A stretch of 40,474 bases of DNA from an uncultured Planctomycetaceae bacterium (GCA_903917235.1 CAIWZS010000382.1:1-40474); one strand, 5' to 3'; shown: positions 1-40,474, counted from the stretch's first letter. Notes: generated by a model from the sequence alone, not told the origin. Numbers and translations: made by a program.

Positions 1-1466
1 CGACGCGTGAGCTCCCGCCACGTCCGTCCGAGCCACGCGTCGTCCCGGGCGAACGTCGTGGCCCGTTCGACGGCGAGGATGCAGTGCTCGTCCACCGTGT
101 ACTTGTGGTAGTTGTTGAACTGCAGCAGGTGGCGGGCGTGGGCGAACCCGGGCACGAAGATCTCGAGGACGCCCACGTCGTGGAGCTGCCGCAGCGCGTC
201 TCCGAGGCCGTCGGTGCGCTCGAAGAGCCCGAGAAACGCCGCGACCGCCGGAGCGTCGGGCTCCGTGGGCAGGTCGGGCACGGCCTCGCGCACGGCCTCC
301 CACACGACCGGATCGATCGGCAGCGCGTGGAGCATCGACAGCTCCACCAGGCGGATGATCGCGCTGGTGCTGGACACGATCCGCGAGACGGCGCCCGACA
401 CCGCGCCCACGTGGAAGGGGCCGACGCGATACAGGCCGTCGACCACGTTGCCGAGCACGCCCGATGCGATCCGCCGCAGCGGTCCCGGCCCGCGCAGCCC
501 GCGGAGCATGGCGTCGCGCACCTGCGCGACCCGCCGCGTGTGGCCGAAATACTCGCGCATGAACCGCTCCACGCCGAGCAGGCCGTCCTGGCTCGGCACG
601 GCGCGGCCCTGGGCGATCCGCAGCTGCTCCGCCCGCGTGAGGTCGTCGTTGGCCTTGCCCGCCGCGAGGTGCAGGTCGATGCGCACGCGGGTGAGGAACT
701 CCGCCGCATCGCGCAGGCTTTCCGCGTCGCGGGGGGACAGGCCGCCGAGCAGCGCGAGGTCGGCCGGCGATTCGGCGCCGTGCGTCACGCGCCCCAGCCA
801 GCGCACGAGCTGGATGTCACGCAGGCCGCCCGGCGAGCGTTTGACGTTCGGCTGCAGGAGCGACACCGTGTGGCCGAACCGGTCCGCCTCCTCCTCACGG
901 GCCGCCGCGAGCCGCTCGACCGTGGCCCGCTGCTGCCTGCGCATCAGCGAGCGCAGCCGCACGTCGAGGCCGGCGACCAGGTCGGCGCGGCCGGCGAGCC
1001 GCCGCATGTCGAAGAGCGCGGACAGGATCGTCGCGTCCTCGCGGGCGAGCCGCGCCGCCTCGGACGGCGTGCGGACGCTCTGGCCCACCTCGAGCCCGCA
1101 GTCGTAGAGGTCCCGCAGGATCGCCGATGCCATCCGCGACACGGCGACCGGTGCGGACGCGTCGTGCAGCAGCATGAGATCGATGTCGGAATAGGGCGCC
1201 ATCTCGCGGCGACCGAAGCCTCCCACGGCGACGAGCGCCACGGAGCGGCGCACGCCGGCGGCCGTCTCGTCCCCGAGGTCGTCGAGCGCGGCGGACCAGA
1301 TGTCGAGCACCACCCGCTCGAACAGCTCCGTCGCGAGGCCGCCCGTGGCCATGCCGGGCGCACCGGCCGCGTGCTGGGCGGCGACGCGCGTGCGCAGGGC
1401 CGCCACGCCCGCCGCCGCCGCCGAGACGGCGGGACGGACCGTCGCCGCCCCGGCCAGCCCGTTCAT
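1..1466 (-). CDS. glnD: [Protein-PII] uridylyltransferase GlnD, N-terminal part (runs off window start)
   Basis: This is the N-terminal ~488 residues of GlnD, the bifunctional enzyme that uridylylates PII proteins when nitrogen is scarce and removes UMP when glutamine is high. It is absent from the ORF track because its stop lies outside the window; I translated it from the minus strand. The nucleotidyltransferase signature GGFGRREMAPYSDIDL lies near residues 80-97. The start of the HD domain (YHKYTVDEHC) lies near residue 450, next to the window edge; the ACT domains would be outside. The ATG at 1466 overlaps the stop of the upstream adenosyltransferase gene as ATGA, so the two are probably translationally coupled. 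The long plus-strand ORFs over this region are antisense shadows. Family assignment is firm from the two motifs and their spacing. Confidence 0.93.
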   Translation of the reverse strand, partial: MNGLAGAATVRPAVSAAAAGVAALRTRVAAQHAAGAPGMATGGLATELFERVVLDIWSAALDDLGDETAAGVRRSVALVAVGGFGRREMAPYSDIDLMLLHDASAPVAVSRMASAILRDLYDCGLEVGQSVRTPSEAARLAREDATILSALFDMRRLAGRADLVAGLDVRLRSLMRRQQRATVERLAAAREEEADRFGHTVSLLQPNVKRSPGGLRDIQLVRWLGRVTHGAESPADLALLGGLSPRDAESLRDAAEFLTRVRIDLHLAAGKANDDLTRAEQLRIAQGRAVPSQDGLLGVERFMREYFGHTRRVAQVRDAMLRGLRGPGPLRRIASGVLGNVVDGLYRVGPFHVGAVSGAVSRIVSSTSAIIRLVELSMLHALPIDPVVWEAVREAVPDLPTEPDAPAVAAFLGLFERTDGLGDALRQLHDVGVLEIFVPGFAHARHLLQFNNYHKYTVDEHCILAVERATTFARDDAWLGRTWRELTR

Positions 1467-2026
1467 GTCGGTATCCACTGGTCGTCGGCCACGCCGCCGC
1501 GGTGGTTCGCCACGCGGGCGAGCACGAAGAGCAGATCGCCGAGCCGATTGAGGTATTCGATGGCGTTCGCCGGGATCGTGTCGCCGACCTCGGCGGCGAG
1601 CGTCACCACGCGACGCTCCGCGCGCCTGCAGACCGTGCGCGCGACGTGGAGCGCCGCGGCGAGCGCGGTGCCTGCCGGCAGGATGAAGTGCGTCAGCGGC
1701 GCGAGCTCCGCTTCGAGCGCGTCGATCTCCGCCTCGAGGACGGTCACGTGCGCCGCCGTGATCCGCTCGTCCACGGATCGCCCGGGCGCGGGAGGCGTCG
1801 CGAGCTGCGCACCGAGTTCGAAGAGATCGGCCTGGACGCGGCGCAGGAGCGGATCGAACGCGGCGGCCACGGCCAGCGAGCGGGCGACGCCGAGCTGGCT
1901 GTTGAGCTCGTCCACCGTGCCGAAGGCTTCGATGCGGGCGTGGTCCTTGCGCACCCGTGGCCCACCGAAGAGCCCGGTCTCTCCCGCGTCCCCCGTCTTC
2001 GTGTAGATCTTCATCAGGGTGTTCAT
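1463..2026 (-). CDS. Cob(I)alamin adenosyltransferase, PduO type
   Basis: A protein of about 187 aa that should transfer the adenosyl group of ATP to cob(I)alamin, giving the adenosylcobalamin coenzyme. The N-terminal motif MKIYTKTGDAGETGLFGG (ATP-binding loop of PduO-type enzymes), the VDELNSQLG segment and the C-terminal ARTVCRRAER segment are diagnostic of the family. Two starts are possible: ATG 2026, directly abutting a GAGGAG ribosome site, or ATG 2014, twelve bases downstream of it; neither spacing is ideal and I list the longer form. The ORF-track start at 2353 is too long because it enters the divergent gene. The stop overlaps the glnD start (ATGA). A symmetric TATA-like element at 2058-2065 may serve this gene and the divergent one. 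Confidence 0.93.
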   Translation of the reverse strand: MNTLMKIYTKTGDAGETGLFGGPRVRKDHARIEAFGTVDELNSQLGVARSLAVAAAFDPLLRRVQADLFELGAQLATPPAPGRSVDERITAAHVTVLEAEIDALEAELAPLTHFILPAGTALAAALHVARTVCRRAERRVVTLAAEVGDTIPANAIEYLNRLGDLLFVLARVANHRGGVADDQWIPT

Positions 2027-2057
2027 CTCCTCGGACCGCCGGTGGACGCCGCCGCGG

Positions 2058-2065
2058 GCTATACT
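2058..2065. promoter_or_regulatory. Symmetric -10 element GCTATACT between divergent genes
   Basis: On the plus strand TATACT ends seven bases before the ATG at 2073, so a transcript starting at the usual distance would have almost no leader. On the minus strand the same bases read AGTATAGC, placing a possible -10 about 33 bases before ATG 2026, with GAGGAG between. No good -35 is visible. This is inferred from spacing only. Confidence 0.45.
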
Positions 2066-2072
2066 CCGCGGC

Positions 2073-3404
2073 ATGAGGAATTCCTGCAAGCCGCGCCGCG
2101 CGCGTCGGTCGCGTCGCGAAGAAGCCGCATCCGCCCGCCGCGTCGTGGGCCGCGATTCCCACGGTGGAATCCGCACGGCATGCCGGACCGCGATCCTCGT
2201 CGCGGCGGCGTGGCCCATCGACTGCGGCACGGACCGCGGCAGCCTCCGCGCGGCCGACATCCCGGGCGTGTCCGCCGCGTCCCCGGCTGCCGAGACGCTC
2301 TCGCCAGCGGAGGCACGGTTCCTCGCGCCCCCGGTGCAGGTCACCGCCGGCATGCCGAAGGCGGGCGAGGGCTATTTTCGTCCCGATGCCCGACAGATCT
2401 GCTTTCAGGCCGTGCCGAGCGGCTATCCCTTCTATCAGATCTTCGTGCAGGGCTTCGACCCGTCCGCGTTCGACGCGAACGTGAACGCCGCGGGAACGCG
2501 ATCCGCGGAGCCCCTGCGCATCAGTCCCGGCCGTGGCCGCACGACCTGCGCCTGGTTCTCGCCGGACGGCGGCCGGCTCCTCTTCGCATCGAGCCACCTC
2601 GATCCCGATCTCGCAGGAACGGAGGAGGCCGCGAGACGGCAGGCCGAGGAGGACGCCCGAAGCGGTCGACGCCGGCGCTATCAGTGGGACTTCGACCCTC
2701 ACATGGAGCTCTTTGCCGCCGACGTGCGTGGCGACGGCATGCTGACACGACTGACGGACAGCCCCGGGTACGACGCCGAATGCTCGTACGCACCGGACGG
2801 GACGACGATCCTCTTCGTGAGTGATCGCGACGGCGACCCGGACATCTACGTGATGAACGCGGATGGATCCGGCGTGCGCCAGCTCGGCAATCAGCCCGGC
2901 TACGACGGTGGGCCTTTCTTCTCCCCCGACGGCGGCTGGATCACGTATCGCACCGATCGCGTGGAAAAGGACCTGCTGCAGATCCACGTGATGCGGGCCG
3001 ACGGCAGTGGCGACACGGCGGTCACGGCCGGTGCCGGCGTGCGCTGGGCGCCGTACTGGCACCCGACCCGGCCGTGGCTGATCTGGACCGGAGCCGATCA
3101 CTCCGACCCCGCGAAGAGGCCGAACTACGACCTGTGGATCATCCGGTACGACACGTCGGAGGAGCAGCTGCGGTGGTCGAAGCCGCTGCGGCTCACCGAT
3201 CATGCCTCGGCGGACGTGCTGCCGGTGTTCTCGCCCGACGGGCGGATTCTCATGTGGACGTCGGGCCGCGGTGCGGACGGCGGCGGGCGAGGTGGCGCGA
3301 GCCAGCTGTGGGCGAGCCGCGTCGACATCGACCGTCTCGCGGCGGCACTCGACGCCCTGCCGCTGGGCACTCGACCCGTGGGCGAGACCACCGATGCGCC
3401 CTGA
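2073..3404 (+). CDS. TolB/PD40-type beta-propeller protein, probably exported
   Basis: A 443-aa protein built of PD40/WD40-like blades of the TolB family: repeated SPDG/APDG turns (SPDGGRLLF, APDGTTILF, SPDGGWITY, SPDGRILMW) and the TolB-like strand DPDIYVMNADGSG. TolB-like propellers are usually periplasmic and bind proteins or peptides; no enzymatic motif is visible. The N-terminus is long and basic, with a weak hydrophobic stretch (TAILVAAAWPI) near residue 50, so export is likely but unproven. I chose ATG 2073 rather than the track start 2019 because the -10-like element TATACT lies just upstream and the extra residues look non-coding. The last 11 bases overlap proC, suggesting co-transcription. 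It is not the canonical TolB of a Tol-Pal operon, since no tol or pal genes are nearby. Confidence 0.85.
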   Translation: MRNSCKPRRARRSRREEAASARRVVGRDSHGGIRTACRTAILVAAAWPIDCGTDRGSLRAADIPGVSAASPAAETLSPAEARFLAPPVQVTAGMPKAGEGYFRPDARQICFQAVPSGYPFYQIFVQGFDPSAFDANVNAAGTRSAEPLRISPGRGRTTCAWFSPDGGRLLFASSHLDPDLAGTEEAARRQAEEDARSGRRRRYQWDFDPHMELFAADVRGDGMLTRLTDSPGYDAECSYAPDGTTILFVSDRDGDPDIYVMNADGSGVRQLGNQPGYDGGPFFSPDGGWITYRTDRVEKDLLQIHVMRADGSGDTAVTAGAGVRWAPYWHPTRPWLIWTGADHSDPAKRPNYDLWIIRYDTSEEQLRWSKPLRLTDHASADVLPVFSPDGRILMWTSGRGADGGGRGGASQLWASRVDIDRLAAALDALPLGTRPVGETTDAP

Positions 3405-4287
3405 CGCGCCCGCTGCGGGAGCGGGGCCCGGGGACGCGCCCCCGCCGGAACCGGGGGACTCCTGCGGCCCCATCGCGATGATCGGTGGCGGCCGGATGGC
3501 CCTGGCGCTCGCGGAGGGCTTTTGTCGGACGGGACGGACGACCGGCGACCGCATGACCGTGTGCGACCCCGATGCCGTCGCCCGCGAACGGCTCGCGGCG
3601 GCCGTGCCGGGCGTCCGGTTCGTGCCGACACCGGCGGCGGCCGCCGCAGCGGCCCGCATCGTCTTCCTCGCCGTCAAGCCGCAGCAGGCCGCGGAGGCGT
3701 GTGGTGACGCAAGGCTCGGACTGCGGGCCGACGCGACGATCGTCTCGATCGTCGCCGGCCTGACGACCGATTCACTCGGCGCGCTGCTCGGCTCCCGTCG
3801 GATCATCCGCGTCATGCCGAACACGCCGTGCCTCGTCGGACAGGGGGTCTCGGCCTGGTGCGCGACGCCGGAGGTACCGGCTGCGGATCGTCACGAGATC
3901 GTGCGGCTGCTGACCTCCGTCGGCCACGTGCACGAGGTCGACGAGTCGCTCATGGATGCGGTCACAGGACTCTCCGGGTCGGGCCCCGGCTTCGTCGCAC
4001 GCTTCGTCGAGGCGCTGACGGCAGGCGGGGTCGCAGCCGGGCTGCCGCCACCGTTGGCGCTTGCTCTGGCCGTGCAGACCGTCGCGGGCACCGGCGCCCT
4101 GCTCGAGCGCACCGGAGAGGACCCGGCCGTGGTCCGCGGACGCGTGACCAGTCCCGGAGGCACCACGCTGGCAGGCTTGGCGCTGATGGAGGCTCGCGGG
4201 GTGCCCGAGGCGATCACCGCGGCGGTCGTGGCGGCCGCCACCCGTGCGCGCGAACTCGGTGCCGCGCCTCGTCACGCCACGGCGTGA
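3394..4287 (+). CDS. proC: Pyrroline-5-carboxylate reductase
   Basis: ProC catalyses the last step of proline synthesis, the NAD(P)H-dependent reduction of 1-pyrroline-5-carboxylate. The protein is about 297 aa against a usual 260-280. A Rossmann loop IAMIGGGRMA lies near residue 28. VMPNTPCLVGQG and the family signature around TGLSGSGPGFVARF with EALTAGGVAAGLP are present, followed by VRGRVTSPGGTT. The start at ATG 3394 overlaps the preceding gene by 11 bases; the ATG at 3479 would delete the first beta strand of the dinucleotide fold. The track start at 3202 lies deep inside the upstream gene. The Pro/Ala-rich first 25 residues are an unremarkable extension. Confidence 0.95.
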   Translation: MRPDAPAAGAGPGDAPPPEPGDSCGPIAMIGGGRMALALAEGFCRTGRTTGDRMTVCDPDAVARERLAAAVPGVRFVPTPAAAAAAARIVFLAVKPQQAAEACGDARLGLRADATIVSIVAGLTTDSLGALLGSRRIIRVMPNTPCLVGQGVSAWCATPEVPAADRHEIVRLLTSVGHVHEVDESLMDAVTGLSGSGPGFVARFVEALTAGGVAAGLPPPLALALAVQTVAGTGALLERTGEDPAVVRGRVTSPGGTTLAGLALMEARGVPEAITAAVVAAATRARELGAAPRHATA

Positions 4288-4293
4288 CGACCC

Positions 4294-4326
4294 GCGCCGG
4301 CCCCGCGCTGCACGCGAGGCCGGGGC
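4294..4326. terminator. Hairpin between convergent proC and the 73-aa gene
   Basis: Stem GCGCCGGCCCCGCG / CGCGAGGCCGGGGC, 12 of 14 pairs matched, with the loop CTGCA. It lies between two convergent stops with no other gene in the gap. There is no T-run, so termination would be factor-assisted or structure-only. Probably bidirectional. Confidence 0.5.
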
Positions 4327-4351
4327 GACACGAGCGGCGTGTGCCGCCGGT

Positions 4352-4573
4352 TCAACGCGCGCCGGCCCTCTTTCCCTTCTTCGCCTTCTTCGCCGGGCCG
4401 GCCTTCGCCTGTTTCGCGACGGCCGAAGCCGCCTTCTTCGCCTTGCCGGCCTTGGCTTTCGGCTTCGATGCGGCCGTCCCCGCGGACGACTTCTTCCCCC
4501 GCCTGCTGCCGCCGAAGATGAGTTCCCACCCATCGGCGTACTGCTTGTTGCTTCCGATGCGAATGACCGACAT
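4352..4573 (-). CDS. Small basic protein with Lys/Ala-rich (histone H1-like) tail
   Basis: A 73-aa protein. The N-terminal third, MSVIRIGSNKQYADGWELIFGG, looks like a folded or ligand-binding segment. The rest is an almost pure Lys/Ala/Gly/Arg tail with AKKA and KPKAKAGKA repeats, like the tails of H1-like nucleoid proteins. I recall similar short planctomycete proteins with this head, but no assigned function. The start at ATG 4573 is preferred over the track start 4663, since the extra residues are unlike the rest. Nucleic-acid binding is an inference from charge only. It is flanked by a small conserved gene on the same strand, 86 bases upstream. Confidence 0.75.
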   Translation of the reverse strand: MSVIRIGSNKQYADGWELIFGGSRRGKKSSAGTAASKPKAKAGKAKKAASAVAKQAKAGPAKKAKKGKRAGAR

Positions 4574-4659
4574 GGCGTGCACTCCGATTCGGTGCCACGG
4601 ACACGTCGCATCGACCCGTCGACGCGACGCCGCAGCCCCAACGGCGGTGGTACCGATGT

Positions 4660-5109
4660 TCAACGCCGCGTGTCAAGCGACGCATCGCGATCGACGTCGG
4701 CATCGATCTCGAGCAGGACCCGTGCGGCGATCGCTGCCGGAAGCGTCCGGCGCGTCCTCCCGTCGCCGATGAACGCGTCACCCGCCACGCCGGCCGAGGG
4801 CTTCCGGGCGAGCACGCCGGGAGCCCCGATGATGAGCGTGTTGCGAGAGGCCACGATGCCGGTGATCTCCCAGCGCAGCGTCGGCCGGCGACCGTCTCCT
4901 GCCGCGTCGTCGGCGTGGACGCTCGCCTGCGGCAGCGGGCGGTCGTTGAGGATCGCGGTGACGCGCGGGTCGGCATCCTCGATCGCGAGCCAGAGCCGGT
5001 GGGCGGCGGTGACGCCGCTCGGGCCACCGAATCGCCTGATCCAGCCGGCCGTCCGATCCCCTGCCGGCTCCCACGCGGCCGTCAGATTGATGACGTGGGA
5101 TGGTGTCAT
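4660..5109 (-). CDS. Conserved protein of unknown function (149 aa)
   Basis: A 149-aa protein starting MTPSHVINLTAAWEPAG with an IRRFGGPSG segment, then ITGIVASRNTLIIG and a C-terminal AARVLLEIDADVD. I do not recognise a named family. The predicted pattern of alternating hydrophobic residues suggests a small beta-rich, probably cytoplasmic fold; no signal peptide or membrane segment is seen. The ATG at 5109 follows GAGGCGACG, an acceptable ribosome site. It is divergent from trxA and may share the symmetric TATA element at 5146-5153. The competing frame in this region (track 4272-5027) is Arg/Ser-rich and rejected. Confidence 0.7.
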   Translation of the reverse strand: MTPSHVINLTAAWEPAGDRTAGWIRRFGGPSGVTAAHRLWLAIEDADPRVTAILNDRPLPQASVHADDAAGDGRRPTLRWEITGIVASRNTLIIGAPGVLARKPSAGVAGDAFIGDGRTRRTLPAAIAARVLLEIDADVDRDASLDTRR

Positions 5110-5145
5110 CGTCGCCTCGCGGCCGCAGCCGGGATGTCACAGGCT

Positions 5146-5153
5146 GCTATACT
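5146..5153. promoter_or_regulatory. Symmetric -10 element GCTATACT between the 149-aa gene and trxA
   Basis: TATACT on the plus strand lies 47 bases before the trxA ATG, leaving a leader of about 40 bases containing AGGAG (5185-5189). On the minus strand the same site reads AGTATAGC, about 37 bases before ATG 5109. It has the same eight bases as the site at 2058-2065. No convincing -35 is visible on either side. Confidence 0.5.
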
Positions 5154-5200
5154 CGGTGCTCCCACGAAATGATCGGACATCCTCAGGAGACCACGAGACG

Positions 5201-5530
5201 ATGGGACGCGCCCTCGAATTCACCGACGCCAACTTTCAGAGCGAAGTGCTCGACTCCCCCGTGCCGGTGCTCGTCGACTTTTGGGCGCCGTGGTGCGGCC
5301 CATGCCGCATGATCGGACCGACGATCGAGGAGTTGTCCGCGGAGAATGCGGGGACGTTCCGCGTCGGCAAGGTGAACGTGGACGAGAACAACCGGCTCGC
5401 GATGACGTACAACGTCGCGAGCATTCCCACCATCATGATCTTCAGCGGCGGGCAGCTCGTCCAGCAATTCATGGGCGTCCAGCCGAAGACGCGGCTCCAG
5501 CAGGCGCTCGACGAGGCCAAGCAGGCCTGA
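5201..5530 (+). CDS. trxA: Thioredoxin
   Basis: A 109-aa thioredoxin of standard length, with the redox site WCGPC near residues 30-34 inside DFWAPWCGPCR, the conserved cis-proline in ASIPTIMIF near residue 75, and the C-terminal helix RLQQALDEA. It is a cytoplasmic disulfide reductase. No signal peptide is present, so it is not a periplasmic Dsb-type protein. The start at ATG 5201 follows AGGAG by 11 bases; the long upstream extension in the ORF track (from 4244) is a read-through shadow. It is followed by a perfect 19-bp hairpin. Confidence 0.97.
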   Translation: MGRALEFTDANFQSEVLDSPVPVLVDFWAPWCGPCRMIGPTIEELSAENAGTFRVGKVNVDENNRLAMTYNVASIPTIMIFSGGQLVQQFMGVQPKTRLQQALDEAKQA

Positions 5531-5533
5531 CGC

Positions 5534-5573
5534 GTGTGGACGGGGCCGGTCGAGCGACCGGCCCCGTCCACAC
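5534..5573. terminator. Perfect 19-bp inverted repeat between trxA and sigma factor
   Basis: GTGTGGACGGGGCCGGTCG, a two-base AG spacer, then the exact reverse complement. It starts four bases after the trxA stop and ends 16 bases before the convergent sigma factor stop, so it can end both transcripts. No T-tract follows. The stem is unusually long and perfect. Confidence 0.75.
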
Positions 5574-5588
5574 CGCACCGCAGGGCGA

Positions 5589-7151
5589 TCAGACGGGCAC
5601 GACCAGCTCCTCGGTCACCTGCCAGCGTTCGGCGAGATCGACGTCGAGGTGGCTCGTGAGGTCGATGTCGGCACCGGGCTGCCGTAGTTTCTCGACAGCC
5701 TTCGCCTCGATCTGCCGCACCCGCTCCCGGGTGACGTCGAAGATCGTCCCCACCTCCTCGAGCGTGTAGGCGTAGCCGTCCGCCAACCCGAACCTCAGGC
5801 GGATGATCTCGCGCTCGCGATAGGAGAGCGTATCGAGAGCCCGCGAGAGCGAGGCGCGGAGTGACTGGCGGTTGAGGTCCTGGAGGGGATCCTCCTCGCG
5901 GCGATCGCAGACGAATTCACCCACCGATCCGTCCTCGGTCTCGCCGAGGGGCTGATCGAGCGAGGCCGGCCGTCGCGACATCCGCCAGATGCACTCGGCC
6001 TCGTCCACCGCGAGGCCGGAACGCGCCGCCAGTTCCTCGACCGTCGCCTCCCGACCGTGCTGCTGGAGCAGGTCGCGGGCGGCATTCCGCATCTTGGTGA
6101 GCATGTCGACCATGTGCACCGGCATGCGGATCGTGCGACTCTGGTCTGCGATCGCGCGGGTGATGGCCTGGCGGATCCACCACGTCGCGTACGTCGAGAA
6201 CTTGAAGCCGCGGGCATGCTCGAACTTGTCGACGGCCCGCATGAGGCCGGAGTTGCCTTCCTGGATCAGGTCGAGGAACGACAGACCACGGTTCCGGTAC
6301 CGCTTCGCGATCGAGATCACCAGTCGCAGGTTGCCCTCCGCAAGATCGCGCTTCGCCGCGTCGTAACGCTGCTGGAGATCCTCGAGTCGGGCGAGCCGTC
6401 GCGCGAGCGTGCGGCGGCTCTCACGGACGCCGAGCAGGATGCGCCGCTGCTCGAGCGCCGCCGTGGCGGGATCGATGGTGCCGCCGACGCGGTCGCCGAG
6501 CGTGGCGAGCCGGTCGGCCTTGGCTCGCAGCTCCTTGAGGAGCGGATAGAGCCGCTGGATCCGCAGGTGCATCTCTTCGACGAGTCGCACCGACTTGTTG
6601 CGCTGCCGCACGAGACGCCGCCACGCCGCCCGACGCTCCTCGGGGGCCGCGGCCCGCGAGGTGGCGATCCGAAAGAGGCGCCGCTTCTCCTGCTCGAGGC
6701 GACGCAGCGTCACGAGATTCGGCTCGAGCCGACGCAGGATCCGCTTCTTCTCCCCCGTGTTGGTGACCGACACCTCGATGGTCCGGTCGAGACGCACCGT
6801 CCCCGCCTGCACCCGCTCGAGGAGCTGGAGCGCGCCGGCGAGCACGAAGTCGTTCGCGAGCAGCGTGCGGCGGAACTTGCGCCGCCAGTGCTCGATCCGC
6901 CGGGCGCTGTCCACCTCGGTCTGTCGCGAGAGGAGCGGCATGCCACCCATCTGGAGCAGGTAGAGCCGCACCGGGTCGTCGATCACCGCGAGCGGCCGGC
7001 GGGCGCGGGCGGGTTTCGGGGAGCCGGCTTTGCCCACCGGGCGCTCGCCGGCACGCACCCCCTTGCCCCGAGGCAGCGGGGCGACCGGTGCGCTGGCGAC
7101 CGATGGTGCGGCGATCGGGTGGAGGGGGATCGGGGGGGCGCGACGTTGCAT
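5589..7151 (-). CDS. RNA polymerase sigma-70 family factor, RpoD-like
   Basis: A 520-aa primary-type sigma factor. Region 1.2 ([13 protein letters not shown]) is near residue 58. Region 2 ([30 protein letters not shown], the -10 binding [13 protein letters not shown]) is near 270-335. Region 3 follows ([16 protein letters not shown]). Region 4 ([31 protein letters not shown]) begins near 442. Region 1.1 is absent and replaced by a Pro/Ala-rich stretch. Residues about 90-260 form a long, Arg-rich helical insert between regions 1.2 and 2, as in large RpoD proteins but divergent. ATG 7151 is chosen; the bases just before it (GGTCACCTCC) are not a ribosome site but resemble the anti-Shine-Dalgarno tail of 16S rRNA. 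The GTG at 7223 is an alternative. Whether this is the housekeeping sigma or a group-2 relative cannot be told from one locus. Confidence 0.93.
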
Positions 7152-7533
7152 GGAGGTGACCCTGCTGGACGTGAAAGAGCCGTGTCGCGGTCGGCGGCTG
7201 GATCCCCGCCGCTCGGGCGACACTGCGGGTCAGGGAAGCAATTCGGGTGCCGCTCGGTCGCAGCCCCGCCCGCGGACCATGCCCGGACGCCGAATTCCCC
7301 GGGAAAATTCGAGGAAACGGGGCCGTGGACCCGCCACGCGTTGGAAATGGTCGTGTCGCATCCCGTCGACACGCGGGCGCCGCGCGTCGCCCGGTTGCAA
7401 CGCGTCGGGGGTGTCGATTCAAGTACCGGCCCCGTCCCACACGAAGTCACGGTGACGGAGGGGTGGCGATAGAATCAGGGGGCTCGCGAGCGGGGCCGCC
7501 AGCGCCGCACCCCGCGCCCCCGGAAGGTGCCTC
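7152..7533. other. Intergenic region between divergent sigma factor and membrane-protein genes
   Basis: About 380 bases with no supported gene. It holds a near-palindrome GAATTCCCCGGGAAAATTC near 7290 that could be an operator, and on the plus strand TAGAAT at 7470-7475 followed about 46 bases later by GGAAGG and the ATG at 7534. I see no clear minus-strand -10 for the sigma factor. The short ORFs of the track here are Arg/Pro-rich and unconvincing. Confidence 0.5.
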
Positions 7534-9069
7534 ATGGAGATCGCCGTTCTCGCCGCGATCGGCCTGCTCCTTCTCGGCGGTATCGTCGCGTTCGCCGTCG
7601 GCAACCGTGGCTGGAGCATCGGCACGGTCGTGGCCGCACTGCTCGTGCTCCTGGCGACAGGAGGATTCCTCTACCTCGGCGCGAGGCTGGCGGCGCGGGA
7701 TGCCGCGTGGGCGAAGGCCGTCAGCGATCTGGAGCAGCGGCTCGCGAGGGCCCGAGACGGCCTGGGCCCCACCGCGGACGGTCGGCTCGAACCGCTGCCC
7801 GACATGAAATCGGTGGCGATGCTCCGCGAGGAGCGCGATCGGTGGAGCCGCGCTGCGGCCACCGTCGATACGTGGCGGAATCGCTACTGGTCGAATGCCT
7901 CGTACGAACCGGACGGGGGAGACGGCCCGAGAATCGGGGCTCGCATCGTCGTGCCGAGGCCGCCGCGGCCTCCGGCGCCGGCCGCCGCGGGGGCCGATCC
8001 AAACCAGCCTGCCCCGGCCCCTCAACCGCCCCTCCTCGCAGCCGGCGCGATGATCTTCCTGTTCGACGAGTCCCCGCTCGCCGAGGGTGGACGGTACCTC
8101 GGCGCATTCACTGTCCGCGAAGCGGCATTCGATGCCGGCATCGACAGTCAGGTGCTCACGGCTACCTTCGTGGGGGAGCCGAATGAGCGCGAGCGCAAGG
8201 TGCTGTCCGAGCCGCACGGACCCGTCACGATCTACGACGAACTGCCGGTCGATCGCTGGATCGCCTTTTTCCGCCTGAATCCGGCGACCGACGCGGCGAA
8301 TGCGAACGGGGTGACCGCCCGAGACGACGTCGCAGCCCAGTTCGACGGCATCGACGACGATGACGTGCGGGCTCTCGTCCAGGCCTTCGTCGAACGATTC
8401 GAACAGCACGAGAGCGAGGTTTCGGAGGCAGAGTGGCCCGCCGCGGTGCAGCAGCTTTCCGAGGGTGCGGTCGTGCCGGGGAGTTTTTGGGCGACCGTCG
8501 AGTTCACGAAGAGTCACACGTTCGCGGGCGCGGCTGGGTCCGCGTCGCGAGAGTTCACGGCGGGCGACAAGGCCGAGTTCGACCTGGCGACCGCGCTGGA
8601 ACTGCGTGATCGCGATCTCGTGAAGGTGCGGCGGGTCGTCAGGCGACGCCCGCTCTCCGATGCCCTCGCGGCGATCTACGGCACGCAGGTCGGCCCAGTC
8701 GCCGAGCAGGGGGATGGAGGATCGCAGCGAGCCGACGGAGCGATCGCGCTTTTGCGGCAGCTGCGTTCGGAACTCGTGGTGATCGACACGGCCGCACAGC
8801 GACTCGACCAGGCACTGGCGGCCACGACCGCCAACACGGAGGCCACGACGGTGGTCGTGCAGGAGTTGACGGAAGACCTCGGCTCCTGGGAGCGAGACGC
8901 CACAGCGGCCACCGGCGTGGCGGATGCCTTCGCCACGTCGATCGACACGACGACGCGGCAGCGCGAACAGGCTGATCAGGCCGTCGTCACCCTCGGCAGG
9001 GAACTGGCCGCGATGCTGGCGCGGCTCACGGGGGAGATCGACCGCGTCGCGCCGGCCCCGGGACGCTGA
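7534..9069 (+). CDS. Membrane-anchored protein of unknown function with coiled-coil tail
   Basis: A 511-aa protein. Two hydrophobic segments (about residues 3-25 and 30-52) form an N-terminal hairpin in the membrane. A soluble region follows, with a Pro/Ala-rich linker near 145-170 and a probable beta domain around FLFDESPLAEGGRYLGAF. A helical C-terminus from about 395 has heptad-like QLRSELVVIDTAAQRLDQAL segments suggesting a coiled coil. I recognise no named domain; it looks like a planctomycete-specific family. The ATG at 7534 has GGAAGG seven bases upstream. It stands alone: divergent from the sigma factor, with a promoter-bearing gap before btaA. A structural or scaffolding role is conceivable, but nothing in the sequence proves it. 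Confidence 0.8.
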   Translation: MEIAVLAAIGLLLLGGIVAFAVGNRGWSIGTVVAALLVLLATGGFLYLGARLAARDAAWAKAVSDLEQRLARARDGLGPTADGRLEPLPDMKSVAMLREERDRWSRAAATVDTWRNRYWSNASYEPDGGDGPRIGARIVVPRPPRPPAPAAAGADPNQPAPAPQPPLLAAGAMIFLFDESPLAEGGRYLGAFTVREAAFDAGIDSQVLTATFVGEPNERERKVLSEPHGPVTIYDELPVDRWIAFFRLNPATDAANANGVTARDDVAAQFDGIDDDDVRALVQAFVERFEQHESEVSEAEWPAAVQQLSEGAVVPGSFWATVEFTKSHTFAGAAGSASREFTAGDKAEFDLATALELRDRDLVKVRRVVRRRPLSDALAAIYGTQVGPVAEQGDGGSQRADGAIALLRQLRSELVVIDTAAQRLDQALAATTANTEATTVVVQELTEDLGSWERDATAATGVADAFATSIDTTTRQREQADQAVVTLGRELAAMLARLTGEIDRVAPAPGR

Positions 9070-9148
9070 TCGCCGCGGGCACGCGCCCGTCGGAACGGCC
9101 GCATTCCCCGTCGCACGGCGTGCCGGGCCGACGACGCCCGATGTCTGC

Positions 9149-9154
9149 TAAACT
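9149..9154 (+). promoter_or_regulatory. Putative -10 element TAAACT upstream of btaA
   Basis: TAAACTCCGGG matches the extended motif seen before other genes here (14879, 26519). It would give a leader of about 145 bases before ATG 9309, or less if translation starts at the in-frame ATG near 9267. The gap 9070-9308 holds no other convincing gene. Confidence 0.4.
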
Positions 9155-9308
9155 CCGGGTCGCCGTCGCAGGTCGGTCAATTGGTCGGATCGCGGGATTG
9201 GCCGCTGGGGAGTGCCCGACCGGCAGCGACGCGCCCGAGCCCTCGTCGCGCGGGTCGTCCCGCGTGATGCATGCCGTCCGCCGCCCTCGAGAGCGCCGTC
9301 ATTCCATC

Positions 9309-10595
9309 ATGAAGAGCATCGCCACCGGCCCTGGCAACACGCAGCGTCTCAAGAAAGCGGTCCACCACCATCGCCTCGCGACCAAGCGGGGTGTCCTCGA
9401 GCGGATGTTCACGCTCTGGTTTCGTGGCTTCGTCTACAACCAGATCTGGGAGGACCCGCGGGTCGACGCCGCGGCGCTCCAGCTCGGACCGCAGTCGCGC
9501 GTGCTGACGATCTCGAGCGGCGGATGCAACGTCCTCAACTACCTCGTGCATCGCCCGGCACGCATCGTCGCCGTCGACCTGAACGCGAATCACATGTGCC
9601 TCACGCGGCTCAAGCTCGCCGCGATCAAGCACCTGCCGGACTACGAATCGTTCTACCGGTTTTTCGGCTACGGCGCGCACGCCGACAACATCACCGCGTA
9701 CCGCCGGCACATCCGTGACGCGCTCGACCCGCAGACCCGCGACTTCTGGGAATCGAGCGACTGGCCGGGCCGGAAGGTCGGCCCTCGGCGGATCGGGTAC
9801 TTCGAGCGGGGCCTCTACGAGCGGGCGAAGCTCGGCCAGTTCTTCCGTGTCGTGCACGGCCTCGCGAGGAAGATGCGGCGCGACCCGGCTCGGCTCCTGT
9901 CGGCCCGCACGCTCGCCGAACAGGAGCAGATCTTCGACCGCGAATTCGCGCCGCTGTTCGACAATCGGCTCGTGCGGTGGATGGGCCGGCAGCCGGTGGC
10001 GGTCTACAGCCTCGGAATCCCGCCGAGCCAGCACGCGGCGATGCTCGAGGAGCAGCAGGGGGACGGCCGCAAGCTCTTCGACATGTACCGCGAGCGGGTG
10101 CGCCGGCTCGCCTGCGGCTTCCCGCTCGAGGACAACTACTTCGCGTGGCAGGCATTCGGGCGGCGGTACGACCACGAGGGACGGCGGGCACTGCCCGACT
10201 ACCTGAAGCCGGAGCACTACGACACGATCCGGTCGATGGTCGACCGCGTCGAGACGCACGTCGCGTCGCTCGCCGACCACCTGCGCACCGAGGCCCCCGG
10301 CGCACTCGATTCCTTCGTGCTCCTCGACAGCCAGGATTGGATGCCGCCGCACGTGATCGCGGAGCTGTGGGGTGAGATCGCCCGCGTCGGAGCGCCCGGC
10401 ACGCGAGTCATCTTCCGCACGGCGGGCGAACGCTCGCCCATCGACAAGGCCCTGCCGCGCGACCTGCTCGACCGCTTCACCTACCACGAGGAGCGTGCCC
10501 GCGAGCTGCACCGCCAGGACCGCTCGGCCATCTACGGCATGTTCCACCTGTACGAGATGGCCGGGGCGGCTCCCGCGGCCGCGACATCCACGTGA
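9309..10595 (+). CDS. btaA: S-adenosylmethionine:diacylglycerol 3-amino-3-carboxypropyltransferase BtaA (DUF3419)
   Basis: A 428-aa protein matching the BtaA/DUF3419 family, which transfers the 3-amino-3-carboxypropyl group of SAM onto diacylglycerol to form diacylglyceryl-homoserine, the first step of betaine-lipid (DGTS) synthesis. Visible hallmarks are FVYNQIWEDPRVD near the N-terminus, the SAM-site region RVLTISSGGCNVLNYL, IVAVDLNANHMCL, the FFGYG segment, and the C-terminal DSFVLLDSQDWM with RVIFRTAGE. Length agrees with bacterial BtaA (about 400-420). The first 60 residues of the track ORF are not family-like, so ATG 9309 is used. The stop overlaps btaB by four bases (GTGA). The pairing with a small SAM methyltransferase strongly supports the assignment. 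Confidence 0.92.
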   Translation: MKSIATGPGNTQRLKKAVHHHRLATKRGVLERMFTLWFRGFVYNQIWEDPRVDAAALQLGPQSRVLTISSGGCNVLNYLVHRPARIVAVDLNANHMCLTRLKLAAIKHLPDYESFYRFFGYGAHADNITAYRRHIRDALDPQTRDFWESSDWPGRKVGPRRIGYFERGLYERAKLGQFFRVVHGLARKMRRDPARLLSARTLAEQEQIFDREFAPLFDNRLVRWMGRQPVAVYSLGIPPSQHAAMLEEQQGDGRKLFDMYRERVRRLACGFPLEDNYFAWQAFGRRYDHEGRRALPDYLKPEHYDTIRSMVDRVETHVASLADHLRTEAPGALDSFVLLDSQDWMPPHVIAELWGEIARVGAPGTRVIFRTAGERSPIDKALPRDLLDRFTYHEERARELHRQDRSAIYGMFHLYEMAGAAPAAATST

Positions 10596-11350
10596 GCGAC
10601 AGACCCATCACGGATCCGGCGGGCAGGGTGGACGTCGCGACAGCGACGGGCGTGCCGGGCGGGCCCGTCTCGTCGTCCACCCAGCGGCGCGAGATCGACG
10701 GCCAGGCGCAGGCGATGGACCGGATGTATCGGCTGACCCGGCACGTCTACGACGTCACCCGCCGCTACTACCTGCTCGGACGCGATCGCCTCCTCACGAA
10801 GGTCGTCACCACGGCCAGTTCCGCCACGCTCGAGGTGGGCTGCGGCACCGCGCGGAATCTCGTGAAGCTCGCCCGCCGGCCGGAGCCGGGCACGCTCTAC
10901 GGCCTCGACGCCTCGCACGAGATGCTGGAAACGGCCGCGGCGAGCATCGCCCGGCATCACGTGCCGGCGAGCGGTCACCCGCCGATCGTCCTGCGTCAGG
11001 GCCTCGCCGAGCAGCTCGACCCGCGACGGATGTTCGGCCGGGACGCGCCGTTCGACACGATCTTCTTTTCCTATTGCCTCTCGATGGTCCCGACGTGGCC
11101 GGGGGCGATCGAGGCGGCGATTGCGAGCCTGCGGCCGGGCGGCACGCTGCTCATCGTCGATTTCTGGGACCAGAAGGAGCTGCCGCGACCGTTCGCCGCC
11201 GCCCTCAAGCGGTGGCTGTCGCTCTTTCACGTCCACTATCGCCCGGAGGTCCACGAGGCGCTGACCGAATTGGGCCGGTCGGGTCGGGCGGACGTGTCGT
11301 TCGAGTCGGTCGCCCGCCGCTACGCCTACATCGCGACCGTGCGGGTGTGA
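10592..11350 (+). CDS. btaB: Betaine-lipid N-methyltransferase BtaB-like
   Basis: A 252-aa class I SAM methyltransferase: motif I LEVGCGTARNLVKLA near residue 80, the acidic post-I residue in LYGLDASHEML, motif II-like FDTIFFSYCLSMVP and LRPGGTLLIVDFW. In the btaAB pathway this enzyme methylates the homoserine amino group three times, giving diacylglyceryl-N,N,N-trimethylhomoserine. It starts with GTG at 10592 inside the stop of btaA, so translation is coupled. The first 35 residues are not conserved-looking; an internal start near MDRMYRLTRHVYD is possible. Substrate is inferred from the neighbour; the fold is certain. Confidence 0.88.
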   Translation: MSDRPITDPAGRVDVATATGVPGGPVSSSTQRREIDGQAQAMDRMYRLTRHVYDVTRRYYLLGRDRLLTKVVTTASSATLEVGCGTARNLVKLARRPEPGTLYGLDASHEMLETAAASIARHHVPASGHPPIVLRQGLAEQLDPRRMFGRDAPFDTIFFSYCLSMVPTWPGAIEAAIASLRPGGTLLIVDFWDQKELPRPFAAALKRWLSLFHVHYRPEVHEALTELGRSGRADVSFESVARRYAYIATVRV

Positions 11351-11449
11351 CGCGATTCCTCACCGGCGGATCGGACCCGCAGGGCGTGAGCCGGCCCGGG
11401 CCGCTCGCGCGTCGCTCGGGGACCACCCGCGCTCGTCACGAGCCGTCGG

Positions 11450-12148
11450 TCACGGCAGCACGAAGATGAACCCGGTGATCGTGGCGGCCTCCATCGCGAA
11501 GCCGCGGGCGCTGATCGGCACCGCCGGGACGGTCCACGGCGCACAGCTGCCGGGTCGGTAGTACCCGAGCGGATAGACGCACTCCCAGGGCAGCTCGACA
11601 CCGACCTTGTACGGCAGCACCGGCAGCGTGACGAAGAAGTGCGCCGCCGACACGAACGGATCCACCAGGGTGCCATGCGAGTGGCCGTAGCGCTCGAGCG
11701 CCCAGTCCTCGAAGTAGAGCGGCTTGTGGCAGTAGCCGGCCGCCTTCCACGTGAACGTCGTCGCGGCGAACTGCCGTGGTCGGTAGGTCTCCCCCTCCAG
11801 CCGGCACTCGCAGGGATAGTCGTTGCCGGGCTGCCCGTTGACGCGGATGTCGAGTTCGACCCGATCGAGCGTGTCGGCCCGCAGGAGCTCGAGCGCCTTG
11901 CGGCAGTCCTTGTCCTCGTTCTCGCAGCGCGGCGTGCCCTCCGACGATGCCGCGACCAGCCGCACCGGAGGCGTCAGGGAGCCGCGTTCGTGGACGGCGG
12001 CTGCCGCGGCGGGCGTGGCATCCGCCTTCGGCAGGAACGACCGCCAGCCCGCGGCATCGGCGGCGGGACAGCACGCCAGCCAGACGAGGACCGCGACCGA
12101 CGACGGGCGCCAGGCGGGTGCGTGGAGGCTCGGGGAACGCGGAAACAT
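11450..12148 (-). CDS. Secreted planctomycete-type protein of unknown function
   Basis: A 232-aa protein with a signal peptide (basic start, hydrophobic VAVLVWLACC, small residues before AAGW near residue 33). The mature part has paired cysteines (CENEDKDC, YPCECR, YCHKPLY, WECVYP, SCAPW) that could form disulfides. Its aromatic, low-complexity-free C-terminal half (YCHKPLYFEDWALERYG, AHFFVTLPVLPYK, YPLGYYRPGSCAP) resembles a family I recall from many planctomycete genomes without a function. It converges on btaB, with 99 bases between the stops. The ATG at 12148 is preferred over the track start 12353, which lies in a frame covering no family-like residues. Confidence 0.82.
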   Translation of the reverse strand: MFPRSPSLHAPAWRPSSVAVLVWLACCPAADAAGWRSFLPKADATPAAAAAVHERGSLTPPVRLVAASSEGTPRCENEDKDCRKALELLRADTLDRVELDIRVNGQPGNDYPCECRLEGETYRPRQFAATTFTWKAAGYCHKPLYFEDWALERYGHSHGTLVDPFVSAAHFFVTLPVLPYKVGVELPWECVYPLGYYRPGSCAPWTVPAVPISARGFAMEAATITGFIFVLP

Positions 12149-12460
12149 GCGATGGCGACTCCGGGCGCGTGACGACTCCCTCGTGGCTACCCATCGACCG
12201 GAACGACCGGCAACCTTTCGCCAACGTCACCGTAGGTGCCCGATGGGTGCCGCAGACGAGGCCGCGCGATCCCCTGCGCCCCCCAGTCGCCCCGCCTTGA
12301 CTCGCGGGCCGTGCCCGCCGGCTTCGCCCCAGGTCGAGCGGTTCCGAATGCATCCGGCGCTCAGCCGGCGCTCACCCGGCCCCGACGGGGCGTTGACGAG
12401 GCAGGGCGGGGAAACGAGGACAGGAATGCGGCGGACGCTCCCGAACGAGCGCGAACCGTC
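12149..12460. other. Intergenic region upstream of the secreted protein and downstream of guaB
   Basis: About 310 bases without a supported gene. It carries the guaB 3' side and, on the minus strand, the leader of the secreted protein. A short direct repeat CCGGCGCTCA occurs twice near 12355-12375. I see no strong terminator hairpin or recognisable riboswitch. Confidence 0.4.
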
Positions 12461-13939
12461 TCAGCCCTCCCCCTGGGCGTGCTCGACGGTGTAATTCGGC
12501 GATTCCTGCGTGATCGCGATGTCGTGCGGATGGCTCTCGCGCACGGCCGCAGCCGACACCTTGATGAATCGCGCGTCGCGGCGGAGCTCCTCGATCGACG
12601 TGGTCCCGCAATACCCCATGCCGGCGCGCAGGCCGCCGACGAGCTGGTAGACGAACGCGCTGAGCGGTCCCTTGAAGGGCACGCGTCCCTCGACCCCCTC
12701 GGGCACGAGCTTGTCGCGCCCGCGGCCCGTGGCGGACTGACGGTACCGCTCGCTCGAGCCCTGCACCATCGCGCCGAGCGATCCCATGCCGCGGTAGGCC
12801 TTGAACGTGCGGCCCTGGAAGAGCACGGTCTGCCCCGGGCTCTCGGCCACGCCGGCGAGCAGGCCGCCGATCATGACGCAATGCGCGCCGGCGGCGATCG
12901 CCTTGGTGATGTCCCCCGAGTAACGGATGCCGCCGTCGGCGATCACCGGCACCCCGCTCGCCGCGGCCTCGGCGGCGGCCTCGGACACGGCCGTGATCTG
13001 CGGCACGCCCACGCCCGAAATCACGCGCGTCGTGCAGATGGAGCCCGGCCCGATGCCGACCTTCACCCCGTCCACGCCGGCGGCGATGAGGTCGCGACAG
13101 CCTTCGCGCGTCGCGACGTTGCCCGCGACCACCTCGATGTTCCACCGCTTCTTGATCGCGGCGACGGTCTCGATCACGTTCGCGGAATGGCCATGGGCGC
13201 TGTCGACCACGAGCATGTCCACCCCCTTGGCGATCAGGCTGGCGGCACGCTCGAAGTCGAAGACCCCCACGGCCCCGCCCACCCGCAGCCGCCCCTGGCG
13301 GTCTTTGCAGGCGTTCGGAAACCGCTTCATCATGTCGATGTCCTTGATCGTGATGAGGCCGGTCAGCAGCCCATTCCCGTCGACGAGCAGGAGCTTTTCG
13401 ACCTTGTTGGCCATGAGGATCGTCTCGGCCTCGTCCAGCGTCACGGTGCCGGTGGCCGTGACGAGACCCGACTTCGTCATGATCTCCGCGACCGGCGTCT
13501 CGCCGCTTTCGAGGAAGCGGAGATCGCGGCGGGTGATGATCCCGACCAGCCGACGGCCGTCCACGGTGATCGGCACGCCCGAGATGTTGTGCTGATCCAT
13601 GACGTCGCGGGCGCGGGCCACCGTGGCGGACGGCGGCAGCGTGACCGGGTCGGCGATGATGCCGTTGGCGCTCCGCTTCACCTTGTCGACCTCCTCGGCC
13701 TGGCGATCGACCGGGAGGTTCTTGTGGATCACGCCCAGACCACCCTCCTGCGCGAGGGCGATCGCCATCTCGCTCTCCGTGACGGTGTCCATCGGGGAGC
13801 TGACGATCGGGATGTTCAGGCGGATGCCCCGGGTGAGGAGGGTGCCCACGTCCACGTCGGCGGGCACGACCGTCGAAAACCGGGGCAGAAGCAGGACGTC
13901 GTCGAAGGTGATGCCGGTGGCAACGATTTTCCCATCCAT
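12461..13939 (-). CDS. guaB: Inosine-5'-monophosphate dehydrogenase
   Basis: A 492-aa IMP dehydrogenase, the NAD-dependent first committed step from IMP towards GMP. The N-terminal barrel part ([14 protein letters not shown]) is followed by two CBS domains at about 95-210 ([33 protein letters not shown]). The catalytic loop [11 protein letters not shown], with the active-site Cys, is near residue 305. The flap around GMGSLGAM and the C-terminal [12 protein letters not shown] complete the fold. Length is standard. Start ATG 13939 has GAGGA about 12 bases upstream and a good promoter. guaA, for the next step, lies about 13 kb away and is separately promoted. Confidence 0.98.
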
Positions 13940-13971
13940 GCGAGCCGTGCGTCCTCGGGGGAAAAGCGCGG

Positions 13972-14001
13972 ATTATGGACCGCGGGGCGTCCCGACGGCA
14001 A
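13972..14001 (-). promoter_or_regulatory. Putative sigma-70 promoter of guaB
   Basis: On the minus strand TTGCCG (13996-14001) and CATAAT (13972-13977) are separated by 18 bases, the best -35/-10 pair I found in the window. The predicted transcript start is about 26 bases before ATG 13939, leaving room for the GAGGA ribosome site. Confidence 0.55.
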
Positions 14002-14117
14002 CGAGCGGCTCGCGTGGTCCGATCCGCACGGCGCGCAGGCGTGTCCTACGTTTGAGCAGCCGGGCGGCGATCGCCTCCCGGGCGGCCCTGTTCCTCCCCG
14101 GCGACAGCGAGTCCCTC

Positions 14118-14798
14118 ATGCGTTTCTTCGACGAGCACCCCGCCCTGACGACCCCGGCCCTCAGGGCCGTCCCAGCCCCGGCGCCGCGGTCCGCGCGTCC
14201 GGATGATGCGACGCTCGCGGCCCACATGGCCCGCACACGCTACGGCCAGTTCACGCTCACCGACGCCATTCGCCCGGGCTGGCAGCTCGACATCGTCCCG
14301 CGGGCGGGCTACCGACACGACGCCTGGGTCGATCCGCAGGGCGGGGGCAGGCTTCCCGCCCTCGTCGCCGCCGCATCGCGTGAGGATCTCTTCGAGACGT
14401 TCCTCGACCTCCTCGCACCCCTCGGCGACACGGTGGACGTGGTGCTCGAGTCCTCCCACGCCGAGGGCGTCGACCGCGTCGAGCATGTCCGCGACGGCAT
14501 CGAGCGGCTCGTGCTGGAGAGCGTCCTCTGGGAGTACGAGGATCTCCTGCTGCACGACGGGTGCACCGGCATCGCGGTGATGCATCCCGAACTCTCGATG
14601 GAGGTGCAGCTCGACGAGCACAAGCTCATCGTGGCCTACGCCCCGTCCCGCGTGCCCTTCGAGCGCGTGCTGCGTGAACGCGGGCTCGAGCGAGACGACC
14701 GCCTGCGGTTCATTTCCCAGGCGGAGCACCTCCACACGTCCCACGAGCGATTCACGCGGCTCTTCGCCGATCTGGCGGGACGGATCGGCGCGGGCTGA
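14118..14798 (+). CDS. Conserved protein of unknown function (226 aa)
   Basis: A soluble 226-aa protein starting MRFFDEHPALTTPALRAVP. Beyond residue 35 it has well-ordered composition: YGQFTLTDAIRPGWQLDIVPR, LVLESVLWEYEDLLLHDGCTGIAV, EVQLDEHKLIVAYA and a C-terminal helix HERFTRLFADLAGR. There is no signal peptide, membrane segment or motif I can name. The ORF-track start (13599) overlaps guaB antisense and is rejected; ATG 14118 is the first methionine after the guaB promoter region. The pattern of alternating hydrophobic strands looks like a genuine alpha/beta fold. Function unknown. Confidence 0.75.
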   Translation: MRFFDEHPALTTPALRAVPAPAPRSARPDDATLAAHMARTRYGQFTLTDAIRPGWQLDIVPRAGYRHDAWVDPQGGGRLPALVAAASREDLFETFLDLLAPLGDTVDVVLESSHAEGVDRVEHVRDGIERLVLESVLWEYEDLLLHDGCTGIAVMHPELSMEVQLDEHKLIVAYAPSRVPFERVLRERGLERDDRLRFISQAEHLHTSHERFTRLFADLAGRIGAG

Positions 14799-14878
14799 CG
14801 GCCCCGAGCGCGGATCCGCACTCAGGTGGAGCACCGTCTCCGGGGGCACTCGTCTCCACGCCCCGGCCGCCGCGGCGG

Positions 14879-14884
14879 TATGCT
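14879..14884 (+). promoter_or_regulatory. -10 element TATGCT placed for a leaderless CE15 transcript
   Basis: TATGCTCCGGGC is followed immediately by the ATG at 14891, six bases after the hexamer. A transcript starting at the usual distance would begin at the start codon. No ribosome site is visible in the preceding bases. Confidence 0.45.
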
Positions 14885-14890
14885 CCGGGC

Positions 14891-16291
14891 ATGGCCGTTC
14901 CTTCCCGACCCGCCGTCCCCCCGTGCCATCCCCGTGCTCGCCGTGCGGTGCGGCGGTCGTGGCGCGCCGCGACGATCGCCCTCTCTGCGGTACTGCCCAT
15001 GGCTGCCCACGCCGCCCCGCCTCTTCCGGCTCCGAACTACGACGAGTCGGCCGTGGGGGAGGTGGTCCTGCCGGACCCGCTCCGCGGTCCGGATGGAACG
15101 GTGGTCACGACCGCCGACGCCTGGCGCCGCGTGGCACGGCCGCATCAACTGGCACTCCTCGAGACACACGTCTACGGTCGTCGGCTCCCGCCGCGGCCTG
15201 TCACCGTGGCCGACGGCGGCGTCGAAGAGGTCGCGGTGTCGCTCGCCGGCGGACTCCCTGCCACGCGCGTGCAGGCCCGGCTGCGGCTCGGCGATGGCCC
15301 GAACGCCCGCCTCGTGGACGTGCTGCTGTACCTGCCCCGCGGTGCGACACGAGCCGCGTCCCCGGGCCCGGCCGGCGGAGGCCCAGGCCGTGTTCCGGTG
15401 TTTCTCGAGCTCAACTTCCGCGGCAACCATGCCCAGCACGGCGACCCCGGCATCCGCCTCTCGACATCCTGGATGCCGAAGGACGACGCCGCAGGCATCG
15501 TCGACCATCGGGCCACGGAAGCCTCGCGCGGCGTCAACGCCCGACGCTGGCCCGTCGAGGCGCTCGTCGGGCGCGGTTTCGGGATGGCGACGGCGTACTG
15601 TGGTGACATCTTCCCGGACCGGGCCGACGGCCGCCCCGACAGTGTGCTCGTGTCGCTCGGTCGGCCCGTGGATGGAGCGCTGCCGCCGGACGAGCCGGGG
15701 GCGATCGGCGCGTGGGCGTGGGGGTTGTCGCGGATCCTCGACTGGCTCGTCACGCTGCCGGAGGTCGATCCGGCGCGCGTCGCCGTGGTGGGGCATTCAC
15801 GGCTGGGCAAGACGGCCCTCTGGGCGGGTGCCTGCGACGAGCGTTTCGCGATGGTCGTCTCGAACAACTCGGGCTGCGGCGGTGCCGCCCTCTCGCGGCG
15901 GAACTTCGGGGAGACGGTCGCCGTGATCACCGAGCGGTTCCCACACTGGTTCTGTCCCGCGTTCGCCGGCTATGCGGGTCGGGAGCGCGAGCTTCCGTGC
16001 GACCAGCACACGCTCCTGGCGATGGCGGCCCCGCGTCCGCTGTATGTCTCGAGCGCGACCGAGGATCTCTGGGCGGATCCGCGGGGTGAGTTCCTCGCCG
16101 CGGTCGCCGCGAGTCCGGCGTGGAGGCTGTTCGGCCTCGAGGGACTCGATGCGGCCGTGCCACCGCGACCGGACGAGTCGATCGGGGATCGAGTGGGATA
16201 TCACACCCGCACCGGTGCGCACGACATCCTGCTCGAGGATTGGACCTTCTTCACCGACTTCGCCACGCGCACGATCCCGGCCGCGCGGTGA
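14891..16291 (+). CDS. CE15-type glucuronoyl esterase, secreted
   Basis: A 466-aa alpha/beta-hydrolase with a signal peptide (TIALSAVLPMAAHA, cleavage near residue 42). The nucleophile elbow VAVVGHSRLGKTALWAG (Ser near residue 297), the NNSGCGGAALSRR segment, HWFCPAFAGY and a late catalytic His in TGAHDILLED match bacterial carbohydrate esterase family 15. These enzymes cleave the ester between 4-O-methyl-glucuronic acid of xylan and lignin alcohols. The ELNFRGNHAQHGDPG segment fits the oxyanion region of that family. Substrate is inferred from the family only; other sugar-acid esters are possible. No carbohydrate-binding module or polysaccharide-lyase neighbour is present. Confidence 0.88.
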   Translation: MAVPSRPAVPPCHPRARRAVRRSWRAATIALSAVLPMAAHAAPPLPAPNYDESAVGEVVLPDPLRGPDGTVVTTADAWRRVARPHQLALLETHVYGRRLPPRPVTVADGGVEEVAVSLAGGLPATRVQARLRLGDGPNARLVDVLLYLPRGATRAASPGPAGGGPGRVPVFLELNFRGNHAQHGDPGIRLSTSWMPKDDAAGIVDHRATEASRGVNARRWPVEALVGRGFGMATAYCGDIFPDRADGRPDSVLVSLGRPVDGALPPDEPGAIGAWAWGLSRILDWLVTLPEVDPARVAVVGHSRLGKTALWAGACDERFAMVVSNNSGCGGAALSRRNFGETVAVITERFPHWFCPAFAGYAGRERELPCDQHTLLAMAAPRPLYVSSATEDLWADPRGEFLAAVAASPAWRLFGLEGLDAAVPPRPDESIGDRVGYHTRTGAHDILLEDWTFFTDFATRTIPAAR

Positions 16292-16471
16292 CGGACCGAG
16301 TGGGCGGATGCCCGGGAGCGTCGCCCAGGAGATGCTCCGGCCCGGTCGGGGCCTCGCACCGGGGCGGCCGGACCCGCCCAAAAAGGCTCCGGAACTGGCC
16401 TTGAGTCGGCCGCATGCATCGCGGACCATCCCCGTCCCCGTCGTACGGCCGAGGTTCACGCGGAACGACCG

Positions 16472-17470
16472 ATGCCGCGATCCCTGTCACGTGTTCGTCG
16501 TCTCCAGCTCGCCGTGCTCGTCGGCACGATCGGCCTGGCGTCCATCGCGAGGTGCCAGGAACTGCTCCCCGCGCCGCCCGGAGCCGTGCTGACGCCACCC
16601 GCACCGGCCATGGGACCACCGAACCCCTTCACGCCGCTGCCCGACGGCGCGATGGTCGGTCCCGGCGGGCCGATGGTCGCGCCGGGTGGACCGGGGATGG
16701 CGGGTCCGCCCCAGGCGCCGCGCAACGCGGTGGTCATCCCTCCGCTCGACGCCGAGTTCGTCTGGACGAAGCTCGTGGACGTGACCGACGACTATTTCAA
16801 GATCCACTCGGAGCAGCGCGTCGTCTTCGCCGGCGGTGTGCCGACGGAGGGACGGATCGAGACGTTCCCCCAAACCGGCGCGACGCTGCTCGAGCCGTGG
16901 CGGGCCGACTCGGTCGGCTTCCGCGAGCGGCTCGAGGCGACGCTCCAGTCGATCCGCCGCATCGGCGCGGTGCGGATGATCCCGGACCCCAACGGATGGC
17001 GGATCGAGGTCACGGTGGACAAGGAGCTCGAGTACCTCTCACGACCGATGCGCGCGACCACCGGCGGCGCGTCGTTTCGCAACGACGACTCGCTCTACCG
17101 GTACGGCACGCCGCTGCCCACGCTCGGACAGCAGGTCGGCGATCAGCCCAGGCCGGTGGCGGCACCGACGCCCAACCTCGGCTGGATCCCGCTGGGGCGT
17201 GATTCGCTCCTCGAGCAGCGCATCCTCTCACGCGTGCTCGCCAAACTCGGCGTCACGCCCGTCCCGCAGCCCGAGCCCTACTACCAGCCGCCTCAGGCCG
17301 ACGGCTCGCTCGTGCTGCCGCCGGCCACCGGACCGGTCCCCTCGCAGCCCGGCCCGGCGCCGTCAGGGCCGATCTACGGCACCCCGATTCCATCGGAACA
17401 GCTCCCACCCGGGGCGGTCATCGCGCCGGGGCCACCGGTGCCGATCGAATCCCTTCCGATGCCGCGCTGA
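16472..17470 (+). CDS. Secreted conserved planctomycete protein with Pro-rich arms
   Basis: A 332-aa protein. The signal peptide RLQLAVLVGTIGLASIARCQ ends near residue 29. A Pro/Gly-rich arm (about 30-85) leads into a folded core of about 85-255 with EFVWTKLVDVTDDYF, the RIETFPQTGATLLEPWR segment, LEATLQSIRRIGAVRMI, LEYLSRPMRAT and a C-terminal GWIPLGRDSLLEQRIL. A long Pro-rich tail follows. I recall this core in many planctomycetes, always unannotated. A Cys at the signal junction (ARCQE) could also be read as a lipobox, but the spacing is poor. Function unknown; the wall or periplasm is the likely location. The preceding 180 bases hold no convincing promoter. Confidence 0.82.
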   Translation: MPRSLSRVRRLQLAVLVGTIGLASIARCQELLPAPPGAVLTPPAPAMGPPNPFTPLPDGAMVGPGGPMVAPGGPGMAGPPQAPRNAVVIPPLDAEFVWTKLVDVTDDYFKIHSEQRVVFAGGVPTEGRIETFPQTGATLLEPWRADSVGFRERLEATLQSIRRIGAVRMIPDPNGWRIEVTVDKELEYLSRPMRATTGGASFRNDDSLYRYGTPLPTLGQQVGDQPRPVAAPTPNLGWIPLGRDSLLEQRILSRVLAKLGVTPVPQPEPYYQPPQADGSLVLPPATGPVPSQPGPAPSGPIYGTPIPSEQLPPGAVIAPGPPVPIESLPMPR

Positions 17471-17551
17471 CGGTGGCCCTGAGCCTGCCGAGCCCGGTGC
17501 GGCCGCGGCGCCTCCCGGGTGTGTCGCGTGGAAAAACGTCCTGTCCGCCGC

Positions 17552-17557
17552 CATACT
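17552..17557 (+). promoter_or_regulatory. Putative -10 element CATACT before the Gfo/Idh gene
   Basis: CATACTC lies about 58 bases before ATG 17616, with a weak TGGAAA 17 bases upstream as -35. The leader contains GAGGAG (17605-17610) at a good distance from the start. Confidence 0.35.
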
Positions 17558-17615
17558 CATCGTGTCCGAGGGCGGCACGACGGGCGGCGACCGCCGGACC
17601 AGACGAGGAGACGGC

Positions 17616-19022
17616 ATGATGGCCAGCGAGCATGACGGGACGACGACGGCCGGCGGTGAGGTGAACCGTCGTACTTTTCTCGCCTCCACGGGGCGGGCGG
17701 CCGCCCTCGGGGCCGCCGGCGGTCTGCTCGTCGGCCCGGGCATGCGGAACGTCCACGCGGCGGGCTCCGACACGATCAATGTCGCCCTCGTCGGCTGCGG
17801 CGGCCGCGGCGGCGGCGCGGCGGTCGACGCGCTCTCCGTGCCCGGCGGACAGACGCGGATCGTCGCGATGGCCGACGTCTTCCGCGATCGCATCGACATC
17901 GTGAAGCGGTCGCTCGACGAGCAGTTCAAGGAGCGGGTGGACGTGCCGGAGGACCGGAAGTTCGTCGGCTTCGACGGCTTCCGGCAGGCGATCGACTGCC
18001 TCAAGCCGGGCGACATCGCCCTCTTCGCCACGCCCGTGGCGTTCCGGGCACCGCACTTCGCGGCCTGCATCGAGAAGGGCGTGAACGTGTTCATGGAGAA
18101 GCCGATCTCCATCGACGGTCCGAGCACGCGCCGCATGATCGAACTCGCGGCGCAGGCCGACGCGAAGGGGATCAAGGTGGGTGTCGGCCTCATGTGCCGC
18201 CACTGCGATCGGCGACGGGAACTGGAGGAGCGGCTGCGGGCCGGGGAGGCGGGCGACCTCATCGCCTTCCGCGGCTATCGGATGCACAACCCGCCGCACA
18301 ACCTCGATCTCGCCCCCGGCCCGGGCACCACGAGCGAGCTGCTCTGGCAGATCAAGCGCTTCCACAACTTCCTCTGGGCCAGCGGCGGCATCTTCAGCGA
18401 CTACTGCGTGCACCACGTGGACGAGGTCGGCTGGATGAAGGGCTCGTGGCCGGTGAAGGCCGAGGCGACGGGCGGCCGCCACTTCAAGGGAAAGATCGAC
18501 GACCAGAACTTCGACAACTACGCGATCGAGTACACGTTCGACGACGGCACGAAGTTCTTCTACGGCTGCCGGGTCATCAAGGACACGGAAAGCAAGTTCG
18601 GGGTGTTCGGGCAGGGCTCGAAGGGCGCCTTCACGATCTCGGAGCGGGGCCACTCGCCCGCGAAGTCGAAGATCTACCGGGGCCAGGCGATGACCGATGC
18701 CGCCGTGGCCTGGGCCGCCGAGCAGCCGGAGGCCAACCCCTACCGGCGCGAGTGGGAGCACCTCGTGGCGGCGATCACCGCGGGGGAACGCTACAACGAG
18801 GTGGTGCGCAGTGCCGAGGCGAGCCTCGTGACCGCGATGGGGCGCTTCGCGGCGCACACCGGCCAGCCGGTGACGTACCAGGAAATGCTCGACTCGCCCG
18901 ACGACCTCACGGCCGGTGTCGACAGCCTCACGATGGATTCGCCCGCGCCGCTCGTGGCGAACGCCGACGGCACCTACCCGGTCCCCAATCCCGGCCGCAC
19001 CAAGTTCGAGTACCGCAGCTGA
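17616..19022 (+). CDS. TAT-exported Gfo/Idh/MocA-family oxidoreductase
   Basis: A 468-aa NAD(P)-dependent dehydrogenase-type protein. It begins with a twin-arginine signal (NRRTFLASTGRAAALGAAGG), then a Rossmann loop VALVGCGGRGGGA near residue 60, the family motif EKPISIDG near 170, and the C-terminal alpha/beta domain (HHVDEVGWMKGSWP, KIDDQNFDNYAIEYTFDDG). Planctomycete members of this family are commonly TAT-exported and thought to act on sugars or inositols, but the substrate cannot be read here. ATG 17616 with GAGGAG five bases upstream fits far better than the track start at 17199 inside the previous gene. Confidence 0.93.
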   Translation: MMASEHDGTTTAGGEVNRRTFLASTGRAAALGAAGGLLVGPGMRNVHAAGSDTINVALVGCGGRGGGAAVDALSVPGGQTRIVAMADVFRDRIDIVKRSLDEQFKERVDVPEDRKFVGFDGFRQAIDCLKPGDIALFATPVAFRAPHFAACIEKGVNVFMEKPISIDGPSTRRMIELAAQADAKGIKVGVGLMCRHCDRRRELEERLRAGEAGDLIAFRGYRMHNPPHNLDLAPGPGTTSELLWQIKRFHNFLWASGGIFSDYCVHHVDEVGWMKGSWPVKAEATGGRHFKGKIDDQNFDNYAIEYTFDDGTKFFYGCRVIKDTESKFGVFGQGSKGAFTISERGHSPAKSKIYRGQAMTDAAVAWAAEQPEANPYRREWEHLVAAITAGERYNEVVRSAEASLVTAMGRFAAHTGQPVTYQEMLDSPDDLTAGVDSLTMDSPAPLVANADGTYPVPNPGRTKFEYRS

Positions 19023-19034
19023 GGGCCGGCGATG

Positions 19035-21020
19035 TCACGGCGGCGCCGGACGCCGCCGCGGGTTGGGCAGGAAGTAGAACCGGCCATCCTCCGCACCCCC
19101 GAGAAAATCGGGGATGCCGGAGCCGGTGAAGTCGACGACCGTGGGGCTCACGTCGTGCCCCTCGATGCTGCCCTCGGCCAGACTGCCGGCCCGCATGAAC
19201 CGCCACCCGCCGTCGCCGTGCCCGACCTGACGCAGCAGGTCGGCGTTGCGGGAATTGACGAGCAGGTCGAACCTGCCGTCCCCGTCCCAGTCGGTGACCG
19301 CGAGCTTGCGCCGGCCACTCTGCCCGGCCATGCCCGTCGCCAGACGCAGCGGCCGACCGGCCTCGTCGAGGAACGCCCGCTCCGGCGGCAGCAGCACGAG
19401 GGCCTCACCCCGCTGCGCGCGGCGAAACCATGCGAGATAGCCCTCGTGATCGAGTATCGCCAGATCAGCCAGACCGTCGGCATCGAAGTCGTGCACCACC
19501 GGCGTCGTGCGCCACTGGGTCAGCAGGGCCTTGCCGGAGGGGGTGCGCCAGCCCCAGGCGAGCCGCGGCTGGCCGGCATCCCACTCCACCTCGATCGCGT
19601 GCGGCGGCGCGAAGGCGGGTGCGGCGCGCGGCCCCTCGTTGCGCAGCCACACGACCTCGCCAAGGATGCTGTTGAGGACGATGTCGGGCAGCGCGTCGCC
19701 GTCCCAATCAGACACGCTGCAGGTGGTGTAGCCCCACTTCGCCTCGGCCGGCCCCTGGATGCTGCCGGCGGGCCCGGCCATCACGCGGAATGGGCGGCCC
19801 TCGACGACGAGCCGTCGCGGCGCGGCCCACGTGGGCGTGGCGACGGCCGGGCCGCTCGTGTTCTCGAACCACTCGATGAAACCCGCCGTGTTGCCGGAGA
19901 CGATGTCGGTGTCACCGTCGCCGTCAAAATCCACGCCGACGGGCGTGGCGAGGGCGCCGCACTTGAGCGTGTCGGCCCGCTGCCGGAAGACGCGCGGCTG
20001 GCGGAACACCGGGGCCCCGTCGGCGTCCGTGCGTCCGGTGTGCTCGACGAACGCGACACGACCGTCCTCGTCGCCGACCACGAGATCAGGATGGCCGTCA
20101 CGGTTCCAGTCGAAGGCGACCGGCACGATCATCTGCAGCTCCATCCGCAGCGGCCCGCCGTCCTCCGCGACGAGATCACGGCCCGCGGCGTAGCGGGGGG
20201 CCGTGCGGGAGCCGACGTTCTCGAAGTACGTGAAGCGGTCGAGGAACGACCCGCACAGGAGGTCGAGATCGCCGTCGCCGTCGAAGTCGGCGAGATTGGG
20301 TGACGGGCAGCCGTAGACGTCGATCACCCCGTCCGCCGCCTCGAGCTGCACCGGGTCGCCGAAGCCGCCCGCCGCGGTGCCCGGGAGCACGAAGACGAAC
20401 CCGTGGAGCGGGCCGTTGGTCCAGCGCCCCGCCGCGTCGTAGGCGTCGTCCCAGCCGTAGAAGCTCCAGTCCTCGATGCCGCACACGAGATCGAGCCGCC
20501 CGTCCCCGTCGTAATCCACGAGCCGCCACTGGTTGTGCCGCACCTTCGGCCCCTTCGGCTGTTCGCCGCGTGGCACGTACCACCGCGCCGGCACCGGCAG
20601 TCGCTCGGGGTGTCCGGTGCCGACCGTGGCGAAGTCGCGGTATTCGATCCCGGGTGCGAGCACGCGCAGCCGGCCGTCGACGTAGCTTGGCATGACGTAG
20701 TGCACCGTCGCGGAGAGCCTGCGGGCCGGTGCGAACACCGGCATGGCGGCATCGCGCGTGTCACCCGTGTCGTTCTCGAAGAGCCACACCCCGTTCGACG
20801 GCTTGTCCGGACACGACACGAGGAGGTCGAAGTCGCCGTCCCCATCGGCATCACACGGCACGGGCCATGCCCACAGTCCGACGCCAAGATCGACCACGAG
20901 GTCGGGGTCGTTGTAGGGCAGGGGACGCAGCTCCGTCGCCACGGCCAGCCCCCCCATGACGCACGCGAGCAGGCTCAGCAGACCGGCAACACGAACCAGG
21001 ATTCCCCTGCGGAGGCCCAT
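19035..21020 (-). CDS. Secreted FG-GAP/VCBS repeat protein
   Basis: A 661-aa exported protein (hydrophobic VRVAGLLSLLACVMGGLAVA at the N-terminus) made of about nine calcium-type repeats: DADGDGDFDLL, DYDGDGRLDLV, DFDGDGDLDLL, DWNRDGHPDLV, DFDGDGDTDIV, DWDGDALPDIV, DFDADGLADLA, DWDGDGRFDLL and a degenerate DFTGSGIPDFL. Such repeats form beta-propellers that bind calcium and often ligands or partners at the cell surface. No enzyme domain is attached. I use ATG 21020 rather than the track start 21053. The gene follows ilvD by 33 bases on the same strand and may be read with it, though the functions are unrelated. Its stop faces the Gfo/Idh stop 12 bases away. Confidence 0.9.
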   Translation of the reverse strand: MGLRRGILVRVAGLLSLLACVMGGLAVATELRPLPYNDPDLVVDLGVGLWAWPVPCDADGDGDFDLLVSCPDKPSNGVWLFENDTGDTRDAAMPVFAPARRLSATVHYVMPSYVDGRLRVLAPGIEYRDFATVGTGHPERLPVPARWYVPRGEQPKGPKVRHNQWRLVDYDGDGRLDLVCGIEDWSFYGWDDAYDAAGRWTNGPLHGFVFVLPGTAAGGFGDPVQLEAADGVIDVYGCPSPNLADFDGDGDLDLLCGSFLDRFTYFENVGSRTAPRYAAGRDLVAEDGGPLRMELQMIVPVAFDWNRDGHPDLVVGDEDGRVAFVEHTGRTDADGAPVFRQPRVFRQRADTLKCGALATPVGVDFDGDGDTDIVSGNTAGFIEWFENTSGPAVATPTWAAPRRLVVEGRPFRVMAGPAGSIQGPAEAKWGYTTCSVSDWDGDALPDIVLNSILGEVVWLRNEGPRAAPAFAPPHAIEVEWDAGQPRLAWGWRTPSGKALLTQWRTTPVVHDFDADGLADLAILDHEGYLAWFRRAQRGEALVLLPPERAFLDEAGRPLRLATGMAGQSGRRKLAVTDWDGDGRFDLLVNSRNADLLRQVGHGDGGWRFMRAGSLAEGSIEGHDVSPTVVDFTGSGIPDFLGGAEDGRFYFLPNPRRRPAPP

Positions 21021-21053
21021 GACCCGCGATGTCCTTTCCCGACGACGCCACAC

Positions 21054-22748
21054 TCACTCGTCGGTGACGCAGCCGCTCGACGCGGGGGCCACGCAACGGA
21101 TGTACTTGGCGAGGATGCCTCGCGTGGCCTTCGGTGGCGGCGCCCGCCAGGCATCGCGGCGGCGGCGCACCTCGTCGTCCGCCACCTCCATGTCGATCGT
21201 CGCCGCATTCGCGTCGATCACCACCATGTCACCGTCCCGCACGAGCGCGATCGGCCCTCCCTCCTGGGCCTCGGGCACGACGTGCCCGACGATGAATCCA
21301 TGGGATCCACCGGAGAAACGGCCGTCGGTGATGAGGGCGACGTCGGCGGCCAGGCCGGCCCCCACGAGCGCCGAGGTGGGCGTGAGCATCTCGGGCATCC
21401 CCGGCCCGCCCTTCGGTCCCTCGTAGCGGATGATGACGACGTCCCCGCGCTGGATGCCGCCCCGCTCGAGCGTGGCGAGCATCGCCTCCTCGCTGTCGAA
21501 AACCCGCGCGGGACCACGGAAGCGGGCGCCCTCCTTGCCGGTGATCTTCGCGACGGCGCTGCCCGGGGCGAGGTTGCCGTGGAGGATCGTGATGTGACCG
21601 GTGGGCTTGATCGGCTGATCCACCGGATGGATCACCTTCTGGCCCGGCCGCAGTCCCGGGCTGGAGGCTAGGTTCTCCGCGAGCGTCTTGCCGGTGACCG
21701 TCAGGCAGTCGCCGTCGAGCAGGCCCCGGTCGAGCAGGTACTTCATGAATCCGCTCGTGCCTCCCGCGGAATGCAGGTCCTCCTGGACGAACCGTCCGCT
21801 GGGCTTGAGGTCGGCGAGGTAGGGCACGCGGCGGGAGACGGCCTGGAAGTCGGCGGGCCCGAGCGGCACCTCCACCGCGCGGGCCATGGCGATCAGGTGG
21901 AGCACCGCGTTCGTCGAGCCGCCGAGCGCCATGATGACGACCATGGCGTTTTCGAAGGCCCGCCGCGTCATGATGTCGCGGGGCTTGAGATCACGCTCGA
22001 GCAGCCCGCGGATCGCGGCTGCCGCCCGAAGACACTCGTCGAGCTTGCCGGGGTGCTCGGCCGGGATCGACGCCGTGTCCGGAAGCGCCATGCCGAGCGC
22101 CTCGATCGCGGTCGCCATCGTGTTGGCGGTGTACATGCCGCCGCAGGCGCCCGCCCCGGGGCAGGCATGCCGCACGATGTCGGCCCGACGGGCGTCGTCG
22201 ATCCGCCCGGCCACGTACTCGCCGTAACACTGGAACGCCGAGACGATGTCGAGCGGGGCGCCGTCGGCCGCATGGCCCGGCTTGATCGTCCCGCCATACA
22301 CCATGAGCGCCGGTCGATTGAGTCGCCCCATGGCGATGAGGCAGCCGGGCATGTTCTTGTCGCACCCCGGGATCGCCACGAGCGCGTCGTACCACTGCGC
22401 GTGCATCACCGTCTCGATCGAATCGGCGATGATGTCCCGTGAGGGGAGGGAGTAGCTCATTCCCTCCGTGCCCATCGACATGCCGTCGCTGACGCCGATC
22501 GTGTTGAAACGCATCCCGACGAGACCCGCGGCCACCGCCCCCTCGCGCACTCGCGCCGCGAGCCGGTCGAGGTGCATGTTGCAGGGGTTCCCCTCGTACC
22601 ACATGCTCGCGATCCCGACCTGGGGCTTGTCGAGGTCGGCGGGCTGGAGGCCCGTCGCGTACAGCATCGCCTGGGATCCGCCCTGCGAACGGGGCTGCGT
22701 GATGCGTGACGAGTAGCGATTGAGAACAGTCGTGGTCGAGGGCGTCAT
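21054..22748 (-). CDS. ilvD: Dihydroxy-acid dehydratase
   Basis: A 564-aa IlvD, the iron-sulfur enzyme that dehydrates 2,3-dihydroxy-acids in valine, leucine and isoleucine synthesis. Cluster-ligand cysteines are seen in [19 protein letters not shown] and [17 protein letters not shown]. The C-terminal half has [16 protein letters not shown] and [12 protein letters not shown]. Length is typical. The track form starts at GTG 22781; ATG 22748 ([15 protein letters not shown]) is nearer the usual N-terminus. Neither has a ribosome site. The gene diverges from the HAD phosphatase across a symmetric TATA-like element. Confidence 0.97.
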
Positions 22749-22810
22749 GGGGCCGGCCGGTGGGGTGGAGTCGGACGTCACGACCCGCGTCGGGCCGTGG
22801 GGAAGCAGGA

Positions 22811-22819
22811 TAGTATGCT
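22811..22819. promoter_or_regulatory. Symmetric -10 element TAGTATGCT between ilvD and HAD gene
   Basis: The plus strand reads TATGCT (22814-22819); the minus strand reads AGCATACTAT. The plus-strand hexamer abuts a possible GTG start at 22820. The minus-strand version lies about 64 bases before the ilvD ATG at 22748. It is the only AT-rich patch in the divergent gap. Confidence 0.4.
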
Positions 22820-22936
22820 GTGCCGCTCGTGGAAAACCCGCGGGCTGCCCGGCGTGTTCCGCCCCACGCGCCAGCCGGCGACGTGCCGCCAGCGGGGCGA
22901 CGCGGACCGCGGTTCGTCAACGTCACGGCTCACGGC

Positions 22937-23557
22937 ATGGTTCCCCAGTTCGTCTACTTCGATCTCGGCAACGTGATCTGTTCGTTCGATCGCGAGCGCG
23001 CCATCCGGCAGATGGCGGCGCTGACCGGCACGACTCCCGACCGGGTGCGGTCGGAGGTCATCGACGGCGGGCTGCAGGCGGCGCTCGAACGGGGCGCGAT
23101 CGACTGGCTCGAATTCCATGAACGGTTCTCCGAGCGCACGGGCACGTCGTCCGACGCGGAGGCGCTCGCCACCGCCGCGAGCGACATGTTCGCGCTCAAC
23201 GTCGACCTGCTGCCGGTGATCGCCGGACTCGAGCGCGCAGGCTGCCGGGCCGGAATCCTGTCGAACACCTGCGACGCACACTGGCGGCATCTGGTGGCCA
23301 GCGGCTACGCGATCCTGCCAGGGGGGTTCGCACCCATCGTGCTCAGTCACGAGGTCGGTGCCGTCAAGCCGGACCCGGCGATCTTCGCCTCCGCAGCCGC
23401 CCGTGCCGGCGTGCCACCCGACCGCATCTTTTTCTGCGACGACATCGAGGAACACGTCGCCGCGGCCCGCCGCGCGGGGTGGGACTCCGAGCCGTACGTC
23501 TCGGCCTCCAGGCTCGTCGATGACCTCGCCCGCCGCGGGCTCGAGCTCGGCCTGTGA
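22937..23557 (+). CDS. HAD-superfamily phosphatase, YihX-like
   Basis: A 206-aa HAD hydrolase of subfamily IA. Motif I is YFDLGNVICSF (nucleophile Asp near residue 9), motif II is ILSNT, motif III the Lys in GAVKPDPAIF, and motif IV FCDDIEEHVAAAR. The DLGNV form and length resemble YihX, an alpha-glucose-1-phosphate phosphatase, but specificity is not readable. ATG 22937 begins the family-like region; the GTG at 22820 would add 39 Pro/Arg-rich residues right after the -10 element. It lies 31 bases before the kinase gene on the same strand and may be co-transcribed with it. Confidence 0.88.
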   Translation: MVPQFVYFDLGNVICSFDRERAIRQMAALTGTTPDRVRSEVIDGGLQAALERGAIDWLEFHERFSERTGTSSDAEALATAASDMFALNVDLLPVIAGLERAGCRAGILSNTCDAHWRHLVASGYAILPGGFAPIVLSHEVGAVKPDPAIFASAAARAGVPPDRIFFCDDIEEHVAAARRAGWDSEPYVSASRLVDDLARRGLELGL

Positions 23558-23588
23558 GCGGTGTCGGTCTGGTACCCTGAATGGAACG

Positions 23589-25430
23589 ATGAGCGACGCC
23601 GTCTCCCTCACGATCGACCAGTTTCTTGCCGTGGTCCGCAAGAGCGGGCTGGTGGAGGACGACGACCGGCTCGAGGAGGCTGCGTCCGCCTGGCCGGACC
23701 GCACCCTGCCGCTGCCAGACGACCTCGTCGCGCACCTCGTCGAGCGGGAGCTGCTCACGCAGTGGCAGGCCGATCAGCTGCGTCGCGGCCGGCACAAGGG
23801 CTTCATGCTCGGGAAATACCGGCTGCTGCGGCTCCTCGGCAAGGGGGGCATGAGCAGCGTCTATCTCGCCGAACACACGGCGCTCAACAACAAGGTCGCG
23901 ATCAAGGTGCTGCCACGCCATCGTGTCGACCAGACGTCGTACCTCGCCCGATTCGAGCGCGAGGCCCGCACCTCCGCCCGGCTGAACCATCCGAACATCG
24001 TCCGGGCGTTCGACCTCGACACCTCCGGCGAGATCCATTTCATCGCGATGGAGTACGTCGCCGGAACCAACCTCCATGCGAAGGTCAAGGAGGCCGGCAC
24101 GCTCCCGCTCCGCGACGCACTCGACTACGTGCGGCAGACGGCGCTCGGGCTCCAGCATGCGCACGAGGAGGGGCTCGTGCATCGCGACATCAAGCCCGCG
24201 AACCTGATCCTCGACACCCGCGGCACGGTCAAGATCCTCGACCTCGGTCTCGCGCTCGCCCAGGAAGAGGACGACACGTCGCTCACGAAGACCCACGACG
24301 AGAAGGTGCTCGGCACGGCCGACTACCTCTCGCCCGAGCAGGCCCGCGACAGCCACACGGCCGACGCCCGCTCCGACATCTATTCGCTCGGCTGCACGCT
24401 CTACTACCTGCTGACGGGAAGCCCTCCGTTCGCCGAGGGCAAGCTTGCGCAGCGCATCCAGGCCCACCTCAAGTCGCCGCCACCGAATCTCCTCGATCGT
24501 CGGCCCGACGTGCCGCCGGCGATCGTGGAGCTGGCCTTTCGCATGCTCGAAAAGCATCCGGACGCACGGCCGCAGACGGCCCGCGAGGTTGCCGACACGC
24601 TGGCTGCGTGGCTCGCCCAGTCGAGCGGCCCCACGACCGGCCCGACGGGGCCGCGGACACCACCCCGACGTTCACCGCCGCGTCGGACGGCACCCGCGGG
24701 CGCCGCCGACACAGGCTCAGCCGGCACGACGACCGCGCCGGGCGTATCGCCACCGCCATCCAGCCAGCCGTCTCCGGAACGGACCGAACCGCAACGGGCC
24801 GGTCCGGCCACACCTCCCTCGTCTCGGGAGAGGCCGCCATCGGTCATCCTCGCGCCGTCGCGTGTCGGCCCTCCATCGGCCGTGATCCCATCGTCCGACG
24901 TCGGCCCGCCGTCGGTCGTCGTGTCGTCGTCGAACGTCGGCCTACCGACGGGAAGGTCGAGCATCCCTCCGGCAGCCGGCTCGGCCGTCGATCCGGACGT
25001 GTTCACATTCGCGCCCCCCTCGCAGGACGCGGCACCGATCGTGACGATCGCTCCGCGTCAGTCCGCCCGATCGACCGCGCCGCGGTCCGCGACACCGGCG
25101 AAGACGTCGGCGCCCGAAGTCCTTCTCGAACCGGCCCAGACAGGATTCGCACGCTGGCTACCCAGAGGCGTGCCCAGAATGGCATGGGTCGCCGTTGCAG
25201 GCGGTGCGGTGCTCGTCATTCTCGCCGCGGCTCTCTGGTTCGCCATGAACCGAGGCCCGGCCGGGGACGCGGATCCCGATGGCAAGGCGGCGCGGCGCGA
25301 GTCGGCAGCGGATGCGGACGTGCCGGCGAAGAAGTCCGCGCCCGTCCCGAAGGCGCAGAAGCCAAAGCCACAGCCGCCGAAGCGGGAGCGCGGCCCGCTC
25401 GATGCTCTCAATGCGCAGCCTGAGTCTTGA
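23589..25430 (+). CDS. Membrane-anchored eukaryotic-like Ser/Thr protein kinase
   Basis: A 613-aa kinase. Residues 1-75 form the short helical domain seen at the start of many planctomycete kinases (FLAVVRKSGLV, LVERELLTQWQADQLRRGRHKGF). The kinase domain (about 78-340) has GKGGMSSVYLAEH, the VAIKVL lysine, HRDIKPANL, DLGLAL in place of DFG, GTADYLSPEQ, and SDIYSLGCTLYYLLTG. A Pro/Thr/Ser-rich linker (about 345-530) contains three 12-residue tandem repeats. One transmembrane helix (WVAVAGGAVLVILAAALWF, about 533-552) leads to a Lys/Pro-rich tail of about 60 residues. No sensor domain such as PASTA is present. ATG 23589 is used, since the track start 23358 is in the HAD gene. Confidence 0.94.
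   Translation: MSDAVSLTIDQFLAVVRKSGLVEDDDRLEEAASAWPDRTLPLPDDLVAHLVERELLTQWQADQLRRGRHKGFMLGKYRLLRLLGKGGMSSVYLAEHTALNNKVAIKVLPRHRVDQTSYLARFEREARTSARLNHPNIVRAFDLDTSGEIHFIAMEYVAGTNLHAKVKEAGTLPLRDALDYVRQTALGLQHAHEEGLVHRDIKPANLILDTRGTVKILDLGLALAQEEDDTSLTKTHDEKVLGTADYLSPEQARDSHTADARSDIYSLGCTLYYLLTGSPPFAEGKLAQRIQAHLKSPPPNLLDRRPDVPPAIVELAFRMLEKHPDARPQTAREVADTLAAWLAQSSGPTTGPTGPRTPPRRSPPRRTAPAGAADTGSAGTTTAPGVSPPPSSQPSPERTEPQRAGPATPPSSRERPPSVILAPSRVGPPSAVIPSSDVGPPSVVVSSSNVGLPTGRSSIPPAAGSAVDPDVFTFAPPSQDAAPIVTIAPRQSARSTAPRSATPAKTSAPEVLLEPAQTGFARWLPRGVPRMAWVAVAGGAVLVILAAALWFAMNRGPAGDADPDGKAARRESAADADVPAKKSAPVPKAQKPKPQPPKRERGPLDALNAQPES
24834..24941 (+). repeat. 36-bp tandem repeat (three units) in the kinase linker
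   Basis: Units 24834-24869, 24870-24905 and 24906-24941 each encode a 12-residue variant of PPSxVxxSSxVG. They stay in frame, so the linker length can change by 12 residues without breaking the kinase. The DNA units differ at several positions, so the duplication is not recent. Confidence 0.7.
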
Positions 25431-25436
25431 TGCTCC

Positions 25437-25568
25437 GGGGAGTGACCTGCCACGGCTCCGGACGTTCGCTGCGGCCGTCCCGGCCTCCGCTCACTGCATG
25501 TCCGCGGCGCTCCGGCATCCGTGCCTCCGCTTGCTTCCATAGCCCGGATCCATGGCAGGTCACCCCCC
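25437..25568. repeat. Palindromic intergenic element with terminal inverted repeats and two hairpin modules
   Basis: A 25-base left arm (25437-25461, GGGGAGTGACCTGCCACGG...) and right arm (25544-25568) are inverted repeats matching at 22 of 25 positions; both strands therefore begin translations with GVTCHGSG in the ORF track. Inside lie two tandem modules, 25467-25491 and 25508-25531, each reading CGCT, a hairpin, then TCCGCT. The hairpin stems differ (GGCCG/CGGCC against GGCA/TGCC) but stay paired. It starts seven bases after the kinase stop. This looks like a MITE- or REP-type mobile repeat. No transposase is in the window. Confidence 0.7.
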
Positions 25569-25593
25569 CTCGTGATCGCTGGTGCGCATCAGT

Positions 25594-25621
25594 CATTACG
25601 ACAAGCGCATTACGACACGCG
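25594..25621. repeat. 14-bp tandem duplication CATTACGACAAGCG / CATTACGACACGCG
   Basis: Two adjacent 14-base units with one mismatch, in an unusually AT-richer patch between the palindromic element and the surE terminator. It could be a remnant insertion footprint or a binding site; nothing decides. Confidence 0.5.
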
Positions 25622-25631
25622 TCTCACTGCC

Positions 25632-25657
25632 GGAAAAGGCCATGGATAGCCTTTTCC
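25632..25657 (-). terminator. Hairpin after surE
   Basis: GGAAAAGGC, an eight-base loop, then GCCTTTTCC: a perfect 9-bp stem starting eight bases beyond the surE stop. It is the natural terminator for surE. There is no following T-run, but the stem itself has four A-T pairs. Confidence 0.65.
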
Positions 25658-25664
25658 AAGCACA

Positions 25665-26432
25665 TCAGCGTCCGGCGATCGTCCAGTTGCCGGCGGCGAG
25701 CATCTCGATGGCGGCACGATGGGTGAGGTCGTAATCGAGCGGCGTGAGCGTCACGGCACCTGACTTGAGGGCGGTGACGTCCGACTCCTGCGGGTGCGCC
25801 GACGGGGGCGGGTCGTTGGCGGCCCACCAGTAGGCGCGTCCCCTCGGATCGGTCCGCCGTTCGAACGACTCCCCGTAGCGGACGATGCTCATGGGCACCA
25901 CGCGGAGCTCCGGCGACCCGTGCAGCGCCCGGGTCGGAATGTTGACGTTGAAGAGACTGCCCTTCGCGGGGCGACGGTCGAGCACCTGACGAATCACGTC
26001 GAGGCCGATCTCGGCCGCCCGCGCGTAGTCCGGATGGTCGTCCCACTCGAGCGACACGGCGATGCTCGTGATCCCGAAGAACGCCCCCTCGATCGCGGCC
26101 GCGACCGTGCCAGAGTAGAGGACGTTGATGCCCGCGTTGAGGCCGCTGTTGATGCCGCTCACGACGAGGTCGGGGCGCGCCGGACAGAATTCCGCGATCG
26201 CGAGCTTCACGGCGTCCGCCGGACTGCCGTCGACCGCCCAGCCGCGATGCCGCTCCCCCTCGAACACCTCCTTCGCCGTCAGCGGCGTCAGGAACGTGAT
26301 CGCGTGGCCGACGCCGCTCTGCTCGGTCGACGGGGCCGCGACCTGCACCTCGCCGAGTCGGCCCAGCGCGCGCTCCATCGCGGCGAGGCCGGGGGCGAAG
26401 ATGCCGTCGTCGTTCGTGAGCAGGATCCGCAT
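25665..26432 (-). CDS. surE: 5'/3'-nucleotidase SurE
   Basis: A 255-aa SurE, a metal-dependent nucleoside-monophosphate phosphatase of stationary-phase survival. The N-terminal [15 protein letters not shown] (metal-binding DD), [28 protein letters not shown] and [15 protein letters not shown] are the family signatures. Length equals the usual 250-255. The start at ATG 26432 is the exact family N-terminus; the track start at 26501 is wrong. A -10-like TATAGT lies nine bases upstream of the ATG, so the leader must be very short. It diverges from guaA. Confidence 0.97.
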
Positions 26433-26441
26433 GGAGGCGAC

Positions 26442-26449
26442 ACTATAGC
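26442..26449 (-). promoter_or_regulatory. -10 element TATAGT close to the surE start
   Basis: The minus strand reads GCTATAGT nine bases before ATG 26432, predicting a leader of only two or three bases. The core GCTATA matches the elements at 2058 and 5146. Confidence 0.5.
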
Positions 26450-26518
26450 AGTGCCGCTCCGAACGGGCCGCCTCGCCGGCCACGGCCGCGAAGCGTCGCA
26501 CATGGCGACCGCCGCGCG

Positions 26519-26524
26519 TATACT
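26519..26524 (+). promoter_or_regulatory. -10 element TATACT of guaA
   Basis: TATACTCCGGGC lies 33 bases before ATG 26558. It repeats the extended motif found before the CE15 gene and btaA. No ribosome site is evident in the short leader. Confidence 0.5.
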
Positions 26525-26557
26525 CCGGGCTTTTTCCGCACCGTCCGCGCCGCGTCC

Positions 26558-28180
26558 ATGGCCGATCCGGCCGTCGCCGACGGGCCGGTGCATTCGAGCC
26601 CGCCTCCCCGCATGCCCACCGCCGCCTCCGCCAGCCCGCAGCAGACCGAGCGGGTGCTCGTCCTCGATTTCGGGTCGCAGTACGCCCAGCTCATCGCCCG
26701 CCGCGTGCGCGAGCAGAACGTCTACTGCGAGATCGTGCGGCACGACCTCGCCGCCGCCCGCATCCGCGAGCTCGCGCCGCGTGGCATCATCCTCTCCGGA
26801 GGCCCGGCGAGCGTGTACGAGACGGGTGCCCCGCGTTGCGACGCGGAGCTCTTCCGGCTCGGAATCCCGGTGCTGGGCATCTGCTACGGCATGCAGCTGG
26901 CCTGCGATGCGCTCGGCGGAAGCGTCCGCGGCGCGCCCTCGCGGGAGTATGGTCGCGCGGAGTGCGAGATCCTCGAGGCCGACACGCTCTTCGCGGGCGT
27001 CACCTCGCCCGCCGAGGTGTGGATGAGCCACGGCGACCGCGTCGACGCCGTGTCGGCGGGCTTCGTGCCGCTCGCCCGCACGCCGGCCTGCCCGCTCGCC
27101 GCCGTGCGTCACCGCGACCTGCCGGTGTTCGGTCTGCAGTTTCATCCGGAGGTGACCCACACGCCGGCCGGCGGGGCGATCCTCGCGAACTTCCTGCGCG
27201 GTGCCTGCGGCTGCTCGGGTGCGTGGCGGCTCGACGACTTCGCGCGGACGACGATCGACCGTCTGCGCGCGACGATCGGCGACGACCGTGTCATCTGCGG
27301 GCTCTCGGGCGGCGTGGACTCGGCCGTCGTCGCCGCACTTCTCTCTCGGGCGATCGGGGATCGCCTCTCCTGCATCCTGGTGGACAACGGCCTGCTGCGG
27401 CGACACGAGGCGACGGCCGTCATCGAGGAGTTCACCACCCACTTCCGGACCGACCTGCACGTGGTCCGGGCGGAGGACAGGTTTCTCGACGAGCTCGCCG
27501 GCGTCACCGAGCCACAGGAGAAGCGTCGCCGCATCGGGCGCGCGTTCGTGGAGTGCTTCACGGAGGAGGCGGCGAAGATCGCGGGTGCGCGATTCCTCGC
27601 CCAGGGCACGCTCTATCCCGACGTCATCGAGAGCGGTGCAGCGGCGGACGGTCCCGCAGCGACGATCAAGCTCCACCACAACGTCGGAGGCCTTCCGGAC
27701 GACCTGAAGTTCGAGCTGGTCGAGCCGCTCCGCGACCTGTTCAAGGACGAGGTGCGCACGCTCGGACTGCAGCTCGGACTGCCGGAGCGCATCGTCTGGC
27801 GGCATCCGTTCCCCGGACCGGGGCTCGCCGTCCGCTGCCTCGGCGAGGTCACGAAGGCACGGCTCGATCGCCTGCGTGACGCCGATGCGATCGTGCTCGA
27901 GGAGCTCGAGACCGCGGGACTCATGCGGAAGGTCGCTCAGGCGTTCGCCGTGCTGCTGCCGGTGCAGAGCGTCGGCGTGATGGGTGACGCGCGGACCTAC
28001 GACGACGTGCTCGCCGTCCGCGCGGTGGAGACGGAGGACTTCATGACGGCCGACTGGAGCCACCTCCCCCACGAGGTGCTCGCCCGCATGTCGACCCGCA
28101 TCATCAACGAGGTCCGCGGGATCAACCGCGTCGTCTACGACATCTCGTCGAAGCCGCCCGCGACGATCGAGTGGGAGTGA
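26558..28180 (+). CDS. guaA: GMP synthase (glutamine-hydrolysing)
   Basis: A 540-aa GuaA that aminates XMP to GMP using glutamine. The class I glutamine amidotransferase domain comes first: [20 protein letters not shown], the Cys nucleophile in [12 protein letters not shown] near residue 109, and the His-Glu pair in QFHPEVTHT. The ATP-pyrophosphatase domain follows: P-loop [15 protein letters not shown] near residue 250, then the dimerisation domain with [12 protein letters not shown] and [13 protein letters not shown] at the very end. The first 30 residues are a Pro/Ala-rich extension; a start at the internal ATG 26612 is possible. Together with guaB the window supplies both steps from IMP to GMP. 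Confidence 0.98.
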
Positions 28181-28376
28181 CCGTCGGCTCCACGACCACT
28201 TCCGTGAGAATTGGATGAGGGTCGCCGGGCCGCTTGTGAGCCCGCGGGGGGGACCCTAGCCTGACGGTCGACCTGGGCCGATGACGGCGCGCCGTGCCGG
28301 CCGCGTCACACCCTTCCGTTTCGGGGCCGTCGGGCCCGCTCCATCCGATCCGCACCGAGCACAGGACGCAGCCGCC

Positions 28377-29972
28377 ATGGAATTCTTCGACGCGCTCTCG
28401 ACCCTCGGACCGGGCCAGGTGCTCCTCCTCATCACGGCGCTCGTGATCGCCTTCGGCTTCGAATGCGTCAACGGGTTCCACGACACCGCGAACGCGGTGG
28501 CGACGGTCATCTATACGAAGAGCCTCAAGCCGACCCCGGCCGTCGTCTGGTCCGGCCTCTGGAACTTCATCGGCGTGCATGCCGGTGGCATCGGCGTGGC
28601 CTTCAGCGTCGTCCACCTGCTGCCCGTCGACCTGCTCGTCAACATCAAGACGGGACGCGGCCTCGCGATGGTCCTGGCCCTCCTCCTCGCCGCCATCATC
28701 TGGAATTTCGCGACCTGGTACCGCGGCCTGCCGGCATCGAGCTCGCACGCGCTCATCGGGTCGATCATGGGCGTCGGGATGATGAACGCCTGGATGGAGC
28801 ACGGGTCGCTCTTCAAGGGCGTCAACTGGCACAAGGCGACGGAAGTGGCGATGGCGCTCCTGCTGTCGCCGCTCATCGGGTTCGGGCTCGCCGCGGGCCT
28901 GCTGCTCCTTGGGAAGCGACTCATCCCGTCGCAGAAGCTCTACGAGGCGCCGAGCGAGACCGAGCCGCCTCCCATGTGGATCCGCGCGATCCTCATCGGC
29001 ACCTGCACGGGTGTCAGCTTCGCGCACGGGTCGAACGACGGTCAGAAGGGGATGGGACTCATCATGCTCGTGCTCATCGGGATCGTGCCCGCGACGTACG
29101 CGCTCAACATGGGCACCTCGCAGGCGGACATCACGGCCGTCGTCGAGGCCGCGCGCGACCTGCACGACGAGCTGCAGGCGCCGGAGATCGCCGGGCTCAT
29201 GGATGCGCTCAAGCAGGAGTACATGGCGAGCACCCGCGTCGAGAAGCTGCGCCGCAGCGAGGCCCTGGCGGCGACGATCGAGCCCTACGGCAATTTCGAC
29301 GACGACGTGCACGGCTTTGAATTCCGCAGTCCGGGCCTCGCGAGCGACCTCATTGACCCGTACCCGCGGGCTGACGCCGTGCTCGCGACGCTCGACCCGC
29401 TGCCGATCGCGAAGGATTTGATGAGTGCGCTCGATGGCAAGACGAGCTTCGAGGATCTCGGCTCGGAGGAGCGGTGGCAGGTCAGGACGCACCTCGTCGA
29501 GCTCGGGGCGTCGGTGCGGACGCTCGTGCGCACGTTCGGCGACAAGATGGCCGAGGATCGCCGGAAGGTGCTGATGAGCCTCGCGGGCAAGCTGTCCAAG
29601 CCGGTGGAGTACGTGCCGGAGTGGGTGAAGATGGGCGTGGCACTCTGTCTCGGCCTGGGCACGATGGTCGGCTGGAAGCGGATCGTCGTCACCGTGGGCG
29701 AGAAGATCGGCAAGACGCACCTCACCTACGCGCAGGGTGCGTCGGCCGAGCTCGTCGCCGCCGCCACGATCGGCCTCGCCGATGGCTTCGGCATGCCGGT
29801 CAGCACGACCCACGTGCTCTCGAGCGGTGTGGCGGGGACGATGTGGGCCAACAAGTCGGGCATCCAGGCCGAAACGGTGCGGGACATCGCCCTCGCGTGG
29901 ATCCTGACGCTGCCGGCGGTGATCTTCCTCTCCGGACTCATTTACTGGATCGCCACGCTGTTCGTCGGGTGA
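28377..29972 (+). CDS. Inorganic phosphate transporter, Pit family
   Basis: A 531-aa inner-membrane carrier that couples phosphate (often as a metal complex) to protons or sodium. The two inverted Pit signatures are visible: GFECVNGFHDTANAVATVIYTK near residue 23 and TGVSFAHGSNDGQKGMG near 210, plus GLPASSSHALIGSIMG and GMPVSTTHVLSSGVAGTM. Between the halves lies a hydrophilic, charged insert of about 180 residues (about 245-420) predicted helical and cytosolic. ATG 28377 begins at the family N-terminus; the 32 residues added by the track are not. The adjacent porin gene points to one phosphate-uptake unit. No PhoU-like pit accessory gene (DUF47) is beside it. Confidence 0.93.
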   Translation: MEFFDALSTLGPGQVLLLITALVIAFGFECVNGFHDTANAVATVIYTKSLKPTPAVVWSGLWNFIGVHAGGIGVAFSVVHLLPVDLLVNIKTGRGLAMVLALLLAAIIWNFATWYRGLPASSSHALIGSIMGVGMMNAWMEHGSLFKGVNWHKATEVAMALLLSPLIGFGLAAGLLLLGKRLIPSQKLYEAPSETEPPPMWIRAILIGTCTGVSFAHGSNDGQKGMGLIMLVLIGIVPATYALNMGTSQADITAVVEAARDLHDELQAPEIAGLMDALKQEYMASTRVEKLRRSEALAATIEPYGNFDDDVHGFEFRSPGLASDLIDPYPRADAVLATLDPLPIAKDLMSALDGKTSFEDLGSEERWQVRTHLVELGASVRTLVRTFGDKMAEDRRKVLMSLAGKLSKPVEYVPEWVKMGVALCLGLGTMVGWKRIVVTVGEKIGKTHLTYAQGASAELVAAATIGLADGFGMPVSTTHVLSSGVAGTMWANKSGIQAETVRDIALAWILTLPAVIFLSGLIYWIATLFVG

Positions 29973-30180
29973 GGCGGCTCCCCGCCGGGGGCTCCGGTCA
30001 GCGAGGCCGCCGCGTCGGCAGTCTCTTCCCAGTTTGCCGGCGCGCACCACGTGGCACCCGTTGTGCAGTCTGCCCGACGGGACGTTTCGGCATGTCCGTT
30101 CCTTCCGGCGCACTCGGCTGACGATTCTCACGATCGGACCCCACCATGATGGCTGGGGGCGACGTACCGGGAACGACGAG

Positions 30181-31893
30181 ATGCACGGACGATCCGGTTG
30201 CACCGGTCGGATCGCCTCGATCGTGGTGATCATCCTCGTCGAGATGCTGTCCGGTCACGCTCTTGTCCGCGACGGGACGTGGCGGGGCAGCGCGTCCGGC
30301 GCCGAGCCGTTCGGCATCGCCAGTCCGTCGGCGTCGCTCGGGGACATCGCGCCGGGCGGGACGGACCCACCGGCGGATGACACGGCGCTCGACGAGCTTC
30401 CGCCGGACGAGTCGATGCCCGTCGACCGATCCGCGGCGACGGCCATCCCGGACCGGGCCGCGGCCGGGCCCACACCCGCCGACGAGGATCCACCGATCCA
30501 CGACGTCGTCAACGGTCTCCCGCTGACCGTCCATTGGCATCACGGCCTCGCGCTCGAATCGCCGTCACGGGACTTCGCCATCAAGGTGGGCGGCCGCGTG
30601 CAGATCGACACGTCGGCGTACACGGAGGGCGCAGGGCCGGCCGCGCCACCCGCCTTCGGCGGCTTGAACCCGCCGCTCAACGGCGCCACGAACGTTCGTC
30701 GGGCCCGCATCCGCGTCGAGGGACGGATGTACGAGGTCTATGACTGGGCGATGGAGTACGACTTCGCCAATCAGCTCGACGTGAACAACGAGGCCTTTCC
30801 CACCGAGCGGGACATCGGCCCGCTGCCGGCCATCACCGACGCCTGGGTGCAGATCCGCGAGCTCCCGATCCTCGGGATCGTGCGCATCGGCAACCAGAAG
30901 GACCCCTTCGGCTACGAGCACCTCACGAGCAGCCGCTGGCTCAACTTCATGGAGCGGTCGTTCACGATGGACGCCTTCGTGGGGCCGTTCAACAACGGCT
31001 TTCAGCCCGGCATCAAGATCCTGAACGCATCCGATGACGGCCGCGTCATCTGGCAGGTCGGCGAGTTCAAGAACACGAGCAACGTCTTCGGTGCGAGCGC
31101 CACCGACGGCGGCAGCCAGACCGTGGGACGGCTCGTGGTGCTGCCCGTGTTCGAGGGGGAAGGGGAGCGGCTGGTGCACCTCGGCGTGGCGGGCAGAACG
31201 ATGGGACTCAAGCTCCTGCAGACCGAATTCGATCCCGCGACCGGGCTGCCGACGGGGCCGGAAGTGCCCGCCGTCCGCTTCCGCAGTCGTGGCGACGTGC
31301 GGAACGGGCCGCCCGGCCCGGTCAATTCGATCTACGCGGATGCCGGGCTGCTCGAGGGCTCGTGGCAGAACATGATCGGCCTCGAGTTCGTCGGCAACGA
31401 CGGGCCGCTCTCCTGGCAGGCCGAATACATCGGCTCGTGGCTTTATGACGCGGTGACCACTGGCAACGACCCGATCAATGCCGGCCGCCAGCCGCCGGCG
31501 GGCACGAAGGTCGGCACGGTCTTCTACCAGGGCGGCTACGTCGAGGTGCTCTACTTCCTCACCGGTGAGACCCGCACCTACTCGCGGCTGGAAGGCGTCT
31601 TCGATCGTCCGATCCCGAGGAACACGTTCTACGTGCTGCGGGGCGCCCGCCGACTGCTTTCGAGTCCCGGGGCACAGGTGGGCGCCCGCTACAACTGCCT
31701 GTCGCTCAACGACGGCGAGGTGAACGGCGGCGTGCTCAACGCAGTCACGCTCGGGCTGAACTGGCTGTGGACCCCGAATGCCCGCGTCTACTTCAACTAC
31801 GACTTCACCTACCGCGACTTCGTCAACCTCGCCGGGTTCAACGGCAGCGGCGGCATCCACGCCTTCGGCACGCGCCTGGCCTTCGACTTCTGA
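30181..31893 (+). CDS. OprP/OprO-type (phosphate-selective) porin
   Basis: A 570-aa outer-membrane beta-barrel precursor. An N-terminal hydrophobic stretch (IASIVVIILVEML) is followed by a Pro/Asp-rich region of about 80 residues. The barrel then has the family landmarks DFAIKVGGRVQIDTSAYTEG, NVRRARIRVEGRMYEVYDW, IGNQKDPFGYEHLTSSR with NFMERS, GARYNCLSLND and the closing strand FNYDFTYRDFVN, ending in a terminal Phe (LAFDF) as barrel assembly signals do. Phosphate or polyphosphate preference is known only for OprP and OprO and is inferred here, supported by the adjacent Pit gene. It is a paralogue of 36740-38572. ATG 30181 is the first credible start. Confidence 0.9.
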   Translation: MHGRSGCTGRIASIVVIILVEMLSGHALVRDGTWRGSASGAEPFGIASPSASLGDIAPGGTDPPADDTALDELPPDESMPVDRSAATAIPDRAAAGPTPADEDPPIHDVVNGLPLTVHWHHGLALESPSRDFAIKVGGRVQIDTSAYTEGAGPAAPPAFGGLNPPLNGATNVRRARIRVEGRMYEVYDWAMEYDFANQLDVNNEAFPTERDIGPLPAITDAWVQIRELPILGIVRIGNQKDPFGYEHLTSSRWLNFMERSFTMDAFVGPFNNGFQPGIKILNASDDGRVIWQVGEFKNTSNVFGASATDGGSQTVGRLVVLPVFEGEGERLVHLGVAGRTMGLKLLQTEFDPATGLPTGPEVPAVRFRSRGDVRNGPPGPVNSIYADAGLLEGSWQNMIGLEFVGNDGPLSWQAEYIGSWLYDAVTTGNDPINAGRQPPAGTKVGTVFYQGGYVEVLYFLTGETRTYSRLEGVFDRPIPRNTFYVLRGARRLLSSPGAQVGARYNCLSLNDGEVNGGVLNAVTLGLNWLWTPNARVYFNYDFTYRDFVNLAGFNGSGGIHAFGTRLAFDF

Positions 31894-31948
31894 AGGGCCG
31901 AGCTTCCGTCCCGTCCGAGATCTTGTACCGTCCGGACCGCCGCGACCG

Positions 31949-34900
31949 TCAGCGGATCGTGACGTTCGTCACGCCGGTGGGCAGCGTGGGATTCACGAAG
32001 AATTCCGCCGTGAAGGCTCCCGACGCGGAATCGAGAACGTGCTGGTCAATCGTCTTCAGTCCGAGGGAGCCGCCCGTCGCGTCGTACAGGTAGGCGAAGG
32101 CGGCGAAGAGGGCGCGACCCGTGTTGAAGAACTGGCCGGAGGCCGGCGGCGCGTTCTGTGAATAGGCCCCCGGCAGGGGCGAGAATGACTCGACCGACGA
32201 AGGATTGAGCGGGTTGGCCGGATCGAGCGTGGTCGTGCCGGGCAGCGTGTCGACGACGTACGAAACACGTCCTCCCGAATTCAGGAACTGCACCCCCAGA
32301 CGGCCCTTGAACGATTGGCCCTGCGAGCGTCCCGGCAGCGTGAGGATCGAGAAGGGGATACCCATGTCGATCACGATCGGGCCCGTCGCCGCCGGCGTGC
32401 CGTCGAACGTGAGCGTGCCCATGGCCGGCTGCCAATCGGGCGGACTCGTCGCACCCGGCGCGAGGCCGGTGGGGGCGAGACGCGTGTAGGCGAAGCCGCT
32501 CTGGGCCGCGTCGAGTCCGAGCGTGACCCCGTCCGGGGTGATGACGTAGCCGGCCCGCATCGAGCCGTCCCGCATCTCGTCGATGTTGAGGAAGGCGTTG
32601 TACGACTGGTTGAGCGCGGCGGTCGTGGGGAACGTGCCGAGGCCACTGCGGTCGAAGCCGACACCGAAGTTGGAGACGGGCGACAGGATCGACGCCCCGT
32701 CGCGGCGGTTGTCGGCGTACGACGCCCACCATCCCCCGGGGATCGTGACGGTGCCCAGCGGGCCGCCCGGCCGGGGCGCCGGCACCGGGATGATCGGCGC
32801 CGACGACCGCCGGCTGCCGTCGGTGATCGTCACGCTGCCGGTCGCGAACATCGTGCCGAACGTGGTGCTCGCCGCGACGCTGCCTGGGGGTGGCACGCTC
32901 GAGGCACCCACGGCCGAGACCACGAGCACGGGCACGGTCGCCACCGCAGGCCGTGCGACCGGCGTCGATGAGCCGGGCGGGGTGAACGTGGAATCGACGA
33001 ACGTGACCCGCTGCGTGGACCACGTCCCGAAGTAGAGGCGGTTGCTGCTGTTGAGGTAGACGTACCCGCGCGGCCCGTCGAGCACGATGTCGGGATCGAG
33101 TTGGAGGGCGTCGAAGTAGAGTCCGCGCGATCCCGTGTCGAGGTTCACCTCGAGCCGCCGCGCGCCGATCCGCATCGCGACCTTCGGATCGGCGGAGTCG
33201 GCACCGATGAAGTCAGGCGGCGAGGTATAGGGCACGAGGTACCGGCCCGTGTCGGCGACGTAGCCGTCGAGCGGGTTGCCTCCGGGGGCTGGAGGCAGGA
33301 CGCCGGCACCGAGCGAGACGTCGGTGAGCCCGTTGCGCACGATCGAGTTCGCCGTGAAGACGGTGCCGCTGAAGTCACCCGTGACGAGGTCGATTCCGTA
33401 GAAGCCGTTGTCGGCAAGAAGGTTGCCCCGGACGAGGAGCCCGGTCACGCCGGCCGGTGCCATCAGCCCTGCACGGGCGTTCGCACGGATGCGGTTGTCC
33501 GCGATGACCGTCCCGGAGAAGTCGCCCGGCGCCACCACGATGCCATGGGTGTTCGGGCCTCCCGAGACGAGCCCCCACGGATTCGCGCGGCCCCGCCGCC
33601 CGATCGTGTTGCGTGTGAGCGAGAGACCCCTCACGGAACCGGCCAGCTCGATCCCGAACGTGGCATTGGCCACGATCGTATTGCGGGCCAGCACCGTTCC
33701 CGTGAAGTCGCCCCCCGCGAAGCTCACGCCGCTGCCTACGTTGCCGCTGATCGTGAAGCCGGTGAGTGACGACCCACGTGAACGCCCGCTGAACGAGACG
33801 CCGCTGCCGACGAAGTTCCGCACGGCTCCCCCGCCGCGCATCGCGAGGACGGCCCCGTCGGCTACCGCGATGCCCGTCGCCGCCGCGGTGGACGCGGATC
33901 CGTCGAGGGTCACCGTCGCCCGCGCGGCCACCTCGGCCGGCGACGTGAATGCGAGGCCGGCCAACGGCGTGCGTCGCCCGATGGCTCCACCGAAGCGGAT
34001 CGCGCCCGCGGGCCGTTCAGCTCCGTCGCCGGAAAAGATCGACAGCGGAAACCCGCCGTCGAGGGTGCCGGCGAACGCCACGGGCGTTCCCTCCGTCTCC
34101 ACCCACGTCTGGCTCGCGAGTCGGGCCGGACCACCGACGGCGAAGCGGCCTCGACCCGTGACGAACGTGCCCGCCAGCGTCGTCCGATCGGCATACACCT
34201 GGTCGTGAGCCGTGGCGGCTCCGGCCACCGCCGTCGAACCGGCCGCGTCCGTCGTCACGCCCGCGAGCGGCACCGTCGGACCGATCGGACGGACGAACCT
34301 CGTGGCGGCACCGGACCGGACGGAAAGTCCCTCGCCGCCGGGCGTCGTGCCGTCGATCGCGCCGGTGAACGTGACCGCGCCGGCTGCCGCCCGCACGAGC
34401 GTGTCGGCGGCGAGCGTTGTCGCACCGGACACGGAGAACGCCCGGCCGTTCGTGCGGTAGGTCCCGCCGAGGACGGCGTTCTGGCCGTAGGACTGTGGAC
34501 CGAGCGTCGTGACCGAGCCGAGGACGACTTTCGCGGAGCCACCGTTGGGCCGCAGCCGCAGAAGGCCCGCCTCGACGTCGAACATGACGTCGAACATGTC
34601 GTAGAGGTTGAGCCCGGTGTTCACGTTGTTGCCGGTGGTCGCCTTCCCGCTGGACGACGAGTAGCCGACCTGGTTGACGGAGCCGTCGTTTCCCGCGATG
34701 AATGACCACGCGAGCGGCGGCGTGCCGGGAGCCGGTGGGAAGTCGACGGTCAGCCTCGTGCCGGGATCGACCGCGTCGCCACCGGAGGAAAACGGGTACG
34801 GCTCATCGGCCGGCCACTCGGGCAGCCGCACGCTCATCGACGGCGCTCCCGAATCGATGAGCGTCTGGAGTGGACCGAGCGTCCGGCTGCGATCCCCCAT

Positions 34901-36313
34901 CGAGAGCGTGTAGGTGGGGGCGAAGGCCAGCTGGTCGAACACCTGCCGACCCGATGTCGGGTAGGAGACGTCGTCGATCCGATCGAGCGTCACCGCGTAG
35001 GGGAACTGCGCCCGCAGCTCGGGCGTGAGCCCGACCGTGAGCCGAGCCGGTCCGCCGATCGGCCCGAGTTCGACCACGAAGCCACTCGAGAGGTTGCCAG
35101 GCAGCTGCAGCAGCACGTTCGTGACCGCGACACCCGGCTCGGTCCCGCGATTGATGCCGAACGACGCGCCAAAGTCACCGAAGAAACTCCCCTCGACGGG
35201 CGGCGTCGTGCCGAGGAAGTCGAAGGATGCGCCCGTGTTGACGTTGCCCCCCGACAGGATCGCACCGATCTGCACGGGCACGGCCGTGGAGACGGCCGCG
35301 GCACCACGGCCGAGCGTCACGACCGCGTCCACGGCGACCGCGTCGTAGAAGTTGCCCGACGTGTAGTTCGCGTCGACCGGCGGCCCGCTCGGATCGATCC
35401 CGGGCCACACGGCCGGGTCATAGCCCGCCATGAACCCCGTGCCGCCGGTGTCGAACTCGTACATCCGCACCGGCCCACCACCGATCGACACCTCGATTCC
35501 ATACTTGTCCTGGACGGTGCCGCCCGACGTCGTGTAGGGCAGATAGTGCAACGGGATCGAACGGCTGGCGGCCGACTGCGGCACCACGAGCGGATCGACC
35601 GCGCGCGTCGCGAGCGACCGCAGCGGCACGCGGCCACCCACCGGGCCGTCGAAGGTCGTCGCGACCGGGCTCGTGACCGAAAGCGACTGCCGACCCGGAC
35701 GGCTTCCGTCGACCGGACCGGTGAACGTCACGGCGCCGGCGCCGCCCGCGATCGACACGTCGGCCGTAAGCGTCGTCGGGCCTTCGATCCGCACATCAGT
35801 GGCCGCGCGCCACGTGCCCGCCAGCTCGAGACGGGACGCAGCCAGCGTGATGCGTCCGCCCGTCGAGACGATGTTCGTCGCGGTCAGAGTCGCCGCGGGC
35901 AGACGCATCTCGACATCGCCCGCGAAGGCTGCGGCCGCCCCGAACTCGACCCGCTCGACCGCCTCCACCAGCAGCGAGGCTCCGATGTCGCCCGCGGCGA
36001 CGACGAGGCGTTGCGACCCCGCGGTGCCGGTGACGATCACCCGCGAGATCGTCGCGTCCGAGACGCTGAACGCGCTCTCGAAGCGCGGGTTCGCAGCCAC
36101 CTCGACGAGGCCGGCCGCCTGACGCACGTAGGCCGTGTCGAGCCGCGCGGACGAGTCGACCGCGATGACAAGGTCCGATCCGACGACCGTGGGGCTGACG
36201 GCGAGCAGGGTCCGGCGCTCGAGCCGCTCGGGGGCCGCCACCCCGGGCCACGTGCCGCCGCCGCCGCGCACCCGCAGTGCGAGACGAAGCGTCGTCGTTC
36301 GATCTCGCTTCAT
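31949..36313 (-). CDS. Giant exported mosaic protein: LEPR-XLL motif, adhesin-type repeats, two pepsin-like domains, beta-helix
   Basis: A 1454-aa protein beginning with a basic leader and LERRTLLAVSP near residue 31, the LEPR-XLL type motif of large planctomycete exported proteins. Three copies of a ~75-residue repeat (AGTW... to VTFTG, DG, PG, LSV, FxxPxG, VPL) lie near 165-240, 615-690 and 713-790. Between copies one and two is a ~370-residue insert with MYEFDTGGTGF (Asp 288) and TLIDSGAPSMSV (Asp 487). A right-handed beta-helix with SGVSF, NTI, GTV and GI steps covers about 820-1005. The last 400 residues repeat the protease-like layout: VNLDTGSRGLYF (Asp 1059) and VIDMGIPFSILTLP (Asp 1316). 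No C-terminal anchor is seen. Gene reality and export motif are firm; aspartic-protease folds are my inference. Confidence 0.88.
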   Translation of the reverse strand: MKRDRTTTLRLALRVRGGGGTWPGVAAPERLERRTLLAVSPTVVGSDLVIAVDSSARLDTAYVRQAAGLVEVAANPRFESAFSVSDATISRVIVTGTAGSQRLVVAAGDIGASLLVEAVERVEFGAAAAFAGDVEMRLPAATLTATNIVSTGGRITLAASRLELAGTWRAATDVRIEGPTTLTADVSIAGGAGAVTFTGPVDGSRPGRQSLSVTSPVATTFDGPVGGRVPLRSLATRAVDPLVVPQSAASRSIPLHYLPYTTSGGTVQDKYGIEVSIGGGPVRMYEFDTGGTGFMAGYDPAVWPGIDPSGPPVDANYTSGNFYDAVAVDAVVTLGRGAAAVSTAVPVQIGAILSGGNVNTGASFDFLGTTPPVEGSFFGDFGASFGINRGTEPGVAVTNVLLQLPGNLSSGFVVELGPIGGPARLTVGLTPELRAQFPYAVTLDRIDDVSYPTSGRQVFDQLAFAPTYTLSMGDRSRTLGPLQTLIDSGAPSMSVRLPEWPADEPYPFSSGGDAVDPGTRLTVDFPPAPGTPPLAWSFIAGNDGSVNQVGYSSSSGKATTGNNVNTGLNLYDMFDVMFDVEAGLLRLRPNGGSAKVVLGSVTTLGPQSYGQNAVLGGTYRTNGRAFSVSGATTLAADTLVRAAAGAVTFTGAIDGTTPGGEGLSVRSGAATRFVRPIGPTVPLAGVTTDAAGSTAVAGAATAHDQVYADRTTLAGTFVTGRGRFAVGGPARLASQTWVETEGTPVAFAGTLDGGFPLSIFSGDGAERPAGAIRFGGAIGRRTPLAGLAFTSPAEVAARATVTLDGSASTAAATGIAVADGAVLAMRGGGAVRNFVGSGVSFSGRSRGSSLTGFTISGNVGSGVSFAGGDFTGTVLARNTIVANATFGIELAGSVRGLSLTRNTIGRRGRANPWGLVSGGPNTHGIVVAPGDFSGTVIADNRIRANARAGLMAPAGVTGLLVRGNLLADNGFYGIDLVTGDFSGTVFTANSIVRNGLTDVSLGAGVLPPAPGGNPLDGYVADTGRYLVPYTSPPDFIGADSADPKVAMRIGARRLEVNLDTGSRGLYFDALQLDPDIVLDGPRGYVYLNSSNRLYFGTWSTQRVTFVDSTFTPPGSSTPVARPAVATVPVLVVSAVGASSVPPPGSVAASTTFGTMFATGSVTITDGSRRSSAPIIPVPAPRPGGPLGTVTIPGGWWASYADNRRDGASILSPVSNFGVGFDRSGLGTFPTTAALNQSYNAFLNIDEMRDGSMRAGYVITPDGVTLGLDAAQSGFAYTRLAPTGLAPGATSPPDWQPAMGTLTFDGTPAATGPIVIDMGIPFSILTLPGRSQGQSFKGRLGVQFLNSGGRVSYVVDTLPGTTTLDPANPLNPSSVESFSPLPGAYSQNAPPASGQFFNTGRALFAAFAYLYDATGGSLGLKTIDQHVLDSASGAFTAEFFVNPTLPTGVTNVTIR

Positions 36314-36739
36314 GTCACCCGTCTGATTCGCCCGGGGCCCCCGTCTCGAGCGTATTCGAGATCGGTGCGTCGCCGGCTCACTTCACGTACCGGACGTGGT
36401 CTGACACGTCGTCGCCTGACCCATTCAAAACGTGCCGCAACGCATTGGAGCGATGCCGTGGAGGTTCGGGCAAGGGGCGGCAACAGGGAAGGATCGTGGG
36501 CCTCAGGAGCGACCGACACCCCCCACCATGGAGGTGTCGGTGGGCAAACTGGGCGGACGTGAACGAAAAAGTTGAGATTGCGGCCGTTTCTCATAAAAGC
36601 AGCAACGGGGGTGATTCGATGAACTGTTCCGTAAGGGTTGACCGTGACGGTCGCAGTGGTTGCGGCCGGCGGGTCGATCCTTCCGGTTACCGCGAGCCTG
36701 ACGCCGCGACCGGTGCTTCGCAACGGACGCCACCACACC
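36314..36739. promoter_or_regulatory. Long regulatory gap between giant gene and second porin
   Basis: A 426-base divergent intergenic region. It contains a palindrome CTCGAGCGTATTCGAG (36345-36360); four CACGT/ACGTG half-sites at 36384, 36394, 36405 and 36430, the first pair forming CACGT-ACCGG-ACGTG; and a hairpin at 36512-36541. The best promoter for the porin is TTGAGA (36572-36577), 16 bases, TAAAAG (36594-36599), in the most AT-rich patch nearby. GGGGGTGATTCG precedes an ATG at 36619 that opens an out-of-frame reading frame. Confidence 0.5.
36512..36541 (+). promoter_or_regulatory. 9-bp hairpin upstream of porin promoter
   Basis: ACCGACACC, a 12-base loop, GGTGTCGGT. The loop and the following bases (CCCACC, GGTGGG) could pair in an alternative fold. 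It lies before the likely promoter, so it may be an operator or end of an upstream transcript rather than a leader structure. Confidence 0.4.
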
Positions 36740-38572
36740 ATGACTCCGCACCATCGCCTGGCCCGTTCCGTCGGCCCCCCCGGACGCCTCGTGGGCGTTG
36801 CCTCGTGGTGGCACACCCTCGCCCACCTCGCCCTCGTCGGCTGGCTCGGCCTCGTCTTCTGCCCGGCGCGATCCTGGGCCGAAGCCGATGATCCCCAGCC
36901 CGCTGCCCCCGAGACTGCCGCGAAGGCCGCGCGCACCGCGGCACCGGTACCGCGTGTGGAGTCGCCACCCCGGGTACCGCCCGTCCGCGTGGCCCAGCAG
37001 CCGACCGACGCCGAGCGGCTCTCGCAGGGTGAGTCGTCGCTCACCGACGACGCGCTCTCCGACTCCGCCGGCCCGATGGCACCCGAGGGCCGGGAACTCG
37101 GCGCGGAGGGGGTGGAGAACCTCGGAGAGACCGAGGATGAGCAGCTCTCGCAGGGCGAGTCGTCGCTCACCGACGACGCGCTCACGGTGGGTGCCGACGT
37201 GAAGATGCTGCCGGAGTGGAACAACGGCCTCGAACTCTTCTCCACCAACCGCGAGTTTCGCATCCACATCGGTGGCCGGCTCCAGTACGACACGACGGCG
37301 TTCACGGCCGGCGACGGACCCAATCGCAACTTCAACGACGGCGGCCTCGACCCGAGGCTCGCCGGCGGCACCAACCCCCGCCGCGGCCGCCTCCGGGTGG
37401 ACGGCCAGATGTACGAGAACTACGAGTTCTTGAACGAGTGGGAGTTCGTGCAAGAAAGCTTCCTCTTCACGAACCAGCAGAACATCTCGGACGTCGCCGA
37501 CGGCCCGCTGCCCGCGCCGACCGAGGTCTGGCTCGGCATCTCGAAGCTGCCGTGGATCGGCAACGTCCGCATCGGCAACCAGAACACGCTCACCGGCCTC
37601 GAGCACATCACGAGCGACCGCTTCACGAATTTCATGGAGCGTTCGTACCTGGCCGACGCCTTCACGATGCCGTTCAACAACGCCTACTCCCCCGGCATCC
37701 TCATCTTCAACAACGCGCTCGAGAACGACCGCATGTGGTGGGGCATCGGGGCCTACAAGAACAACTACGACATCTACGGCTTCTCCAACACGGCGGCGGC
37801 CAATTCACTCCAGGGACGCGTGACGGGCCTGCTCATCGACGAGCCGGAACTCAACCGCTGGATGCACGTCGGCTTCTGCACCACGTACAACCAGCAGGCC
37901 AATCCCATCCTGCAGAAGAACTCCTCGGGGGCCGTGACCCAGCAGGGCGGCCTGCGGTACCGCGTCCGCGGCAACCTGCGGAACGGCCCGCCTGGTTCCT
38001 TCAACTCGATCTACGCCGACACCGGCATCCTCAACGGCAGCTACTTCACGCTCATGACGGCCGAGTACGCCGCGAACTTCGGCCCGCTCTCGATGCAGGC
38101 GGAGTGGACCTGCCACGTCGTGCCCAAGGTGCGGACGGCCCTCTCGACCAACGGCACATATGGCCAGCAGCCGGTGAACACCGTGATCGACAACCTCTTT
38201 TACCAGGGTGCCTACTGCGAGGTGATGTACGCCCTCACCGGCGAGGGACGAGCCTACAACAAGCGGCTCGCCATCCTCGACCGCTACGTGCCCCGCAGCA
38301 ACTTCTATCTCACCGAGGGGCGTCGAGGCTGGATCTCGAGCCCGGGTGCCTGGCAGATCGGGGCCCGCTACGACTGGGTGAATCTCAATGACAAGGGGCT
38401 CAACGGCGGCATGCTCAACGGCGTCACGCTCGGCCTCAACTGGATCTTGAACCCGAACGTCCGGGCCTACTTCAACTACGACTTCTGCTACCGCGACTTC
38501 GTGAACATGAACAACCAGAACGGCAGCGGCGGCATCAACGGCTTCGGCGCCCGGATGGCGATGGACTTCTGA
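36740..38572 (+). CDS. OprP/OprO-type porin, second paralogue
   Basis: A 610-aa barrel protein. The N-terminus has a signal peptide with a long basic start (WHTLAHLALVGWLGLVFCPARSWA, cleavage near residue 49). A disordered Pro/Ala/Glu region carries two copies of LSQGESSLTDDAL. The barrel has the same landmarks as the first porin: FRIHIGGRLQYDTTAFTAG, RRGRLRVDGQMYENYEF, IGNQNTLTGLEHITSDRF with NFMERS, LRNGPPGSFNSIYADTG, IGARYDWVNLND and FNYDFCYRDFVN, ending in MAMDF. Asn and aromatic residues are more frequent than in the first. The track start (GTG 36638) adds 34 unlikely residues, so ATG 36740 is used. It probably heads a transcript with the Cys-rich gene. Confidence 0.9.
   Translation: MTPHHRLARSVGPPGRLVGVASWWHTLAHLALVGWLGLVFCPARSWAEADDPQPAAPETAAKAARTAAPVPRVESPPRVPPVRVAQQPTDAERLSQGESSLTDDALSDSAGPMAPEGRELGAEGVENLGETEDEQLSQGESSLTDDALTVGADVKMLPEWNNGLELFSTNREFRIHIGGRLQYDTTAFTAGDGPNRNFNDGGLDPRLAGGTNPRRGRLRVDGQMYENYEFLNEWEFVQESFLFTNQQNISDVADGPLPAPTEVWLGISKLPWIGNVRIGNQNTLTGLEHITSDRFTNFMERSYLADAFTMPFNNAYSPGILIFNNALENDRMWWGIGAYKNNYDIYGFSNTAAANSLQGRVTGLLIDEPELNRWMHVGFCTTYNQQANPILQKNSSGAVTQQGGLRYRVRGNLRNGPPGSFNSIYADTGILNGSYFTLMTAEYAANFGPLSMQAEWTCHVVPKVRTALSTNGTYGQQPVNTVIDNLFYQGAYCEVMYALTGEGRAYNKRLAILDRYVPRSNFYLTEGRRGWISSPGAWQIGARYDWVNLNDKGLNGGMLNGVTLGLNWILNPNVRAYFNYDFCYRDFVNMNNQNGSGGINGFGARMAMDF
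37019..37183 (+). repeat. 39-bp direct repeat (two copies) inside the porin gene
   Basis: Copies 37019-37057 and 37145-37183 differ at one base and encode LSQGESSLTDDAL twice, 42 codons apart. They lie in the acidic linker between signal peptide and barrel. The near identity at third positions argues for a recent in-frame duplication or gene conversion. Confidence 0.85.
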
Positions 38573-38659
38573 AACGGCCTCCCGGCGACCATGTCACACA
38601 CTCACGAACCCCACGCCACCGAGACGATGATCCTCGGAACGTTCATCGGAGACTGCACC

Positions 38660-39514
38660 ATGCTCAGCAACCGAACCCGCATACCGACGACGCCGCGTAC
38701 GACACGCACCGCCCTCCGGTTCGCCCGGCTCACCCGGCTTGTCCGGCTCACCCTGATCGCCTCCGTCGCCGTGACGGGCGAGCGGGCCATCTCCCAGGAC
38801 GTCCTCCTCGACCTGCCGGCACCACGGAGCGTGCCGGTGAAGCCCCTCACCGATCCTCCCGTACCGCCGGAGCCGTTGACGCCCCCGCCCGCGACGGACG
38901 CCGTTTCCGAAGCCGCGCCCGCCACGACGGACGCGGAGATGCTCACCGACGACGAGGCCGCACCGTCGGCCGGTCCGGCGAAGGTGCAAACGACCAGAAC
39001 CGACAGGACGACGGACAAGGCCAGGAATGACACGGCCACGAATGACAAGACCGGGAAGGATGCCGCCAAGACCGATCGGGCGAAGGGTGACGCCAAGAGC
39101 GACAAAAAAGAGGGGAAGAAAAAAGAGGAGACGAACGACTGCTGCGGACGGCCCGGCATGATTCCCGTCTGCCGCTGCGTGCCCGTCACGAAGAAGAAGA
39201 GCCACACGGAATATGAGACGAAGTGCGAGCTCGTGTGCGTGCCCGGCTGTGGATTGCTCCACGGCCACTGTCTCGGCGGGCACGGCGCCGGGCATGCACC
39301 CGGCTGCTGCGACGACGGCTGCCCGTCATGCGCCGATGTCCGCATCCGGCAGCGAAAAACGCTCCAGAAACGCGTGACTGAGAAGGAATACGACTCCTAC
39401 GAGTTCAAGATCGAATGGGTGCCGGCCCGCTGTGCCTTCGGCGGATGCACCGCGTGCGGGGATGGCCGCCACGGCCACGGCGGCTTCTTCGACTGGCTCC
39501 TGTCCCATGAATAG
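38660..39514 (+). CDS. Secreted Cys-rich planctomycete-type protein
   Basis: A 284-aa protein. The signal peptide (LVRLTLIASVAVTGERAIS) ends near residue 45. A Pro-rich and then very Lys/Asp/Thr-rich low-complexity linker follows (about 55-165). The C-terminal 120 residues hold about 15 cysteines in pairs: DCCGRPG, VCRCVPV, KCELVCVPGC, GCCDDGCPSC, GCTACG. Two basic segments, VTKKKSHTEYETK and IRQRKTLQKRVTEKEYDSYEF, look like a duplicated unit. Planctomycete walls are proteinaceous and Cys-rich, so a wall or surface role is plausible, but not shown. ATG 38660 has GGAG eight bases upstream; the track start 38591 is less likely. It follows the porin by 87 bases. Confidence 0.85.
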   Translation: MLSNRTRIPTTPRTTRTALRFARLTRLVRLTLIASVAVTGERAISQDVLLDLPAPRSVPVKPLTDPPVPPEPLTPPPATDAVSEAAPATTDAEMLTDDEAAPSAGPAKVQTTRTDRTTDKARNDTATNDKTGKDAAKTDRAKGDAKSDKKEGKKKEETNDCCGRPGMIPVCRCVPVTKKKSHTEYETKCELVCVPGCGLLHGHCLGGHGAGHAPGCCDDGCPSCADVRIRQRKTLQKRVTEKEYDSYEFKIEWVPARCAFGGCTACGDGRHGHGGFFDWLLSHE

Positions 39515-39546
39515 ACACCGGCCTGCGGCGTGCCCATGATCAGGGC

Positions 39547-40344
39547 ATGGGCCAGGGCATGATCGACCGCGTCGACGTCGCCATCATCTTCGCGCTCGAA
39601 CTCGAGGCGGCGCCCCTTCGCGACCGCCTGGAGGATGCGGTGAGGCTGCAGGCACGGGACACCGCGGTGACGACGGGGCGGCTCGGTGACCGCACGGTGG
39701 CGATCGCGGTCGCCGGCATGGGGATGGTGGCGGCACGGGCGACGCGGCAGGTGATCGACGGGCACCGGCCCGGGTCGGTGATCGCCGCCGGGCTCTGCGG
39801 CGGACTCTCCCCCGACCTCGACCGCGGCGCCCTCGTCGTCGCCGACCGGGTCGCCCACGTCGCAGCGGCACGGCCGCCAGCCCCGGCCGGCAACGGCGGG
39901 GAGATGATTGACCTGCGTTCCGCAGGCCCCGTCGCGCTCACCGCTCCCGATGCATCGGCGCTCGAGCGACTGTCGGGCCGCGTCTGGCGGGGGCTGGTCG
40001 TGACGGCGGACGCGGTGGTCGCGACGCCGGACGCGAAACGCCGACTCGCGGACGAGACCGGAGCGGTGTGCGTCGACATGGAATCGTGGTGGATCGTCGA
40101 CGAGGCGATCCGCGCCGGGCGGCCTGCCGGCGTGGTGCGGGCCGTGAGTGACACCGTCGCCGAGGCGATTCCCGCGGACATCGCCCGGCTGGCGGGCATG
40201 CCGCACGCGATGAGGCGGGTCGGCGCGGCAATGCGGCTCCTGTGGCGTCGCCCCGGGGCGATCGTCGAACTCGCCGAACTCCGCGACCAGGCGCACCGAG
40301 TCGCGGACGGCCTGGCCGTCCGCCTGGTGGAACTCCTCGCCTGA
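39547..40344 (+). CDS. Nucleoside phosphorylase / nucleosidase superfamily protein
   Basis: A 265-aa PNP/UDP-family protein: IIFALELEAAPLRDRL at the start, the glycine-rich VAGMGMVAARAT, VIAAGLCGGLSPDL near residue 80, and the base-site segment VCVDMESWWIVDEA with RAVSDTVAEAIP. The layout fits MTA/SAH nucleosidases and the hopanoid-cluster phosphorylase HpnG about equally; I cannot separate them without an alignment. ATG 39547 or 39559 (MIDRVDVAI) could both be the start; each is preceded by CAGGGC. Its TGA and the opposite gene's TGA share the palindrome TGATCA. Confidence 0.82.
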   Translation: MGQGMIDRVDVAIIFALELEAAPLRDRLEDAVRLQARDTAVTTGRLGDRTVAIAVAGMGMVAARATRQVIDGHRPGSVIAAGLCGGLSPDLDRGALVVADRVAHVAAARPPAPAGNGGEMIDLRSAGPVALTAPDASALERLSGRVWRGLVVTADAVVATPDAKRRLADETGAVCVDMESWWIVDEAIRAGRPAGVVRAVSDTVAEAIPADIARLAGMPHAMRRVGAAMRLLWRRPGAIVELAELRDQAHRVADGLAVRLVELLA

Positions 40345-40474
40345 TCACGTTTCCTGCCCGCCGACGAGAAGCCGCACGAGACGAGACCGCGGCAGGTCGG
40401 GAACCGGCGGCGGGGCCGGCCGCCCCAGCCGGGCCGCCACCGCGGCCGCCGCGATGCGTCCGCTGCGCACGGCC
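40345..40474 (-). CDS. C-terminal end of an unidentified gene (partial)
   Basis: The minus strand is open from the window edge to a TGA at 40345-40347, giving 42 residues ending RLVRLLVGGQET. The segment AVRSGRIAAAAVAARLG resembles the last helix of FAD-dependent oxidoreductases such as geranylgeranyl-reductase or desaturase types, where SGRIAA follows the flavin site. Too little is visible for a firm call. It converges on the phosphorylase gene with no gap. Confidence 0.45.
   Translation of the reverse strand, partial: AVRSGRIAAAAVAARLGRPAPPPVPDLPRSRLVRLLVGGQET

Follow-up and report, generated by a model that had tools for sequence, protein, structure and literature searches.

Two pepsin-like modules, one with altered active-site motifs, interrupt the predicted beta-solenoid of a probably exported planctomycete protein

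A contig of 40,474 nucleotides from an uncultured Planctomycetaceae bacterium (GCA_903917235.1, CAIWZS010000382.1:1-40474), analysed over its whole length and referred to here as the window, carries a long ORF on its minus strand. The GC content of this ORF by codon position (0.66/0.58/0.88) indicates real coding, and its context in the window as well as its GC content are consistent with the host genus. The flanks (28281-31890 and 36638-38569) hold a PHO4 phosphate transporter gene and two Porin_O_P genes; in a congeneric genome (G011) the PHO4 and porin genes are arranged differently and the ORF is absent. No functional partner was found in the neighbourhood of the gene, which lies between the two porin genes. 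The locus is organized as follows:

31949..36313, minus strand: whole ORF, 1454 aa with an ATG start, encoding a candidate exported stalk protein that bears two pepsin-like modules
36134..36313, minus strand: N-terminal region with ERLERRTLLA, a candidate export region resembling the planctomycete LEPRxLL-type N-terminus
35567..35821, minus strand: beta-solenoid repeat unit A (residues ~165-249), directly before module 1
34535..35566, minus strand: module 1, predicted bilobal pepsin-like domain (residues 250-593; AF2 and Foldseek)
33914..34477, minus strand: beta-solenoid repeat units B and C (residues ~613-800; repeat comparison)
33347..33805, minus strand: right-handed beta-helix (residues 837-989; Pfam PF13229, E 5.3e-10)
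31952..33274, minus strand: module 2, divergent pepsin-like domain (residues 1014-1454 as analysed; hhalign of A5 against A6)
30034..31890, plus strand: flanking Porin_O_P gene, context only
36638..38569, plus strand: flanking Porin_O_P gene, context only

Searches of the full protein against Pfam and NCBIfam gave only beta-helix matches, with the PF13229 region between the two modules scoring 39.6 bits and passing the curated cut-off of 25.9. Repeat unit A and the repeat unit following module 1 are 43% identical over 88 residues, which places module 1 at a repeat boundary. Past module 2 the beta-helix resumes in five relatives (L014, L015, L018, L066, L067), the ORFs of the window and G006 proteins end directly after module 2, and L019 has the helix without module 2. 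Both modules interrupt the predicted beta-solenoid. The N-terminal region matched neither a signal model nor any other entry in the NCBIfam search; the relative L014 begins with a related stretch (ERLESRALLA), and the N-termini of the mycobacterial members resemble ordinary secretion signals when judged by eye. The LEPRxLL-like N-terminus, together with the beta-helix and the signal-like N-termini of mycobacterial relatives, leads us to infer that the window protein is probably exported and surface-exposed. Neither the beta-helix stalk nor the full-length mycobacterial relatives were accessible to the preliminary description.

The same description had placed four catalytic-type motifs in this ORF, and all were found there: FDTGGTGF (D288) and LIDSGAPS (D487), 199 residues apart in module 1, and LDTGSRGLYF (D1059) and VIDMGIPFS (D1316), 257 residues apart in module 2. 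The positions considered, all on the minus strand, are:

35450..35452, minus strand: codon of D288 (DTG), putative first catalytic Asp of module 1, kept in 28/28 rows
35363..35365, minus strand: codon of Y317, the module 1 flap residue that corresponds to pepsin Tyr75
34853..34855, minus strand: codon of D487 (DSG), putative second catalytic Asp of module 1, kept in 28/28 rows
34613..34621, minus strand: NTG motif (residues 565-567) in the C-lobe of module 1, the same motif as in 4ehc
33251..33253, minus strand: codon of D1021 (ADTGRY), a fifth motif, not conserved
33137..33139, minus strand: codon of D1059 (DTGSRGLY), first Asp of module 2, kept in 9/9
33053..33055, minus strand: codon of L1087, flap position of module 2, Leu for Tyr in 9/9
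32366..32368, minus strand: codon of D1316, the second Asp in module 2 (DMG here, D[MI]G across all nine two-module proteins)

The raw D[TS]G count (4, against a mean of 1.9 in shuffled sequences, P 0.135) is ordinary for the composition of the ORF, whereas a hydrophobic-D[TS]G-small pattern occurs three times against 0.24 expected (P 0.001). Conservation is stronger evidence than these counts. D288 and D487 are invariant in all 28 aligned rows (27 without L042, a copy of L019), with Tyr (20/28) or Phe (8/28) at the flap, and D1059 and D1316 are invariant in all nine two-module proteins, so that the Asp residues, on whose conservation in homologues the preliminary description had staked its reading, are kept in both modules. 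The DTG at residue 1021, absent from that description, lacks conservation in relatives and was set aside as a chance match.

For module 1, the best AF2 model, built from a 13-sequence alignment, reached pLDDT 85.6 and pTM 0.86 and was the one confident model among five, the other four ranging from pLDDT 55 to 70. Foldseek returned 357 PDB matches at E<=0.001 for it, and the best 50 of these, which were listed, are all pepsin-family aspartic proteases or 4ehc; pepsins rank first, with 2rmp at E 2e-10, and 4ehc, the C-terminal domain of Rv0977/PE_PGRS16, ranks third (E 3.8e-9). Profile-profile comparison linked module 1 to a PE-PGRS_C set (A7, E 6.8e-11), which itself matches 4ehc at E 4.5e-49, and to the PE_PGRS16-like part alone (E 1e-4). 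The pepsin matches of a confident model, the invariant Asp pair and the Tyr/Phe flap make it very likely that module 1 represents a bilobal aspartic protease, proteolysis itself being a prediction.

The corresponding model of module 2 was unusable (pLDDT 41): its Foldseek list was headed by pepsins and retropepsins, with no match at E<=0.001, and was given no weight, and direct comparison of the module with PE_PGRS16-like sequences alone was weak (E 0.032). Its placement therefore depends on a bridge, the short single-domain mycobacterial protein of PE-PGRS_C/PecA type represented by L026/L027 (A6), to which the module 2 profile (A5) aligned over its full length in hhalign with E 3.3e-19; a search of whole genomes with the module 2 profile also recovered the L026/L027 genes (E 2.6e-14 and 1.4e-13). 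The A6 protein scores above the cut-off of PF20729, and against the PecA model NF038019 it gave E 7e-5, under that model's cut-off. A comparison of A8 with A7 was discarded as circular, since both contain L026/L027. These profile links support module 2 as a homologue of the pepsin-like PE-PGRS_C/PecA-type domain. The two pepsin-like modules proposed from the sequence are thus supported along different routes, the first through the pepsin matches of its confident model and the second through profile-profile homology, and with the refinement that neither is an ordinary A1 pepsin.

In the alignment of A5 with A6, the DMG of module 2 lies opposite DTG, and L1087 opposite Tyr. The preliminary description had been cautious about this fourth motif, rightly so: seven of the nine two-module proteins have DMG at this position and two have DIG, the flap residue is Leu in all nine, and the single-domain relatives L026/L027 have Tyr at the flap and DTG at the second motif. 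The Leu flap and D[Met/Ile]G throughout the nine proteins indicate that module 2 is probably non-proteolytic or altered. Having lost two features that aid catalysis and kept the Asp pair, it suggests a binding or regulatory role.

Neither module could be filed in a known family, as the Pfam tests for both candidate families failed. The HMM search for peptidase family A1 put forward in the preliminary description did not bear out membership, with no match to PF00026 or the AA clan in the full protein or the modules. Module 1 scored 11.7 bits against PF20729 (PE-PGRS_C), below the cut-off of 33, and module 2 gave no match; scanning the full protein against Pfam gave no PE domain match, and PDB sequence searches (P0001, A4, A5, A6) returned nothing relevant. 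In its predicted model module 1 shares with family A1 (pepsin, bacterial shewasins) the two-lobed fold with one Asp per lobe, and D288, Y317 and D487 are the equivalents of Asp32, Tyr75 and Asp215; module 2 lacks the Tyr. Classical A1 enzymes carry a hydrophobic-hydrophobic-Gly motif in each psi-loop, and the bacterial A1 proteins described are without signal peptides (PMC2761423). In contrast to this, the psi-loops here, with positions equated by eye, carry DFG in the N-lobe and NTG in the C-lobe of module 1, and NFG and NTG in module 2.

The PE-PGRS_C family (PF20729), which includes PecA/PE_PGRS35 and PE_PGRS16 (4ehc), resembles the window protein in several respects: the bilobal pepsin-like fold (tested on module 1 only), the DTG and DSG pair of module 1, from which module 2 differs by D[MI]G and a Leu flap, the C-lobe NTG of both modules (MNTG in 4ehc), and an exported or surface-located protein, export being predicted for the window protein. 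Unlike these proteins, the window protein has no PE domain match and no PGRS region, carries two modules on a beta-helix and stays under the Pfam cut-off. The NTG common to both modules and PE_PGRS16 places the modules on the PecA/PE_PGRS16 branch; by fold and motifs they behave like this branch, and they are assigned to neither family. The middle of the protein matches the right-handed beta-helix surface proteins (PF13229), from which it differs by the pepsin-like modules inserted between coils.

Relatives are few and scattered. Two further planctomycete copies occur in related genomes (96% and 57% identity in module 1), and no other member was found among 343 genomes sampled across the phylum. 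In a genome-contig scan, Mycobacterium, Mycolicibacterium, the second planctomycete and a MAG labelled Actinomycetota (L018) matched over all 1200 residues of the core, with 47-51% identity outside the genus, and outside the planctomycetes full-length relatives were found only in mycobacteria and in this MAG; three others, namely Acidisoma, a MAG of the Rhodospirillales and a genome of the Spartobacteria, had module 1 alone. The module 1 profile matched in 15 of 199 mycobacterial genomes, some of the matches being weak and partial. Of 149 mycobacterial genomes searched with module 2, three hold intact two-module genes and a fourth has one broken by frame disruption; direct reading added two more divergent genes of the two-module type. 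No matches were obtained for module 1 on plasmids or in viral contigs, or for module 2 in phages. About 50% identity over such a length in a few members of two phyla is, in our inference, best explained by horizontal transfer of the protein between planctomycetes and mycobacteria. When the module 1 tree is given a distant outgroup, a mycobacterial clade with 100/99 support excludes the planctomycete sequences, and the trees of module 1 and module 2 do not show the direction of transfer.

Several features of individual relatives were also observed. The L014 contig is part of a genome placed in the family of the window genome, and the two-module gene of G496 (L068:1036-4566) is broken by frame disruptions. 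At loci described as mycobacterial, a second module 1 gene adjoins the two-module gene, either downstream or divergent (L015:11526, L017:5313, L018:11436, L067:6956). One mycobacterial relative (L045) has DAG for DTG in the first motif and is possibly an inactive copy, and a clade of shorter, apparently exported mycobacterial proteins of about 540-670 aa (L046-L051, L061, L062) carries module 1 at the C-terminus, with no Pfam match in the two tested. Behind module 1, L020 and L021 (about 5990-7640) have a sequence starting CFAAGT, which in L020 is a Hint_2 domain (E 1.8e-47), joining the putative protease to a possible self-splicing domain. A Spartobacteria protein (L022:5908-7188) consists of module 1 alone and ends in a PEP-CTERM-like sorting tail.

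We consider it fairly probable that the window protein is an exported stalk with an active protease and a substrate-binding pseudoprotease, horizontally shared, with a presumed activity, surface location and substrate. If the motifs had arisen by chance in some unrelated surface protein rich in beta structure, the near-chance raw D[TS]G count (P 0.135) and the missing Pfam A1 match would fit; this is extremely improbable in view of the module 1 fold search, the profile links of both modules and the invariant Asp, and it is contradicted for module 1. Inactive pepsin folds exist, and the architecture resembles that of adhesins, so that neither module might be a protease and both might be pepsin-like folds that bind peptides or ligands on a stalk of adhesin type. 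For PE_PGRS16, the closest solved relative, no proteolytic activity was found (PMC6819658), and an intact signature is thus no proof of activity. We nevertheless regard a purely binding function as doubtful, because all 28 rows of module 1 retain D288 and D487 along with Tyr or Phe at the flap, and because the relative PecA is active: the processing of surface proteins by this mycobacterial surface protease depends on its DTG Asp (PMC6819658).

Activity of both modules, with module 2 working through D[MI]G and a non-Tyr flap, is unlikely. The Asp and Gly of each module 2 motif are invariant in 9/9 proteins, a pattern that loss of function alone would not preserve, but the flap Tyr and the motif Thr/Ser, both kept in L026/L027, are lost in all nine. 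Quite improbable is the stronger form, in which module 2 would be a working enzyme with a new active-site variant (DTG plus D[MI]G, Leu flap) and one stalk would present two proteases of different specificity to the same exported substrate. Of the tandem surface proteases proposed earlier, two pepsin-like modules remain, the second of which is probably no standard protease.

Following the reading of an active protease paired with a pseudoprotease, two pepsin-like domains would protrude from loops between the coils of an exported beta-helix stalk. D288 and D487 would activate a water molecule at the lobe junction, with Y317 on the flap, and module 1 would act at the cell surface or close to it, cutting exported proteins and perhaps also itself, in the manner of PecA, which cleaves PE proteins and itself. 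Module 2, with both Asp kept, the flap Tyr replaced by Leu and the second-motif Thr/Ser by Met or Ile, would most likely hold or select substrate, or bind peptide, without efficient cleavage. The gene would have been shared horizontally between planctomycetes and mycobacteria, with an N-terminus that differs by lineage.

Bacteria rarely have pepsin-like proteases. The examples described in 2009 were reportedly predicted to be intracellular, and the surface example reported later is the mycobacterial PecA. In a literature search we found no pepsin-like protease for planctomycetes, nor one on a beta-helix surface protein. The present analysis contributes further, probably exported members, which occur in planctomycetes and, with module 1 on its own, in Alphaproteobacteria and Verrucomicrobiota, together with a probable pair of protease and pseudoprotease on one stalk, suggesting that the branch holding PecA is wider than the PE proteins. 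The conserved D[MI]G of module 2 offers a direct test of the need for the second-motif residue and the flap Tyr.
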